Source: Gimesia fumaroli
Lineage (GTDB): Bacteria; Planctomycetota; Planctomycetia; Planctomycetales; Planctomycetaceae
Reading direction: 5' to 3'
Assembly (NCBI RefSeq): GCF_007754425.1
Contig: NZ_CP037452.1
Location: forward strand, 4,687,164 to 4,751,163
DNA: 64,000 nt
In this document: positions 1-64,000 of the stretch, one piece after another
How positions within the stretch are numbered: position 1 is the stretch's first letter
How the letters are laid out: the number at the start of each line of letters is the position of its first letter
Notes under the pieces: model-generated
The model's input: only the letters and a program-made list of their open reading frames with translations
Databases searched by the model: none
What the model was told of the DNA's origin: nothing
Position numbers and translations under genes: made by a program

Positions 1-2763
1 TCTCAAAACTGCATGACTGAAATTACGTGTGTCTTTCCGGTTCGTCGGGGTTGGTCGCCAGCTCAATTGATACGTGCGACTGTTCGTAATCGTCCGATGC
101 AACCACTTCATATCATATCCACTGTCAATAAAACCCTGCACCAGATAATCCAACAGTGCCTTGTTACTGGGCGGATTCGCCTGATTCAGATCGTCGGGCG
201 GATTAATAATGCCTACGTTGAAATAGTGCGCCCAGATTCGATTCACGAATGCTTTCGCAAAATAATGGTTCGGCTCATTCAACATCCAGCGCATCAATAG
301 CTGTCGCGGATCTTTGGTCTGACTGATGTCGATCTCCTGCCCGCCGAGCAGCTTGGCCATCTGTTTGTCGGTTTTGGCAGATTCAATATAAACTTCGCGC
401 CAGGGAATCGGTCGTCCTTCCGCAGCGATCCGCAGATAACTCTGTCTGCGCAGCGCCGCTGTATTCAACTTCACCGGCACTCCCAGCATATTCCGGGATT
501 GCTCATGCAACACCGCCGCATCCGGGGGCACGCCAAATTTGATGCGCGTGAAGAATTCGGTAAAGAGCTCAAAATCCTGTTTGGACCATTCATCAAATGG
601 ATGTTTATGGCACTGTGCACAATCCAGCCGCATCCCCAGAAACGTATAGCCGAACGCTAACGCTTTATCAGACGGAACCGACATATTCGAACGTGCCCAA
701 TAGTGGGGCATCGAATTGTCGAGAGCCGTGAAGTCCGCCCGGTTTTTCGTGCTGGTAAACTGGCTCTGCTGCGCCATATATTCGTCAAATGTCTGTCCCG
801 GAAGACGACTTGTTCCCAGAATAATACCGGAAACAATTTGATCCCAGCCGACATTGTCTTGGACCCGACGTCTGATCCAGGCATTCCACTGGCTGGCAAC
901 CGGCCGCGCCATTTCCGTGCTGCCCAGATAACCGGCGTTGCTGCCTGTCAGATCGGAAAGCTTCATACTCCACCAGGCCACGTATCCGGGGCGGTTCAAC
1001 AGCTCTTCGATTTTCTGACTTCGTTTTTCCGTGGAAGTATCTTTCAGAAACGCACGAATTTCCTCCGGCGTTGGTAGAGTGCCCGTCATATCGAGACTGA
1101 CCCGCCGCAGAAATTCATCATCGGTACATAAACCCGACGGTTGAATCCCCAGCTTCCGTAGCTTGCTGACCACATGCCAGTCCACTTCCGTCGGCGTTGC
1201 GACCTCGGGATAAGTGCCTGGCGCATACTTCTGAACGGGAAGAATCACCTGTGTCGAAAAGATGCCGTTATCGTAATAGGAAATCACATACGTATCGCCG
1301 GTCCCTTTGGAACGCATGACTCCTTCCGGCGTCACTTCGGCAACACTATCGTCTTTCGATTCAAACCGGGTCAAACAGGTCACATCTTCTCGCGTCCCGT
1401 CCGACCAGACAGCGATCGCCTTGAGTGGAACCGTTTCCCCTTTTTCGGTAAAGACCACCTGCTTCGGCGTGACATCCAGTCGAACAAAGCGGGGTGACTC
1501 TTTTCCCACCGAAGCCGCACCGGCGGCAATCCATTCCCGCAATAACTTCTGCTCCCAGCCACCGGGAGGCAGTTTCAGGCCCCCTTCATGCTCATCTTCC
1601 GACGTCGGCTTATTCAGAACCAGACTCTCATCCGGCTGCTGTTTGTCAATCCGCTCCAGCAGGTTATCGTGATCGAGTTTGAAATCGTAACCGAACATCG
1701 AAAGCTGGAATCCGCCTCGTCCCTGAAACGAACCATGACAATTGCGGCTGTTACAACCCAGCCTACCTAAAAGTGGGATCACATGCTGCTGAAAGTCTGG
1801 TGTGAATTTCTCTCCCGCAGCAATTCGCGATTCAATCGGAGCCAGGATCGGTTTGACTTCGAGTCCCTCTGAATTTGCAAAACGTAATTCACCTGTTTTT
1901 TGATTCGTTTCTAAATCGCATTCTGTAAACAGTTGGGTTTTCACCAAAGTTGTACTGAGTTCTTTAACAGATTCCGTCGACAAGCCGGTGTGATAGACTT
2001 CCAGTCCCTTTAGCTGAGTCAGTGCTGCCAGCGATCCGGCGGCACTCTGATCTAAAGCACAGTGATTCAGTGCCAGATGTTCGAGCGATTTTAAAGTAGC
2101 CAGTTTCGTTAATGCTTTACCCCGAACCTGGGTACGGGAGAGATACAACACTTTCAAATTTTTCAGTTTCGCCAATGTCTGAAAACCAATATCGCTGACT
2201 TGAGTCCCAATCAGAAACAGGACTTCCAGATGTTTCAATCCCGCCAGTTGCGCAAGGCCTTTGTCCGTCACACTCGTATTCTTTAAAGACAACACTTTAA
2301 GTTGTGACAGATGTGATAATTGTGCCAAGCCCTGATCGGTCACCTTGGTTTGATCAAGATACAGCCGCTCCAGCTTGTTGAGCCGCTGCAGATACGAAAG
2401 CCCCGCATCACCGATGGCCGACTCCGACAACATCAGCGTATCCAGGTTCGTCAGATGTGCGATATGTTCTAGTGCGGCATCACCAATCTGCGGACAGACC
2501 AGCGCCAGATAATCGAGTTTGTGAAACGATTCGAGGTGCTCCAGAACTTCCAGCGTCACATGCGGCTTACTGAAGCGGACCAGCCGCACGGAGCCGTCTT
2601 TGTTTTTCTGCAGATTGGTATAAAAACCGCGGAGTTTTTCGATGGCGTTCTGCTCGGAAGTTTTCGCAACCACCGGCTGTTCATTCACAGCTGCCCGGGC
2701 TGCAGGGAATGAGAATACCAGCAGAATCAGCAATGCGAAAATCATCGTTCGCTCTGAATGCAT
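1..2763 (-). CDS. LRR - PSCyt1 - Big2 - DUF1549/DUF1553 secreted protein (3' end cut by window)
   Basis: Partial gene that starts at 2763 and runs open to base 1, so at least 921 codons with the C-terminus missing. GAGGTG lies just upstream of the ATG. The N-terminus is a signal peptide (MIFALLILLVFSFPAARA). Residues about 70-270 form leucine-rich repeats of the 'L..L..T.vtD.gL..L' type. A PSCyt1-like cytochrome segment follows with a CX4CH motif (CNSRNCH, about residue 337), then a Big2-like Ig domain (about 415-505). DUF1549 comes next with a second CxxCH (CAQCHKHPFDEW, about 714), and the start of DUF1553 (NSRTYQLS). PSCyt/PSD proteins are exported, abundant in Planctomycetes and of unproven function; the CXnCH motifs suggest haem binding, which is inference. 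It is separated from the operon to its right by about 157 bp. Confidence 0.93.
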   Translation of the reverse strand, partial: MHSERTMIFALLILLVFSFPAARAAVNEQPVVAKTSEQNAIEKLRGFYTNLQKNKDGSVRLVRFSKPHVTLEVLEHLESFHKLDYLALVCPQIGDAALEHIAHLTNLDTLMLSESAIGDAGLSYLQRLNKLERLYLDQTKVTDQGLAQLSHLSQLKVLSLKNTSVTDKGLAQLAGLKHLEVLFLIGTQVSDIGFQTLAKLKNLKVLYLSRTQVRGKALTKLATLKSLEHLALNHCALDQSAAGSLAALTQLKGLEVYHTGLSTESVKELSTTLVKTQLFTECDLETNQKTGELRFANSEGLEVKPILAPIESRIAAGEKFTPDFQQHVIPLLGRLGCNSRNCHGSFQGRGGFQLSMFGYDFKLDHDNLLERIDKQQPDESLVLNKPTSEDEHEGGLKLPPGGWEQKLLREWIAAGAASVGKESPRFVRLDVTPKQVVFTEKGETVPLKAIAVWSDGTREDVTCLTRFESKDDSVAEVTPEGVMRSKGTGDTYVISYYDNGIFSTQVILPVQKYAPGTYPEVATPTEVDWHVVSKLRKLGIQPSGLCTDDEFLRRVSLDMTGTLPTPEEIRAFLKDTSTEKRSQKIEELLNRPGYVAWWSMKLSDLTGSNAGYLGSTEMARPVASQWNAWIRRRVQDNVGWDQIVSGIILGTSRLPGQTFDEYMAQQSQFTSTKNRADFTALDNSMPHYWARSNMSVPSDKALAFGYTFLGMRLDCAQCHKHPFDEWSKQDFELFTEFFTRIKFGVPPDAAVLHEQSRNMLGVPVKLNTAALRRQSYLRIAAEGRPIPWREVYIESAKTDKQMAKLLGGQEIDISQTKDPRQLLMRWMLNEPNHYFAKAFVNRIWAHYFNVGIINPPDDLNQANPPSNKALLDYLVQGFIDSGYDMKWLHRTITNSRTYQLSWRPTPTNRKDTRNFSHAVLR

Positions 2764-2920
2764 CGATCACCTCATCGAATTCGACTGGTAATGGTTCAAT
2801 CTCTGAGCTATTTACATAAAGACACTCTAATGTGTCAGTTTCTTGTAAGCAATGTTAAATAAATGCGGATCATCGAAATTCTCGTATTTTCAGGCTCGAA
2901 ACTGATGGCACAGGAGGCGC

Positions 2921-3688
2921 CTATTGTGCCGTCCAGCCGCCATCAATGGTCCAGCAGGACCCGGTAATCGATTTGGCCTGATCAGAGCAGAGATAAGACA
3001 CCATCGCAGCCACCTCCGCCGGTTCGATCATTTTGCCGGTCGCTGAAGCTTTCAGGAAGACCTGACTTTCGACTTCCTCCAGACTGAGTCCCAATGTTTC
3101 TGCCTGTGCGGCAATCTGTTGCTCGACAAGTGGCGTGCGTACGTATGCAGGACAGATGACATTGGCCGTGATCCCGAATGGTCCCCCTTCCAGCGCGGTC
3201 GATTTCGTCAAACCGACAAGACCATGTTTGGCCGCGATGTAGCCAGCTTTGTTAAGCGATGCGACCTGCGAATGGATCGACCCCATATTAATGATCCGGC
3301 CCCATTGTTTCTGCTTCATACCGGGAAACACATATCTGGTCAGCAGAAAGGGTGCAGTCAACATCACTTGGAGCATTTTATCCCACACGCTTTCCGGAAA
3401 ATCTTCCAGAGGGGAAATATGTTGAAATCCGGCGTTGTTGACTAAGATATCAACAGAACCAAATTCCTGAACCACGCGCGCGATGAGTGCCTCACAACTC
3501 TCCTGCTTTGACAGATCGGTGGGAACATACAACGCACGTTGCATTTCATAGGCCAGATTTGATAGATAATCGGGCTCATTCAGATCGGCAACCACGACGT
3601 GGCAACCTTCGTTGAACAGCGTCTTCGCGATTTCTGCACCAATGCCGCTTGCAGCGCCGGTAATCAAGGCCGTTTTGGGATCAGACAT
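2921..3688 (-). CDS. bdhA: 3-hydroxybutyrate dehydrogenase (SDR family)
   Basis: 255-residue classical short-chain dehydrogenase, expected to interconvert (R)-3-hydroxybutyrate and acetoacetate with NAD in the cytoplasm. The cofactor motif TGAASGIG is at residues 10-17, the NNAG motif at 84-87, and the catalytic residues are Ser137, Tyr150 and Lys154 (YxxxK). The C-terminal 'TGSCWTIDGGWTAQ' is typical of BdhA-type enzymes. AGGAG lies upstream of the ATG. It is the last gene of a four-gene operon, 6 bp after the hydroxyacyl dehydrogenase. The thiolase and ligase upstream support ketone-body use. Other SDR activities cannot be excluded from sequence alone. Confidence 0.9.
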   Translation of the reverse strand: MSDPKTALITGAASGIGAEIAKTLFNEGCHVVVADLNEPDYLSNLAYEMQRALYVPTDLSKQESCEALIARVVQEFGSVDILVNNAGFQHISPLEDFPESVWDKMLQVMLTAPFLLTRYVFPGMKQKQWGRIINMGSIHSQVASLNKAGYIAAKHGLVGLTKSTALEGGPFGITANVICPAYVRTPLVEQQIAAQAETLGLSLEEVESQVFLKASATGKMIEPAEVAAMVSYLCSDQAKSITGSCWTIDGGWTAQ

Positions 3689-3694
3689 CTCTCA

Positions 3695-4627
3695 TTACTC
3701 CTCGCGCAATACCTGTTGAATCCGGGCCAGCTTTTCGTCTCGCCAGGCCGCCCATTCACTGCGGCTTTTCTGTTTCAGATACGCCTGCGTACCGGCGACC
3801 GCTTTCTGTTTTGCGGATTCGGGAATGCTCGTCCACGTTTGCATATCGTTCCAGTATTCTTCAAACGATGCACCGATCGTATCAATAAACTTCTGATAGC
3901 CCCCTGCACCGCCCCCCAGTTCATAAATCAGATGCTGGCCCATCATCGCCCAACGTAGACCGGGGCCCTGACAGAGTGCCGCATCAATGTCTTCCACGCT
4001 GGCCACCCCCTCATCCAAGAGTGCCAATGATTCCCGCCAGACTGCCGCCGCCAGTCGATTGGCAATGTGACCGGGCACTTCTTTATTCAAAATCACCGGA
4101 TGCTTGCCGAGCTTCAGAAAATAATTTTTGACGGTTTCGACAGTCGATGCAGCCGTCTGTTCGCCGGGAACCAGCTCGACCAGTGGAATCAGATGCGGCG
4201 GATTGAAAGGGTGTGCAATCAAGGCACGAGCGGGATGCTTGAGCACCGACTGGATCCGCGTCATCAACAAACCCGATGAACTGCTGGCAAGAATTGCGGT
4301 GTCGGGGGCATGCTGTTCGAACTCGCGATAGACGTCTGCCTTGATCGCATAATCTTCGATGACCGATTCCTGGACGAAATCGATCTCAGCCAGTAGTTCC
4401 TGCAACGAATCGACCAGCCGCATGTTTGAGACTGCATGCTGCATCTCTTCCGGTGTGAGTAACTTGAGATCAACCAGTCCTTGTAAATTCGCCCGAGCAA
4501 CATCCAGCGCCTTTTGTTTCACTGTTTCATTCACATCATAAATGCGAACATTGAGTCCCTGCGCCGCAAAAAATGAAGCCCAGCTGGCGCCAATCAATCC
4601 TGCCCCCAATATTCCGATTTCCTGCAT
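3695..4627 (-). CDS. 3-hydroxyacyl-CoA dehydrogenase family protein (lambda-crystallin / carnitine dehydrogenase type)
   Basis: 310-residue NAD-dependent dehydrogenase. The Rossmann motif GAGLIG is at residues 8-13. The signature AHPFNPPHLIPLVEL supplies catalytic His139 and Glu151, with Ser118 and Asn188 at the positions expected from 3-hydroxyacyl-CoA dehydrogenase. The compact size and the 'HPFNPPHLIPLVE' form match the CRYL1/L-carnitine dehydrogenase branch better than FadB-type enzymes, so the substrate could be a free 3-hydroxy acid such as L-3-hydroxybutyrate or carnitine rather than a CoA thioester. It lies 27 bp after the thiolase and 6 bp before bdhA in the same operon. Family is secure; substrate is inferred. 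Confidence 0.87.
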   Translation of the reverse strand: MQEIGILGAGLIGASWASFFAAQGLNVRIYDVNETVKQKALDVARANLQGLVDLKLLTPEEMQHAVSNMRLVDSLQELLAEIDFVQESVIEDYAIKADVYREFEQHAPDTAILASSSSGLLMTRIQSVLKHPARALIAHPFNPPHLIPLVELVPGEQTAASTVETVKNYFLKLGKHPVILNKEVPGHIANRLAAAVWRESLALLDEGVASVEDIDAALCQGPGLRWAMMGQHLIYELGGGAGGYQKFIDTIGASFEEYWNDMQTWTSIPESAKQKAVAGTQAYLKQKSRSEWAAWRDEKLARIQQVLREE

Positions 4628-4654
4628 GCTGCTGTCTCTCTGTTTTGTTGATGA

Positions 4655-5857
4655 CTATTCTTCTACTGCTTCAAACAACATCGCAATCCCCATGCCCCCG
4701 CCGATACAAAGTGACGCGACCCCCCGCTGGGACTTTCGCTTCAGCATTTCATGTAGCAACGTCACCGCGACCCGCGCGCCACTGGCGCCCAACGGATGCC
4801 CCAATGCAATCGCGCCCCCATTTACGTTGACACAAGCTTCGTCCCAGTCCAAAGCCTTGCCGACCGCCAGTGACTGAGCAGCGAATGCTTCATTCACTTC
4901 CAGCAAATCGATGTCTGCTAACGTCAATTGTTCCGATTTCAATAAGTCGTCAATCGCATGTGCGGGCCCCATACCCATATACTGCGGATCGAGTCCCACA
5001 TTTGAAAACGCACGAATCCAGGCCAGCGGTTTGAGCTTTTGTTCTGCAACAAAGCTTTCCTCAGCAATCAATAATGCAGCTGCTCCATCATTAATTCCCG
5101 ACGAATTGGCGGCGGTCACCGTTCCATCCGGTTTAAAAGAAGGACGCAAACAGGAAATCGTTTCCAGGCTGGTCTCTTTACGGGGGAATTCATCAACGGT
5201 GATCAGTTCCGGATCGCCTTTACGTCTTGGTACCGAGACACCAACAATCTCATCTTCATATTTCCCGGCTTGCATCGCTGCCTGACAGCGCTGCTGGCTT
5301 TGCACGGCATAGCGATCCTGTTCTTCGCGTACGACTTCATATTTCTCCGCCAGGTTCTCTGCAGTGATTCCCATGTGACAGTCATAAAAGGCATCCCATA
5401 ACGCATCGTGAATCATTGAGTCGACCAGTTGCTGGTTGCCCATTTTGAAGCCGGTACGTGCCCCCTTTAGCAGATAGGGGGCATTGCTCATGCTTTCCAT
5501 CCCCCCCGCCAGCACAACGCGCGACTTACCGCTGAGAATTGACTGCATACCGAGCGCCACTGATTTTAAACCAGAGCCGCATACCATGTTAACGGTGGTT
5601 GCCGGCACGTGATACGGCATCCCGGAGTGAACGGCCACCTGCCGTGCCGGATTCATCCCACAGCCGGCGGTAAAGACCTGCCCCAGTAAAACCTCATCAA
5701 CCTGATCGGCGTTCAGGCCACACCGTTTCAGCGTTTCTTTTACGACAACCGTGCCCAGCTGCACCGCGGAAAGATCTTTGAAAGCACCATTAAATGCACC
5801 GATGGGGGTTCGGGAAGCACTCAAGACGGCAACCCGTTTTTGTTCCTGATGACTCAT
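4655..5857 (-). CDS. acetyl-CoA C-acetyltransferase (thiolase)
   Basis: 400-residue thiolase that condenses or cleaves acetoacetyl-CoA/acetyl-CoA in the cytoplasm. The acylated cysteine is Cys93 in MVCGSGLKSV. The second pair is His354 in GHPLGASGAR and Cys384 in CIGGGMGIAM. The spacing matches biosynthetic thiolases such as Zoogloea PhaA (Cys89/His348/Cys378). It is second in the operon, starting 4 bp after the ligase stop. With a hydroxybutyrate dehydrogenase and a CoA ligase around it, a catabolic role (acetoacetyl-CoA to two acetyl-CoA) is likely. No PHA synthase is present in the window, so a polyester role is less supported. Confidence 0.94.
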   Translation of the reverse strand: MSHQEQKRVAVLSASRTPIGAFNGAFKDLSAVQLGTVVVKETLKRCGLNADQVDEVLLGQVFTAGCGMNPARQVAVHSGMPYHVPATTVNMVCGSGLKSVALGMQSILSGKSRVVLAGGMESMSNAPYLLKGARTGFKMGNQQLVDSMIHDALWDAFYDCHMGITAENLAEKYEVVREEQDRYAVQSQQRCQAAMQAGKYEDEIVGVSVPRRKGDPELITVDEFPRKETSLETISCLRPSFKPDGTVTAANSSGINDGAAALLIAEESFVAEQKLKPLAWIRAFSNVGLDPQYMGMGPAHAIDDLLKSEQLTLADIDLLEVNEAFAAQSLAVGKALDWDEACVNVNGGAIALGHPLGASGARVAVTLLHEMLKRKSQRGVASLCIGGGMGIAMLFEAVEE

Positions 5858-5861
5858 GTAT

Positions 5862-7928
5862 TTAACCTTGAAATAAATCTCGTAACTTGCGACGCATTAC
5901 TTTATTGGACGCGGTACGGGGGAGTTGCTCGATCTCGCGTACGGCATAAATTTTGAACAGCGGATTCAGTTGGCTGCGAATGATCTGCTGCATCTCTGCT
6001 TGTATCGGATCAGAATCAAATTCCGTTTCGTCCTGCAGCACAACAAAAATCACCAGCTGACTCGGCCCCCCTCCCGCCGGAGGTACCGCAATCGCAGCAA
6101 CCTCTCGGACGCCACTTGCCTGCATGAGCAACTCCTCAATCTGCACGGAACTGACTTTGATGCCTCCTAAATTCATCGCATCATCAATCCGACCGTGTGC
6201 CCGAAAATATCCGTCGGCGAGCGATTCGATTTGATCACCGTGCCGTCTTAGTACCTGCCCCCGAGGTCCCGAAGGAATGTCGGCAAAATAGACTTCGTGG
6301 TGATCGCGATTGATCAACCGCGTGGATAAGCCGATCACCGGAGGCACAAAAAAGACTTCTCCGTTTGTGGTTTCCTGTCCCGATTCATCCAGCAGCAACC
6401 AGTCAAAGCCAACCGCGGGACACGCAAACAGACCAGGGACTCCCGGTTTCAGAACCGTCCCCGTAATATAGCCTCCTCCGGTTTCAGTGCCGCCGCAATA
6501 TTCGATGACCGGTCGATACCTGGCCCGCGACATCAGCCACAACATGTCTTCAGGATTCGAACACTCGCCCGTGGAACTGAAAACCTTGATCTGTGACCAG
6601 TCCAAGCCTGCCACACAATCCTGTGCCCGCCATGCGGAGACGATAGAAGGAACCAGCCCCAGCATCGTGACATTGGCATTTTGAACAAATTCGCAAAAGG
6701 CTCGACTGGTGGGCACCGCATCTGTTAGTGCCATCGTAGCGTCATTGATCAGAGAGGCATACACGAGCCAGGGCCCCATCATCCAGCCCAGATTGGTCGG
6801 CCAGCAGACCACATCACCGGCGTGAATATCATGATGCAGATACCCGTCGCCAGCCGATTTGATCGGCGTCGTCTGATCCCAGGGAATCCCTTTGGGACTG
6901 CCCGTTGTGCCTGAGGAAAAGAGAATCGTTGACTCATCATGGGGCCGACGAGCAACATACGTTAATTCCCGATTTTCGGAAAGAAACTCAGACCAGAGTC
7001 GATCCCCCGAACGTAATGGCGTCTGACAGCTCTCACCTTCCGGAAGTACAATCGCCGGTAATGGATTGTCTGTTTCCAACTTATTGTAAAGCGGCAACTG
7101 TTTGCCATTTCGGGAAATGACATCCTGTATGAATATGAGACGGGGTTTAGTGATTTCCAGACGCACACGCATTTCGTCTGCGGAAAAGCTGTCGGCAATT
7201 GTCACTACCACACAACCGGCGGCGATGATCCCCAGAAAAATTGCCACTGATTCCACTGTCATCGGCGACATAACAGCAACCCGTTCCCCCGGTTGAATAC
7301 CCGCCTCGGTTAAGCCATTCGCAACTTGCGCAGTGAGTGCCTTCAATTCCTGATAACTAAGTTGTTGTATTTCGGTCGATCCGTGTTGAAACAGAATCGC
7401 CGTCTGTTCTGACTTATCACGGAAACAGCTCTCCACAATATTCAGTTCTGCCCCTGACAACCACTCGACCTGTTCAACGCCGCCACTCACATCCATGATC
7501 TGCTGCGGCGGCTGTTGAAACGAAATATCGAGCGAGTCGATCAATTTCCGTGTAAACGCGTCCCGGTTCTGAACAGACCATGATTGCAACTCGTCCATGC
7601 TGCTCAGATTCAAATCCCGCAACCACTCTGCCAGATGCGAGTGAGTCTGTTCTTGTTCTCCCGGAAACCAGGCCGGCGCGGGGATGCCCTGCTCAAGTCG
7701 ATTCTGATAGACTTGCTGGTACAGAAGTTGATGTACAGCAAACGGGACATCGGACGTCAACACCTGCGCCGTCAGAGCCTGCCAGGCTTCGATGTCGTTT
7801 TGAACGGAAATCGGTTTGAGTCTCTCGGCCAGATGCTGTGCTTCATCGGAAGACAGCCCACATCCCCTGAGCGCGTCTGCAGGAAGGTCCATTGCCTGTT
7901 CCATTTCAAGCGGAGTTCGAATTTGCAT
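5862..7928 (-). CDS. AMP-forming acyl-CoA synthetase, plant AAE17/18-like
   Basis: 688-residue member of the ANL adenylating family, first gene of the operon. The AMP-binding P-loop 'FSSGTTGSPKGIPW' is at about 337-350, with 'WPTNLGWMMGPWL' shortly after and CGGTETGGGYI further on. The C-terminal adenylation lysine is Lys676 in PRTASNKVMRRK. An N-terminal extension of about 150 residues precedes the core. From memory, the combination of WPTNLGW(V/M)MGP and CGGTE resembles peroxisomal acyl-activating enzymes 17/18 of plants rather than classical acetyl- or acetoacetyl-CoA synthetase. The operon (thiolase, hydroxyacyl and hydroxybutyrate dehydrogenases) suggests activation of acetoacetate or a related short acid. 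Substrate is unproven. Confidence 0.87.
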   Translation of the reverse strand: MQIRTPLEMEQAMDLPADALRGCGLSSDEAQHLAERLKPISVQNDIEAWQALTAQVLTSDVPFAVHQLLYQQVYQNRLEQGIPAPAWFPGEQEQTHSHLAEWLRDLNLSSMDELQSWSVQNRDAFTRKLIDSLDISFQQPPQQIMDVSGGVEQVEWLSGAELNIVESCFRDKSEQTAILFQHGSTEIQQLSYQELKALTAQVANGLTEAGIQPGERVAVMSPMTVESVAIFLGIIAAGCVVVTIADSFSADEMRVRLEITKPRLIFIQDVISRNGKQLPLYNKLETDNPLPAIVLPEGESCQTPLRSGDRLWSEFLSENRELTYVARRPHDESTILFSSGTTGSPKGIPWDQTTPIKSAGDGYLHHDIHAGDVVCWPTNLGWMMGPWLVYASLINDATMALTDAVPTSRAFCEFVQNANVTMLGLVPSIVSAWRAQDCVAGLDWSQIKVFSSTGECSNPEDMLWLMSRARYRPVIEYCGGTETGGGYITGTVLKPGVPGLFACPAVGFDWLLLDESGQETTNGEVFFVPPVIGLSTRLINRDHHEVYFADIPSGPRGQVLRRHGDQIESLADGYFRAHGRIDDAMNLGGIKVSSVQIEELLMQASGVREVAAIAVPPAGGGPSQLVIFVVLQDETEFDSDPIQAEMQQIIRSQLNPLFKIYAVREIEQLPRTASNKVMRRKLRDLFQG

Positions 7929-8083
7929 GTAACACTTAAAACTCTAACCGTTCCCGTTTCAATTCGCCAGTTCAGCGTTGATCCTCGAAACATCAACAAT
8001 AAAAATGAGTTCGGAACCACAACGATTTTTGATTAATCTTAAGTAACGGACTTCCATTCAGCACGTGAAATGCGAAAATGGGT

Positions 8084-8096
8084 GTAGGAAACCTAC
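8084..8096. promoter_or_regulatory. small dyad in the divergent promoter region
   Basis: GTAGG-AAA-CCTAC is a perfect 5-bp inverted repeat in the 270-bp gap between the ligase operon (leftward from 7928) and the M28 peptidase gene (rightward from 8199). It may be an operator or 5' UTR hairpin. No clear sigma-70 promoter could be fixed around it. Confidence 0.2.
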
Positions 8097-8198
8097 CTGC
8101 GTGCCCCCCCAATAGTGAATCATCCAACATACGTTGATGCGTCCACGTAGTAGCAGTAGACCGGTTTTTGCGCTAATTCATTCAGGGAAAGAGGTTTA

Positions 8199-10271
8199 AT
8201 GTCTGTTTTGAAAACCAATCGAACTCCGAATCGTTTCATTGCCGGATTTTGTTTTCTGAGCTTACTCGGATTAGCAGTGGGCATGTCGTTTCTCACTCCC
8301 CAAGTCTGGGGCGAGACAAACGCGAAGACAGCCAAATCGAACGCAAAAGCAGCCTCGAATTCGGCAAGTGGACAGCGGATGCTGGATGCAATCAAATATC
8401 TGGCTTCAGATGAACTGGAAGGACGCGGCGTTGACACTCGCGGCATCAATCTGGCCGCAGAGTATATTGGGAAAGAGTTCAAAGCCGCCGGCCTGAATGT
8501 ACAAGCAGTCAATGAGAGTGCCTTCCAGAAGTTTACGATCAATACCGGCAGTAAACTGGGCCCGACGAATGAACTCCAGTTAACAGGCCCCGATGGGAAA
8601 ACGATTCCGCTGGTCTACGATAAAGACTTTCGCTCCTGCTCATTTGGAGGTTCCGGGAAGTTTGATGCGGAAGTGGTTTTCTGCGGATATGGAATTGACG
8701 CGAAAGATGTAAAATACAGTGATTACGCTGGTGTCGATGTCAAAGACAAGGTGGTGATCATCATGCGCCGCACGCCGCAACAGGGTGATAAAACCAGTCC
8801 CTTTGCCGGTGCGCATGGAATCTCGCGCTACGCGGCATTGCGGTATAAAGTCAGCACAGCGTTTGGAAAAGGCGCCAAAGCCATTTTATTCGTCAACGAT
8901 CACTATTCGACCCAAGAAAACAAAAAAGAAGCAAAAGAACTTGAGGAAGACGCGGTGGAAGAGCTGATCACCGCTACTGAGAACTGGGAAAAAGCCAAAG
9001 ATGGCAAACAGGCCGAAGCAGACCGGGAACTGAAAAAAGCCTTGCACAGCGTTCAGCAGACGCGCAAACGTTTGAAAGAAGGCAAATTTGACGAGCTCAT
9101 GAAATTTGGTTACGCCGGTAGCGGCGACGGACGTTCGATTCCCATCGCGCACATTTCCATCGAAAAATGTAACGAGCTGTTCAAAGACGCCGGTAAACCA
9201 ACACTGCAGGAACTCGAAAGTCAGATTGACGCTGATCTCAAACCGGAAAGCTTTGCTCTCCCAAAGTGGAAAGCCAAAGGGGAAATCTCGGTTAAGCAGA
9301 TTCGGACAGAAATCAAAAACGTGATCGGTGTGCTGGAAGGTAAAGGGCCTCACGCAGACGAAACGATTGTGATTGGCGCCCATTATGACCACGTCGGCTA
9401 TGGTGGCGAAGGTTCTCTCGCTCCCGGTTCAACCGATGTCCATAACGGAGCCGACGACAACGCATCCGGTACAGTCGCGCTGATTGAACTGGCACGTAAG
9501 CTGGCAGCCCGCAAAACACCACTTCCAAGGCGTCTGGTTTTCATCGCGTTTACCGGTGAAGAACGAGGACTGATCGGGTCGGCTCATTATGTCAAGAATC
9601 CTCTGTTTGATATCAAGAACACGGTCGCCATGCTTAACATGGATATGGTCGGTCGCCTGAAAGACGATAAACTGACGGTGTTCGGAACAGGTACTGCCCC
9701 CCGCTGGAACAAGCTGGTAAAAGAGACCGCCAAAGCCTATGACCTGAAACTTTCACTCAAGCCGGAAGGCTTCGGCCCCAGTGACCACAGCTCCTTTTAT
9801 GGAAAACAGATCCCCGTTCTCCACCTGTTTACAGGAACACACAGCGACTATCACCGCCCCTCAGATGACTGGGACAAAATCAATATCCCCGGCATGGAGC
9901 GAGTTATCGGATTCCTGGAAGAAATCGCGATTGCGACAGCAGAAAACCCCAAACGGCCTGAGTACGTCAAAATTGAACGTCCCGCTGCCACCATGCGGTC
10001 GGGCAATCGTCCTTACTTTGGCAGTATCCCTGACTTTGGCGGTGAAGGTCCCGGGTATCACATTTCCGGTGCTTCTCCGGGTAGTCCTGCGGATAAAGCC
10101 GGCCTGAAAGCCGGTGATGCCATCATCAAAATGGGGAAGACCAAAATCGGAGGCCTCGATGATTTCGATCTCGCATTGCGCATGTTTTCGCCCGGCGAAG
10201 AAGTCGAAGTCACGGTGATGCGCGACGGAAAACGAGTGAAGCTGAAGGTCAAACTGGGCAAACCCAAATAA
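8199..10271 (+). CDS. secreted M28-family zinc aminopeptidase with PA-like and C-terminal PDZ domains
   Basis: 690-residue exported metallopeptidase. A signal/anchor segment covers about residues 13-34. A PA-like domain follows (about 120-310), with a strongly charged helical insert at about 235-300 (KKEAKELEEDAVEEL and onwards). The M28 domain shows His395 (GAHYDHVG), Asp419 (GADDNASG), Glu454/455 (TGEERG), Asp482 (NMDMVGR) and His552 (SDYHRPSDD), the expected two-zinc ligands and catalytic Glu. A PDZ domain occupies about 605-690. The probable job is periplasmic or surface trimming of peptides. Its stop lies 9 bp from the stop of the convergent DUF481 gene. Confidence 0.93.
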   Translation: MSVLKTNRTPNRFIAGFCFLSLLGLAVGMSFLTPQVWGETNAKTAKSNAKAASNSASGQRMLDAIKYLASDELEGRGVDTRGINLAAEYIGKEFKAAGLNVQAVNESAFQKFTINTGSKLGPTNELQLTGPDGKTIPLVYDKDFRSCSFGGSGKFDAEVVFCGYGIDAKDVKYSDYAGVDVKDKVVIIMRRTPQQGDKTSPFAGAHGISRYAALRYKVSTAFGKGAKAILFVNDHYSTQENKKEAKELEEDAVEELITATENWEKAKDGKQAEADRELKKALHSVQQTRKRLKEGKFDELMKFGYAGSGDGRSIPIAHISIEKCNELFKDAGKPTLQELESQIDADLKPESFALPKWKAKGEISVKQIRTEIKNVIGVLEGKGPHADETIVIGAHYDHVGYGGEGSLAPGSTDVHNGADDNASGTVALIELARKLAARKTPLPRRLVFIAFTGEERGLIGSAHYVKNPLFDIKNTVAMLNMDMVGRLKDDKLTVFGTGTAPRWNKLVKETAKAYDLKLSLKPEGFGPSDHSSFYGKQIPVLHLFTGTHSDYHRPSDDWDKINIPGMERVIGFLEEIAIATAENPKRPEYVKIERPAATMRSGNRPYFGSIPDFGGEGPGYHISGASPGSPADKAGLKAGDAIIKMGKTKIGGLDDFDLALRMFSPGEEVEVTVMRDGKRVKLKVKLGKPK

Positions 10272-10280
10272 GCCGTTTTG

Positions 10281-11411
10281 TCATTTTCGCGTATAAACCA
10301 ACGATACACTGCCTGTGTAATCGCTTTTCTTACGGCCTGCGTTCGGAAACGAGTTATAAACCTGAAGTAAACCAAATCTCAGATTCCAGCGGTCTTTATT
10401 ATCCAACTTGAACAGCAACCCAGTTTCGGTTGTGACACGTAAAATCTGCGCCACATCCACACTGGGAGTCCAGGTCTGTTTGTGTTCCAGTTGAGCATGA
10501 TCAGAAAGAGGCCAACGGAATTCGATTTCCACGAATACATCTAAAGTAGTACGGCGTAAACGGGGGCTATTATAAATTTCGCGCGTTCCACCAGGACCAA
10601 CACGTAAAATCAGACGTTTGTCTTTTTCGTTAATAAACCGATATCCTAAACCAGCGGAAAGTGTACCACGCCAGTCCAGATTTTCGAATTCATCATACAC
10701 ATTCTTATTCGTTACGAAGACAATCCAATCTGTAGTTCGAGCCAGGTCCAGAGTCGCATTTCCATACCAGCGATTGGCATCCCTGACACCGTTCGACTGT
10801 CCCCAACGGCCACCAATTTCAAATTCAAACATATTATCGTTGTCTGATTTTTCCAGGAATAGACCAGTGGTTACATAATCCCGGTCGGTATTTCCCGCCA
10901 GAAATGTCCCCCCGATCTCCATCCGTTTTGTCCAGACCTCAACATAATCCCAACATTGATCACAGACTTCTTCGACCTGCTTAAAGTGAGACTCGTTTTC
11001 TTGCTCTGGCATCGGCGAAGCATCCAATGGATCCGGGACCGGTACCTGATCAATCACTGAGGGCAGTGGTGGCAATGCTGTATTCTCATTATTGACCAAC
11101 AGTGCTTCTTTCGATGAGGAGTCTGCAGACTCTTCTTCAGTCGAGTTGTATTCAAGACGATCAACCACACCCAGCATAATCGAACGTACCTGTCCGTCTG
11201 AAAGACGAAACAAAATATTCCCGTCTTCAAAGCCGATGCTTTCACCTGAAAAATATTGTCCATCTTTCAGATACAGGGTCTCTGCTGGCGCAGTCTCGCC
11301 GGCACAGACATCGCCAGCACCACCGAAAAAAGTAGTCAGCGAAACTAAAACCAGAAAAATCAAATAGTGAATTTGGGGAAAGAGTCGGTAACGACCCATG
11401 AAACCGTTCAT
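10281..11411 (-). CDS. DUF481 outer-membrane-type beta-barrel protein
   Basis: 376 residues. There is a hydrophobic export signal at about 14-38 and a short SH3-like segment 'LYLKDGQYFSGESIGF' (about 46-90) often seen at the start of planctomycete exported proteins. A Ser/Glu-rich linker follows. The C-terminal half (about 165-376) has alternating aromatic/hydrophobic strands and a terminal 'SLVYTRK', as in the DUF481/YdiY family, thought to be outer-membrane barrels; function is unknown. A second ATG at 11399 is an equally possible start, since neither has a strong ribosome site. It is convergent with the M28 peptidase gene. Confidence 0.8.
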   Translation of the reverse strand: MNGFMGRYRLFPQIHYLIFLVLVSLTTFFGGAGDVCAGETAPAETLYLKDGQYFSGESIGFEDGNILFRLSDGQVRSIMLGVVDRLEYNSTEEESADSSSKEALLVNNENTALPPLPSVIDQVPVPDPLDASPMPEQENESHFKQVEEVCDQCWDYVEVWTKRMEIGGTFLAGNTDRDYVTTGLFLEKSDNDNMFEFEIGGRWGQSNGVRDANRWYGNATLDLARTTDWIVFVTNKNVYDEFENLDWRGTLSAGLGYRFINEKDKRLILRVGPGGTREIYNSPRLRRTTLDVFVEIEFRWPLSDHAQLEHKQTWTPSVDVAQILRVTTETGLLFKLDNKDRWNLRFGLLQVYNSFPNAGRKKSDYTGSVSLVYTRK

Positions 11412-12015
11412 GGCAAGAAATCAACCACAGTAATGAGAATCGCAGAAATGAAATAAGTCAGACTTGAGAAGGGGCGATAATTCTAGTCGTGGCAGCGATT
11501 TACTGCAATGTGTTTATTTCACTGTACTGACACACGTACCAAAGAAATCTTTTCTACGATCAAACCCAGTAACAAATCAGCTAACTCATTGAACAGAAGA
11601 ACCTTAGACAACATTTGCGGTTTATCCATCTTCCAGGCGCGAGTGATCCTCGTCATGTATAACGATAGAAGGGAACACGACAATTCTGTCAGTTCTATCC
11701 CCTCAGAATCTGATTGACACCTTACCTGATCCGCACAACTGGACCTTTTGACTGTCTGTCACTCTTACCTTATCTCCTCCTGCCGGCTCTTCCGGTACCG
11801 ACTCATTGAAAAACGGGGCAAGATTGCGAGTACTTCAGACCTCCCCTCATTTTGCATGCTAGAGTTTTTTTGATTCCAGTTTGTTCCCAGGTAAGAAATA
11901 TGAACAGGCTGATAATTCAACAGATCAATTTAAATAACAACACTCAGCAAAAATGGCGGTACAAGCCTGTTTGACAACATGATTGTTGTCTGTCGTGAGG
12001 GGGGAAGATTTAATT
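11412..12015. other. 604-bp intergenic region
   Basis: Lies between the divergently transcribed DUF481 gene and the unknown gene at 12016. The only sizeable frame inside (11508-11717, 69 codons) has no ribosome site or recognisable protein pattern and was not called. The one clear structure is the inverted repeat at 11973-11990. No RNA gene was recognised. Confidence 0.5.
11973..11990 (+). promoter_or_regulatory. 7-bp inverted repeat upstream of the unknown gene
   Basis: GACAACA-TGAT-TGTTGTC is a perfect inverted repeat with a 4-base loop, ending 25 bases before the ATG at 12016 and just before the GGGGGGAAGA ribosome site. It could be a repressor operator or a 5' UTR hairpin. The flanking TTGACA resembles a -35 box but has no good -10 partner. 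Confidence 0.3.
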
Positions 12016-12702
12016 ATGGGATTCTTAAAAAGATTCTTGAAGACGACCTACCGAGATAGCTCCGCGGGAAAATCGCGCAGCAGTTTCGAAAGTCTTTCGG
12101 AAGATCAACTGGAGACGCACTTGAACATTGCCAAATATGGTAACTTCATGCTGACAGACGCAATTCGTCCTTCCTATGATCTGGAAGTCGTACCACAGGC
12201 AGGGTACCGACACGATGTTTATACAGACAAAGAAACGGGCATCAAAATTCCGGTGCTGATGGCGTCGGCCTCCAAAGAAATTTTATTTGACCTGTTCATT
12301 GATCTCCTGGACCCACTTGGCAACGAAGTTGATGTGGTTCTGGAAACCAGTCACGAAGGTTCAAACAATCATCACCAGGATTTGTACCGTGAGCACATGG
12401 ACTTGCCTGTTTTGAAAAGTACACTTTATGACTACGAAGATCTGTTACTGAATGACGGGTGTGCCGGCATCGCTGTTCTAAATCCCCTCATTCCACTGGA
12501 AGTCCAGTTTGATGAGCACAAGCTTCTGATCATGTATGGTCAGGGAATCGAACAGTTTGAATACACGCTGGAAGAATATGGCATCCCACACATTTCAGAT
12601 CTGAAATTCATTACGGAAGCCGAACACGTTCATTCATCCAGTGATGAGTCAATTGAAGAACTGGATCAGCTGAAGTATCGTCTCGGTATTGATTTCGAAT
12701 AA
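12016..12702 (+). CDS. hypothetical protein, acidic, no recognised domain
   Basis: 228 residues, starting at the ATG at 12016, which has a purine-rich GGGGGGAAGA about 6 bases upstream. An earlier in-frame TTG at 11983 has no such site. The N-terminus is basic and amphipathic (MGFLKRFLKTTYRD); the rest is acidic and soluble with no signal peptide or membrane span. I do not recognise a family. Acidic stretches (SSSDESIEELD near the end) suggest a protein-interaction role, but this is weak. Its last codons form one arm of a 13-bp hairpin shared with the convergent CRTAC1-like gene. Confidence 0.75.
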   Translation: MGFLKRFLKTTYRDSSAGKSRSSFESLSEDQLETHLNIAKYGNFMLTDAIRPSYDLEVVPQAGYRHDVYTDKETGIKIPVLMASASKEILFDLFIDLLDPLGNEVDVVLETSHEGSNNHHQDLYREHMDLPVLKSTLYDYEDLLLNDGCAGIAVLNPLIPLEVQFDEHKLLIMYGQGIEQFEYTLEEYGIPHISDLKFITEAEHVHSSSDESIEELDQLKYRLGIDFE

Positions 12703-12719
12703 AAGGATTCGAAATCAAT
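12688..12719. terminator. hairpin across the convergent stop codons (possible bidirectional terminator)
   Basis: A perfect 13-bp stem (ATTGATTTCGAAT / ATTCGAAATCAAT) with an AAAAGG loop. The left arm carries the last codons of the gene ending at 12702, and the right arm carries the stop of the gene ending at 12715. There is no strong T-tract on either side, so it is only terminator-like. Confidence 0.45.
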
Positions 12720-15657
12720 TCAGAGATCGAATGTGGAAATGTTCCGGCTGACCTTCGATTAAATGGACTTCCTGATCAGCAACGCCCCCCTCAAACAGTT
12801 GGTGCACTCCGGAAGGCCAGGTCACTTCGAGTGATTCAATCTGCTTAGCATCTCCCAATCCAAAGACAAGCGTCCGCTGATTACTTGCGAAGTACCCATC
12901 ACCGGCCGTCAACTGTCGAACCAGAGTCTGGCCTTTGGTTTTGACACGAACAGTTGTACCAATCGCATCCCGGCTCGATTTTGTTCCCGTCAATCGGACC
13001 ACCAGGCGATGTCCGTGATTTTGTGTTAAATTTTCTAACAACACAAAAGGTTGGTCGAGACTCGAAACCGCTGCTTCTTCTAATCCATCACGATTCCAGT
13101 CCAACCGCGCCAATCCCCTGCCCAGTCGTGGGGTTTGAAAGAACGTGCCGAGCTCGGTTGGTTTCAACTCCTGAAATTGCCCTTGCCCCTGGTTTTTCAT
13201 GAACTGCGGCTGCATCTGGTAAGGAAGATCCTGGGCCGTTAAATCTTCCACATGCCCATTCACGATCAATAAATCCAGCAGGCCATCGAGGTCGGCATCG
13301 AGAAACTGCGTTCCAAAGCCTAATTTGTAAGTAGTCGAATCTGCCATCCGCGCCGCCTGGGTTTCATCAACAAATGAGTCGGGACTCACCTGTTTATAAA
13401 ACGTATTTGTTTCGCGATAATAATTTGTGACATAGAGATCCAGTAGTCCATCGGCATTGGCATCACCGGCGGCAATTCCCATACAGGCTTCCGTTCTCCC
13501 CTCTGCATTGAGTGCCAGGCCAGATAACAGTGCCTGCTCTGTAAATGTCGGCTGTTTTGTGCCTTGATTGACGAAGTAAAAATTCGCAACCGCGTCATTG
13601 GCAATGAAGAGATCAAGATACCCAGTGCCATGCAGGTCCGCAGCGATGATGCCTAATCCCTTTCCCTCCGGGACCTCGATCCCTGAAGATGACGTAACAT
13701 TTTGAAATTGTCCGTTTTGTTGATTGGCAAAGAGTTGATCCTGCGCGGCAGGAAAATTTAAAGGCATGCAGGAACGCTCTGAGCCATCGGCATTTTTGCA
13801 GACGCGGTCAAAGACATCAGCGCCCATCAAATAATTGACGGCATAGATTTCCGGTGCGCTATCGCCGTTCAAATCAGCAACGAGACAACTGGTCGTCCAC
13901 TGATCGGCGGTTCCCTGTGCCTGGTCTGTTTCGGTATAAGTCCCATCTCCATTATTGAGGTACAGGCGATTCAGACCAATATTGCCAACGTAAATATCAG
14001 CAAACCCGTCATTGTTCACATCGCCGATTGAGACTCCCTGACTGAATCGAGATTCATTCAAGCCAGCCTGTGTTGTCACATCCTGAAAGGTACCATTTCC
14101 AGAATTCAAATACAGACGGTCGCGATAGAGAAACTGCTGTTCATCCACAGGCCAGTTCGCTCCCTGTGTCAAATATAAATCAGGCCAGCCATCGGAGTTG
14201 AAGTCGAGTACTCCGACTCCCCCCCCGGTAAACTCATACATTTTATGATGATTCTCAGGCCAGTTCTGCCCATTAAAATATTGAAATGCAATCCCGGCAC
14301 GAGCGGTCACATCTTCAAATGAGATGCTGGACTCGATCTGCCTGTTCCCTTTGCTGGAAGTCGCACTTTCAGCTTCATGTTTTGACTTGGCCCCCAAACC
14401 TGGCAAATTCAATCCTTTAACAGGATTTTTTTCATCAACCACCCGGGTTAGCTTTAGTTCTGCCAATTGAGGCTCCAACTCCTGTTTCACTTGAAACGCC
14501 CAGTCTAATTGGGGGTTAAGTACTAAGACCGCCCGGCTCCAGCCATAGGCTTCCCACACCAGTCCCAGTTCCTGTGCCAGCAAGACTGCTTTTTGAGCCG
14601 CTGCTAAATCCTTGTCACCATAGGCAACTTTCACCAGCCCTTCATACGTCTGTAGTTTTTTCGAATACTTTAACAATCGTTCGGCTTCTGCTTTTTTTCC
14701 TTCCTGCAATAATAATTGGCCCAGTTGATAGCAGGCTATCGAATTCGCAGCATCGCGTCTGAGCGCTTCTCCATAACAAAGTATGGCTGACTGCCTGTTC
14801 CCTTGCTTTTGATACCACTGCCCTTCTATCCCCCAGACATCCGGAAGCTGACGATCCTGATCAGACAGTGAATTCTGCCAGTTCAAGAACTCATCAGTGT
14901 TCCCGGCATTCAACAGAATTTTTCCTAACAGTGCATGGGCCTGACTCAATTCAGGTTGAATCGAGATCAGTTTCTGTAACCGTATTTTTGCTGCCGCGTA
15001 CTTTTGCTGGTCAACTTCCATCCGCGCCAGTCCGAGTTGCACCAGTGGATCGTCCGGCTTTCCCTTCTCATACTCTGTGAGTAACTGGGGATTTTCCAGT
15101 GAACGATCTCCCATAGACAACAGATACACCAGTAGTGCATCAATTTTATCCTGCTGCATCAGTTTTAACCGAAACGGAATGGCTTGCCAGCCGCGCGACG
15201 TGAGCCCATAAATAAAGGACAGTCGTTGCAGCACGGTCTCTTCATCTGGGTGCGATTCAAGAACTCGGTGTAACTCGTCCTGTGCAGCAGAGAGTTGTTT
15301 CAACTCGAACAAAAACAAGTCTCCCGAACGGCTCCGGGCCTTGAACGATTCACGACTTGCACTATCGGGAACATAGTCGTAGTAGCGAATCGCTTCTTTG
15401 AAATCTCCAGATTTGAGAGCAATTTCAGCCCCCAGCATCGCCGCGTCCACTTGATGCGAGGGGGTTTCCAGCAGTCTTTCTATCTGCCGTTTTGCTTCCT
15501 GGTCGTCTTGATTACGAACGGCTTTTGAAGCCCTTTGGTAAATGGCATCCGGATCCGGATCAAATAGTCCCGAAAAAAAGATCGCCACTCCCAGCATCAG
15601 GAGTATCGCGATGATACTGAAAACACGAATCAAAATACTCACACTTTCATTCTGCAA
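12715..15657 (-). CDS. TPR / FG-GAP repeat / ASPIC-UnbV (CRTAC1-type) exported protein
   Basis: 980 residues. There is a single N-terminal membrane helix (about 8-30), then a TPR-rich half (about 35-400: 'ALLGKILLNAGNTDEF', 'CYQLGQLLLQEGKKAEA'). A set of VCBS/FG-GAP repeats follows (about 440-860) of the 'F.DVT..AGI' and 'D.N.DG..DLY..N' type, whose DxDxDG loops normally bind calcium. The C-terminal ASPIC/UnbV domain (about 875-960) includes 'QLTAGDGYFASNQRTLVFGLG'-like sequence. The likely fold is an extracellular beta-propeller with a TPR platform; its partner is unknown. The called start is TTG at 15657; a GTG at 15642 is an alternative. It lies 57 bp after the RND pump and may be co-transcribed with it. 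Confidence 0.9.
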   Translation of the reverse strand: MQNESVSILIRVFSIIAILLMLGVAIFFSGLFDPDPDAIYQRASKAVRNQDDQEAKRQIERLLETPSHQVDAAMLGAEIALKSGDFKEAIRYYDYVPDSASRESFKARSRSGDLFLFELKQLSAAQDELHRVLESHPDEETVLQRLSFIYGLTSRGWQAIPFRLKLMQQDKIDALLVYLLSMGDRSLENPQLLTEYEKGKPDDPLVQLGLARMEVDQQKYAAAKIRLQKLISIQPELSQAHALLGKILLNAGNTDEFLNWQNSLSDQDRQLPDVWGIEGQWYQKQGNRQSAILCYGEALRRDAANSIACYQLGQLLLQEGKKAEAERLLKYSKKLQTYEGLVKVAYGDKDLAAAQKAVLLAQELGLVWEAYGWSRAVLVLNPQLDWAFQVKQELEPQLAELKLTRVVDEKNPVKGLNLPGLGAKSKHEAESATSSKGNRQIESSISFEDVTARAGIAFQYFNGQNWPENHHKMYEFTGGGVGVLDFNSDGWPDLYLTQGANWPVDEQQFLYRDRLYLNSGNGTFQDVTTQAGLNESRFSQGVSIGDVNNDGFADIYVGNIGLNRLYLNNGDGTYTETDQAQGTADQWTTSCLVADLNGDSAPEIYAVNYLMGADVFDRVCKNADGSERSCMPLNFPAAQDQLFANQQNGQFQNVTSSSGIEVPEGKGLGIIAADLHGTGYLDLFIANDAVANFYFVNQGTKQPTFTEQALLSGLALNAEGRTEACMGIAAGDANADGLLDLYVTNYYRETNTFYKQVSPDSFVDETQAARMADSTTYKLGFGTQFLDADLDGLLDLLIVNGHVEDLTAQDLPYQMQPQFMKNQGQGQFQELKPTELGTFFQTPRLGRGLARLDWNRDGLEEAAVSSLDQPFVLLENLTQNHGHRLVVRLTGTKSSRDAIGTTVRVKTKGQTLVRQLTAGDGYFASNQRTLVFGLGDAKQIESLEVTWPSGVHQLFEGGVADQEVHLIEGQPEHFHIRSLN

Positions 15658-15684
15658 AATAGGGATAGACGCTCAGGACGACAT

Positions 15685-15733
15685 GGTGACATTCTCCCAC
15701 TGCTGTCCAATCCATTAAACGGTGACATTCTCC
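15685..15733. repeat. 13-bp direct repeat at the 3' end of the RND gene
   Basis: GGTGACATTCTCC occurs at 15685-15697 (intergenic) and again at 15721-15733, where it encodes the last residues of the RND pump. This looks like a short local duplication or slippage scar. Confidence 0.6.
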
Positions 15734-18700
15734 TGCTTTTCAACCTCAACGGGTGGTGCATTTGGTTTCGTCTGTTTTACGACACCAGGCCTGAGTAGAT
15801 TCAAGCCCCATTGCTTGGCATCCATCGTTAAACTGAATAAAGTCGGCACCAGCACTAACGTAAACAGAGTTGAGACAATCAGTCCCCCCAGTACCACACT
15901 TCCCAGTCCGCGATATAATTCACTCCCCGACCCCGGAAAGAGAACCAGTGGTAACAATCCGAGGACTGTGGTTGTGGTCGTCATGAAAATCGGTCGAATT
16001 CGGGTTCGGATACTTTCCAAAATCGCTTCCCGCGGCGTCATATGGTCTTCGTTAATATGGTTCAGAGACTGGTGAATAATCAAAATCGGGTTATTCACCA
16101 CAGTTCCGATCAAAATTACAAATCCCAGCATGGTGAGCACATCCAAGGTCTGCAGCATAAACAGATTCAACACACTCAGCCCCAGAATTCCGCCGACAGC
16201 CCCTAATGGAACACTGAAAATAATCACGAACGGATACAACCACGATTCAAACAAAGCAGCCATGAGCAGATAAGTGATCATCAGCGCCAGAATCACATTA
16301 AATTCAAGTGCCGCCCAGGTATCACGTAATTTGTCAGCGGTCCCCGATAACACAATGCGATAGCCGCCCGCAAGCTGGCCATTTTCGCGCATCGGCTGCA
16401 CAATTTCCGACTGAATCTGGCTCATCGCATCTTCCAATGCCATTGCTTCAGGCGGAGAGACTTCAATCGTAATCGCTCGTTGACGCTCGCGATGATTCAC
16501 CTGTTCCGGGCCACTGGTTATTTTCACATCGGCCAACGCTTCCAAAGGAACGAGCGAACCCATCGGCGTCGCGACAGAAAGCGCTTTGACATCCTGCGTA
16601 TTTTGAATGTGCCGGGATTGTCCGACGATTGTCAAATCAATTTTATCGCCTCCCAGATAATAGTCGCCAGCAAATGCACCATCAATCAACGCATTTGCGG
16701 TATAACCCAGGTCAGCGCTGCTGACGCCCATTTCGGCTGCTTGAACCAGTTTGGGCTGAATATGAACTTCCGGACTGGAAAGGTCCAGGCTGGGAATCGG
16801 GCGAACCTGCGCTTCGGGAATCATCTGTTTCACTTGCCCCAGAACCTGACCTCCCATACCAACCAGTTTTTGTAAATCAGGGCCAATGATTTCAACTTCA
16901 ATCGTACGTCCGCCGGTCAATCCCCGTTCGAATAGACTCGACTGCTTTGCCACCGCAAACGTACCAGGTAATTTCATACCCGCTTTCTGAACGAGCGGGA
17001 TTAGCTCGCCCACGCGTTGTGAATCAAAGGCACGAATCCCCATAAAGACCTGACGTCCCCGGGCAACGAAAAAGAAATCGCCAATCACCGGATAGTCCAG
17101 TTTTTTCGCTTCCTCACTATTGGGGTCCACATCCCAATAAGGCCGTAAATCAGTTTCCACACTCTCTCCCAGTTCCATTAACTGGTTGAGGTTGTATCCG
17201 GGGGGTGGCAGGAGTATCGCAAAAATCAAATTGCGGTTCCCGGTCGGCAGATATTCTACTTTCGGCCATAACTGCCAACTGATACCAACGGCAGCGCCAA
17301 CAAGTAGTCCCACGACCAGCAACCGTCGGATCAAACCACTCTGAATCCAGTGATTCACACCAACAACCATACGGACAAACGCAGCGCCAGCCCCTTCGAT
17401 CGGGCCGACCAGTGTGCGATGCAACCAGTTCTTCTTCACAGCCGCATCAGTCTCGGCTTGTTCCTGGGAAACGGCATGAACATCTTCAAGGTCCTGCCCC
17501 TCTCGCTTATGCAATAAACGTGCAGACGCGGTTGAGATCAGGGTCATGGAAACCACCAGCGAAAGTCCCACTGCAGCACTAATGGCTAAAGCAATATCCT
17601 GAAACAACTGACCTGCTTCTTCCTGGATAAAAACGACTGGTAAAAAGACTGCAATCGTCGTCAGGGTTGATGCCAGTACGGCCCCCCAGACTTCTTGTGT
17701 CCCTTTAATTGCCGCCTGAAACGGTGATTCTCCCAAAGAATAACGACGGAAAATATTTTCCAGCACCACCACGGCATTATCAACGAGCATCCCGACTGCA
17801 AAGGCCAAACCAGCCAGACTGATTACGTTTAAGGAGCGTCCCAATGCGCCCAAAATCAGGAACGTACCAATAATACTGGTGGGAATCGCCAAACCCACCA
17901 CCAGGGCACCACGGGCAAACCAGAACCCGGCTCCAATAATGAATGCCAGACTGACGACAAAAAACCAGGGAGAAATAAATGTCGCTGCAACCGCAGTGAT
18001 AATGATCAACGGTACGACCAGCAGCGTGCGGACTCCCAGATGCAGGAACGACATCAACACAATCATCGTGAGCGCCCCACCGATGAAAATGTTGTTCTTC
18101 ACCAGATCAACCGAAGAATAGATATAGTCGGTTTCGTCATAAACCTGAACTAACTGTAAGCCGCGCGGCTTGAGAATATTCTCATCAATATCCTGAACAG
18201 CGACACGCAAACCATCCATAATATCTAACACGTTGGCGCCGGTTTCCCGAACGCAGTTAATTGCAATACTTGATTCACCAAACCGCCGCACCAGACCATC
18301 GGGCTTCTTATATCCCAAACGGACTTCCGCGACATCCCGAACATAAACGGGGGCACCATCGCGAACTGCCAAGAGTTGATTTTCCACTTCTTCTATATTG
18401 CGAAACTGGCCCAGCGTTCGCACGACCCAGCGTCGCTTGCCTTCCCAGAAGTCACCGGCAGACGTATCTGCATTCTGGCCTCGCAACACCCTACGCACAT
18501 CAGCAATCGTTAATTGCCGTGCAGCCAGTTGTTCCGAATCGACCACGACCTGTAATTCATCTTCCAGCCCCCCTAATACATTCGACTGGGAGACACCGGA
18601 AACACGTTCAAAACGAGCTTCGATTTCATCTTCTGCAAAGCGACGCAGCTTCGTTACTTCAAGGTCTTCATCGGGTAAGATGCCCCCTCTGACTTCGGGG

Positions 18701-19266
18701 TACTCCTGTGCCAATAGTCTCAACCGCAACATCGCTAACCCCGGGTTGGGGGTATTCCGAATAATATCCAGCTGTTCTTTTAATTCGGGATGCGCTTTCT
18801 GAAATGTGACAATTTTTTCATCAGACGGTAAGCGGCTGCTGAGAATGAACCAGGCAATTGGTCGGTCGGCAGCATTCGCGGTGCTGATAATCGGCTGATC
18901 GGCATCTTCCGGATATTCCGGCACCTGCTGCAGACGAGAATTCACTTTCAGTAAGGCTTCGTCCATATTCGTCCCGACCAGAAATTCCAACGTGATCGAG
19001 CCTTTGGAATCAGCACTTTCCGAACTCAGTTTGGTAATTCCCTCGACACTTTTCAGCTGCTCTTCCTGTTCCAGAACAATTTCACGTTCGACTTCCTGGG
19101 GACTGGCTCCCGGCCAGCGCGTTTCCACAGTAATCGTCGGTCTCTGAACCTCGGGCGTTAATTGCATCGGCATGCGGATGAGTGCCACCAGTCCGAACAG
19201 AACGGTCATTAACACACCGACGGTCACTTTTACCGGATTGTGCACAATGGCATTAATCAAATTCAT
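15715..19266 (-). CDS. RND-family efflux transporter permease (HAE1/AcrB type)
   Basis: 1183 residues, longer than AcrB (about 1049). The inner-membrane pump shows the typical first helix (about 12-30), 'WPGASPQEVEREI', the 'GMLVDNAVVVLENIFR' helix-4 motif region and the second TM block ending in 'LGGLIVSTLFTLVLVPTLF'. GAGGA lies before the ATG. Between the first porter strands there is an extra segment of about 60 residues (about 147-205), absent from standard AcrB and rich in charged and Leu residues. The adaptor gene ends 12 bp upstream and a MarR regulator heads the group, so drug or metabolite export under MarR control is likely. No TolC-type channel gene is in the window. Substrate is unknown. 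Confidence 0.95.
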   Translation of the reverse strand: MNLINAIVHNPVKVTVGVLMTVLFGLVALIRMPMQLTPEVQRPTITVETRWPGASPQEVEREIVLEQEEQLKSVEGITKLSSESADSKGSITLEFLVGTNMDEALLKVNSRLQQVPEYPEDADQPIISTANAADRPIAWFILSSRLPSDEKIVTFQKAHPELKEQLDIIRNTPNPGLAMLRLRLLAQEYPEVRGGILPDEDLEVTKLRRFAEDEIEARFERVSGVSQSNVLGGLEDELQVVVDSEQLAARQLTIADVRRVLRGQNADTSAGDFWEGKRRWVVRTLGQFRNIEEVENQLLAVRDGAPVYVRDVAEVRLGYKKPDGLVRRFGESSIAINCVRETGANVLDIMDGLRVAVQDIDENILKPRGLQLVQVYDETDYIYSSVDLVKNNIFIGGALTMIVLMSFLHLGVRTLLVVPLIIITAVAATFISPWFFVVSLAFIIGAGFWFARGALVVGLAIPTSIIGTFLILGALGRSLNVISLAGLAFAVGMLVDNAVVVLENIFRRYSLGESPFQAAIKGTQEVWGAVLASTLTTIAVFLPVVFIQEEAGQLFQDIALAISAAVGLSLVVSMTLISTASARLLHKREGQDLEDVHAVSQEQAETDAAVKKNWLHRTLVGPIEGAGAAFVRMVVGVNHWIQSGLIRRLLVVGLLVGAAVGISWQLWPKVEYLPTGNRNLIFAILLPPPGYNLNQLMELGESVETDLRPYWDVDPNSEEAKKLDYPVIGDFFFVARGRQVFMGIRAFDSQRVGELIPLVQKAGMKLPGTFAVAKQSSLFERGLTGGRTIEVEIIGPDLQKLVGMGGQVLGQVKQMIPEAQVRPIPSLDLSSPEVHIQPKLVQAAEMGVSSADLGYTANALIDGAFAGDYYLGGDKIDLTIVGQSRHIQNTQDVKALSVATPMGSLVPLEALADVKITSGPEQVNHRERQRAITIEVSPPEAMALEDAMSQIQSEIVQPMRENGQLAGGYRIVLSGTADKLRDTWAALEFNVILALMITYLLMAALFESWLYPFVIIFSVPLGAVGGILGLSVLNLFMLQTLDVLTMLGFVILIGTVVNNPILIIHQSLNHINEDHMTPREAILESIRTRIRPIFMTTTTTVLGLLPLVLFPGSGSELYRGLGSVVLGGLIVSTLFTLVLVPTLFSLTMDAKQWGLNLLRPGVVKQTKPNAPPVEVEKQENVTV

Positions 19267-19278
19267 TGGACTTCCTCT

Positions 19279-20592
19279 TTAACCGTCTGTATTAATAGCT
19301 TTGGTTTTGGGTTCTGCATCGGGTGACATCACTTCGGTAATCACCACATCCTGCCCGGGTCGCAAGCGTTCATTTCCCCGAATGACAACATGCTCACCTC
19401 GTTTCAGGTTTCCTTTGACCTGGATCAGCCGTCCATTGGCAACTCCTACCTGAACAGGAACTGGGCGGGCTTTCCCATAATTTTTCTTATCAGGACTCGG
19501 ATCCACAACATAGATCATGGGAGTAGGGCCTCCCAGAACCAGCGCATCCTTGGAAACCAGCAGTGCCATTTGTTTAGCACCAGTTGGCAGTACGGCCCGT
19601 GCCAACATCCCTGATTTTAACAACGGACCATCTTTTGTAATCGTATTTTTTATTCGCACCTTAACTGGAAAAGTTCGGGCGCGGACATCGGCCTGAGGTA
19701 TGATCATCACAACGGTGCCGGTAAAAACCTGTTCCGGTATCGCGGGAACTTCCACGCGAACTTCCATCCCTAATCGTACATGAGGCACATGATTTTCCAG
19801 AACCTGAACCCGAACATCCACTTCGCCGAGCGCGATGACTTCTGCAACCAGCTCTCCTGAATTGACCCATTGACCGACTTCTGTGTGTTCTGCGACCACG
19901 TATCCATCAAAGGGGGTGATGATCGTATGCTTGACGACCTGACTTTCAAGTTTATCTACTAAAGCCTGTTGAATGGCGACCTGGGACTTTGCCTGGGCAA
20001 TTTTCTCCTTACGGGGCCCTTCTACCGCCAGCTCATAAGCGGCCTGTGCTTCCTGATATAATTCTTCTGCACGGATCGATTCGGAAACCACCTGTTGAAT
20101 GTCGTCGTCATTCACAGCTTTTCTTGCATACAACGATTCCAGTCGTTTGCGACGTTTCTGCTGATATTCACTATCCGCTTTCGCAGCCTGCATTAGTGCT
20201 TTGGCCCTTTTAATTTCATCAGGACGTGAGCCGTTCTCAAGTTCCGCCAGCTCGTGTTTCCGCAAATCCAGTTCGGCTTTCTCCGCGTCAACTTCGAGAT
20301 TGATCGTATTTGTCAACAACTGTGCCAGCGGTTGTTTCGCTCGAACGAAGTCCCCTTCGTTTACCGGAAACTCAGCAACCCGCCCTCCAACAGCAGACCC
20401 GATGGCGCTGCGTTTGATCGGCAAAACGGTCCCCACAAACGTCTGCCCCGATGCGGTCTCACGCTCAATAATTTCTGCCACCCCCACAGTCGCCGGACCG
20501 CGCTGTGCCATGAGTTGCCCTGAGAACAGAGCACACACACAAATCGATGCAACAAGACTGGTTGCTACTCTCATAAGAATCCTCAACGTCAT
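19279..20592 (-). CDS. RND efflux periplasmic adaptor (HlyD/MFP family)
   Basis: 437 residues with an N-terminal signal peptide (about 1-29, ending LMAQ). The lipoyl-like half 'GGRVAEFPVNEGDFVRAKQPL' (about 69-92) is followed by a long helical hairpin (about 98-215, Ala/Glu/Lys rich). The second lipoyl half 'ITPFDGYVVAEHTEVGQWV' comes next, then a beta-barrel and a membrane-proximal domain (about 250-420). It bridges the pump at 15715-19266 to an outer-membrane channel. It sits 53 bp after the MarR gene and 12 bp before the pump, forming a clear operon. Confidence 0.93.
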   Translation of the reverse strand: MTLRILMRVATSLVASICVCALFSGQLMAQRGPATVGVAEIIERETASGQTFVGTVLPIKRSAIGSAVGGRVAEFPVNEGDFVRAKQPLAQLLTNTINLEVDAEKAELDLRKHELAELENGSRPDEIKRAKALMQAAKADSEYQQKRRKRLESLYARKAVNDDDIQQVVSESIRAEELYQEAQAAYELAVEGPRKEKIAQAKSQVAIQQALVDKLESQVVKHTIITPFDGYVVAEHTEVGQWVNSGELVAEVIALGEVDVRVQVLENHVPHVRLGMEVRVEVPAIPEQVFTGTVVMIIPQADVRARTFPVKVRIKNTITKDGPLLKSGMLARAVLPTGAKQMALLVSKDALVLGGPTPMIYVVDPSPDKKNYGKARPVPVQVGVANGRLIQVKGNLKRGEHVVIRGNERLRPGQDVVITEVMSPDAEPKTKAINTDG

Positions 20593-20645
20593 ATTAAGTG
20601 TTTGTCCGCAGTCATCACCGCAGTCGTTCTTTGTTATTTTCTCTG

Positions 20646-21137
20646 TTAAACGATCTCTACTTCTGAAACTTTCACTCCCAGGTTTTCCTGCACTTGCATT
20701 AACAGTGACTTTAAAGTCTCTACCTGTTCCGCCGTCATACCTTGTGTTGCTTTTTTTCGAAGTCGCTTCAGACAGGCCACCATTTGTGACCAGATCGGCC
20801 TCGCTTCCGGCAACACTTTCACAACCTTGCGGCGACGATCCTCTAGATCACTATCGCGTTTGATCCACTGATCCCGTTCCATCCGATCCAGAATACGAAC
20901 CAGCGTCGGAGGTTCAATCATCATGCGTTCGGCTAACTCCACTTGAGAAAGTGGTCCTTCGTAAACCAGCCAGCCAATGACCTGAAACTGACGAAATGTA
21001 ATTCCGTATGGCATCAATTCCTGATTCAACGCATCCTGATAGAAGTGCGATGTAATGGTGATCCAATATCCCACACTTTCTTCAAAGTCATACTGTAACA
21101 TCAGTTCCTCCTCTGGAGTGAAACGCCCTTGATTCAT
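20646..21137 (-). CDS. MarR-family transcriptional regulator
   Basis: 163 residues with the MarR winged-helix core: 'ITFRQFQVIGWLVYEGPLSQVELAERM' (helix-turn-helix), recognition helix 'PPTLVRILDRMERDQWIKR', and the wing 'DLEDRRRKVVKVLPEA' with the conserved D-x-R-R. It is the first gene of the efflux operon and by analogy represses it until a phenolic or antibiotic-like ligand binds. An odd palindrome overlaps the ribosome-site region just upstream (21146-21156). The start ATG at 21137 fits the family length. Confidence 0.92.
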   Translation of the reverse strand: MNQGRFTPEEELMLQYDFEESVGYWITITSHFYQDALNQELMPYGITFRQFQVIGWLVYEGPLSQVELAERMMIEPPTLVRILDRMERDQWIKRDSDLEDRRRKVVKVLPEARPIWSQMVACLKRLRKKATQGMTAEQVETLKSLLMQVQENLGVKVSEVEIV

Positions 21138-21145
21138 TAGCCAGA

Positions 21146-21156
21146 CTAATTATTAG
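21146..21156. promoter_or_regulatory. candidate MarR operator
   Basis: CTAAT-T-ATTAG is a perfect odd palindrome 8 bases upstream of the MarR start codon and downstream of a candidate promoter, where an autorepressor would be expected to bind. Assignment to MarR is inference. Confidence 0.35.
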
Positions 21157-21160
21157 CCCT

Positions 21161-21190
21161 GTTATACTATCTGAACAAGCCCAATCGCAA
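21161..21190 (-). promoter_or_regulatory. candidate sigma-70 promoter of the MarR-RND operon
   Basis: Reading the minus strand, TTGCGA (21190-21185) is followed after 18 bases by TATAAC (21166-21161), with the MarR ATG 24 bases further on. The boxes are imperfect but the spacing is acceptable. Confidence 0.35.
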
Positions 21191-21341
21191 GACCTAATTA
21201 ATCTGCTGTAGAGGCTTTACCTCGATTTACAGAAACGCATGGGTACAAGCCGGTATATTTCCAGCCTGAGCAAAGGACAGAGGCATGGTATCGAAGGATA
21301 GAATAAGCGTTAAATCGAAGTAGACACTTATTTTATGAGAA

Positions 21342-22574
21342 TCAAAACGCGTTAGCCGGTTTTGATTGCTCCGCTTCTGCATTGGGGGCACTGGCGAGAT
21401 TCAAGACACAACGGAATCCGACATCAGCAGGAGGTGTCCGCATATTCTCACCGCTCCGTTTCCAGACTTCCCAGGATTTTTGATTTCCACGCACCACTCG
21501 CATACTGGGAACAACGGGGCGTCTGGGGCCAGTCCAGCCACGAACGACACCTGCATCCGACAGGGCCAGTGCAGCCTGATAGGCATTCTGGGAATACCAG
21601 TCATCACACCATTCGCGTGCGTTACCAGCCAAATCCATTACGCCATACGGGCTTTGATCTCCGAGAAATGTACCCACCGGATCAATTTGTCCCGGAAGAC
21701 GTGTCTTCTGCCACAACGCACGCCCATTCCCCCACGGATATTGAAAACCGCTCTCACCACGAGCCGCTTTTTCCCACTGCGTTTCGTGTGGTAGTTGTTT
21801 TCCCATCGTCCGTGCATAATTCAAAGCGTCAGTATACGAGACTCCCATCGCGGGAAAATCAGCAGGCTGACCGTCGTTTTCTGCAGGCTCGGGAATCTTG
21901 CCTTTTTCTGCAATCATTTCTGAACGCCAGCGTCGATATTTTTCGAGAGTGACTTCATGTACGTCAATATAAAACGCATCCTGGTAGATAGTGAATTCCG
22001 GACTGGTATTCTTCTCACCATTCGTCACGCCCTGCACCGAGACCCCGGCCGGAACCAGAACCATCTCACTGTAATCGCGCTCACAGCGAATCCGCTTTGG
22101 GAGCCCCCGGTCAGAATAACCGGCTTCTTTAACAGCCGAAAACCCTTTCGGTAATTTAAAAGATGAGTCAGCCGCCGGCTGCTCTGCTTGCGCAACGTTT
22201 TTGACAACTTTAAATGTTGTTGAATTAATCTCTGGTTTCTCAGGAAACATCACAGCGACCTGCTCGGTTGCCTGATAGGGAACCCCTGTTTTTTTTACTT
22301 CGAAATTGTGAATGTAATCTACGACTTCAAACATATCATCCGGATTGCCTGCCAATTCCGGTTGTTTCGCTTTCACTTTTTTCTTTTTACGAGCCACCGA
22401 TTTCGAAGGCTTCATTTTCGGCGCACGCATTTGAGAACTCGATGTGTCCCTCAATGGCTTCTGAGATGGTTGCACGACAGGCTGATCTTCACTACAGCCG
22501 ACGGTGAGCAGCAAAATGACTCCCGTCAGGGTAAAGAATATGACTTCACTCTGTTTTGGATTTCGCAACATCAT
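21342..22574 (-). CDS. FGE/SUMF1-fold lipoprotein (probably not a formylglycine oxidase)
   Basis: Start moved to the ATG at 22574 (410 residues): this gives a lipoprotein signal 'VIFFTLTGVILLLTVGC' with a lipobox cysteine. The longer frame from 22697 would overlap the upstream gene. A Lys-rich linker follows (KKKKVKAK), then the FGE-sulfatase domain (about 165-400) with 'VPAGVSVQGV', 'FYIDVHEVTLEKYRRW', 'FPAMGVSYTDALNYARTMG', 'LPHETQWEKAARG', 'YPWGNG', 'VMDLAGNAREWCDDWY' and 'ADVGFRC'. The copper-binding cysteine pair of true formylglycine-generating enzymes, expected just after 'RVVRG', is absent (NQKSWEVWKRSG). It is therefore likely a structural or ligand-binding FGE-fold protein. Confidence 0.88.
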   Translation of the reverse strand: MMLRNPKQSEVIFFTLTGVILLLTVGCSEDQPVVQPSQKPLRDTSSSQMRAPKMKPSKSVARKKKKVKAKQPELAGNPDDMFEVVDYIHNFEVKKTGVPYQATEQVAVMFPEKPEINSTTFKVVKNVAQAEQPAADSSFKLPKGFSAVKEAGYSDRGLPKRIRCERDYSEMVLVPAGVSVQGVTNGEKNTSPEFTIYQDAFYIDVHEVTLEKYRRWRSEMIAEKGKIPEPAENDGQPADFPAMGVSYTDALNYARTMGKQLPHETQWEKAARGESGFQYPWGNGRALWQKTRLPGQIDPVGTFLGDQSPYGVMDLAGNAREWCDDWYSQNAYQAALALSDAGVVRGWTGPRRPVVPSMRVVRGNQKSWEVWKRSGENMRTPPADVGFRCVLNLASAPNAEAEQSKPANAF

Positions 22575-22671
22575 CAGCACCAACTTGTTCAGACTTATTA
22601 AAAACAGAACTTTCTTACCCTTGATTTTATCATCCCTGAAACTGAATAACAGCCTTTTCAGAAAATTCTGA

Positions 22672-24009
22672 TCAGAATGACTCTTGAACGGATTCAATCA
22701 GTAGTTGCTCGAAATCCTGCATTTCAGCACATTGACGTGCAATCTGAGGGTGTGCAAAGACGCGAACCCGTTTGACAAAATCATCAAACTGTTTTCGAGC
22801 CAGGGTATCTACGACAGGCGAGACAATATGTAATGGCTGGTATCTCGCTTCGCGCGCCGAATAAATTTGGACATCAAATTCTACTTCACGATGCGTGGGT
22901 GGTGCATCAATCAGGATATCAGTTGAAGCGACCGTCTGATTCAAACGCTGTGCAAGCCGTCGCGCCAGATTCTCGCTCCACTTGACGAGTGATGAGATCG
23001 GCTGATGCGCGATGAGTTCAAATACATCAGCCGATTCATAAAAACTGAATTCAGCGACCCGCTTATACAATAACCGTTTTGTACTGAAAATGCCTTCCAC
23101 GAGCCGTTCGCAGTCGGTCCCTTTGGCCTCCGCGCGTAACACAGAAATGGAGTCTGCTTCGGTCAACTTAAAATAGTCCGTCAGATCCAGCTTGGGATAT
23201 AGATGGAAAAACGCACGCGCAAACATCGTACTGGCTGAACGGACTGCGTGATGCCAATAGACTTCGCTGAACATCACATAACGGGCAAACACCATCAACT
23301 CAGCCGCGGTTTTTCCTTTCGATCCAATGGCCAGTCCGTCGCCTGCTTCGTTGACCATCAGTGAATGGATTAAACGATTTTTATCAAAATTACGTCCATA
23401 AGGCACACCAGCATGCAGGCTGTCCCGATCCAGATAGTCCATCTTGTCAATGTCTATAGGGCCGGATAATATCGATCGAACCAGTCGCATCTCTGTCGTA
23501 TCAGATTTCGGAACTAAAATATCCAGAACCTCTTCCGGCTCAATGCCCCATTCCGACTTCAAGATGACTGCCAGTTCATGCCCTTCTGACAGAAATTCCC
23601 GCGCAAACTTTTCATGCCGGGGAATGCCTTCAAGTGACATGTCTTCAATCAAATGACAGAATGCCCAATGACCAATATCGTGTAATAATGCCGCAGCAAT
23701 CAGCACCTCAGCCGTATGTACGTCAATGATCGCGGCAAACCGGACATCTTTTCCCAACTGCCACAGATACTGTAGCGCATTATGATAAACGCCTAATGCA
23801 TGCTCGAAGCGGGTATGTGTTGCACCGGGATAAACCTGCGCCGAAAACCCCAACTGAGTAATATGCGACAAACGGCGAAACTCTTCCGTATCGACGAGCG
23901 CACGCACGCGTTTCGTAAAGGGAACATCCTGCTGATAGGGAATGCGAACCAGACCACTGCCTGACTGTAAATTGGAAAGTTCAGGTATCTCTACATAAGG
24001 ATGGTTCAT
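22672..24009 (-). CDS. HD-domain phosphohydrolase (COG1078, dGTPase/SAMHD1-like)
   Basis: 445 residues. The N-terminal half carries the HD metal site: 'THTRFEHALGVYHNAL' (first His, about 63), 'ALLHDIGHWAFCH' (His-Asp pair, about 112) and 'DYLDRDSLHAG' with the distal Asp. The order and spacing match COG1078, the family related to dNTP triphosphohydrolases. Expected action is hydrolysis of a phosphoester in a nucleotide. It is followed by the FGE-fold lipoprotein gene and preceded, 37 bp away, by a deoxyribosyltransferase-like gene, which suggests nucleotide turnover. Exact substrate is not readable from sequence. Confidence 0.88.
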   Translation of the reverse strand: MNHPYVEIPELSNLQSGSGLVRIPYQQDVPFTKRVRALVDTEEFRRLSHITQLGFSAQVYPGATHTRFEHALGVYHNALQYLWQLGKDVRFAAIIDVHTAEVLIAAALLHDIGHWAFCHLIEDMSLEGIPRHEKFAREFLSEGHELAVILKSEWGIEPEEVLDILVPKSDTTEMRLVRSILSGPIDIDKMDYLDRDSLHAGVPYGRNFDKNRLIHSLMVNEAGDGLAIGSKGKTAAELMVFARYVMFSEVYWHHAVRSASTMFARAFFHLYPKLDLTDYFKLTEADSISVLRAEAKGTDCERLVEGIFSTKRLLYKRVAEFSFYESADVFELIAHQPISSLVKWSENLARRLAQRLNQTVASTDILIDAPPTHREVEFDVQIYSAREARYQPLHIVSPVVDTLARKQFDDFVKRVRVFAHPQIARQCAEMQDFEQLLIESVQESF

Positions 24010-24046
24010 AAAGCATCAATCAATGTTACGATATTCGTTTCGTGGT

Positions 24047-24715
24047 TCAGGCTAATAGTGTTGAACGATCATTGGGAGCGAACAACTCTTCCACGACCGT
24101 CGCAATCATGGCGTTATCTTCCTGCGCCCCCTCAGAACACATTGCATCCCACAAAACACGCCCCGCCTGGACGGCCCGTTGCACCTTTACAGGTAATAAC
24201 GTGCTTTGAACAGAAGGACGCAGCCCTTGATTCTGAATCGCTTCCGACAATAAGTTAGGAATCAAATCGATCTGATCAACCGATTCAAAATCGACCATTC
24301 CCACGAGAAGTGGATTCACGCGGCCCTGAATCAAAGACCGAACATCGTCCTGATACGCAATCAAAGGCTTTCCCAGAATCCAGGCCATGGCTGCTTCTGA
24401 AACCGCACCTTCATCAGGCGTCCGACCGTTCAGATTCCAGACCATCGCTTCACACTCCTCAACCAGCTGATACACATCCAGCGCAAAAATGGCTTCATGT
24501 AAAAACTGCGCTGCCATAGGCGTATCCCAGTTCCGTTCCACAAGCACATCCAGTACCAGACGAAACTCCATACCATCCCGGTGAGGTAAGTAAACTTGAT
24601 ATCCGTTTTTTGTTAACTGATCGGCAATGGCCGTCATCTCTTCGCGTTCAGAACGATTAAATAACGGGCCAGCGCAGTAAACGCGAATCTGCTCATCAGA
24701 ATGTTTCATGGTCAA
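24047..24715 (-). CDS. nucleoside 2-deoxyribosyltransferase-like protein
   Basis: 222 residues. N-terminal 'IRVYCAGPLFNRSE' and the central 'DVYQLVEECEAMVWNLNGRTPDEGAVSEAAMAW' motif match the nucleoside 2-deoxyribosyltransferase family. The Glu of 'DEGAVSEAAMA' is the expected nucleophile and the Asp-x-Gly the nearby ligand. 'GKPLIAYQDD' follows as in the family. The role would be base exchange or hydrolysis of deoxynucleosides or related N-glycosides. Its place before an HD phosphohydrolase gene hints at a two-step nucleotide salvage or clean-up unit. The C-terminal 60 residues are not recognised. Confidence 0.83.
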   Translation of the reverse strand: MTMKHSDEQIRVYCAGPLFNRSEREEMTAIADQLTKNGYQVYLPHRDGMEFRLVLDVLVERNWDTPMAAQFLHEAIFALDVYQLVEECEAMVWNLNGRTPDEGAVSEAAMAWILGKPLIAYQDDVRSLIQGRVNPLLVGMVDFESVDQIDLIPNLLSEAIQNQGLRPSVQSTLLPVKVQRAVQAGRVLWDAMCSEGAQEDNAMIATVVEELFAPNDRSTLLA

Positions 24716-24910
24716 ACCTGTAATGCTTCCCTGCTGCTAGAAAACCATTTAGAATATTGTTTAGATGGGGTCCTGCAAGTTATTGTAGCAATACCCCGAT
24801 TTTTTTCACCCAAACCAGATTCTTTTCAGCTTTCTTCTCTAAAATTCGTAATCTGAATCGCCTATCTTGTCATCTTCAGAGTGAGTGTACCGGAATCCAG
24901 ATCGAAATTC

Positions 24911-27025
24911 ATGAATCAAAATACGATAGCATCATCCCAATTTGACAGCCGCCGATTCACATACGGTCTGCTCTGTGTTCTGCTGGGAAGTGGTACGGTC
25001 ACTCTGGCAGTGCAATCCATTTTCAGCAATCTGGATATTGCCACCTTATATGTCAGCTCCGATCTGTGGCAGAGTCTCATTCCGGCCTGGTCCGGTCAGG
25101 TCGAACCGGCAACGCGATCCGCAATCATCCCCTTTTTTCCCCTCATGGGTTACCTGATACTCGCTGCCTGCGGGACCTGGGTTTGTGGTGCGTTGCTGAT
25201 ATCTAAAATAAATCACTGTCCATTCAGAATTACTTTAGCGGAGTGGGGCTGGAACGGATATCGCTGGTGGCTACTGCCAGGCGCGTGGGAAATACTCCGC
25301 ATTGCCGCCTTCATTCTTGGCTGGACTGGTGCAGAAAGTCTGCTGCTCGCAACATCACAATTCTGGTTTTCCGTCGCCATTGCCGGCTGGATGGCTGCCT
25401 TTGCTTCATTGCTTATCCCGGTTTCCCTATTGGATTCTGAACTGGAAGCCGGAGTGGCAAAAGAAGACCGCAAAATCGCAATTCCCTTTTCTGCCTGGAT
25501 GATGATGGCACTGTTTGTGATACTGTTCACCTTCATGAACTGGCGACTGTATGAAGGCATGCTGGTGCCCCACGGCGACTCTGCCATGTACGAAGAACAC
25601 CTCTGGAATGTGTCGCATGGAAAAGGCTTTCGCAGCTATCTGGACCAGGGACTCTTCTGGGGCGAGCACATTCAATTTATTCATCTGTTCCTACTTCCGC
25701 TCTATCTGATCTGGCCATCACACTTGATGTTGGAATTGTGCGAAACACTGGCACTAGCTACGGGAGTGATCCCCTTATATCGCATGGCTGTGCGCCACAG
25801 TCGTTCGACGACCATAGGCAAGGCCATGGTGGCTGCATATTTGTGCTACTTTCCGCTGCAGTTTCTCGACATCGCAATCGACCTGAAAACATTTCGTCCG
25901 ATTTCGTTCGGGGTCCCCCTGCTACTGTTTGCACTGGAAGCGATCGAATTAAAACGCTGGAAGACGACAGTCGTACTTCTATTGTTCACATTAACCGCCA
26001 AAGAAGACTACGCTATCATTCTCGGACCGCTGGGGCTCTGGATTGCCTGGCAGCAATGGTCCATGCGAAAACAGGAAAGTGCTACCACCAAACCGAACTT
26101 TCTGAAAACCGTCGCGCCGGGTGTCGGCCTTTCTCTGTTTGCGGTGCTCTATCTGGGATTCGTTGTGAAAGTCGCCATCCCGTGGTTTCGTAGCGGCGAA
26201 CAGGTGCATTACGTCGGCTACTTCAGCAAATTTGGGAACTCACTCGGCGAGGTCGTTCAGAATATTTTATTCAACCCCGCACTACTGCTGGGCGAACTGT
26301 TTCGGCCCGATACTTTTATCTACGGGCTGGCTCTCATTGTTCCATTGGGATTTCTACCACTGTTTTCGCCAAGCCGAATCTTGGTGGCGGCACCGATTTT
26401 TGGATTACTTTGTCTGAATGAATTAGCCCACGATCCCCGCCACCACTTTCATGCACCGATTGTTCCCATTCTCTGTTGGGCTGCAGCGTTTGGTGTGGGT
26501 AATATTCCCTCGTTCCTTGAACGCTGGAAAGGGAAAATCAAACCAGCGACAACACAAACGTTTGCCATGCATTTCCTCTGGTCCTCGGCCATCGCCACAG
26601 GTATCTTCTTCAGCCTGGGACCACTGGGCCTGGTTTTCTGGGATTCCGGTTCCGCCTGGTACTGGCAGAGGCTGTATGTCCCCGGCGAACGAGCCAGGCA
26701 GTTTGAGAAAGTGGCGCCTCTGATACCGTCTGACAGCAAAGTCGCATCAACCGATTTCGTTCATCCCCGCTTCACGCACCATGCACGCTCATACGACTAC
26801 AGCAATTACAAGCGAAAGGTCAACGAGTACCAGTCAGGAGTGCCCGCAGATACTGATTTCATCGTCATTGACACACAACACCCCTATAGCGAAATCAAAA
26901 CTCCTGATCAGGTCCCCGAATTTCGCGAACACCCCGACCAATGGGAACTGATCCCAGACGAAACAAACGGCTATTTCATCATCCTGAAACGGAAACCGGT
27001 ACCTGAGTCTGAATTGAAGGATTGA
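24911..27025 (+). CDS. DUF2079 polytopic membrane protein
   Basis: 704 residues from the ATG at 24911; an in-frame GTG at 24881 is possible, and neither has a good ribosome site. About 11-13 hydrophobic spans are seen. The DUF2079 core includes 'HGDSAMYEEHLWNVSHGKGF' (about 215) with a conserved Asp in the first loop, 'IQFIHLFLLPLYLIWPSH', and 'DIAIDLKTFRPISFGVPL'. The family resembles glycosyltransferase-C membrane enzymes (PMT-like), so a lipid-linked sugar transfer role is possible but unproven. The C-terminal 120 residues form an extracytoplasmic soluble domain. Confidence 0.85.
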   Translation: MNQNTIASSQFDSRRFTYGLLCVLLGSGTVTLAVQSIFSNLDIATLYVSSDLWQSLIPAWSGQVEPATRSAIIPFFPLMGYLILAACGTWVCGALLISKINHCPFRITLAEWGWNGYRWWLLPGAWEILRIAAFILGWTGAESLLLATSQFWFSVAIAGWMAAFASLLIPVSLLDSELEAGVAKEDRKIAIPFSAWMMMALFVILFTFMNWRLYEGMLVPHGDSAMYEEHLWNVSHGKGFRSYLDQGLFWGEHIQFIHLFLLPLYLIWPSHLMLELCETLALATGVIPLYRMAVRHSRSTTIGKAMVAAYLCYFPLQFLDIAIDLKTFRPISFGVPLLLFALEAIELKRWKTTVVLLLFTLTAKEDYAIILGPLGLWIAWQQWSMRKQESATTKPNFLKTVAPGVGLSLFAVLYLGFVVKVAIPWFRSGEQVHYVGYFSKFGNSLGEVVQNILFNPALLLGELFRPDTFIYGLALIVPLGFLPLFSPSRILVAAPIFGLLCLNELAHDPRHHFHAPIVPILCWAAAFGVGNIPSFLERWKGKIKPATTQTFAMHFLWSSAIATGIFFSLGPLGLVFWDSGSAWYWQRLYVPGERARQFEKVAPLIPSDSKVASTDFVHPRFTHHARSYDYSNYKRKVNEYQSGVPADTDFIVIDTQHPYSEIKTPDQVPEFREHPDQWELIPDETNGYFIILKRKPVPESELKD

Positions 27026-27420
27026 GGGAACTGAATGTCAGTTTAATATTTCCCCAATACGGGGGTTTGCTTCCTGCTGGCAACGGTAATAATGGAGAAG
27101 ATAACCCAGCCGCCGGTATACCAATCTGGCGCAGCGAACGCAGTAACGCGTTCGCCAATCTAAGCAGGTGGCCCTCGCCGAAACTTTGTGCGAAATAGTG
27201 AAAATCAGCCTCATTTCCCAGAGTTTTTTGAAGAATTCACCGACTAGCCCCCCCGTTTCCAGTGACTTGTGATGAATGTCCAGCTAAGGTATGCGGCAAG
27301 TGGAATGTCGGTTTTTCCCAGAACCAGAGAGAGGGCTTCAGCCTGCGGGTGATGGGGAATGTATACGGATAATCGTTTAGTCACAGAAAGTTTAAGTCCG
27401 TTCGGACACGAGATGGAAAC
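27026..27420. other. 395-bp intergenic region with a small repeat structure
   Basis: Lies between the DUF2079 gene and ettA. Just after the DUF2079 stop, CCCC-AATAC-GGGG followed by GTTTGC is a weak hairpin. At 27121-27161 an inverted repeat sits between two copies of CCAATCT. A minus-strand frame at 27244-27444 overlaps the ettA start and shows no family pattern. No RNA gene was recognised. Confidence 0.5.
27121..27161. repeat. inverted repeat flanked by direct CCAATCT repeats
   Basis: GCGAACGC-AGTAAC-GCGTTCGC (27134-27155) is a perfect 8-bp inverted repeat, framed by CCAATCT at 27121-27127 and 27155-27161. The arrangement resembles a tiny dispersed element, but only one copy was noticed in this window. 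Confidence 0.5.
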
Positions 27421-29094
27421 ATGGCACAACAATATATTATGCAACTGGAAGGCGTTACCAAAGTCTACGAACAGAAGGAAATTCTGAAAGACATTTGGCT
27501 TTCGTTTTTCCCCGGTGCCAAAATCGGGGTTTTGGGGGCTAATGGTGCTGGTAAGAGTACACTCCTGAAAATCATGTCAGGTGAAGATACCAATTTTTCC
27601 GGTGAAGCCCGGCCTGCTAAAAATATAAAAATCGGTTACTTCAAACAGGAACCGGATTTGGATCCCAATCAGACCGTTGATGAGTGCATTTCGGAAGCGG
27701 TTGCGGAATCACAGGCCATTCTGGATCGCTATAACGAAGTGAACATGCTATTCGCCGACGATCCTTCTCCGGAAGAAATGGAAAAGCTGATCGAAGAACA
27801 GGCGACTCTGCAAGACCAGATTGACGCCGCCAATCTCTGGGAACTCGACCGAACCCTGGAGATTGCCATGGATGCGATGCGTGTTCCCCCCGGCGATTCG
27901 ATTATTGGCAGCTTGTCTGGTGGAGAGCAACGCCGGGTTGCACTCTGTAAAATCCTGCTGCAAAATCCTGACTTACTGCTTCTCGACGAACCAACAAACC
28001 ACCTCGATGCCGAATCGGTCGCCTGGCTGGAGCGGTATCTGCATAGCTTCACTGGCACAGTTGTCGCCATTACCCACGATCGCTATTTCCTGGATAATGT
28101 GGCCGGCTGGATCCTGGAACTGGAACGAGGCAGAGGTCTTCCTTTCGAAGGAAACTATTCCTCGTGGCTCGAACAAAAACAGTCACGTCTGGCAGTGGAA
28201 GAAAAACAGGAATCCAAACGTCAGAAATTCCTCAAGCGGGAACTTGAATGGGTACGCATGTCGCCTAAAGCACAGGCTTCCAAAAACAAAGCCCGTATCC
28301 AGCGCTATGAAGAATTGGCCGCTGAAGATTATGAAAAACAATCCGACGCGTCCGACATTCAAATTCCGATTTCCCGACCACTTGGGAGCCGGGTTCTCGT
28401 TGCCGAAAATGTCACCAAAGGTTTCGGCGACAAATTATTGTTCGAAAATTTCACTTTCGAATTACCTCGTGGTGGAATCGTGGGAGTGATCGGTCCGAAC
28501 GGTGCCGGTAAAACAACGCTCTTTAAAATGATCATGGGACAGGAAAAACCGGATAGTGGTACACTGGAGTTAGGCGAGACCGTTGAACTCTCGTATGTCG
28601 ACCAGAGCCGCGATTCGTTGAATCCGAAGAAAACGGTTTACGAAGAAATTTCACAGGGACACGAACACCTGGTCGTCGGCAAGTCAAGCATTCACTCGCG
28701 AACTTATGTCGGTCGGTTTAATTTCAAAGGACCAGACCAGCAGAAGCTGGTAGGAGAACTTTCCGGCGGTGAGCGAAACCGCGTACATATGGCAAAACTG
28801 CTCCGTTCCGGCGGAAACCTGTTGTTGCTGGACGAACCGACAAACGACCTGGATGTCGAAACCCTGCGTTCACTGGAAGAAGGCCTCGAACATTACAGTG
28901 GTTGTGCACTGGTTGTCAGCCACGACCGCTGGTTTCTGGATCGTCTGGCCACGCATATCATCGCCTTTGAAGGGGATAGCAAAGTTCGCTGGTTCGAAGG
29001 CAACTATAAAATGTATGAAGCCAAGCGTCATGAGGAACTCGGCAAAGACGCCGACTCGCCGCATCGGATTCAGTATAAGCCACTTTCGCGCTAA
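27421..29094 (+). CDS. ettA: energy-dependent translational throttle protein EttA (ABC-F ATPase)
   Basis: 557 residues, the usual EttA length (E. coli 555). Two ABC ATPase domains show Walker A 'GANGAGKST' and 'GPNGAGKTT', signatures 'LSGGEQRRV' and 'LSGGERNRV', and Walker B '[12 protein letters not shown]' and '[12 protein letters not shown]'. The EttA-type arm lies in domain 1 (about 95-145) and the inter-domain linker with '[21 protein letters not shown]' character at about 255-305. It has no membrane spans. It binds the ribosomal E site and gates the first elongation step according to ATP/ADP. A strong intrinsic terminator follows at 29125-29158. Confidence 0.96.
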
Positions 29095-29124
29095 AGGCTT
29101 ACTTGCTTGACTTGAAGAATTCGG

Positions 29125-29158
29125 GGGGCGATTCTTTTTGAAAATCGCCCCTTTTTTT
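29125..29158 (+). terminator. intrinsic terminator of ettA
   Basis: The stem GGGGCGATT / AATCGCCCC (9 bp) has a 9-base loop and is followed by a run of seven T. It ends 3 bases before the stop of the convergent gene at 29161. Confidence 0.9.
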
Positions 29159-29160
29159 AT

Positions 29161-30021
29161 TTAACGACGATTTCCTTCGACGCGACTTACTGTCGAAGTC
29201 GTACCCAATTCGCTTTTTGTATTCGAATAGAGTTGCCCCTCCTTTTCGGCAGGAGTTCTATTCGATTCAATGCGAGCCAATTCGACTACTTTCCGGGCAG
29301 TCGTTAACTGTGCTCTTGAAAAATAAGGCACGCCCCCACCGATGTGGCGATTCTTCTTTTTATTCGCCAGTTCCTGCCAATCCATATGACTGCCCAGATG
29401 CCAGGCAATGGCCTGCATCATTTCGAGATCATCTCTGCGGGGATTAAACTTCTTCAGCAATAACACCAGTGCTTTATCTTTGACCTTGGTATCAATGGGT
29501 CTTAACTCATATGTTTTAAGACTGGAAGGACAAGGCTTCCCATGTTCCAGACAGACAGATCGCAATTGCAGACGAACTGTTTTTTCCGGAGGAATCGTAA
29601 ACAGACCCTGAAAGTCAAAATTCTGGTTATTCCCCACCGGTGATAAGTTTCCTCCCACCGCCTGACTATCCCCGGTCTGTGGTTGCTGATTTCCCTGTAA
29701 CCCCTGCAACAATCCGTTCCCCGGATCGACCTGAGCCAGAATATGGACTGAAGAGACAGCCGGCGGAATTTTCACTGTCAACGGTTCTTTAGTCTGATTT
29801 GTAATGAAGACCGATGAGCTATAAGCACTCTTCGGAAAGACTCTGGCAGAAAGTGTTTTCTGCTTGATTCCATCAAACAGATTCACCTCCGGCACATTCG
29901 GCTTCAAGCTTAAAGTTGTAATCAGACTATTTTTAGGAGTCCCACTTACCGGATCGATCGAAATTCCACCGATGAGCAACACGACTCCCAGAACAGACAG
30001 TAACTGTATTCGTTTGGTCAT
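29161..30021 (-). CDS. hypothetical exported protein
   Basis: 286 residues with a signal peptide (about 1-27, 'LLSVLGVVLLIGGISIDPVSG'). The middle (about 60-95) reads as a beta-sandwich strand pattern ('SSVFITNQTKEPLTVKIP'), followed by a Gln/Asn/Gly-rich low-complexity loop (about 105-135) and a two-cysteine segment (CLEHGKPCPSS). The C-terminal third is helical and basic. I do not recognise a family; similar exported proteins that handle 'fallback' text-like strand domains are common in this phylum. It is convergent with ettA and has no operon partner. Confidence 0.75.
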   Translation of the reverse strand: MTKRIQLLSVLGVVLLIGGISIDPVSGTPKNSLITTLSLKPNVPEVNLFDGIKQKTLSARVFPKSAYSSSVFITNQTKEPLTVKIPPAVSSVHILAQVDPGNGLLQGLQGNQQPQTGDSQAVGGNLSPVGNNQNFDFQGLFTIPPEKTVRLQLRSVCLEHGKPCPSSLKTYELRPIDTKVKDKALVLLLKKFNPRRDDLEMMQAIAWHLGSHMDWQELANKKKNRHIGGGVPYFSRAQLTTARKVVELARIESNRTPAEKEGQLYSNTKSELGTTSTVSRVEGNRR

Positions 30022-30382
30022 TTTCCACTCCTGTCTACCAGGTTTACCAGGTCAAACATGTAACGCTTTGGAAATACTGTTCAATGCCAGCATTTATCCA
30101 GCAGGCATTTGTACAAGGTCTGCACACAAGAAACGTGTGCTTCTATTTCAGTACAAGAAAATATGATTACCTGTTTGAGCGCAGACTTAAATCTGAGAGG
30201 TCAACTGAACGACGATCACTTTACAGGACTTCGAAAGTCTGTGATATTGAGCAAAAATATTGAAAGATAAAAGAATGGATTCAATAAAAGATATGCTGCT
30301 CTTTTTTAACAATAACAAGCTGGTTTGAAGATTTCAATTTTTTTTCATAAATATTATTTCACAACTCACTGGAACTCATCTT
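30022..30382. other. 361-bp divergent intergenic region
   Basis: Holds the promoters of the exported protein (leftward) and the Gfo/Idh/MocA gene (rightward). A perfect inverted repeat GCACAC-AAGAAAC-GTGTGC lies at 30122-30140, and a tandem TTACCAGG-type repeat near 30037-30053. The last 80 bases are AT-rich. No RNA or protein gene was seen. Confidence 0.5.
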
Positions 30383-31402
30383 ATGAAAGACTCAAACCGA
30401 ACTGTGCGCTGGGGAATACTAGGCACAGCACGTATTGCAGAAAAAATCAGCATTGCAATTCATCAGGCAGATAATGCAGAGCTCTCCTGTATCGCCAGTC
30501 GTGATCCGGTGAAAGCAGCCGACTGGGCTCAACAACATCATGTGAAGCGAAGTGTCGGAAGTTACGAAGCACTTCTGCAAGATCCGAACATCGATGCGGT
30601 GTATATTCCACTGCCTCCCTCAATGCATGGCGAATGGACCGTTCGCGCTGCTAAAGCCGGCAAACATGTTCTCTGTGAAAAACCATTGGCCTTGAATGTG
30701 AATCAGGCCAGAGAAATGCGCCGTGTCTGTCTGGAGAACCAGGTTCAACTGATGGATGGCGTCATGTGGTATCATCATCCTCGTGCTCACGAGATGCTCA
30801 AACTGATTCGCAGTGATGAATTGGGAGAACATCGTCGCTTCACTTCTGCGTTTACTTTCTGCTGGGATGAAGTCCCTGAAAATGATTTGCGACTGCAGCG
30901 TGATCTGGGTGGCGGTTCTCTGGGTGACCTTGGCTGGTATTGTATCGGAGCCGCTCTTTGGGCCTTTAATGAACTTCCCCAAAAAGTGTTCGGTACCGCG
31001 CGTCCTTACAATGATGTTGACTATAACTTTTCGGGCATCATGTGGTTCACAAAAAATCGTATTGCTTCATTTGATTGTGGATTCGATGTCAGTATGCGGA
31101 AATGGTTTGAACTGGCCGGCACCGAAGGCTCTCTGCTTTGTGATGACTTTACACGTCCCTGGGAGAAACAGAAGCCTGCTTATTATGTCAACGACGGAAA
31201 CGGTAATGCAACCAGGCATGAAACAGGAAACCCCTTACAGGAAACCTGTATGATCAACCATTTTTGCGACATTATTCGCTCGGGCCGCCTGGAGCAGCAA
31301 TGGTCTGATCTGGGGATTAATACTCAAAGAGTCTTGAATGCACTGGACTACTCGGCTCGTACTGAAACCGTGGTGAATTTAGCTGACTTCTTCCCCACCT
31401 AA
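30383..31402 (+). CDS. Gfo/Idh/MocA-family NAD(P)-dependent oxidoreductase
   Basis: 339 residues. The N-terminal Rossmann domain has 'RWGILGTARIAEKI' (about 9-22); the hallmark 'GKHVLCEKPLALN' at about 92-104 carries the conserved Glu-Lys-Pro. 'DGVMWYHHPRAHEM' and 'DLGGGSLGDLGWYCIGAAL' follow in the C-terminal alpha/beta domain, which binds the sugar. It has no export signal, so it acts in the cytoplasm. It likely oxidises a sugar, inositol or sugar-derived alcohol; the resemblance to D-xylose/trans-dihydrodiol dehydrogenases is only at family level. It stands alone, with no catabolic partner gene nearby. Confidence 0.9.
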   Translation: MKDSNRTVRWGILGTARIAEKISIAIHQADNAELSCIASRDPVKAADWAQQHHVKRSVGSYEALLQDPNIDAVYIPLPPSMHGEWTVRAAKAGKHVLCEKPLALNVNQAREMRRVCLENQVQLMDGVMWYHHPRAHEMLKLIRSDELGEHRRFTSAFTFCWDEVPENDLRLQRDLGGGSLGDLGWYCIGAALWAFNELPQKVFGTARPYNDVDYNFSGIMWFTKNRIASFDCGFDVSMRKWFELAGTEGSLLCDDFTRPWEKQKPAYYVNDGNGNATRHETGNPLQETCMINHFCDIIRSGRLEQQWSDLGINTQRVLNALDYSARTETVVNLADFFPT

Positions 31403-31419
31403 TATGGCGCATAAAAGAA

Positions 31420-31450
31420 GCACCCTCACCATTTACGATGATGAGGGTGC
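31420..31450 (-). terminator. probable terminator of the pilin-like gene pair
   Basis: GCACCCTCA / TGAGGGTGC form a 9-bp stem around a 13-base loop. Read on the minus strand, the stem is followed by a T-rich run (CTTCTTTTAT), so it best serves the minus-strand genes ending at 31521. Confidence 0.7.
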
Positions 31451-31520
31451 CTGAGGTGGAGACTCCCGCCTCGATGCAAGCCTGCTTCCTATTACGGAAA
31501 CGCTGTGTTACTAGTGGCTC

Positions 31521-31847
31521 TTAATAGTTGTGGCCACCTCGACGACCTTCCTGCACAGGAGGACGATCGCAGACGATATCGTTCTCTCCGTCACAGAAAT
31601 CAAACTGGTCGTGGAAATCGCTGCCATAGGTGTAGCCTTTATGGCCTGAAGCACCGGCGACATAGAAACTCTGGTTAATCCGACCGAAGGCACTGCCGAC
31701 GTCTTCGAGTTCCTGGTTTACGCCATGAGCGACTTCGCTCAGTCCGACAATCATTGCTAACACGGCAATCGTTGACACAAGGACCAGTTCGGACGAGACG
31801 ATAAATCCCGCCTCTTCGTTCATCAATTGGATCAGCATGATTTTCAT
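31521..31847 (-). CDS. small membrane-anchored pilin-like protein, copy A
   Basis: 108 residues. A short polar head ending 'NEEAGF' leads into one hydrophobic helix 'IVSSELVLVSTIAVLAMIVG' with an early glutamate, then 'LSEVAHGVNQELEDVGSAF' and a Gly/Tyr/Cys-containing tail. The layout recalls Flp/TadE-type pilins (G-x..E within the first helix turns), but no prepilin peptidase site is certain. Databases often carry wrong enzyme names for such planctomycete proteins. GGAG lies upstream of the ATG. Copy B lies 134 bp upstream; 46 of the first 60 residues are identical by hand count. The tails differ and this one has two cysteines. Confidence 0.75.
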   Translation of the reverse strand: MKIMLIQLMNEEAGFIVSSELVLVSTIAVLAMIVGLSEVAHGVNQELEDVGSAFGRINQSFYVAGASGHKGYTYGSDFHDQFDFCDGENDIVCDRPPVQEGRRGGHNY

Positions 31848-31981
31848 GTTGATGGTCTCCAGAAAGAGTTTTGGTTCATTTTTGTTTCGGGTTTAATAAA
31901 GCCTGCAGGGTTGGTGAAGCCCTGCAGACTTTCAGCATCGGAAAGAAAGCACGTTTCGGGCAGGGGGCTGATCAGAGTTGA

Positions 31982-32260
31982 TTATTGCACGTCCCATTGA
32001 CCTGAGCAGAAGTCAGATTGATCGTAGAAGCTGCTGGATTCAGTACAGCCTTTGTGGCCGTGTGCATTGCTCAGCATGTATGACTGATCGATACAAGAAA
32101 AGGCACTGCCGACATCTTCCAGTTCCTGGTTCACATTATTAGCGACTTCAGAGAGTCCGACAATCATGGCCAGAACGGCGATGCTGGAGATCAGCACGAG
32201 TTCAGCAGAAACAATGAAACCGGCTTCGTCGTTGATCAGTTGGTTGATGATGTTTTTCAT
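31982..32260 (-). CDS. small membrane-anchored pilin-like protein, copy B
   Basis: 92 residues from the ATG at 32260, chosen because GGAGAC precedes it as in copy A; a longer in-frame start at 32359 lacks this. The same design as copy A: 'NDEAGF', hydrophobic helix 'IVSAELVLISSIAVLAMIVG', 'LSEVANNVNQELEDVGSAF', then a tail 'NAHGHKGCTESSSFYDQ' with three cysteines in total after the helix. The pair probably shares one transcript. An exported structural peptide or minor pilin is the best guess, by analogy only. Confidence 0.75.
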   Translation of the reverse strand: MKNIINQLINDEAGFIVSAELVLISSIAVLAMIVGLSEVANNVNQELEDVGSAFSCIDQSYMLSNAHGHKGCTESSSFYDQSDFCSGQWDVQ

Positions 32261-32845
32261 AGTTGGTGTCTCCAGGTGGTGTGATATTGTTTTGCATCGA
32301 GTTAAACGTTTCAAAGTTGATACTGGGATGTAAAGCAAGCTGAATACCAAACAGGCCAAAGCGTTAAAAAGATTTTACAATCCGTTCAAAACAAGCGACC
32401 TAACTCACTGTTTTGTAAGGAGATATAAATCATCCTGATTGACAGTTTTTCTTGTCAGGAACCGGAACCGCCCAAAACAGTGATGAGGTGAGAACGCAAC
32501 ACGAAATAAGACTAGCCGCGACTCATTTGTCTAAAGTCTTTTGAAATAGTGATTTACCGCAATGATGCCTCATCGCAACATGATGAGAAAACTCAACACG
32601 AAATTCGGAAACCTGAGTCCCTTGAGAGTTGGCCTGAATAATCCTATCAATTGATAGAGTCTGGTAGAAACAGACGGCGCGCGCCCGGTTTCGGGGTAAA
32701 AATTCAAAAAAGTCACTGATATCCATGATTTACTTCGCCTCGTTCTCTTGACCTCTGCGAATAACAAGACATAATCTCAAGCACAGGAACCACGTACGGT
32801 TACCTACGGTGATCAATTCACTAATGAATACGTACGTGTTGACTT
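32261..32845. other. 585-bp region between the pilin-like genes and tRNA-Gly
   Basis: Contains the presumed promoter of the pilin-like pair, a TCCTGA...TCAGGA inverted repeat (32433-32460), and one weak minus-strand frame (32523-32726). Nothing else was recognised. Confidence 0.5.
32523..32726 (-). CDS. possible small hypothetical protein
   Basis: 67 codons on the minus strand with GAGG 11 bases before the ATG. The product begins MDISDFFEFLPRNRARAV and is basic, without a membrane span or signal peptide. No family was recognised. It could be a true small gene, a remnant of a longer one, or chance. Confidence 0.25.
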   Translation of the reverse strand: MDISDFFEFLPRNRARAVCFYQTLSIDRIIQANSQGTQVSEFRVEFSHHVAMRHHCGKSLFQKTLDK

Positions 32846-32917
32846 GCGGGTGTAGCTCAGTGGTAGAGCACCACGTTGCCAACGTGGCTGTCGAGGGTTC
32901 AAATCCCTTCACCCGCT
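32846..32917 (+). tRNA. tRNA-Gly (anticodon GCC)
   Basis: Full cloverleaf: acceptor GCGGGTG pairs with CACCCGC, the D-arm is GCTCAGTGGTAGAGC, the anticodon stem CCACG/CGTGG encloses loop TTGCCAA (anticodon GCC), and the T-loop is TTCAAAT. The discriminator is T and the 3' CCA is not encoded. Confidence 0.97.
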
Positions 32918-33023
32918 CTTTTTTTTCGCACATAGAATCTCAGGGATCTACTCCAGCCCCCATCACAGGTTTGATAATGAGGGGCTTTTTATACTTTAAG
33001 TAGTATCACAAAAAAGCAGCGTC

Positions 33024-33038
33024 GCAGTATAATACTGC
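33024..33038 (+). promoter_or_regulatory. TATAAT box inside a palindrome upstream of trigger factor
   Basis: GCAGTAT-A-ATACTGC is a perfect odd palindrome containing a consensus -10 TATAAT (33028-33033), 84 bases before the tig start. No good -35 box is seen at 16-18 bases. It may be a promoter with an overlapping operator. Confidence 0.35.
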
Positions 33039-33117
33039 CGCCCTCAGATTGAGTGCTGAAATTTAGTAATGCCCCCACAGCTGTTTTCTACACATAAGTA
33101 AAGAAAAGGATTGGACC

Positions 33118-34590
33118 GTGTCTGACGAACTCGCCACAACTGATGCCACCGCTGAAGAAACTGTCTCTGCGGATAGCGAGTACAAGATGTCCGTGACCGC
33201 CAAAATCGATGAGGTTGGTCCCTGTAAAAAACATGTCACTGTTACTGTTCCTCGCACAGACATTGACCATTTCTATTCTGAATCCGTTTCAGAATTAGGC
33301 GGCCAGGCCACTGTGCCTGGTTTTCGCGTGGGTCATGTGCCTAAGAAACTGATCGAAAAACGCTTCCGTCAGGAACTGACCGATCAGGTCAAGCAACGGG
33401 TTTTAATGGAAAGCCTGGAACTGATTGCAGAAGACAATGACCTCGACCCGATCAACGAGCCAACAATCGATGTAGAAAGCCTGGAAATCCCTGACGAAGG
33501 TGAATTCCAGTTCGAATTCGAAGTAGAAGTTCGCCCTGATTTCAAATTGCCGGAATACAAAGGCCTGAAATTAGAACGTCCTGTTCGCGAGATTGGTGAT
33601 AAGGACGTTGATGAATACCTGAATCGCTTCCTGAACCAATATGGTGAAATGGAAGAACGCAAAGGGGCAGCGGAAACGGAAGACTATCTGGAAGTCTCCA
33701 TCAAATTCGAACACGGTGGCAAACCGCTCAGCGAAATCAATGATCTGGTTGTCCCTCTGCGACCTGTTTTACGTCTGCAGGATGCGGAAATCAAAAACTT
33801 CGGTGAATTGATGGCCGGTGTCAAGACAGACGATACCCGCGAAACTGAACTCGAAGTCTCTGAAGAGGCCGAGCAGGTTGAAATGCGGGGTGAAAAAGTA
33901 AAAGCCACATTCACAGTTAAGAGTGTAAAATTCATCCAGGTCCCTGAGATCAACGAAGAACTTCTTGAACGAATCGGTGCTGAATCTGAAGAAGAACTGC
34001 GAGAAGAAGTCAAAAACATTCTCGAACGTCAGGTGACCTACGAACAACGTCAAACAACCCGATCACAGGTTCTGGATAAAATCACCGAATCTGCTGACTG
34101 GGACCTGCCTGAGTCCTTAGTGACCAAACAGGTTGAAAATGCGTTGCGTCGTGAAATTCTCGAAATGCAACAAGCCGGATTTTCCCGTCAGGATATCCAG
34201 GCTCGTGAAAACGAACTACGTCAGCAGGCCATTTCCTCAACTCGCAAAGCACTGAAAGAGCATTTCGTGCTGGATAAAATCGCGAGTACAGAAAACCTGG
34301 AAGTCCAGCCCCAGGAAATCGACATGGAAATTTACTATATGGCAATGCAGCAAGGCGAAAGCCCACGCCGCGTTCGTGCCCGTATGGTCAAGTCCGGTAT
34401 GATCGAGAATCTGGAAGCACAGCTTCGTGAACGTAAGGCCGTCGACGTCATTCTGGAAAAAGCAGAATACACCGAAAAAGAAATGGAGAAACCAGAAGAA
34501 AATCAGGTCTCTGCCATTGCCCGATCTGTCTGTTCCACATTCGCTGCAACTGCAGGCGAAGAGGAAGAAGCGGAAGCAGACAAAGAATAA
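33118..34590 (+). CDS. tig: trigger factor-type ribosome-associated chaperone
   Basis: 490 residues, somewhat longer than E. coli Tig (432). GTG start at 33118, preceded by AAAGGA. The ribosome-binding domain (about 22-140) has the signature 'VPGFRVGHVPKKLIEKRF'. The middle domain (about 170-265) keeps the trigger-factor position but lacks the usual FKBP core ('DFxGxxDGxxF'), so peptidyl-prolyl isomerase activity is doubtful. The C-terminal helical arms (about 270-450) and an acidic tail (EEEEAEADKE) complete it. It binds nascent chains at the exit tunnel. The gene normally after tig, clpP, is not here. A terminator follows at 34628-34661. Confidence 0.9.
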   Translation: MSDELATTDATAEETVSADSEYKMSVTAKIDEVGPCKKHVTVTVPRTDIDHFYSESVSELGGQATVPGFRVGHVPKKLIEKRFRQELTDQVKQRVLMESLELIAEDNDLDPINEPTIDVESLEIPDEGEFQFEFEVEVRPDFKLPEYKGLKLERPVREIGDKDVDEYLNRFLNQYGEMEERKGAAETEDYLEVSIKFEHGGKPLSEINDLVVPLRPVLRLQDAEIKNFGELMAGVKTDDTRETELEVSEEAEQVEMRGEKVKATFTVKSVKFIQVPEINEELLERIGAESEEELREEVKNILERQVTYEQRQTTRSQVLDKITESADWDLPESLVTKQVENALRREILEMQQAGFSRQDIQARENELRQQAISSTRKALKEHFVLDKIASTENLEVQPQEIDMEIYYMAMQQGESPRRVRARMVKSGMIENLEAQLRERKAVDVILEKAEYTEKEMEKPEENQVSAIARSVCSTFAATAGEEEEAEADKE

Positions 34591-34627
34591 GTTTCACAAA
34601 CTCTTTGTTTTAATAGACTCAATCATG

Positions 34628-34661
34628 AAAGCGGCACTGTATCGACAGTGCCGCTTTTTTT
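34628..34661 (+). terminator. intrinsic terminator of tig
   Basis: GCGGCACTGT / ACAGTGCCGC form a 10-bp stem with a 4-base loop, followed by a run of T. Confidence 0.9.
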
Positions 34662-34722
34662 GATGCTTTCAAATCAATGAACTGACATTCTGCATGATGC
34701 TTCAAACTGCTAAACTCAGTTT

Positions 34723-35532
34723 ATGAATGATTTAGAGATCGTTGACAATTCGTATTCTCATCGCCCCGTGATTCTACTGGGCGCCAGTAATCTCACGCGC
34801 GACTTTCCACTCATCTTGCGGCTACTGGAAACGACGATGGACTCACCCGCTGATATCTTCACAGCAATGGGCCACGGACGCTCATATGGTGTATGGAGCC
34901 GCGTGCTGCATCGCGCGCTTCCAGGGATTACCAAATCAGAACTCTGGAAGACGCTCCCGGAAAGGAATACTGTAAACAAACAACCTCTGGCACTCTTAAC
35001 CGACATCGGTAACGATCTGATTTATGGTCAATCTACAGAGACTATCTTCGGCTGGATTGAGGATTGCATTAGGCAGCTTCAGCAAATCGATGCCCGGATC
35101 ACCATCACTTTACTTCCCGAAGAGAGCCTTTCACGACTCTCGAATCTCCGTTTTGAATTAACACGTCGTCTTTTTTTTCCTAAGAACTCGGCTTCCCTGT
35201 CTGACCTGATCCAGAAAGTGCAACTACTGAATCAACGCCTGCTGGACTTCTCTCATTCGAACCAGATCCAAATCGTAACAGCCTCTCAGCACTGGTACGG
35301 AATTGACCCGATTCACTACCGCTATTCGCAGAGGGCGGCACTCTGGAAATCGATTCTGTCGAACTGGGACCTTCCCCAACTGGAACACTGTCAGACAAAA
35401 CAACATTGGCACGACACGTTCTACTCTGTATTCCACCTCAAGCCCGCTTTAAAGAGGCAGTGGGGTAAATTACAACACACACCACAACCGACACAAATAT
35501 TGCCAGATGGAACCCGCATATCCATGTATTAA
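34723..35532 (+). CDS. divergent SGNH/GDSL-hydrolase-like protein
   Basis: 269 residues. I read SGNH blocks by eye: Ser22 in 'LLGASNL' (block I), glycine in 'MGHGRSYG' (block II), Asn97 in 'DIGNDLIYG' (block III), and Asp195/His198 in 'GIDPIHY' (block V, D-x-x-H). The order and spacing fit an esterase or acyltransferase of this fold. There is no signal peptide, so action in the cytoplasm is likely. The usual GDSL Gly-Asp-Ser is changed to Gly-Ala-Ser. No operon partner is clear; it lies between tig and the giant membrane protein gene. Confidence 0.7.
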   Translation: MNDLEIVDNSYSHRPVILLGASNLTRDFPLILRLLETTMDSPADIFTAMGHGRSYGVWSRVLHRALPGITKSELWKTLPERNTVNKQPLALLTDIGNDLIYGQSTETIFGWIEDCIRQLQQIDARITITLLPEESLSRLSNLRFELTRRLFFPKNSASLSDLIQKVQLLNQRLLDFSHSNQIQIVTASQHWYGIDPIHYRYSQRAALWKSILSNWDLPQLEHCQTKQHWHDTFYSVFHLKPALKRQWGKLQHTPQPTQILPDGTRISMY

Positions 35533-35698
35533 ACGTTTTTGTACTAATCCCTTCCCATTTTTAAGTTTACACTATCTCCGTTTCTCTTTTTTCATGCAAA
35601 ATACTGGTTTTCGAGTGATATATTGGTAAAGACCACGCCTATTTAGAGTGTTTTCAGTTTTGATGCATTCTTAATCAATTTCTACAGGAACCCGCAGC

Positions 35699-38600
35699 AT
35701 GGAGATCCTCCTCTTTTTTATCGCTTTGACGATATTTGCTTCAATCTGCCATGGTTTGTGGGTAATCGGCTCCCTGATTTATCGTTTTTTCTCCAGTGGA
35801 GGCTCCTTCCCCCAGAAGAAATCCGTTTCAACAGAAAACGAAAATGAGCAGCACCGACTGGTCACGCAGCGATTTCTCAGACGTCTTTACTATGAAGGAA
35901 AAATTCCCGAGCAGGAGCTCCAAAAACTACTTAAGTATACTGAGAAGGATTTCAAGAAACCGTCATCTCAACCCTCGCCAAAAGCAACCAAGCCAATAAA
36001 TCAGGCCGGGCCAACAACTCCCTCTGCGGAACCTGCTCCTTCCCCTCCCGCAAAACTGGAAGAGAGTGATGTTCTAGAAGTAGAAGACTTTCTGGACGAG
36101 GATGATTTTCTCGAAGAACCAACCGTTAAGAAACGTCCTGCAACACCTGACACTATCAGACCAGCTAAACACCCTCTCCCTCAAACAGAGCCCGTCGAGA
36201 AACGCGCATTCGGCTACATCCTGAATGCCTTCATGGAAGAGAAAAATATTCGCTGGGGTGAATTGATCAGCGGACTCTTAATTGTCGGCAGTGCGATCGG
36301 CCTGGTAGTCAGCCTGTGGTCGACACTGAAAAATCAAATCCCTTATCTGCCCGCTCTGCTGTTTCTGTTAGCAACCGCTGCCATTCATAGTGCGGGACTC
36401 TATACCTTCAAGCGCTGGAAACTGGAGTCAACGAGCCGCGGACTTCTGTTAATCACCGTGCTGCTGGTTCCGCTCAACTTTCTAGCCGCCATTCGACTCT
36501 CCGACCATCGACCAGTTTCCGATCCGTTATTCATACTCGCCATCAGCATCGGTTTTGCCGCGTTTGGCTGGATGGTCTTGTCTGCCAGCCGGATTCTCGT
36601 CAGCTTTGGGCGCTGGCAACTGCTGATCGCTGTACTCGGTTCGTCGGCAGGTCAAATCATCATCTCACGTATGTCGATTTCCGAACCAGTCTTACTGCGA
36701 ACAACTCTACTCGCTGCGCTCCCCGTTGGCTGTTTCATTGTCGCAATGGCCAGCATCCTCAAACACACGTTTACCTGGAAAGAGATCTCCGATGCGCTGG
36801 CCCGTGAGCTGGTCACTCTTGGCGGGCTCTCCCTCTTCGCTGTCCTGGCGCCCTGCTGGCTCTTAGTCTGGAATTCTACCAGCCGCCTGGAAACATTTGC
36901 CTGCCTGACACCCCTGGTTAGCATTATGGAACTTCTACTGCTGGGCATGGGACTGGTCTTGCACCACAGAAAAGAGAATGATGACGCACCGCACTGGTCA
37001 TTAGCCGGCTCTTCCATCGCGGTCTTCTCTGCACTGATGATGCTGATGAACTTCGCCATCGCCTGGCCGCGCGTGGACATCATAATCGTACTCGGCATCG
37101 TAAATGGTATCAGCCTGACATTGCTGGCCATCAATGGTCGGTTCGCAGTTTGTCATATTCCGGCTTTGATTTCAGCCTCTCTCGCCGGATTACTGGGATT
37201 TCATGTCCTTACAGATACGATTGCTTTACAGGGAACCTCGCAGCGAATGCTGATCGAAGCCCTGCTCCTCGGGCGAAGTGCCATTGTGCTGATTTCGTTT
37301 GCAATTCTAACCTCCCTTGCAGGTGTCTGGTTGAAACGAACAAGCAAATCAGAAGCTGGTAAATACTATCTGTATGCAGCTGGCTGTTTTTCCATTGGCT
37401 CAAGCCTGATCGCTGTTTATGGAGGCTATTTCACCCGCACCGATGACATCTGGTGCACGCTGGCTCTGCTGATAAACGCCATCACGTTTCTGTTCGCGAA
37501 CTGGCAGGTCCGCAAGCAGGTTCTCTCGGGATTCGCATCAGCCTTGTGGTTTCTGGCGCTACAACACGCTCTCTGTATAGATACACCGTTCCGAAACTGG
37601 CTTTCCGAACGGGCACTCTTGCCGGACGCTCCTTTTGTCTGGGGCTGCCTGATTCATGCGACCAGCGGACTGCTCTTTCTAATCGGTCTGCATTTCTGGT
37701 CTCGCTCCGGAACTCAGCTGACACAACCCTGGTCATTACGGCCTTCGAAAGGGAATCCATTTACAACTCCGCTCATATTCGGTTCCATTATAACCTCGTC
37801 TCTGCTGGTTCCGTATGTGATCCTGCAAACCATGTCGGCAGAAATGCACGCCTTCTATGCATTCTGGATCATGCTGATCTGGCTCACAGTCGCTTTGATA
37901 CAACGCTCCGATCTCTGGTTTCTGTTTACACAATGCGCGGGAACGGTTGGCACGCTCTACACCGCGACCGCGGTAGGAGAATATTATGGTCTGTTGGCAG
38001 ACGCCGGACGTGGAACACCGCGTTACTGGCTGTTCCATATCATGGCGATCTCGCTCTGGGTTTTAATGGGATCAGCCATCCACTCCAAAAAATATTCTCG
38101 GAATATGCTCGGCGCGTTATCCCGAACTTCCCGCTGGAATCTGCAACCGGTGCTCTTAGCCGGCTCGATTGTTTCAACTGGAGTGGTACTTTTTTTGTCA
38201 ATCACTCCTTCGATCGCAACTGATTTTGAATTGGCGTTTAACATACAAAAAATCCACCAATACGCAGCACCACTCATGCAGGGCTTATTTCTCTACACTC
38301 TCTGCGTTACGATTGTGGCACTGACGAAACCGCGCGAATCCGGCATCGGAACACAAGTGGGATTGATCCTGAGTCTGTTTCTGCTCATCGCAGCATTCAG
38401 TTTACAGAATTTGCATATTTCTTTAGCAACCATTGGATTTCCGGTCAGGCATGCCAAAGATGCGTTTGGGATCTGGAGTTGGCTCTGCCTCGGTTTATTA
38501 AGCGTTGCCTGCCTCCCGTATCTCAACAGCAAATTTCAAAAGCAGACAACGCAGGGCTTGCTGTTTGTGACCTATCTGATTCCGTTTCTGATCGCCGGTT

Positions 38601-41600
38601 ATTTTATCGAACAACACCATACTGCTGATGCCTTGCGCTGGGGACTCGGTGTTTATGCTCTCATCATGATGCTGCTGATTCTGAAATCAGAATCGCTGAT
38701 GGACTATTTACGAGCGCAACAAATCCGCCTGCGTTACCTGCCAAAACTCTTCGAAGACAAAACAACATGGCGAAACCTGAGCATGCTGGGAGCCTGTCTG
38801 CCGCTGCTGGTGCTTACACTCTATCAGGTCTTTGGTACATGGCTGAAAATCTCTGTTCCCCTCGAAGACGGAGCAACTTCCAGCCTGATCATGCTCTTAC
38901 TGACGTTTTGTGTTCCCCTTTTGATGTTGGTCATCGCTTCGGTATTCCATGCGATTCACTTTCGCTCAGCCGGTTGGATGCTGATCGGATCACATGTATT
39001 AGCAGTCATTTCGATCACAGTCACGATTCTGAGTTTCTCAGAACCCCCAGCTGAATTTCGAATCGACGACTTACTGCAAATTTCCCTCTACACTGGACTG
39101 GCCCTGAGTGTTTATGGACTGTTCTGGCTGGGAATCGAATCAAAAATTGATTGGAATTTCCAGGAACACCAAAATCTGTCTCCCGTAACATGGCCTTTGA
39201 TTCGCGTCCATCTTGTGACGCTGCTCTGCCTGGTAGTGGGCCCCTATTTCCTACCGTTAATAATGAATCTGATTCATCCTGAACACAACTGGGTAACGTA
39301 CTTCCCGCAAATCCCTTTCATCTCGCTGATCTCCCTGGTCCTGGCAGCTACCTGCGTCCATGTGTTTGCTCGACGTTACTTCAGCAGCCTCCCAACAAAC
39401 GGACTCAGCTGTCTTAGTCTGGCATTAATCGGCTTCTTCACCGTTTCCGGCTGGCAATATTCGGAATGGACCGCCTGGCAGATCAACCTGTTTATGGAAA
39501 TCGGCTTAGTTCTGGTCGGCCTGTTCCACACCATCCGATTTGTAATGCGATCTCATCCCCCGAAAACCAGCCTGGAAGACCAAACAACTGCGTTCCGGCA
39601 TCTTAACTGGACTCAATTGATCTGCCTAACTCTGTTTGCGTTTGCCTTTCGGGGTGCCTGGTCTGATGCATATCGCCCCTACCCCGCTCTGATGATTGCA
39701 ACAACAGGCACCCTGCTCTACTTCACGCTGGGACTTAGCCTGCGAAAACAAATTCTCGCGTATGCTTCGCTGGTTACCGCTCTGCTGGGAACCATGTTTG
39801 TCTTCACAGCACATTGGTTTGACGCAGGAGTACATATCACGTCACAAAACGGGATGGATCTTTTGAAATGGTCGATCACGACAGCTGCCAGTATTTCGGG
39901 GTTCTGGTTACTCGTCAATCTCTATCGGCAAAGGTCACAGACTGGCAGCAATAAGCTTGCTGAATCGCCCGCGTTCCAGCAAGTTCTGGCCCGCACGCTG
40001 ACCTGCATTGTCCTGTTTTACACCTTGCTGATTACGGTCTCTCGTACTTTACCGGTTTCGACAGACGTCCCTTTGATTCGAGATCCCGCGGGCTGGATCG
40101 CATTATTCGCCGTGACACTCCTGCTGATGGGGTTAATCTGGGATCGAAAGAGCCGATACTGCATCCCCGCACTGTTTACAATGGGCATCTGCCTGATCGC
40201 CACGTACCTCAGTAATGAAACAGAATTACGCCGACTAATACAGTATTCAGGACTGGCGCTGTCCGGTTATGCATTTCTGCTCAGCATCTTGTGGAGCCTG
40301 CGAAATTTAATCAGCCAGAACTTATCGTGGCTTTCAATTCCCAATTTTGACGCGTTCCGCAAACAAACCCGCAGCTGGCTCCCCCCTGCAGTGACTCTAC
40401 TTGCCGTTTATACCATGTTGGCACTATTACATAGCGTACTACGGTTAGAAGTGCAGTCTCAGCGATGGTGGTCTGTTTTGGGAACGGCACTCACCAGTCT
40501 GACATTCTACGCGATGAGTACACACACCGACCTCTCCCAGAAGTTTAAACAACGTGCGATCCTGGCGGGCGGTTTGGCTGGCATTTATTGTGGCTGGGCA
40601 CTGCTTCCTGCACACGGAAACTTTTACTTTCTCGACCACCTGATTCGTTTTCTGGAAGCAGTCTCGATCCTGAGTCTGCTGACCACGCTGGTTCTGGTCA
40701 AGTGGCCATCCCTGAAACAGGACTGGTCGGAAGCATTGAGAAAAAGTTCACGTACCTTTCTGATTGCAGCCGGCATTTCACTGCTCGGAATTCTGATCTC
40801 GGAGACCGGTTTTCAGATCGCCGGAATTCCGCTGGTCATTTCCAAAGCCCGCATTGCCGTCGTCTCAGCAGCCTTGGTTTTACTGTCTGCAGCATTGATC
40901 CTGATGGCAGCGGTCCCCAAATACGATCCGTTTCAACTCACACTTAAACGGCGGATGTTGTATGTGTATGCTTCCGAAATTGTGCTGGCTCTGCTGTTCC
41001 TGCACATCTACCTTACCATGCCGGAACTGTTCCGCGGCTATCTCTTACCCTACTGGCCTTACATCGTGATCGCAATCGCATTCACCGGGGCTGGCGTGGG
41101 CGAATTCTTCGAACGCATCGGCCTGAACGTGCTGTCAGAGCCTCTGCAGAGAACCGGCACGTTTTTACCCTTACTGCCGGCACTCAGTTTCTGGATTCAT
41201 GCGGCTTCAAGGCAGGCGTCTCCCGTTGTCGGCGACTATTCCATGATCCTGCTGTTGATCAGTCTTGTGTATGTGGTGATGAGTTTATGGAGAAAGTCGT
41301 TTGTTTATACAACGCTGGCAGCGCTGGCTGGGAATGGTGCGTTGTGGGCCTTCTGGGCAGAACAGGGGCAGTTCTTCACGCAACACCCTCAACTCTGGCT
41401 GATTCCGCCCGCCTTGTCCGTGCTGATTGCTACGCACTTGAATCGCGATAAACTCAACACCACGCAGCTGACCGCGATCCGCTATTTCTCGACAATCTCG
41501 ATTTATGTCAGCTCCACCGGCGACATGTTTATCGCCGGCGTTGCTGAAAACCTGTGGCTGCCGGTCATTCTGTGCGGACTCTCCGTGCTGGGCATGTTTG

Positions 41601-41830
41601 CCGGAATGATGTTCCGGGTTCGTGCCTTCCTGTATGTCGGCGCTTCGTTTCTGGTTCTGTCCATCGTCAGCATGATCTGGCATGCTTCCCAGTCCCTCGG
41701 CCACATCTGGCCCTGGTGGGCCTTCGGGATTGGACTGGGAATCTGTATCCTGACTCTATTCGGACTTTTCGAGAAACGTAAGAACGAAATGCAGAACCTC
41801 GTTAACCAACTAAAAACCTGGGATCGCTAA
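35699..41830 (+). CDS. giant polytopic membrane protein (2043 residues), function unknown
   Basis: One N-terminal membrane helix (about 1-28) leads to a Pro/Ser/Glu-rich cytoplasmic linker (about 35-180, containing 'LEVEDFLDEDDFLEEP'). From about 184, 'EEKNIRWGELISGLLIVGSAIGLVV' begins an unbroken series of hydrophobic helices, about 45-55 by eye, separated by short basic loops, to the end at 2043. The general look resembles DUF2339/DUF2157-type proteins, also built from many short-looped helices, but I see no catalytic motif. AGGA precedes the ATG. The stop is 15 bp from the convergent typA stop. Size is unusual for a single polypeptide. Confidence 0.85.
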   Translation: MEILLFFIALTIFASICHGLWVIGSLIYRFFSSGGSFPQKKSVSTENENEQHRLVTQRFLRRLYYEGKIPEQELQKLLKYTEKDFKKPSSQPSPKATKPINQAGPTTPSAEPAPSPPAKLEESDVLEVEDFLDEDDFLEEPTVKKRPATPDTIRPAKHPLPQTEPVEKRAFGYILNAFMEEKNIRWGELISGLLIVGSAIGLVVSLWSTLKNQIPYLPALLFLLATAAIHSAGLYTFKRWKLESTSRGLLLITVLLVPLNFLAAIRLSDHRPVSDPLFILAISIGFAAFGWMVLSASRILVSFGRWQLLIAVLGSSAGQIIISRMSISEPVLLRTTLLAALPVGCFIVAMASILKHTFTWKEISDALARELVTLGGLSLFAVLAPCWLLVWNSTSRLETFACLTPLVSIMELLLLGMGLVLHHRKENDDAPHWSLAGSSIAVFSALMMLMNFAIAWPRVDIIIVLGIVNGISLTLLAINGRFAVCHIPALISASLAGLLGFHVLTDTIALQGTSQRMLIEALLLGRSAIVLISFAILTSLAGVWLKRTSKSEAGKYYLYAAGCFSIGSSLIAVYGGYFTRTDDIWCTLALLINAITFLFANWQVRKQVLSGFASALWFLALQHALCIDTPFRNWLSERALLPDAPFVWGCLIHATSGLLFLIGLHFWSRSGTQLTQPWSLRPSKGNPFTTPLIFGSIITSSLLVPYVILQTMSAEMHAFYAFWIMLIWLTVALIQRSDLWFLFTQCAGTVGTLYTATAVGEYYGLLADAGRGTPRYWLFHIMAISLWVLMGSAIHSKKYSRNMLGALSRTSRWNLQPVLLAGSIVSTGVVLFLSITPSIATDFELAFNIQKIHQYAAPLMQGLFLYTLCVTIVALTKPRESGIGTQVGLILSLFLLIAAFSLQNLHISLATIGFPVRHAKDAFGIWSWLCLGLLSVACLPYLNSKFQKQTTQGLLFVTYLIPFLIAGYFIEQHHTADALRWGLGVYALIMMLLILKSESLMDYLRAQQIRLRYLPKLFEDKTTWRNLSMLGACLPLLVLTLYQVFGTWLKISVPLEDGATSSLIMLLLTFCVPLLMLVIASVFHAIHFRSAGWMLIGSHVLAVISITVTILSFSEPPAEFRIDDLLQISLYTGLALSVYGLFWLGIESKIDWNFQEHQNLSPVTWPLIRVHLVTLLCLVVGPYFLPLIMNLIHPEHNWVTYFPQIPFISLISLVLAATCVHVFARRYFSSLPTNGLSCLSLALIGFFTVSGWQYSEWTAWQINLFMEIGLVLVGLFHTIRFVMRSHPPKTSLEDQTTAFRHLNWTQLICLTLFAFAFRGAWSDAYRPYPALMIATTGTLLYFTLGLSLRKQILAYASLVTALLGTMFVFTAHWFDAGVHITSQNGMDLLKWSITTAASISGFWLLVNLYRQRSQTGSNKLAESPAFQQVLARTLTCIVLFYTLLITVSRTLPVSTDVPLIRDPAGWIALFAVTLLLMGLIWDRKSRYCIPALFTMGICLIATYLSNETELRRLIQYSGLALSGYAFLLSILWSLRNLISQNLSWLSIPNFDAFRKQTRSWLPPAVTLLAVYTMLALLHSVLRLEVQSQRWWSVLGTALTSLTFYAMSTHTDLSQKFKQRAILAGGLAGIYCGWALLPAHGNFYFLDHLIRFLEAVSILSLLTTLVLVKWPSLKQDWSEALRKSSRTFLIAAGISLLGILISETGFQIAGIPLVISKARIAVVSAALVLLSAALILMAAVPKYDPFQLTLKRRMLYVYASEIVLALLFLHIYLTMPELFRGYLLPYWPYIVIAIAFTGAGVGEFFERIGLNVLSEPLQRTGTFLPLLPALSFWIHAASRQASPVVGDYSMILLLISLVYVVMSLWRKSFVYTTLAALAGNGALWAFWAEQGQFFTQHPQLWLIPPALSVLIATHLNRDKLNTTQLTAIRYFSTISIYVSSTGDMFIAGVAENLWLPVILCGLSVLGMFAGMMFRVRAFLYVGASFLVLSIVSMIWHASQSLGHIWPWWAFGIGLGICILTLFGLFEKRKNEMQNLVNQLKTWDR

Positions 41831-41845
41831 AAGACGATGCCCGCT

Positions 41846-43669
41846 TTAGTCACTTGTCGTTGTTCGCTGATTCCGTTTACGTTCATTTTCCGTCAGATGG
41901 ATTTTTCGCAGACGAATGATCTTAGGAGTGATTTCCACATATTCGTCATACTCAATGTATTCCAAAGCTGCTTCGAGACTCATATCTCGTGGCGGCTTGA
42001 GAACCATATTTTCATCAGAGCCGGAAGCGCGAACGTTTGTCAGCTTTTTGCCACGAATCGGGTTTACGACCAGGTCATTGTTGCGAACGTGCTCGCCAAC
42101 AATCATGCCTTCATAAACATCGGCTCCGGGTCCCACAAAGAACTCAGCACGATCACGTAGTTTCCACAATGCATAACCGACGGCCTGCCCTTTGTCCTGG
42201 GAAATCATCACACCGTTGGCTCGTCGCGGGACTTCCCCTTCACTGACTTTGTACGCTTCAAAACGGTGATTGATGATTGCTTCCCCTTTGGTCGCGTTCA
42301 GCAATCGTGTTCGCAGACCAATCAAGCCACGGGCGGGAATCGAAAATTTCAGGTGCGACATACCAGTCTCACCCGAAGTCATGTCAATCATCTGACCACG
42401 ACGGGCACAGACCAGTTCCATCACGGATCCGACGACTTCCGAAGGAGCATCCACTTCCAATGATTCGAAAGGCTCATGCCATTTTCCATCGATCTTCTTA
42501 CGGATCACTTCTGGTTTCCCGACGGAAAGTTCATAGCCTTCACGACGCATCTGTTCGATCAGCACTGATAAGTGCAGGATACCTCGACCGGAAACGGAAA
42601 AGGAATCCTTGTCTTCGCGTTCAACAACGCGTAAAGCCACATTTGATTCCAGTTCTCGCATCAACCGCTCACGCAGATTACGACTGGTAACGTACTTGCC
42701 ATCCTGTCCGGCCAGCGGCGAACTGTTGATCGTGAATAACATCGAGAGTGTCGGCTCATCGACATCAATTCGTACGAGTGCTTGCGGCTTCTCTGCACAA
42801 GCAACGGTATCACCAATTTCAGGATTATCCAGGCCGACCAGCGCGACGATATCACCGGCAGAGGCTTCGTCCACAGGGGCCCTTCCCAGATTATTGTAGA
42901 GCTCAACCGAATCGACGGTACATTTGATGTGATCGCCGTTGCTCTTGATGACCGTCACACGTTCTCCAGTGTGAACCTTTCCGCTGTTGATACGACCTGT
43001 CGCGACACGGCCCACATATTCGGACCACTCCAGCGTTGTCACCATCATCGTCAGCGGTGCGTCCTGATTGACGTCAGGTGCAGGCACATTTTCCAGCACC
43101 ATATCCAACAGTGGATGAATGCTGTCACCAAAGTTATCGAGGTCATGCGTGGCAAACCCTTCGCGGGCGCTGGCATAGATATACGGGAAATCGAGTGTTT
43201 CATCGTCCGCTTCCAGATCGACGAATAAGTCGAACATCTCGCTCAAGACATGATCGGGACGACAGTCAGGACGGTCGATTTTGTTAATCACCACCAGTGG
43301 CTTCAGATGGCATTCGAGCGCTTTTTTCAGAACGAAGCGGGTTTGTGGTCGAGGCCCCTCAAAGGCATCGACCAAAATCAAAACGCCGTCTGCCATACGT
43401 AAGACACGTTCGACTTCACCACCGAAGTCCGCGTGACCCGGCGTATCGATGATGTTAATTTTCACGCCTTTATACATCAATGCGATGTTTTTGGCCAAAA
43501 TGGTAATACCACGTTCCCGCTCCAGATCGTTCGAATCCAGAATACAGTCGCCCTTCAATTGAGCATCACGAAAATGGCCACTCTGGTGTAATAAGGCATC
43601 AACCAGTGTCGTCTTCCCATGATCCACGTGCGCAATGATTGCAATGTTCCGCACATCTTCTCGTTTCAT
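41846..43669 (-). CDS. typA: ribosome-associated GTPase TypA/BipA
   Basis: 607 residues from the ATG at 43669, exactly the E. coli TypA length. A longer frame from a TTG at 43690 would add 7 residues. Domain order is as in TypA: G-domain with G1 'AHVDHGKTT', G3 '[14 protein letters not shown]', G4 'NKIDRP', then EF-Tu-like domain II, domain III, domain V and the TypA-specific C-terminal domain ('[15 protein letters not shown]', 'NVRASGSDE'). It is a translational GTPase that assists ribosome assembly or stress translation. It is convergent with the giant membrane protein gene, with 15 bp between stops. Confidence 0.97.
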
Positions 43670-43956
43670 GACTCTCAACTCTTCCCACAATGAATCTTTC
43701 GCGCAACCGTCTTAACATTCAAACGTTCCTTACAGGGAACAGAGGGTCTCAGCGAAAAACCGCCTCTCAGCGCATCAGGCAACTATATAAGGGGCAAAAT
43801 ATATCAACAATAGATTAGTAACGCAAAGCCCAGAAATAGACATTCTTACTGGCAGTTCTATCCGGTTTTAGCGATACTTTGACCATTACTACGCTCAATC
43901 TTCATAAAACACGAGATTTCTACGTAAATCCAATGTTTACAAAGGGGTTCGACCGG

Positions 43957-45570
43957 ATGACACAGCTTCGCCTGATGATCTGCTTTTGTCTATTTTTCGT
44001 GACTTTTTTGCCGATAGACTCTGTCTCTGCCCAGAAACCGGAGCCATTCGACCTCATTCTTAAGGGGGGAACGATCATTGATGGCACAGGCAAGCCCGGT
44101 TTTACCGGCGATATTGCCCTCAAAAATGATCGCATTGTCCAAATCAGCCCGAACATCAATGGTCAGGCTGACCAGACGATCCAGTGCCGAGGATTGACGA
44201 TGGCACCGGGATTTATTGATTTACATAACCATAGCGACCGACAGATTGTTTCTCCACTGACTCGTGCCAATATGAATTATGTCACTCAGGGATGCACGAC
44301 CATCGTCACAGGGAACTGTGGCAGTGGTCCGGTCGATACGGGTGAATATTACCGTAAAATTGATGCTTCGGGAAGCGGAACGAATGTGATGCATTTGATC
44401 CCTCAAGGTTCGTTGCGAGACTCTGTGATGGGATCGGGCCAGCGAAAGCCGACACCCGACGAGCTGAACAAAATGAAAGTGCTGGCAGAAAAAGCGATGC
44501 AGGATGGCGCCTGGGGCATGTCGACCGGCTTGATTTATGTGCCCAGTTCGTATGCCGAGACTGAGGAACTGATCGAGTTGGCCCACATCGTCTCCCAACA
44601 CCAGGGGATCTACGCCAGCCATATCCGCGGTGAAGGCACAGGCCTGCTGGCCGCCGTCAATGAAGCCCTGAAGATCGGCCAGGAAGCAAAACTTCCCGTA
44701 CATATTTCGCACTTCAAATCCAGTGGGCAGGATGCCTGGGGTCTGGTGATCCGTGCAGCAAAGATGATTGATGACGCTCGAAAGCAGGGACAGGCTGTTA
44801 CCGCCGACCAATACCCGTATATCGCTTCCAGCACCTCACTGGGCGCCACACTGATTCCCGCCTGGGCCAGAGCCGGAGGGAACAAAGAACTGGTCCAGCG
44901 CCTGGAAGCTCCTGAAACCTCCGAAAAAATTATCAGGAAGATCAAAAGCAACATCAAAAAACGCGAAGGAGGCAAAGCAGTTCGCATTGCCCGCTATTCA
45001 AAAAAGCCGGAATGGGTGGGAAAAAATTTACAACAAATTGCGGACGCTGAACAGAAAAGTGTGCTGGACATTGTGCTGGAGATCACCCGTCAGGGAGGTG
45101 CTTCGGTCGTTAACTTCAGCATGAATGAAGACGATGTCCGTCAGATCATGCAGATTGACTGGGTGGCGACCGCCTCAGACGGACGTGCATATCTGCCCGG
45201 CTCGGACCGTCCGCATCCGCGCAACTATGGCACGTTTCCACGAAAACTGGGATACTATGCCCTCCAGGAAAAAGTCATTCCACTGGAACATGCCGTTCGA
45301 AGTGCGACGGGGCTACCCGCTGATATTCTGGGTTTAAAAGAGCGAGGTTACCTGCGTGAAGGAGCGTATGCCGACATCGTGGTCTTTGATCCTGAACAAC
45401 TGATAGATCAGGCCACCTTCGATGCACCGCATCAATATTCGAACGGAATTCGTTATCTGTTTGTCAATGGAAGGCCGGCCATCAATGCCGGGTTTCCGAC
45501 GGGCAGTCTCGCCGGAAAGGCGTTGCGACATCAAGATGTGGATCAGCCCTCAGAAAAGAAAACCCCTTAA
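43957..45570 (+). CDS. secreted D-aminoacylase / N-acyl-D-amino-acid deacylase family amidohydrolase
   Basis: Start chosen at the ATG at 43957 (537 residues), preceded by AAGGGG and opening a signal peptide MTQLRLMICFCLFFVTFL; upstream in-frame TTG/ATG starts would bury it. The amidohydrolase core includes 'GTIIDGTGKPGFTGDIALK', metal-site 'APGFIDLHNHSD' (His-x-His), 'GNCGSGP', 'ASHIRGEG', 'HISHFKSSG' and the Asp of 'TASDGR'. It likely hydrolyses N-acyl-D-amino acids in the periplasm, though dihydropyrimidinase-like substrates cannot be excluded. The mfnB-like gene begins 1 bp after its stop, which suggests translational coupling. Confidence 0.9.
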   Translation: MTQLRLMICFCLFFVTFLPIDSVSAQKPEPFDLILKGGTIIDGTGKPGFTGDIALKNDRIVQISPNINGQADQTIQCRGLTMAPGFIDLHNHSDRQIVSPLTRANMNYVTQGCTTIVTGNCGSGPVDTGEYYRKIDASGSGTNVMHLIPQGSLRDSVMGSGQRKPTPDELNKMKVLAEKAMQDGAWGMSTGLIYVPSSYAETEELIELAHIVSQHQGIYASHIRGEGTGLLAAVNEALKIGQEAKLPVHISHFKSSGQDAWGLVIRAAKMIDDARKQGQAVTADQYPYIASSTSLGATLIPAWARAGGNKELVQRLEAPETSEKIIRKIKSNIKKREGGKAVRIARYSKKPEWVGKNLQQIADAEQKSVLDIVLEITRQGGASVVNFSMNEDDVRQIMQIDWVATASDGRAYLPGSDRPHPRNYGTFPRKLGYYALQEKVIPLEHAVRSATGLPADILGLKERGYLREGAYADIVVFDPEQLIDQATFDAPHQYSNGIRYLFVNGRPAINAGFPTGSLAGKALRHQDVDQPSEKKTP

Positions 45571-45571
45571 C

Positions 45572-46342
45572 ATGCTACCGGAATCGTCAGCCTTGAACCG
45601 GCATCGAGTACAACTTTTGGTCAGTGCCAGGAATCGAGACGAAATCGAACCTGCCCTGCTGGGAGGGTGTGAGATCCTGGACTTCAAAGACCCGTTCAAG
45701 GGGGCTTTGGGAATGGTTGATGCAGAAACAGTCCATTCGATTTCCGAATACTTTCAGGCGCACCCCATAGACATCCCGGTCAGCATGGCACTGGGAGAAC
45801 TGACTGATCGGTTAGCAGATAGAAAAACACTGCTGATCCCAAATTTTATCACCTATCTGAAAATGGGACTGGCACAGACACAAGGAATGAGTCACTGGTA
45901 TTCTGAGTGGCAGAAATTAAAACAGCAGATTGAAGCGACTAACCAGACCCGTTTTCAATGGATTGCCGTCGCCTACGCCGACTGGGAACAGGCGGCAGCG
46001 ATCTCACCACATGACGTTCTGAAAGCAGCCCTTGAAAGTGAATGCGCGGGCCTGTTGATTGATACTTTCTTGAAACAGGGCCAGACTCTGCTCGATCATC
46101 TTGCACTGGATGAATTGAATTCGCTGATTGACGAGGCACACTCGCATCAGCTGAAAATTGCTCTGGCCGGTTCGCTGCGACAGAAAGACCTCGCGACGCT
46201 GGCAAACATTTCGCCTGACATCATCGGCATTCGAAGTGCCGCCTGTCGGGGGAGTTTGAGAACGGACTCGATTCAGGAACAATTGGTCCAGGCTTTCCAC
46301 AGACAACTGGAGCAGCACTTTGCACAAACCAACTCAGGGTGA
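45572..46342 (+). CDS. (5-formylfuran-3-yl)methyl phosphate synthase-like protein (MfnB/DUF556)
   Basis: 256 residues from the ATG at 45572; an upstream frame from 45422 overlaps the previous gene and is rejected. MfnB makes the furan precursor of methanofuran from two glyceraldehyde-3-phosphates. The family hallmarks are present: 'LLVSARN', Lys39 in 'ILDFKDPFKGALGM' (Schiff-base Lys position), Lys97 in 'YLKMGL', Lys168 in 'LLIDTFLKQG', and the C-terminal 'SPDIIGIRSAACRG'. Planctomycetes are known to carry C1-carrier pathway genes, which fits. No other methanofuran or H4MPT gene is in the window. Its stop TGA abuts the convergent stop at 46343. Confidence 0.82.
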   Translation: MLPESSALNRHRVQLLVSARNRDEIEPALLGGCEILDFKDPFKGALGMVDAETVHSISEYFQAHPIDIPVSMALGELTDRLADRKTLLIPNFITYLKMGLAQTQGMSHWYSEWQKLKQQIEATNQTRFQWIAVAYADWEQAAAISPHDVLKAALESECAGLLIDTFLKQGQTLLDHLALDELNSLIDEAHSHQLKIALAGSLRQKDLATLANISPDIIGIRSAACRGSLRTDSIQEQLVQAFHRQLEQHFAQTNSG

Positions 46343-47446
46343 CTACTTGGTTGAAACCGTCTGTTCCTTCGCATCCTTCAACGGATTGTAAGGAGCATAT
46401 TTTTTCTGCTTCAGCTTATCGATCATGGGAATGACTCGATTGGCCGGAATCGCAAAGGACTTGGTTCGCCCTGCACGAGCGATATTCAACCCGATGGCCT
46501 GACCTTTGAGATCCACAATTACGCCCCCACAGTCTTCCGGACGCAGAACAGTATCATGCTGCAGAACTTCGGTAAAACCGGTTTTACGCCGGCTTAAAGC
46601 ACCTCCCATTTTTTTCTGCATCTCACGCAGTCGATCATAGATCAGCATCTGCGGATCGGTCAGGACAACTACCGCGGTCAGTTCTTCTTTTTCGCGAAGA
46701 ATTTTGACCAACAGTCGGTCACCCGGTAGATATTTCTGAACAAAGCTTGAGAGAGCGCTGGCGTTTTTAATGTTTTCACCAGCCACATTTAAAATCACAT
46801 CACCGGGCTGCAGTCCTGCTTCTTCAGCGCCACTTTCACGCATGACCTGTTTGACCAAAGCGCCTCCTTCAGCGTCATCAATGCGAACGCCAAGCACACC
46901 AGGAGCCGGCTTGATCGCCCGACGAGGAACGCTCAAAACACCCACACTGACGGGAGACATACTTAATCCCGGTGTGACAAGCCATTGCCCGACTTTGGGA
47001 TCAGAGGCAGACTGCCATTTCACCGTGGGGAGATTATTTACTTTGATCTTAATCAGCGCCAGATCCAGTTTTCCATCAACGCCGACAATCTCTGCTTCGT
47101 ATCGTTCAGACGTCGATAATTCACAAGTCACTTCGCCGTCCAGTTGACTGGCTTTCGTTAAAATCCAGCCATCCGAGCCCACAATCGCGCCCAGGCAGGC
47201 TTCTTTGCCATTGGATCGAATCCGCACGGTCCATGAACGAGGGGTCGATACGACAGACCGAAAGGCCTTACGCATCTGTGAACCGCTGGTTAACTGACTG
47301 GGCCGTAGTTGCTCCCATGCATAGCTGGCAGACCCCAGCCATCCCATGAAGACCGAAACCGCCAGAAAAGCCATCAGCAATCGAAAACCGATTGACTCTT
47401 TCTTCTCATTCTTCTGATCCTGGTTCAAGAGTTTCTCCTCACACAT
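46343..47446 (-). CDS. degenerate HtrA-like protein with PDZ domain inside the protease fold
   Basis: 367 residues. A membrane anchor covers about 21-43. The trypsin-like N-half (about 65-175) is followed by a PDZ domain (about 182-263, 'GVLGVRIDDAEGGAL', 'EEAGLQPGDVILNVAGE'). The protease C-half comes after it (about 285-345): 'RPEDCGGVIVDLKGQAIGLNIA' is the counterpart of the HtrA 'GDSGGPLVNLKGEVIGI' strand. The PDZ is thus inserted within the protease domain. The catalytic residues are altered: His replaced (Ser100 in 'LTKASQL'), Asp128 kept, Ser replaced by Cys306. It is unlikely to be a serine protease; it may bind peptides. The intact HtrA gene lies just upstream. A TTG at 47428 behind GAGGAG is an alternative start. 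Confidence 0.85.
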   Translation of the reverse strand: MCEEKLLNQDQKNEKKESIGFRLLMAFLAVSVFMGWLGSASYAWEQLRPSQLTSGSQMRKAFRSVVSTPRSWTVRIRSNGKEACLGAIVGSDGWILTKASQLDGEVTCELSTSERYEAEIVGVDGKLDLALIKIKVNNLPTVKWQSASDPKVGQWLVTPGLSMSPVSVGVLSVPRRAIKPAPGVLGVRIDDAEGGALVKQVMRESGAEEAGLQPGDVILNVAGENIKNASALSSFVQKYLPGDRLLVKILREKEELTAVVVLTDPQMLIYDRLREMQKKMGGALSRRKTGFTEVLQHDTVLRPEDCGGVIVDLKGQAIGLNIARAGRTKSFAIPANRVIPMIDKLKQKKYAPYNPLKDAKEQTVSTK

Positions 47447-47517
47447 ACTTTTATCAAGTTGATCTTTGCCTCAGAGCGAAAGCAAGATCGGCCCATTTTC
47501 TGAAAGTTTCAAGTAGT

Positions 47518-48597
47518 CTAGTCTCTGGCGGCAAGCTGGACTTCTAACGACATGGTTTTCTTATCTCGAATCAACTCAATCTGCACAGTTTGTCCAGGCT
47601 TATATTGCTGGACAACTTCTGCAAGTTGTTCTATGCCTGTTATTTTCTGGTTGTTTAGTTGAATGATAATGTCATCTTTTTTTAACCCAGCAATTTCGGC
47701 TGGAAATCCGCGAGTGACTCCGGTGACTTTACAGCCTTTCTCAGAATCAACTCCATTCACTCCCAGAACGGCATTTTGCCCTAGAGGCTTTGCCCCCCAC
47801 ATATCACCGGAAACAAGTTTTTCCCAGTCATTCTGAAATGCGGAAACAGGAATATGAAAGTTCCAGCTTGTCGAGGGACCGATGCGGCTGTGAATCCCCA
47901 CGACCTCGCCTTTCATGTTGAACAGAGGTCCGCCAGAATCACCGCCGATTAAAGTGCAGTCGGTCTGCAGTAAATGTTTCTTGCGAGCAACGACTCTTCC
48001 CAGTCGCACTACCGGAGCGCGGCCTGGTTGATATCCATTGGGGTGCCCTGTCGCCAAAACCCATTCACCGGATTCCAGTTTTGAAATATCGCCCATCGGG
48101 ACGGCAGGAAGTTTGCTGATCTCGATTTCGTCGTCCTCAATCAGTTTCACCAGACCGGCATCAAGCCCCCGGTTCAACCCCATGGTTCTGCCTTTTAAGG
48201 TTCGACCATCGTGCAAAATGATAGTCGCATTTTTTTGTGCCAGACCGATCACATGTGCCGCTGTCAGGATATAACCGGCCTTGTTATCAATGATGACGCC
48301 GCTGCCTTGTGCATCTCCCACTCGAACAGACACAGTACTCTGAATCGCAGAGTTGGTGAGCGAAATGACTTTCTGCTCAATCTCCTGCAAATCTTCAAGT
48401 GAATCGGGAACCGTTTTGAAAAAGACTTGTGAGAGTGCCGCTGGAGTCGCAGGAGAAACCGGCTTCAGGACCTTGACTTCTTCCGCACTGATGCGCGAAA
48501 CAAACAGCAGAATTACCAAAACCATCAGACTGCTGAGAGCAGGCCTGATTTGTGTTTTGGTACTTTCACCCGAAATCGTTAAACGGTTTAATCTCAT
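47518..48597 (-). CDS. HtrA/DegP-type serine protease with C-terminal PDZ
   Basis: 359 residues. Signal peptide about 19-38. The trypsin-like domain (about 75-265) has His115 (LTAAHVIG), Asp146 (GLDAGLVKL) and Ser221 (GGDSGGPLFNMKGEVVGI), all in the usual HtrA context. A PDZ domain occupies about 280-357 ('KGCKVTGVTRGFPAEIAGLKKDDIIIQLNN' region). It is expected to act as an extracytoplasmic protein-quality protease. The degenerate partner gene is downstream on the same strand, 71 bp away, so the two are probably co-expressed. Confidence 0.92.
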   Translation of the reverse strand: MRLNRLTISGESTKTQIRPALSSLMVLVILLFVSRISAEEVKVLKPVSPATPAALSQVFFKTVPDSLEDLQEIEQKVISLTNSAIQSTVSVRVGDAQGSGVIIDNKAGYILTAAHVIGLAQKNATIILHDGRTLKGRTMGLNRGLDAGLVKLIEDDEIEISKLPAVPMGDISKLESGEWVLATGHPNGYQPGRAPVVRLGRVVARKKHLLQTDCTLIGGDSGGPLFNMKGEVVGIHSRIGPSTSWNFHIPVSAFQNDWEKLVSGDMWGAKPLGQNAVLGVNGVDSEKGCKVTGVTRGFPAEIAGLKKDDIIIQLNNQKITGIEQLAEVVQQYKPGQTVQIELIRDKKTMSLEVQLAARD

Positions 48598-48907
48598 AAT
48601 GCATCACGCAACGAAAAACAAAGATCTTCTGCTTAGGTAAAAAATGTTGACTATAGGATACGCGAAGCAGGTACCAACTTTCAAGAAAAAACAGAAAAAA
48701 CCACACGGTTGTTCATTTTTCTAAATGTCCTCTAAAATACGACTTGTGGCATATTTTTTCTCCCAAAAAAGATTTCTGACCTGCGGGATCAGACACTCAC
48801 GTTGCTTTCATCCAACATCAAATCCGTTATGATTGCCCCAAAGTATCCTGACCAGATTCGCGTTGATTTTCCGTAACCTGCCCTCAAATCGAAGTGTCTA
48901 CGACAAT
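48598..48907. other. 310-bp divergent intergenic region
   Basis: Lies between the HtrA gene (leftward) and rfbC (rightward). It is AT-rich with runs of A and T, and contains TTGTTC and TAAAAT boxes 18 bases apart at 48711-48740 that could be a distant promoter. No RNA gene, repeat or ORF of note. Confidence 0.45.
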
Positions 48908-49456
48908 ATGGATATACAGCAGACAGATTTTCCCGGCCTGATCATCGTCAAATCGCAGGTGTTCTCAGACGAACGCGGTTTTTTCAAAGAAACCTATCAG
49001 AAACAGCGCTATCAGGACGCCGGCATAAACGAAACATTCGTACAGGATAATTATTCTCATTCAACGGCAGGAATCTTGCGAGGTCTGCATTATCAGATCA
49101 AACGCCCCCAGGCCAAACTGGTATTTGTGGTTCAGGGAGAAATTCTGGATGTCTGTGTGGATCTGCGGAAAAGCTCTCCCACATTCGGGAAGTCGTTCCA
49201 GCTTAAATTGTCGGCAGAAAATCATCAGCAGCTCTTTGTCCCTGTTGGATTTGCGCATGGATTTTACGTCCTCAGTCCGCAGGTCGAATTTATGTACAAG
49301 TGCAGTGACTATTATTCTCCAGAGGATGAGAGAACATTGCTCTGGAATGATCCTGCGCTTGGGATCGACTGGCCTTTGACCGGGGAACCGATTCTTTCTG
49401 AAAAAGATCGAATCGGACTTCCACTTTACGAAAGTGAAATTTTCGAATCGTTATGA
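48908..49456 (+). CDS. rfbC: dTDP-4-dehydrorhamnose 3,5-epimerase
   Basis: 182 residues from the ATG at 48908; an upstream in-frame TTG (48833) would add 25 residues unlike the family. Signature 'ILRGLHYQ' carries the catalytic His, with 'KLVFVVQGEILDVCVDLRKSSPTFGK', 'PVGFAHGFYVLS' and the active-site Tyr region 'YKCSDYYSPEDER' all present. It epimerises dTDP-4-keto-6-deoxyglucose on the way to dTDP-rhamnose for surface polysaccharides. The partner genes rfbA, rfbB and rfbD are not in the window. pdxA starts 4 bp before its stop (ATGA overlap). Confidence 0.93.
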   Translation: MDIQQTDFPGLIIVKSQVFSDERGFFKETYQKQRYQDAGINETFVQDNYSHSTAGILRGLHYQIKRPQAKLVFVVQGEILDVCVDLRKSSPTFGKSFQLKLSAENHQQLFVPVGFAHGFYVLSPQVEFMYKCSDYYSPEDERTLLWNDPALGIDWPLTGEPILSEKDRIGLPLYESEIFESL

Positions 49457-50490
49457 AGCTGCCTCTGATTGCATTAACGATGGGTGATGTCTCCGGTATT
49501 GGACCGCAACTACTGGATGCACTCTGCTCTCGCTCTGAAATTTTTGAGCTTTGTCGCCCTGTGATTTACGGAAACGCGAAGGTTCTCAACCGCGCTGCAG
49601 AGCGTGCGGGAAGTTCGCTGAACGTGATTTCCATCGACTGCGTCTCAGATGAAATCGAATTCCAGCCAGGGACCGCTTTCTGCATCGATCGTGGACAACT
49701 CGATGTGGCCGATGCGGCTCCCTGTCAGATTGATGCCCGTTCCGGTCGTGGTGCCTATGATTATCTGGTGAGCGCCATTGATGACTGCCTCGCAGGAAAG
49801 ATTGATGCGATCACCACCGCCCCCTTAAACAAAGAATCTCTGCATCTGGCAGGCATTGATTACCCCGGTCATACCGAAATTCTGGCAGACCGTTGCCAGG
49901 TTCACGATTTTGGCATGATGCTGTATCTACCTCACAGCGATGTCATCAAGCCAACTTCCGGGCTGGGAATTGTGCACGCCACGCTGCACACATCGATTGC
50001 CAGCGTTCCAAGGCTGCTCAAGACAGCGGATATCTCAGAAAAAATCCGGCTAATCTCCGATTTGTCTCGAGTCATGGGCGCCAGCACGCCGCGCGTGGCT
50101 GTCTGTGCGTTGAATCCTCATGCGGGCGAACATGGACTGTTCGGTGATGAAGAAGCTCGGATCATCGCGCCCGCTGTTGAACAAGCACAACAAGCGGGAA
50201 TCGAGACGACAGGCCCTCTGCCTGCAGACACCCTGATCCGTCGCGCCGTGAATGGCGAGTTCGACGCCGTCGTCGCCATGTATCATGATCAGGGACATAT
50301 CCCGTTCAAACTACTGGGATTTGATCAGGCAGTGAATATCACCCTGGGTTTGCCGATTGTCAGAACCAGCCCCAGCCATGGGACCGCGTTCGACATTGCC
50401 TGGAGTGATACGGTTCCCGATACCAAAGGGATTACCGAAGCCATTAAAGCGGCAGTGAAACTGGCCGCACACCGACAACACCAGCAATAG
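49453..50490 (+). CDS. pdxA: 4-hydroxythreonine-4-phosphate dehydrogenase
   Basis: 345 residues, close to the PdxA norm. Family motifs 'ALTMGDVSGIGPQL', 'TAPLNKESLHLAG', the metal-binding histidines in 'PGHTEILADR' and 'YHDQGHIPFK', 'VHATLHTSI' and 'CALNPHAGEHGLFGDEE' are all visible. It oxidises 4-phosphohydroxy-L-threonine in pyridoxal-phosphate synthesis. The start overlaps the rfbC stop by 4 bp, so the two are translationally coupled, though the pathways are unrelated. The next gene, a phosphatase, begins 31 bp later. Confidence 0.95.
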   Translation: MKLPLIALTMGDVSGIGPQLLDALCSRSEIFELCRPVIYGNAKVLNRAAERAGSSLNVISIDCVSDEIEFQPGTAFCIDRGQLDVADAAPCQIDARSGRGAYDYLVSAIDDCLAGKIDAITTAPLNKESLHLAGIDYPGHTEILADRCQVHDFGMMLYLPHSDVIKPTSGLGIVHATLHTSIASVPRLLKTADISEKIRLISDLSRVMGASTPRVAVCALNPHAGEHGLFGDEEARIIAPAVEQAQQAGIETTGPLPADTLIRRAVNGEFDAVVAMYHDQGHIPFKLLGFDQAVNITLGLPIVRTSPSHGTAFDIAWSDTVPDTKGITEAIKAAVKLAAHRQHQQ

Positions 50491-50521
50491 CCCCACCTAA
50501 TTATCTGACAGGACTGTAAAT

Positions 50522-51190
50522 ATGGAACGCCTGCAATTTATCCCGCGACCGGAGCCCGATGCGACGAATCTATTATTGATTCGACATGGCGCGACTCCAC
50601 CAAATGAACAACGTCCTTATATTCTGCAGGGATGCGGCATCAATCCGAGCCTGAGTGAATCGGGACAAAAGCAGGCTGGAGCCTTGGCGGAATTTCTGGC
50701 GAGGATGAGTTCGATTCATCACATTTATTGCAGCCCGATGATTCGTGCCCGGGAAACAGCACAAGCCGTTTCTGAGCGATTTAACCTCACTCCACAGGAA
50801 GTCGCGGAAATCCATGAATGCGATGTTGGTCAGTGGGAAGGGATGTCCTGGGATATCATCATGCGAGAATACCCCGAAGAGTATCATGCATTCATGAATG
50901 ACCCGAGCCAGAACCGCTATGCCGGCGGCGAGTCTTACAGCGATGTGCTGGATCGAGCGGAACCTGCCATCCAGACGTTACTGGAACGTCATCCGGGAGA
51001 AACGATCGCGGTGGTCGCACATAATGTTGTGAACCGGGTTTATCTGGCAAAACTGCTCGGCCTTGAGATCAGTCGGGCGAAAGAGATCACCCAAACCAAT
51101 ACCGGCATTAATCTGATTCGACACAAACCGGGCGAAACAAAGGTCGTCACGATGAATGCCATCTTTCATTTGAGTGGTGTCGCACACTAA
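50522..51190 (+). CDS. histidine phosphatase family protein (phosphoglycerate mutase-like)
   Basis: 222 residues. The catalytic 'LIRHGATPPN' lies near residue 18-20 (phosphohistidine). 'CSPMIRARETAQAV' provides the phosphate-binding arginine, 'IHECDVGQWEGMSW' the proton donor Glu, and 'AVVAHNVVNRVYL' the second His. This is the branch of small-molecule phosphatases such as CobC/GpmB; substrate unknown. AGGA precedes the ATG. It follows pdxA closely and probably shares its transcript; it is convergent with the pectic acid lyase gene, with 20 bp between stops. Confidence 0.9.
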   Translation: MERLQFIPRPEPDATNLLLIRHGATPPNEQRPYILQGCGINPSLSESGQKQAGALAEFLARMSSIHHIYCSPMIRARETAQAVSERFNLTPQEVAEIHECDVGQWEGMSWDIIMREYPEEYHAFMNDPSQNRYAGGESYSDVLDRAEPAIQTLLERHPGETIAVVAHNVVNRVYLAKLLGLEISRAKEITQTNTGINLIRHKPGETKVVTMNAIFHLSGVAH

Positions 51191-51210
51191 GATGACTATC
51201 TGATTTATGC

Positions 51211-52668
51211 TCAATCGGTCTTCAACGATTCTAAAAAGTCACTGAGCAGTTCGAGGTTCCGACTGAAAACCGCACTGGAAATATACTGGCTGTTAACGGG
51301 AAACTTCGGTTGTCCCACCAGACGTTCTCCGGTACTCGTACTGACCCAGCGTGCCCCACTGCCCAGATCTTTTAGAATGGTTTTGACCTCGGCTTCGGTA
51401 ACCGGCTTTTCTTTTTGATACGGCTTCCGTTTTCTAGCCGACTTCAGTGCATTGAACTCACGCTGCAGCGAATTAAGGTGCGATTCAATTTTCCAGCCAT
51501 AATGGCGGGGAAGATCTGAGTCGTCATAAGTCAGACTGTATTTTTTACCGCGTCTGCTCATATATAGTGGTCGGTTTGTTTTCAGCTCATAATACCGTGC
51601 GAGTTGACCGTCCGGGAGTTGTGACTTTTTGAGATAGGTAAGTGCGCTTGGAATCGGCTTCAGGTATTTTCGATCGCCGCTGAAATGGTAAATATTCATC
51701 AATGTCTGAATCACATCCTGTGTCTCACCACCGGTAACCGCCGGTGGTTCAAATTTCCGGGCCCAGATTGGCTGCATCTCGAAATTGTACTGTTGCGCCC
51801 ATGCGGTTTGCGGCGCAGGCAGTTGAGCTTCAATTAAAAAATCTCCCAACTTGAGCACTGCCTGCCGATAACGATCATCTTCATAGATCTGGTAGGCTTC
51901 CATCAAAGCCGTGGACACATAACCCGCCAGACCATCATTCAATGTATAATAGTCCCAGTAATTCTTGATCCGGCCTTCCGTCCGCCAATCGTACTCAGGA
52001 AAGTTTGCTTTCTTTGGCGGAATCTGCGGGACCGGTCCGGTCCAGACCTGTGGAAAAGCGCCTACCGGATACTGCGCTGCCAGCAAGGCATTCAGTGCGA
52101 TCATCGCCGCCTGATGAATCGGTTGATTATGAAATTCGTGCGCCTGGTCGACGCGGATCAGCAAAAGGATCGCCGACTGGGTAATTCCGTCATCGAGCGT
52201 CGAGTTATTTTTCCCTCTCCCTTTTCCATTGCGATATTCGGCGGTGAGCTTGCTCCGGGGATTGAAATCGACTGAGTTAGTCCAGCCGCCGGACTTCAAC
52301 TGACCATAGACCAGCGCCAGAGCAGCATCGGTGGCAGCATCCAGATAGAATTGATCTCCTGTCGCCTGATAGGCACGCAGATACGCCATACCAACGGTGG
52401 GAGTTCCCGGAGGCTGAACCCAGATCTGATCGGGACTCGCTTTGCCTTCCCCCCACCGCTGCTGTAAATCGAGACTATAGTAATAAACGTAGCCTCCGTT
52501 GAGAGCCAGCTTGTCGCGATAAAACTGACTGGCCTTCCGCATACTGCGAATCACGTTCGATTTCAAAGCTGCGTCTGCAGCGAAGAGGGAACGCTCAGCT
52601 ACAAAGCCGGCAACGGAAATCAGTAGAACACAAACCAGAATCTGCAAAGACCATTTTTTTTGTCGCAC
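51211..52668 (-). CDS. pectic acid lyase (PelA/PL10-like), exported
   Basis: 485 residues; GTG start behind AGGAG. Signal peptide about 9-30. The core is an alpha/alpha-barrel-type protein: 'GGYVYYYSLDL', 'AYQATGDQFYLDAAT', 'GGWTNSVDF', 'TLDDGITQSAI', 'WAQQYNFEMQPIWARKFEPP' and 'PSALTYLKKSQLPDGQLARYYEL', which match the pectic-acid-lyase family. Planctomycetes often carry this family with sulfatases and FAD proteins for algal polysaccharide use; here the FAD/golvesin gene lies directly upstream with 45 bp between. True pectate cleavage is not proven. Confidence 0.85.
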   Translation of the reverse strand: MRQKKWSLQILVCVLLISVAGFVAERSLFAADAALKSNVIRSMRKASQFYRDKLALNGGYVYYYSLDLQQRWGEGKASPDQIWVQPPGTPTVGMAYLRAYQATGDQFYLDAATDAALALVYGQLKSGGWTNSVDFNPRSKLTAEYRNGKGRGKNNSTLDDGITQSAILLLIRVDQAHEFHNQPIHQAAMIALNALLAAQYPVGAFPQVWTGPVPQIPPKKANFPEYDWRTEGRIKNYWDYYTLNDGLAGYVSTALMEAYQIYEDDRYRQAVLKLGDFLIEAQLPAPQTAWAQQYNFEMQPIWARKFEPPAVTGGETQDVIQTLMNIYHFSGDRKYLKPIPSALTYLKKSQLPDGQLARYYELKTNRPLYMSRRGKKYSLTYDDSDLPRHYGWKIESHLNSLQREFNALKSARKRKPYQKEKPVTEAEVKTILKDLGSGARWVSTSTGERLVGQPKFPVNSQYISSAVFSRNLELLSDFLESLKTD

Positions 52669-52713
52669 TACTGACTCCTTTTACCAATCGTAAATAATAA
52701 AATCAGAATCGTT

Positions 52714-54843
52714 TTACTTTGAGACAGGCAGCCACTGAACGGCATCGATAATCACATAACCATCTGCGCCGGCATTTGTCACTTCCAATACCGCTGGCTG
52801 ATCCGGCGTGAAGTCATATTCCCCCAATGAGATGAACACGCCGTCTAACGGGGGTAACTTCTTCTGATTGATTGTATGGGTGGCTTTCCCCTTCGCATGC
52901 TGAAGTGCCAGTTTAACTTTCGAGCTGCGATTGGAATTCGGCGTATATGCATAGCGAACTTCGTAGCGTCCCGCTTGGGGAACTTTCGTTTCGAACCGGG
53001 CAACTGCTTTTCCATCTCGTGTATTTGATTCGTGGCTATAACTGGTGCCGATATATTTTTTAGAGGACCGACTGGTCTCCCAGGCACCTTTTAGTTTTGC
53101 CTGTGAATCGTCAACAACAATGCCTTTCAGTGTTTTTGGATTCACACCATTCTTCCCGTACTTTGCTTCGGGAGGTGCTTCTAGAATCTGTCCCTCTTTC
53201 AAAAGCTGTTTTTTGAGGACTTCATAAGGAACGTCCTGCACATCCAGTTGTTGATCAAGGGCAATCCCGGCAGCTGTTGCTGCGGAGTGTCCCAGAATCA
53301 TGAATACCGGCTCCATTCGAATGGAACCAAAGGCGATATGCGAGCTGGAAACACAAACGGGGACCAGCAGGTTGCCGCATTCCCCTTTCCTGGGAACCAG
53401 ACTGCCGTACGCAATTTCGTATGGACCACGCGTGGAGACGCCGATGTCACCTTCATTCTGCACGTACCCTTCCGGTGTGACGTAGCGCTGTACATTGTGC
53501 GAGTCCATCGTATAAGAACCCATACCGACCGAATCGGGAGTCGGCCGTTTTTTAAGCAATTCGTTCTCGGTCATCACATACTGTCCGACCATCCGCCGGG
53601 CTTCGCGGATATACAGCTGATGCGGCCAGTTTCCATTATCCTTGAATTCATCGCCCGCCAGTCCCCACTCGCGCATTTTCTTCTGCACCTCCTGGGGCAC
53701 GCGAGGATCGTTGGCAATAAAGTACAACCAGCCCTGCTGATAGGTTTGGTGCTCTTTGATAATTTCCTTGCGTCGCTCATAGGAGGCTTCAGGATAGTCA
53801 TAGTTATAGCCGATGTTATCGGTGCTCATCGGACCGTGATTGTTCGTATCCGTTTTAAAATTGGGGATCGGATCAAACTTCGCGAAAGTCTGACGCCAGC
53901 CGGCCTGATAGATACGCAGCAACAATTCGTACTGATCGGCATCGTATCCGTCCGGTTTGGGAAACGGCACGCGGTTTTCCGGGTGGTTCGTCAAACACAT
54001 CCGGAAACAATAAGCCTGAATTTTATCATCACCTGCACCATATTTTCCGGGATCGGCTCCACTGATGCGAGGCAGCAATCCGCTGGAAGGATCGCCGGGC
54101 ACGCGATAAGGGCTGATTTTTTCTTTGACTGCATTCGGTCCGAAGTGATGTCTATGATGCAGCACACCAACCTGCACGCCATTCCATTCCTCATCATATA
54201 CACTATTCGCTTCGCGACCGACATGATAACTCACGTCAGCAGCCGCCAGCAGATCGCCTTCATAAGTCGCGTCAATAAACATCCGCCCTGCGTATGTCTT
54301 GCCACTGCGCGTGGTAATCGAAGCGATGTTCTTGCCCGATTTTTTTACGCCCTGCTTGCGGTCCAGCCATTCATTTCGATGTACGGGAATCTTGTAGTCA
54401 CTAACGAAGTCATCAAAGACCTGCTCGGCGACATGTGGCTCAAAGATCCACATCGTACGCTGCTTGCCGTCAATCGCAGCCGTTCCCTGTCCTTTATCAC
54501 CGTAAGCAGACCGCTTCTGCCATTTCCAGGCACCAGGCTTCTGATAATGCTTCCAGACCCGATGATAAAACTCGCGGGCCAGACCACCAATGACGGCTTT
54601 ATTTCCCGTATCTGTCCAGCCCAGGCCCCCACTTGATAAACCACCCAAGTGTTGATCAGGGGAGACAATTACAACTGACTTTCCCAGTCGTTTCGCCTGC
54701 ACGGCTGCTGTCACTGCCGCCGAGGTCCCTCCATAAATCACTAAATCATAGGCTTCTGCGTGAGAATTGTCTTCAGCATGAACTGCCTGTACTGTTACAG
54801 TCACGGCCAGACAAAAAGTAATTAAATGACGTAGCAAACTCAT
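52714..54843 (-). CDS. exported FAD-dependent oxidoreductase with C-terminal golvesin-like domain
   Basis: 709 residues. Signal peptide about 1-23. The FAD_oxidored domain begins 'YDLVIYGGTSAAVTAAVQAKRLGKS' (dinucleotide site with a GG-TSAA variant), then 'GGLSSGGLGWTD' and 'FIDATYEGDLLAAADVSYHVGRE'. A golvesin/xanthan-lyase-type C-terminal domain (about 560-705) shows 'GRYEVRYAYTPNSNRSSKV' and 'LEVTNAGADGYVIIDAVQW'. The pair with the lyase gene suggests extracytoplasmic carbohydrate processing. Substrate is unknown. A 462-codon antisense frame within it is judged a coding shadow. Confidence 0.9.
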   Translation of the reverse strand: MSLLRHLITFCLAVTVTVQAVHAEDNSHAEAYDLVIYGGTSAAVTAAVQAKRLGKSVVIVSPDQHLGGLSSGGLGWTDTGNKAVIGGLAREFYHRVWKHYQKPGAWKWQKRSAYGDKGQGTAAIDGKQRTMWIFEPHVAEQVFDDFVSDYKIPVHRNEWLDRKQGVKKSGKNIASITTRSGKTYAGRMFIDATYEGDLLAAADVSYHVGREANSVYDEEWNGVQVGVLHHRHHFGPNAVKEKISPYRVPGDPSSGLLPRISGADPGKYGAGDDKIQAYCFRMCLTNHPENRVPFPKPDGYDADQYELLLRIYQAGWRQTFAKFDPIPNFKTDTNNHGPMSTDNIGYNYDYPEASYERRKEIIKEHQTYQQGWLYFIANDPRVPQEVQKKMREWGLAGDEFKDNGNWPHQLYIREARRMVGQYVMTENELLKKRPTPDSVGMGSYTMDSHNVQRYVTPEGYVQNEGDIGVSTRGPYEIAYGSLVPRKGECGNLLVPVCVSSSHIAFGSIRMEPVFMILGHSAATAAGIALDQQLDVQDVPYEVLKKQLLKEGQILEAPPEAKYGKNGVNPKTLKGIVVDDSQAKLKGAWETSRSSKKYIGTSYSHESNTRDGKAVARFETKVPQAGRYEVRYAYTPNSNRSSKVKLALQHAKGKATHTINQKKLPPLDGVFISLGEYDFTPDQPAVLEVTNAGADGYVIIDAVQWLPVSK

Positions 54844-55128
54844 AGGTCGTATTTCTCCAGGATGTATTTCTTAGCATGACTTCTTCTGTCTTCAAAAAAT
54901 TGATTATTCATTCTACAGCAGAACCGGGCCAATACAAAGTAAGAACCCGCTCAGATCAACGTGTTATTTTATGAACGCTGATTATTAATGCTTGTTTATG
55001 GAATGGTCTCCTGATACAGAACTTCGTGCCTGAGAGGTTCCGTTGCTGAAATGGACGGGAGATGGTTTAATGATCGTCTTTGAACAGAATTGATTCACCA
55101 GACCAAAGCATAAGCAGTCGGATTTCAA

Positions 55129-55608
55129 GTGACGGAAGAACTCACCGCCTATCATGAAGCGGGGCATGTATTAATGGCGGTACGGGTTGGCGCCCGCGTG
55201 CATTCGGTCACCATCGATCCAGACTGGGATGACGGGCCCGAACGGTTTGGCGATGCTCAAATTTCCTGGCCGGAGGGTGTGTTCGATGAAAAAACATTTC
55301 TGGAAAAAACCATCCTTGTTGCTCTCGCCGGTCCGGTTGCGGAGATGATTCATACGGGTGACCCATTTCACCCGGCTCTGGTAGGGGAATGGTCGGGAGA
55401 CTGGCAGCAGGCACTGCGTGCTGCGTCAATCCTCGTTTCTCAGCGACAGTCCCGATTAGAATTTCTGGAACAGAAAACAGTAGAGCTCTATCATTTGTTC
55501 CGAACCGACGCTTACTGGTGTGCGATTGGAGAACTGGTTGATCAATTGCTGGCCCATGAAACGCTGGAAGAAGAAATGATCAACGAAATCATCTCCACCT
55601 GGCTCTAA
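55129..55608 (+). CDS. stand-alone M41 (FtsH protease domain)-like protein
   Basis: 159 residues, GTG start at 55129. 'TAYHEAGHVLMAV' carries an HEAGH zinc motif (His9, Glu10, His13) exactly as at the start of the FtsH protease domain; 'VALAGPVAEMIH' and 'WSGDWQQALRAA' (Asp91, candidate third ligand) match the next FtsH helices. The AAA ATPase and membrane segments of FtsH are absent. It may be a small metallopeptidase or a zinc-binding remnant. Short spacing (16 bp) to the convergent GGCT-like gene; no operon partner. Confidence 0.8.
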   Translation: MTEELTAYHEAGHVLMAVRVGARVHSVTIDPDWDDGPERFGDAQISWPEGVFDEKTFLEKTILVALAGPVAEMIHTGDPFHPALVGEWSGDWQQALRAASILVSQRQSRLEFLEQKTVELYHLFRTDAYWCAIGELVDQLLAHETLEEEMINEIISTWL

Positions 55609-55624
55609 GAGAACTCGATGTGGA

Positions 55625-56170
55625 TCATTCGGCTGGGTCTGTCTTAAGAGAATCCCGAATTGTCTTCAGTAATCGCTGATGTGTTGCTGCTCTCTCGGGA
55701 TTATGCTCCGGCATTCTGGAAATGCCTTGTAATTGTGCCAGATAATCGGGCGAAAATCCATGAAAGAGTGCGCCTTGCAGTACGAGTTCATGATACCAGT
55801 CAAACGGTTTCAGACTTGGATCGATAAAATCCAACATGGCCTGATAAGTGTAAACCGGAAGAACCTGTTGCTGCCGGGTAACAACGCTGGTCTCCAGAAT
55901 CTGGTAGCCCGCTCCCAGTGATTCATGCTGATCGAGAATGTTTTTTTGCTCGCTTGAGATTTGATAAACAACGCCCCAGACCCCGAGTGTTTCCTTTTCC
56001 CGGAAGACAATGTCACATTTGCCGGAACAATCCAGACCGACTTTATGAAAACAGAGAACAGCGCTCTCCAGACGTGCGACTCCAATGATTTCACACGCGC
56101 CAATACGTGACTCCAGTCTCTCTGGATGGAGATTTGAGCCATAAGCAAAATAGTTCCGCAGTCCTGACAT
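55625..56170 (-). CDS. gamma-glutamylcyclotransferase-like protein
   Basis: 181 residues of the GGCT/AIG2 fold. 'NYFAYGSNLHPERLESR' supplies the YGSN substrate loop at residues 10-13; 'LDQHESLGAGYQ' supplies the catalytic Glu83. 'LPVYTYQA' and 'WYHELVLQGALFHGFSPDYLAQL' match the C-terminal part of the family. It likely cyclises gamma-glutamyl amines to 5-oxoproline in the cytoplasm. Stand-alone gene. Confidence 0.87.
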   Translation of the reverse strand: MSGLRNYFAYGSNLHPERLESRIGACEIIGVARLESAVLCFHKVGLDCSGKCDIVFREKETLGVWGVVYQISSEQKNILDQHESLGAGYQILETSVVTRQQQVLPVYTYQAMLDFIDPSLKPFDWYHELVLQGALFHGFSPDYLAQLQGISRMPEHNPERAATHQRLLKTIRDSLKTDPAE

Positions 56171-56647
56171 CGCTGTTGTTCTTTCCTCTCAGTCATCTCG
56201 AAGTGATTCGCACCAATCTCACCTCCTTTTGCAGGAATTTCCCACAAGGACAATTCGATTTCCTACAGATAAACCCCAACACGACGAACGCCCCCTTAAG
56301 TAGTATCCCCTAAGAACATTATTGAGGAAATGTTGAGGAGGGGAATCCTGTTCAAACGAACGTTACGTCATGATTATTTCCAGTAATCAAACTAATTGTT
56401 AGATCAGACTGATTTTACAGTTTTTTTGTAAATGAAACACCTCATCCCTGAGAGTTTTCCTGATATACAGACCCCCACATTTCCTTTCAAATCAAATATT
56501 ATTTGCAGGATTCGCCTTTAGTTAAAATGATTTTATTTTGCTCAATGTGCGCCCCGGTCAAAAACAGAAATTTAAAACACGTGCTACTGCGATTGTAAGG
56601 CGATACTTCAAACTGAAACCACTATGTTTATTTTTGGAAGCGTCCGT
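56171..56647. other. 477-bp divergent intergenic region with a hairpin
   Basis: Separates the GGCT-like gene (leftward) from the sensor kinase gene (rightward). Rich in A and T between 56380 and 56600. The stem-loop at 56306-56344 is the only clear structure; no RNA gene was recognised. Confidence 0.5.
56306..56344. other. two-part stem-loop
   Basis: TCCCCT (56306-56311) pairs with AGGGGA (56339-56344), and inside it AACATT (56315-56320) pairs with AATGTT (56329-56334), with small internal loops of 3 and 4 bases. Function unknown; no T-run follows. Confidence 0.4.
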
Positions 56648-58651
56648 ATGTCATTGAACCAATCTCAAGAAATCCAATCAGATCACAGCAAGCACCCGGT
56701 CTTGATCTGGGCTTCTGGCCTGGATCAGAGTCACGATTTTTTCAATCAGGCCTGGCTTGATTTTACTGAGAGTAGCGTGCATGAAAATATCAACGCCGGC
56801 TGGTTCCAGTTCATTCACCCGGATGATTTGCCTCTGTTTCGGTTGACGTACGAAAGAGCACTGGCAACACAACAACCATTTCAAATCGAATACCGCCTTA
56901 AGAAACATGATGGTACATATCGCTGGATGCAATGCCATGCTGTCCCTCGTCCCGATTTGGATGGCGACTTTTCCGGACTTATTGCCACGAATACGGATAT
57001 CCACGATCAACTGGTCAAAAAATCGGAACAGATCACATACGAAGAAAACTATGAACTGTTTCTTAACTGCATTACCGAAGGAATCTGGGACTGGATTGAC
57101 GTCAACTCGGACGAACAATGGTGGTCACCGCACTTTTATGAATTGCTGGGTTACCGTGACCAGGAACTGGAAGCCAGTGCCAGCACATTCAAACGGTTAC
57201 TGCACCCGGATGATCTTCAAGGTACATTAGAGGCCATCAACCAGTCACTGGAAAACGAAATCCCCTTCGGTACCGCATTTCGTTTAAGAATCAAAGGAGG
57301 CGAGTATCACTGGTTTCGCAGCACTGCCAAAATCATTCGCGATCTCAATGGGAATGCCGTTCGAATGACCGGTTCGATTTCCGACATTCATCGGCAAATC
57401 CTGGCGGAAGAAGCTTTAAAAGAGACCAGGAGATTAGCCGAGCAGGCACAACTGGAAAAAGAAACCTTTCTGGCACTGATGAGTCAGGAAGTCCGTACAC
57501 CGCTTTCGGCCATCTTAGGATTTTCCGAAATTCTGGGCGAATCCAGCGATGATCCGGAAACCCAGACCGTAGCGGAAACGATTCATACCAATGGTCAAAG
57601 CCTGTTAGACACAATTAATGACTTTCTCGATCTTTCCAAACTCGAAGAAGGGATGCTGGATATTGAAATTCTCGATTGCTGTCCCGTCAAGGTGATCGAA
57701 AATGTTCACATGCATATGGCGAAAAAAGCGGAGTTGATGGATCTGAAATTTGACATTGCATCTGAAACTGAAATCCCGGAAACCATTAAATCCGATCCCA
57801 TTCGTCTGAAGCAAATTCTCACAACCGTGATTGGCACCGCCATCAAACTGACTAAGAAAGGTAGCGTGAAACTCGGCGTCAAAACCACCGCTATGGCAAA
57901 TGGCACACACCAACTGACATTCAGGATCACAAATACCGGGACCGAACTTTCATTAGAACAATTCAGCGACCTGTTTACGCCCTATCGTCTGACGGATGAG
58001 TTAATGACGCACCCGGTAAGTGGTCTGGGACTAGGACTGGCGGTCAGTAAACATCTGACAGAACTGCTGGGAGGTCAGATTCAGGTCACCGATCAGGATA
58101 CTTCCAGCACGACAGTGGAGATTTCAATACCAGTGGGGGATATCAGTGAAGTCAAAATGGAAAAAGTTTCCGCTTCCAAACGTCTTGAGGAAATCAAAAC
58201 TTATAAGGCCTCTCATGATTTTCTAAAACAGAATTGCCATATCCTGCTCGTGGAAGACGGAATCTATAATCAACGTTTAATTAATTTTCTGCTCACCAAA
58301 GCGGGCGCAGAAATTACCATTGTCGAAAATGGCCAACATGCGATTGACGAATTAATGAAGAGCCGGGAGGTCGGAGATCCGATCGGGGATCCGTATGATC
58401 TGATCCTGATGGACATTCAGATGCCTGTGCTGGATGGATATTCTACCACACGCAAAATTCGCGCATTAGGATATACAAAACCGATCATTGCACTCACGAT
58501 CCATGCAATGGACAGCGACCGCCAGAAGTGTTTCGATGCAGGCTGTGATGAATATATGAGCAAACCGCTCGAACGAAAAAAATTGATCAGTATCATCAAT
58601 TCATTTCTGAGAAAACCACAGAAACAGAATCTGGTCGCTAAAGAAGCGTGA
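56648..58651 (+). CDS. hybrid sensor kinase-like protein with degenerate kinase core and intact receiver
   Basis: 667 residues; start placed at the ATG at 56648 behind GGAAG (the ATG at 56624 is possible). Two PAS domains (about 20-120 and 135-250: 'FIHPDDLPLFR', 'LLHPDDLQGTLE') precede a HisKA-like helix 'LALMSQEVRTPLSAILGFSEIL' region in which the phospho-accepting His is Gln280. In the ATPase domain the N-box Asn is Thr397 ('IGTAIKLTKKG') and the D-box 'NTGTE' has Asn429 for Asp; 'GLGLGLAVSKHL' remains. The receiver (about 530-660) keeps Asp537, Asp589, Thr617 and Lys639. It is soluble. Likely a signal-binding protein whose receiver is phosphorylated by another kinase. Confidence 0.92.
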   Translation: MSLNQSQEIQSDHSKHPVLIWASGLDQSHDFFNQAWLDFTESSVHENINAGWFQFIHPDDLPLFRLTYERALATQQPFQIEYRLKKHDGTYRWMQCHAVPRPDLDGDFSGLIATNTDIHDQLVKKSEQITYEENYELFLNCITEGIWDWIDVNSDEQWWSPHFYELLGYRDQELEASASTFKRLLHPDDLQGTLEAINQSLENEIPFGTAFRLRIKGGEYHWFRSTAKIIRDLNGNAVRMTGSISDIHRQILAEEALKETRRLAEQAQLEKETFLALMSQEVRTPLSAILGFSEILGESSDDPETQTVAETIHTNGQSLLDTINDFLDLSKLEEGMLDIEILDCCPVKVIENVHMHMAKKAELMDLKFDIASETEIPETIKSDPIRLKQILTTVIGTAIKLTKKGSVKLGVKTTAMANGTHQLTFRITNTGTELSLEQFSDLFTPYRLTDELMTHPVSGLGLGLAVSKHLTELLGGQIQVTDQDTSSTTVEISIPVGDISEVKMEKVSASKRLEEIKTYKASHDFLKQNCHILLVEDGIYNQRLINFLLTKAGAEITIVENGQHAIDELMKSREVGDPIGDPYDLILMDIQMPVLDGYSTTRKIRALGYTKPIIALTIHAMDSDRQKCFDAGCDEYMSKPLERKKLISIINSFLRKPQKQNLVAKEA

Positions 58652-58780
58652 TGCGGTTGAGCTGACAGAACGCAGGGATTACTTTGGTTGCCCTCGCAAC
58701 TTTTCACTCTGGTTTTATTCTGCTAAGATCGTCTTTTAACGACATCTGATAAAAGAATGTTTTACAGGAGTGCTTCCAGC

Positions 58781-59821
58781 GTGAGTGACAGCCCAATTAC
58801 TGATCCCCTGCCCGGCCCGTTTCAGATCCCCGCAGCATGGAAAGGCGACGAACTGTTTCAGAGACCGGACTGGTCTGTCAAACTGAATCAGCAACACCTG
58901 GACGATCTGCAGGAAGCACTTCAGGTAATCTCAATGGAAGGCCTGAGTCCCGAATCGATTACGGCGGAGCGGTTTCCGCTACCGCATCTAAGTCCGGTAT
59001 TGCAACAGATCCAGAAGCAACTCGAACAGGGTTCCGGGGCCTGTCAGTTGAAACAGATTCCCGTCGAAGCATACTCTCCGCACGAATTGGAGCAACTGTT
59101 CTGGTTGATCTCGGTGCATCTGGGAACTCCCGTTTCTCAAAGCGCTACCGGTGAGAAACTCTTTCACGTCCGCGATGAAGGTTATCAGATCGGTCAGGCA
59201 CAGGCGCGCGGTCCGAATACCCGCAAACGACTCAGCTTTCATACCGACCGGTGTGACGTAATCGGCTTCCTCTGCATTCAACAGGCGATTTCTGGTGGGG
59301 ATAATCAGCTGGTCAGTTCCGTCGCTCTCTTCAATGAAATGCGAGAGCGCTGGCCTGAGTTGACTCAGGTTCTAATGCAGCCTTTTTATTATCTGCGACA
59401 TAATGTGGATCAGGGAAACGCCAAACCATTCTGCCAGCAACCGGTCTTTTCGGTTCAGGACGGTCATTTTGCAGGCAGCTTTCTGCGTGTGCTGATCGAA
59501 CGTGCCTACGCCTCACCGGACCTGCCGGATATGACGCCTGTACAACAAGAGGCAATGGATCAGCTGGAAGCACTGGCGGAATCGCCGGAATTGAGTGTTA
59601 CCTTTCGTCAGGAACCCGGAGACCTGCTCTTTCTCAATAACTGGGTCACATTTCATCGGCGGGATGATTTCGAAGATTCTGAGGAAGCCAGTTTAAAACG
59701 GCATCTGCTCCGTGCCTGGCTGTCTGTTCCTAACAGTCGACCGCTGGACCCGCTCTTTGCAGACAACTATGGAAATACCGCTGCCGGCGCAGTGCGTGGC
59801 GGCATGCAGCCCACCCGTTGA
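58781..59821 (+). CDS. TauD/TfdA-family Fe(II)/2-oxoglutarate dioxygenase
   Basis: 346 residues. GTG start at 58781 chosen because AGGAG lies 10 bases upstream; an ATG at 58757 would add 8 residues and has no such site. The iron-binding H-x-D is in 'LSFHTDRCDVIGF', the distal His in 'WVTFHRRDDF', and the 2-oxoglutarate Arg in 'RHLLRAWLSVPNSRP'. These are the TauD hallmarks. Such enzymes hydroxylate small acids or amines using 2-oxoglutarate and oxygen; the substrate cannot be read. It is alone, 130 bp after the sensor kinase gene. Confidence 0.9.
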   Translation: MSDSPITDPLPGPFQIPAAWKGDELFQRPDWSVKLNQQHLDDLQEALQVISMEGLSPESITAERFPLPHLSPVLQQIQKQLEQGSGACQLKQIPVEAYSPHELEQLFWLISVHLGTPVSQSATGEKLFHVRDEGYQIGQAQARGPNTRKRLSFHTDRCDVIGFLCIQQAISGGDNQLVSSVALFNEMRERWPELTQVLMQPFYYLRHNVDQGNAKPFCQQPVFSVQDGHFAGSFLRVLIERAYASPDLPDMTPVQQEAMDQLEALAESPELSVTFRQEPGDLLFLNNWVTFHRRDDFEDSEEASLKRHLLRAWLSVPNSRPLDPLFADNYGNTAAGAVRGGMQPTR

Positions 59822-59963
59822 ACCTCAATCATCTGCTGGACAAGCATGTGGGGCATATACCTCAATTCTTTACGGGTGGAATCGACCTTGTTCCCAGACC
59901 GGTTTCAGCTAGAATTGGCATCTCAGATCTCCCTTCAATCCATCAGTACAGATCTTCGGGCTT

Positions 59964-60470
59964 ATGATCCGTAATTCGCAGCCGCAAAAAAAACTATCCA
60001 AAGATAAAGACGCACCGGGCCTGACCATCGAACGGATTGCCTTCGATGAAATTCATCCTGCGTTTCTGGATACCCTGGATGAGACCGCGGTTCCCACAGT
60101 GACCGGGTTCAAAAAAATAGTTTACCTGGGGCTGGCGGGACTGTTCTTCGTACTGGGAGTTCTCGGCGTTGCATTGCCCGTGCTTCCAACAACACCTTTT
60201 TTGCTCCTGACCAGTTATTTTCTCATCCGAACATCTCCACACCTCAACAAAGCCCTGTTGCGATCTCCGGTTCTGGGACAAGTTTTGAAAGACTGGCAAC
60301 AGGCGGGGGGCGTGAGACTGAGTGTCAAAATCCAGGCGATCACCATTGTCGTCCTGATTATTACAGCGACACTGATTTTCTCCCCACTCCTGGTCCCCCT
60401 CAAAGTTTTGCTGGTGCTTCTTGCCAGTATTGGAATTCTGGTCATCACGCGACTTCCTCATCTGCCCTGA
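59964..60470 (+). CDS. DUF454 (YbaN-type) inner-membrane protein
   Basis: 168 residues. A polar N-terminus of about 45 residues is followed by the DUF454 core 'LGVLGVALPVLPTTPFLLLTSYFLIRTSP' and two further hydrophobic spans ('AITIVVLIITATLIF', 'VLLVLLASIGILVI'), giving three to four helices. The family is small, found in many bacteria, of unknown function. The N-terminal extension is longer than in E. coli YbaN (125 residues). No operon partner is clear. Confidence 0.87.
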   Translation: MIRNSQPQKKLSKDKDAPGLTIERIAFDEIHPAFLDTLDETAVPTVTGFKKIVYLGLAGLFFVLGVLGVALPVLPTTPFLLLTSYFLIRTSPHLNKALLRSPVLGQVLKDWQQAGGVRLSVKIQAITIVVLIITATLIFSPLLVPLKVLLVLLASIGILVITRLPHLP

Positions 60471-60652
60471 CCACAACGGTCCCGTAATACAAGGCGGAAT
60501 TCTGGAATCATCTCTTTTCTTGCTCCAAGAATGACTTTTGCATACTCAAATTGATTCCCTGTGAAATGAGGTGCATCCTCTCTCGGCATTGACTAGAATA
60601 AAAACCTGAGACTTATCAGCAGATATGAATTACACAACAAGGAGTCCCTCAT

Positions 60653-61573
60653 ATGCAACGACGAGAATTTCTTAAAAGCAGCGTTATCGCCGGGAGTGCA
60701 GCCGCATTGACAGGCGCCGCACAAGCTGCTGGAACCGAACAGAGTAAATCGTTTCACCTCAAATACGCACCACACTTCGGCATGTTTAAAAACGCCGCCG
60801 GTAAAGATCCAATCGATCAGCTCAATTTCGCCGCCGACCAGGGCTTCACCGCCTGGGAAGATAACGGCATGAAAAAGAAGTCGAAGGAACTGCAGCAGCA
60901 AATCGCCGACACCATGGAAAAGCGCAACATGGAAATGGGCGTGTTTGTAGCGCATGGCTCTATTGGCAAGCCGACTTTCGTCCGCAAAGACAAAGATGTC
61001 TGGAACTCAGTTCTGAAAGACATCAAAGACTCTGTCGAAGTTGCCAAACGTGTGAATGCGAAATGGATGACGGTCGTTCCCGGTAATGTGGATGAAAATT
61101 CGCGCGACCGACTGGCAGAAGGTTATCAGACAGCCAATGTGATTGAGTTGCTCAGACGCTGTGCCGATATCTTTGAGCCACACGGCATGGTTATGGTTTT
61201 AGAGCCACTCAACTGGTACGCCAACCACGGCGGTACGTTTTTACAAGGCTCTCCCCAGGCGTATGCCATCTGCAAAGCCGTCAACAGCCCGGCTTGTAAG
61301 ATTCTGTTTGATATTTATCATCAGCAGATTACCGAAGGCAACCTGATTGTCAACATCGACAAATGCTGGGACGAAATCGGTTACTTCCAGTCTGGCGATA
61401 ACCCTGGACGCAAAGAACCGGGAACCGGTGAAATCAACTACCTGAACGTGTTCAAACACATTCATTCCAAAGACTTCAATGGCATCATTGGAATGGAACA
61501 TGGCAATTCGAAGCCCGGTAAAGAGGGAGACATGGCCGTGATTGAAGCATACAGAGAGGTCGACCAGTTTTAA
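60653..61573 (+). CDS. Tat-exported xylose isomerase/hydroxypyruvate isomerase-like TIM-barrel protein
   Basis: 306 residues. Twin-arginine signal 'MQRREFLKSSVIAGSAAAL' (RREFLK) behind a perfect AGGAG at 60641-60645. The AP-endonuclease-2/hydroxypyruvate isomerase barrel carries 'MVMVLEPLNWYANHGG' (metal Glu), 'CKILFDIYHQQITEGNL' (Asp/His), 'KHIHSKDFNGIIGMEHGNSKPG' (His and Glu). Likely a sugar or hydroxypyruvate isomerase/epimerase folded with cofactor before export. The DUF2237 gene starts 1 bp after its stop, so the two form an operon. Confidence 0.9.
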   Translation: MQRREFLKSSVIAGSAAALTGAAQAAGTEQSKSFHLKYAPHFGMFKNAAGKDPIDQLNFAADQGFTAWEDNGMKKKSKELQQQIADTMEKRNMEMGVFVAHGSIGKPTFVRKDKDVWNSVLKDIKDSVEVAKRVNAKWMTVVPGNVDENSRDRLAEGYQTANVIELLRRCADIFEPHGMVMVLEPLNWYANHGGTFLQGSPQAYAICKAVNSPACKILFDIYHQQITEGNLIVNIDKCWDEIGYFQSGDNPGRKEPGTGEINYLNVFKHIHSKDFNGIIGMEHGNSKPGKEGDMAVIEAYREVDQF

Positions 61574-61574
61574 T

Positions 61575-61943
61575 ATGACAGACAAAAAAGCAAAAAACGT
61601 ACTAGGCACTGAGCTTGAAGTCTGTTCGCTGGAACCGCTAACCGGGTTCTATCGGGATGGGTGCTGCAATACCGGCGGGTCCGATATGGGCCTGCATACG
61701 GTTTGCACGCAAGTCACTGCTGAATTTCTGAAATTCTCCAAAGAACGCGGCAATGATCTGAGTACGCCTTTCCCTCAATATGAATTCCCTGGCCTGAAGC
61801 CCGGCGATCGCTGGTGCTTATGTGTCGAGCGCTGGAAAGAAGCGTTGGAAGCAGGGATGGCACCACGTGTGAAACTGGAATCCTGTCACATTTCGACTCT
61901 CGAATTTGTTGACCTGGAAGACCTGCAGCAATACGCGATTTAA
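61575..61943 (+). CDS. DUF2237 family protein
   Basis: 122 residues from the ATG at 61575, one base after the upstream stop; a longer frame from 61542 overlaps that gene. DUF2237 features are clear: 'PLTGFYRDGCCNTGGSDMGLHTVC', 'FSKERGNDLSTPFPQYEFPGL', 'GDRWCLCVERWKEAL', 'ESCHISTLEFVDL'. Conserved cysteines are Cys31 and others in this set. Function unknown; the family is often a single small cytosolic protein. Terminator at 61969-62007. Confidence 0.92.
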   Translation: MTDKKAKNVLGTELEVCSLEPLTGFYRDGCCNTGGSDMGLHTVCTQVTAEFLKFSKERGNDLSTPFPQYEFPGLKPGDRWCLCVERWKEALEAGMAPRVKLESCHISTLEFVDLEDLQQYAI

Positions 61944-61968
61944 TATTCTTAGTTAGCGAAAAAAGAAA

Positions 61969-62007
61969 AACACGGAGCCACGTCTTTCGCGGCTCCGTGT
62001 TTTTTTG
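61969..62007. terminator. bidirectional intrinsic terminator
   Basis: AACACGGAGCC / GGCTCCGTGTT form an 11-bp stem with an 11-base loop. T-runs follow on both strands, so it can end the DUF2237 gene and the convergent PQQ-dehydrogenase gene. Confidence 0.9.
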
Positions 62008-62037
62008 TCATGGTCGTTTTCGCTCGTTTCCTGCTGA

Positions 62038-63243
62038 TTATTTTGCTTTCAGCATAAAAATTTCACTGAAGGAAGACGACAGAAACATTTCGCCGTTCGG
62101 ACCTTCACCAAAGGTCATCACAGGGATGCTGGGAGATTGAATTACGTGGTTGGCGGTGACTTTCTTATTCTCGGCATCATACTTTAAAGCCCAGAATTTT
62201 CCGGAAACATAGTCGCCGTAAATGTAAGAACCCACGATGGCCGGAATCGCTTTGCCGCGATACACAGATCCGCCGGTGATTGACTTTCCGACTTTGTGAT
62301 CATACTCCCAGATAGGTTCGATTAAATGTTCGCGGGCTTCAACCCCATTCGGGCCGAACGGATGTTTTCCTTCCCGGACCGACCAGCCATAATTTCCGCC
62401 TTTGATGACGATGTCGATTTCTTCCCAGATGCCCTGCCCAACATCACCGGCCCACAGCACACCGGTTTTGGAATCGAAGGCGATCCGCCACGGATTCCGA
62501 AATCCAAAAGCCCAGATTTCTTTACGGGCGGTTTTGATCTCGGCACTTTTCCCTTCCACGAACGGGTTATCTTTGGGAATCGCATAGTTCAATCCTGGAT
62601 CTTTATGGTCGACATCAATTCGGCAGATGCTGCCCAGAACCGTTGTCAGGTTTTGACCATTTTTAAATACATCGTTTCCCCCGCCCCCATCACCAAAGGC
62701 AATGTAGAGTTTTCCATCTTTACCAAAAGCCAGCGTTCCGCCGTTATGGTTCCAGGCGGGTTGCTTGACACGCATCATAACTTCTTCCGAATCAGCCAGT
62801 GATTTATCGGGACTATCTTTTGAGACGCGGAAACGGGAAATCACCGACGTATTTTGAGGCTTGTCGGCAGTACTGTAATAAACAAAGAATTCGCCGTTCT
62901 GTTCATAGTTCGGATGAAACGCAAATCCCAACAGACCTTCTTCATTCTGCTTGTCGTTGTAGACGACTCGGTCAGAGATATCGAGAAACAGTTTGCCTTC
63001 TTCCACATCTTCATCTTCCGGCGTGTTCGGAACAATAAAGATTTTCCCCTTCTGTGAAGCAATAAACAGACGATCCGAATTATCGCCCGCATGCGTAATG
63101 ACGATCGGACGGTCAATTTTCAGATAAGGAAAGACTTTGACTATTTTCACTGGGGCAGGCGATGTATCGACTTCTTCTGCGGCCGACAAATGCTGAGTGA
63201 CAGCAAGCGACACGATGAACAGCAACGCGGTAATCGTTTTCAT
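62038..63243 (-). CDS. exported PQQ-dependent sugar dehydrogenase-like beta-propeller protein
   Basis: 401 residues from the ATG at 63243, giving a clean signal peptide 'MKTITALLFIVSLAVTQHLSA'; a TTG 6 codons upstream is rejected. The glucose/sorbosone dehydrogenase propeller shows 'VITHAGDNSDRLFIASQKG', 'GLLGFAFHPNYEQNGEFFVYYS', 'HNGGTLAFGKDGKLYIAFGDGG' (PQQ-site His), 'EIWAFGFRNPWRIAFD', 'GDVGQGIWEEID' and 'SYIYGDYVSGKFWAL'. Expected to oxidise sugars in the periplasm with PQQ. No PQQ synthesis genes are near. Convergent with DUF2237. Confidence 0.92.
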   Translation of the reverse strand: MKTITALLFIVSLAVTQHLSAAEEVDTSPAPVKIVKVFPYLKIDRPIVITHAGDNSDRLFIASQKGKIFIVPNTPEDEDVEEGKLFLDISDRVVYNDKQNEEGLLGFAFHPNYEQNGEFFVYYSTADKPQNTSVISRFRVSKDSPDKSLADSEEVMMRVKQPAWNHNGGTLAFGKDGKLYIAFGDGGGGNDVFKNGQNLTTVLGSICRIDVDHKDPGLNYAIPKDNPFVEGKSAEIKTARKEIWAFGFRNPWRIAFDSKTGVLWAGDVGQGIWEEIDIVIKGGNYGWSVREGKHPFGPNGVEAREHLIEPIWEYDHKVGKSITGGSVYRGKAIPAIVGSYIYGDYVSGKFWALKYDAENKKVTANHVIQSPSIPVMTFGEGPNGEMFLSSSFSEIFMLKAK

Positions 63244-63380
63244 AAGATATCTTCTTTGCAATGGATTGGAATTGACAGGTGGGAGCGACGGTAGACATTA
63301 TTCACAAGAATAGAGAAAACCGCCAGTCAAAGCTACTGACCGAACAGGCAACTTTGATGCGTCTTTCAGAAAAAAACGAC

Positions 63381-64000
63381 TCATTTTTTCAGAATCAAAA
63401 CCGGCCGACACCAGTCGACCAGATCCTGAATATCAGCATTCTTTCCGAAATCGACTTTCAAAACCAACTCACGGGCACCACTGAGATCAATGCGCGGCAC
63501 AATGGTTGCCGGCTGCTGTTCCGCTCCGTCGATCGAGTGATGAAACACGACACGTTGATCGACGAAAATGGAGATGTCTGCATTCCCTTTTCCATTCGTT
63601 GAATCATCTATGCCGACGTCGGTCTGAAATGCTGCGTACTTGCCATCGAGTGAATAACGTAATTCCGTAGCGCTATGCACTCCCAGGCCGGTGACATACT
63701 CTCTGCCTCCGACACGCAAGGGACCTGCCACCACATTGCGGTCCGGTCGCCAGCCCCACTGTTTTGTGAAATAAGGTGTAAACCGATATCCGGTTGGCTC
63801 GAGTTCTGACAGTGGAACGCCCCGCCCGCCTAAGGGGGTGACTGAAGCGAGTTGCTCCCGCTTACATTGGAGCACAGTACCAAACAGGGTTTTGGCAGAA
63901 ATCATATCCTGCGTCAGCTTCAAAGAGGAGACAACCAGACGTGTGCCATCGACCAGCTCAATTCGATAGCGCAGCTGGTCTGGCTGTGGAAAATTGATGA
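63381..64000 (-). CDS. C-terminal part of a protein with an NPCBM carbohydrate-binding module (5' end cut by window)
   Basis: The frame is open to base 64000, so the start lies beyond the window. The visible 206 codons end in an NPCBM domain: 'GREYVTGLGVHSATELRYSLDG', 'FQTDVGIDDSTNGKGNADISIFVDQ', 'ELVLKVDFGKNADIQDLVDWCRPVL'. NPCBM modules bind glycans, often on exported glycosidases. The preceding residues ('LRYRIELVDGTRLVVS') resemble a strand-rich linker seen in planctomycete exported proteins. The catalytic part, if any, is outside the window. Confidence 0.85.
   Translation of the reverse strand, partial: INFPQPDQLRYRIELVDGTRLVVSSLKLTQDMISAKTLFGTVLQCKREQLASVTPLGGRGVPLSELEPTGYRFTPYFTKQWGWRPDRNVVAGPLRVGGREYVTGLGVHSATELRYSLDGKYAAFQTDVGIDDSTNGKGNADISIFVDQRVVFHHSIDGAEQQPATIVPRIDLSGARELVLKVDFGKNADIQDLVDWCRPVLILKK

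Follow-up and report, generated by a model that had tools for sequence, protein, structure and literature searches.

A putative, maintained hybrid pseudo-histidine kinase of Gimesia fumaroli with a readable order of catalytic residue loss

Histidine kinase relatives without kinase activity have been described in a few well-studied bacteria, the cases being DivL, RetS and ChpT; Spo0B is a case similar to ChpT. The available text of PMC5992135 describes RetS of Pseudomonas aeruginosa as a protein with a degenerate HATPase domain and no autophosphorylation, in which an HExxT motif is present and two receivers, REC1 and REC2, are attached. According to the same source, the second receiver takes phosphate from GacS-P, residue T428 dephosphorylates the GacS receiver, and RetS also inhibits GacS autophosphorylation. 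In DivL of Caulobacter, a protein with PAS input, Tyr stands in place of the phospho-acceptor His; the available sections of PMC4211667 report that it has the N, G1, F and G2 boxes and the H box except for its His, that it binds nucleotide weakly, and that it binds DivK~P while showing neither kinase nor phosphatase activity. ChpT, likewise from Caulobacter, is a kinase-like DHp-CA unit alone, with a phosphate-carrying His, and no binding of ATP or ADP was seen in the crystals described in the available part of PMC3433190. The Gimesia fumaroli protein presented here is predicted to be a new, more degraded pseudo-histidine kinase, in which the order of loss can still be read. A search of the planctomycete histidine kinase literature, covering open-licence papers only, returned no account of a protein like this one; as evidence, this is weak.

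The gene lies at 56648-58651 on the forward strand of the window, the whole 64,000-nucleotide stretch of DNA that was analysed, and the domains and codons given below, as well as the downstream dioxygenase gene, are on the same strand. It encodes a 667-aa protein with the Pfam order PAS-PAS-HisKA-HATPase_c-REC, and it was delimited from its open reading frame, its Pfam matches and a comparison of starts with an orthologue. The frame is open throughout from 56624 to 58651, and ATG 56648 is the better start because the orthologue that is 86% identical, the nearest one found (L010, in the sister genome G014), lacks any ATG ahead of the corresponding position; the ATG at 56624 is consequently unsupported. 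The first PAS domain spans 56738-57004 (PAS_9, residues 39-127 in a 675-aa numbering), the second (PAS_3) 57122-57376, the HisKA/DHp domain 57458-57652, the degenerate HATPase_c/CA domain, placed by Pfam and alignments, 57794-58135, and the receiver, the single Response_reg match, 58241-58597. All profiles score over their cut-offs, with 63.8 bits for HisKA, 56.3 for HATPase_c, 81.5 for Response_reg and, for the two PAS_3 matches, 138.3 bits summed. The two PAS domains and the uninterrupted coding described in a first-pass annotation made from the DNA alone are thereby borne out, no stop lying inside the match in any of 12 orthologues. Taking into account that the HisKA and HATPase_c profiles both exceed their cut-offs, the pseudokinase is, on profile evidence, homologous to histidine kinases by descent. 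A structure model of the protein, built on a 4-sequence alignment, reached a mean pLDDT of 52 and was too poor to use.

Three kinase residues are altered. Gln280 (CAG, 57485-57487) occupies the position of the phospho-acceptor His, Thr397 (ACC, 57836-57838) that of the N-box Asn, and Asn429 (AAT, 57932-57934) that of the D-box (G1) Asp, within the motif NTGTE, where Glu433 takes a position that is mostly Gly in paralogues. The reading of these codons together with the alignments confirms the substitutions that the first-pass annotation had named, and the receiver residues that it had called intact are likewise all found: the acidic pair E536/D537, D589 (58412-58414, the predicted phosphorylation site), T617 and K639. 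The damage is short of total, as the G2 box (SGLGLGLA) and an F-box-like FTPY are retained and the DHp motif, QEVRT, has lost its His and still contains the Glu and the Thr (Thr284, 57497-57499, the T of the (H/Q)ExxT motif). Since three separate residues essential in established kinase chemistry are lost, autophosphorylation with ATP is very unlikely, and the predicted inability of the protein to carry it out can be held with near certainty.

The comparison with other kinases of the same genome, a single contig of 7.7 Mb, was based on PF00512 (HisKA) matches only. It returned 37 matches, the window locus included. The N-box Asn and the D-box Asp are present in 36/36 of the other loci, and so is the phospho-acceptor His (33 by alignment and 3 read by hand), whereas the window protein has none of the three and is therefore the exception among the PF00512 loci of its genome. 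It nevertheless shares the DHp-CA-REC order with the canonical PAS hybrid histidine kinases of this genome, one of which (G000:C1:7424953-7426212) is 42% identical to it over residues 248-668.

Orthologues, defined by E below 1e-150 and synteny, occur in 12 of the 17 genomes of the genus, the window's own included. Among 170 genomes of the family, for each of which 7 first-look candidates were scored, a match at 1e-105 was found in 13, namely the same 12 and G032, whose protein (L021) has His, Asn and Asp, unlike the 12 orthologues; four further matches at 1e-105 lie in three genomes of the genus. Of the matches at this level, the 12 orthologues and L021 were read for motifs. A named genome collection, from which records near the own genome may be left out, yielded 4 relatives and no orthologue, the best relative being 43% identical over residues 253-655 and encoded in a Planctomycetota MAG. 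The predicted hybrid pseudokinase has so far been found only in one genus.

The N-box Asn is gone in all 12 orthologues (replaced by T in 2, L in 5, A in 1 and V in 4), as is the D-box Asp (N in 8, F in 4). In contrast, His is present in 10 of them, and Gln occurs only in the window protein and in its G014 sister, with codon CAG in both. The receiver E/D, D, T and K are unchanged in 12/12, and so are the E and T of the DHp ExxT motif, H, E and T occurring all together in the ten that have His. Within the CA domain, FTPY (F-box) and GLGLG (G2) are found in the window and sister proteins; the other 10 have no F-box Pro, and a Ser replaces a G2 Gly in 6 of the 12. In a tree of 42 sequences, the orthologues group together as one clade (100/100), set off from the 30 remaining kinases, and a single change accounts for the distribution of the His state. 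On a parsimony reading, loss of the ATP-site residues would have preceded the divergence of the sampled orthologues and loss of the His would have followed it, a single time, so that the order is readable: the ATP site first, in every orthologue, then His, and the receiver residues never.

These findings qualify two points of the first-pass annotation. Regarding the conservation of Q280, T397 and N429, the N-box and D-box changes hold in 12/12, whereas the loss of His is confined to the window protein and G014. The annotation had also supposed that His-bearing orthologues would mean a recent local mutation or a sequencing error; such orthologues do exist, but this meaning does not follow from them, because the sister genome G014, at a dS of about 0.9, has the same CAG codon, which rules out both a sequencing error and a strain-specific mutation.

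The gene is under purifying selection and the protein is maintained, as the first-pass annotation had proposed. The window protein and its G014 counterpart differ by a dN of 0.076 and a dS of 0.93, and the resulting dN/dS of 0.081 lies between the extremes of 29 control kinase pairs (0.007-0.255); together with the stop-free matches in 12/12 orthologues, this value disfavours a pseudogene. Within this pair, the CA domain has a dN of 0.091 and a dS of 0.75, with 1 of 21 controls higher in dN. Its dN/dS of 0.12, calculated from rounded values, is exceeded by 3 of 21 controls, and CA is therefore relaxed in the pair but not uniquely so. The second PAS domain is nearly as free (dN 0.081), the DHp dN of 0.051 is the third highest of 19 pairs (2/18 controls higher), and the receiver, with a dN of 0.024 and 3/15 controls lower, is the most constrained of the four domains compared in this way.

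Stronger evidence for relaxation of CA than that from the window/sister pair comes from cross-species identity. When 10 of the 12 species were compared with one canonical hybrid kinase family of the same species, mean identity was 49% vs 87% for CA, 73% vs 95% for DHp and 72% vs 86% for REC, so that CA drops most. Over all 12 orthologues, CA is again the lowest of five domains (47%, vs 61% for PAS1, 63% for PAS2, 71% for DHp and 69% for REC). The DHp domain is somewhat relaxed in the window lineage, which tells against a strong DHp function.

A TauD-family dioxygenase gene directly downstream (58757-59821) adjoins the kinase in 12/12 orthologous loci, in one of which it is cut by the contig end; it is regarded as a neighbour only. 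In three TauD orthologues an in-frame TGA was considered and dismissed, as it lies upstream of their likely GTG start and the C-termini are normal. Upstream, an M41-like gene is present in 11/12 loci, the twelfth being on a 3-kb contig; in the window this gene (55129-55608) encodes a 159-aa protein with a sub-cut-off Peptidase_M41 match and has its relatives in the same 11 neighbourhoods. A gamma-glutamylcyclotransferase-like gene intervenes in 10 loci, is a fragment on the short contig and, among the 12, was not found at the G011 locus (L043), where the kinase is present. No partner was recognised among the scanned neighbours in the window, which comprise the TauD-family dioxygenase, a DUF454 protein, a xylose isomerase-like TIM barrel, the gamma-glutamylcyclotransferase-like protein, the M41-like fragment, an FAD oxidoreductase and a pectate lyase-like protein.

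The 17 genomes of the genus divide into 12 with the kinase, 4 without it and G007, which is not judgeable. In the four congeners G003, G002, G004 and G016 (L089, L090, L091 and L092), the kinase is missing although the neighbourhood is present, and the gene is dispensable because of this absence; G004 has no gamma-glutamylcyclotransferase-like gene either, and the G016 locus is on a short contig. On a neighbour-gene tree of 15 genomes, in which the fork joining the window pair to G004 and G011 is supported by 80/83 only, presence and absence need two changes, most simply two losses. Genomes with His, without His and without the gene provide matched natural variants for testing why kinase-dead hybrids persist.

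The pseudokinase probably acts by receiving or erasing the signal of another kinase. The mechanism entertained here, tentatively and with a confidence that comes close to even, is by analogy that of a RetS-like modulator of a canonical kinase or relay. The PAS domains would sense an input, no ATP-driven self-phosphorylation would take place, and Asp589 would take phosphate from another kinase or an HPt protein, as a sink or as a relay input; uptake from another kinase, which the first-pass annotation had already suggested, is plausible. The DHp/CA pseudo-core would pair with a partner kinase, and Thr284 may serve dephosphorylation of the partner's receiver. In the ten His-bearing relatives, for which ChpT is the model, the DHp could also pass phosphate between receivers, as ChpT does; the window protein itself differs from ChpT in its PAS domains, its receiver and its missing His. 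The likeness to RetS consists of the degenerate HATPase, the E and T of the phosphatase motif and the attached receiver, and among the 43 solved structures that match the DHp-CA core, the RetS chains 6dk8 and 6dk7 come fourth and fifth (6e-26). On alignment this likeness appears partial, since RetS itself has the His, the N-box Asn and the D-box Asp (6dk7/6dk8), all three of which the window protein lacks. RetS also has two receivers, as compared with one receiver plus PAS input here, and an HExxT instead of QEVRT, a difference in the His that the ten His-bearing orthologues do not show. The metabolic nature of the scanned neighbours, the still readable G2 box and FTPY and the dispensability of the gene in four congeners further argue against a RetS-like model.

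As described in the available parts of PMC3510030, the phosphatase activity of CrdS requires the N/T residue and is only slowed by H371A, the substrate half-life being 2.6 min with this variant, 0.7 with the wild type and 53.5 without enzyme; in PleC, H610A abolishes the phosphatase activity. For HK853, H260A is reported to diminish it (available text of PMC5727384). Survival of the phosphatase activity after loss of His varies between kinases; a literature search for NarX H399Q, in open-licence papers only, found nothing. Kinase activity, but not phosphatase activity, depends on the CrdS Glu equivalent to Glu281, according to the same parts of PMC3510030. Glu281 is also unchanged in 12/12 orthologues, and conservation of the motif therefore does not single out a phosphatase. 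The high DHp dN fits a lost DHp function as well as it fits a phosphatase role. A history in which a sensor-gated phosphotransferase or phosphatase, ATP-dead and His-bearing, gave rise to one lineage without His, left with a sensor-gated receiver whose kinase-like core only reads or erases a partner's phosphate, may apply but is more doubtful than credible.

Three other explanations were weighed against the RetS-like reading. The catalysis-free DHp/CA core might, as in DivL, bind a phosphorylated response regulator and inform a partner kinase, the receiver being regulatory or competing. The replacement of His by Gln, which would not be predicted to carry phosphate, the loss of key ATP-site residues, the activity-free binding of DivK~P by DivL and the match of DivL 4q20 to the DHp-CA core (1.1e-14) are consistent with this role. 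It is unlikely, since the boxes that DivL retains differ here, where FTPY and G2 remain without N-box Asn and D-box Asp and, unlike in DivL, a receiver is attached; the His of 10/12 orthologues makes pure reading improbable as the ancestral role of the group, and the receiver is under the tightest constraint in the window/sister pair. In a second alternative, only the receiver would be used, as a PAS-gated domain phosphorylated by other kinases, with DHp and CA left as a scaffold or a dimerisation relic. The lower dN of REC relative to both CA and DHp and the invariance of the receiver residues, set beside the 49% identity of CA across 10 species, favour such a use. However, CA is still under purifying selection, and the 73% identity of DHp with its invariant ExxT Glu and Thr is more than a relic needs, so that this explanation is likewise unlikely.

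Slow decay, in which the gene is on its way out, having lost its kinase before its His and having no present role, would agree with the two presence changes, with the stepwise disappearance of catalytic residues, with the absence of the first PAS domain from 5/12 orthologues and with a divergence above the control family in all three compared domains. It is nevertheless very improbable, taking into account the stop-free matches, a dN/dS within the control range and receiver residues intact in every orthologue. Moreover, the loss of the ATP site would predate the split of the 12, and a gene without function would hardly be expected to remain uninterrupted for so long. The RetS-like modulator, at the tentative level given above, accordingly stays the reading adopted here.

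Several minor features accompany these results. The five orthologues without the first PAS domain (L016-L020) have about 548 aa, vs about 667 aa. The G011 orthologue (L015) sits on the longest terminal branch of the group (0.86) and has a longer C-terminal tail and its His present, and G004, the neighbour of G011 on the neighbour-gene tree, has no kinase gene. Hpt matches in the G. fumaroli genome number 6, of which two lie in short frames of 104 and 190 aa, vs 37 HisKA matches, and none of the 6 was linked to the pseudokinase; HPt partners are few, if its hybrid kinases (uncounted) relay through HPt proteins.
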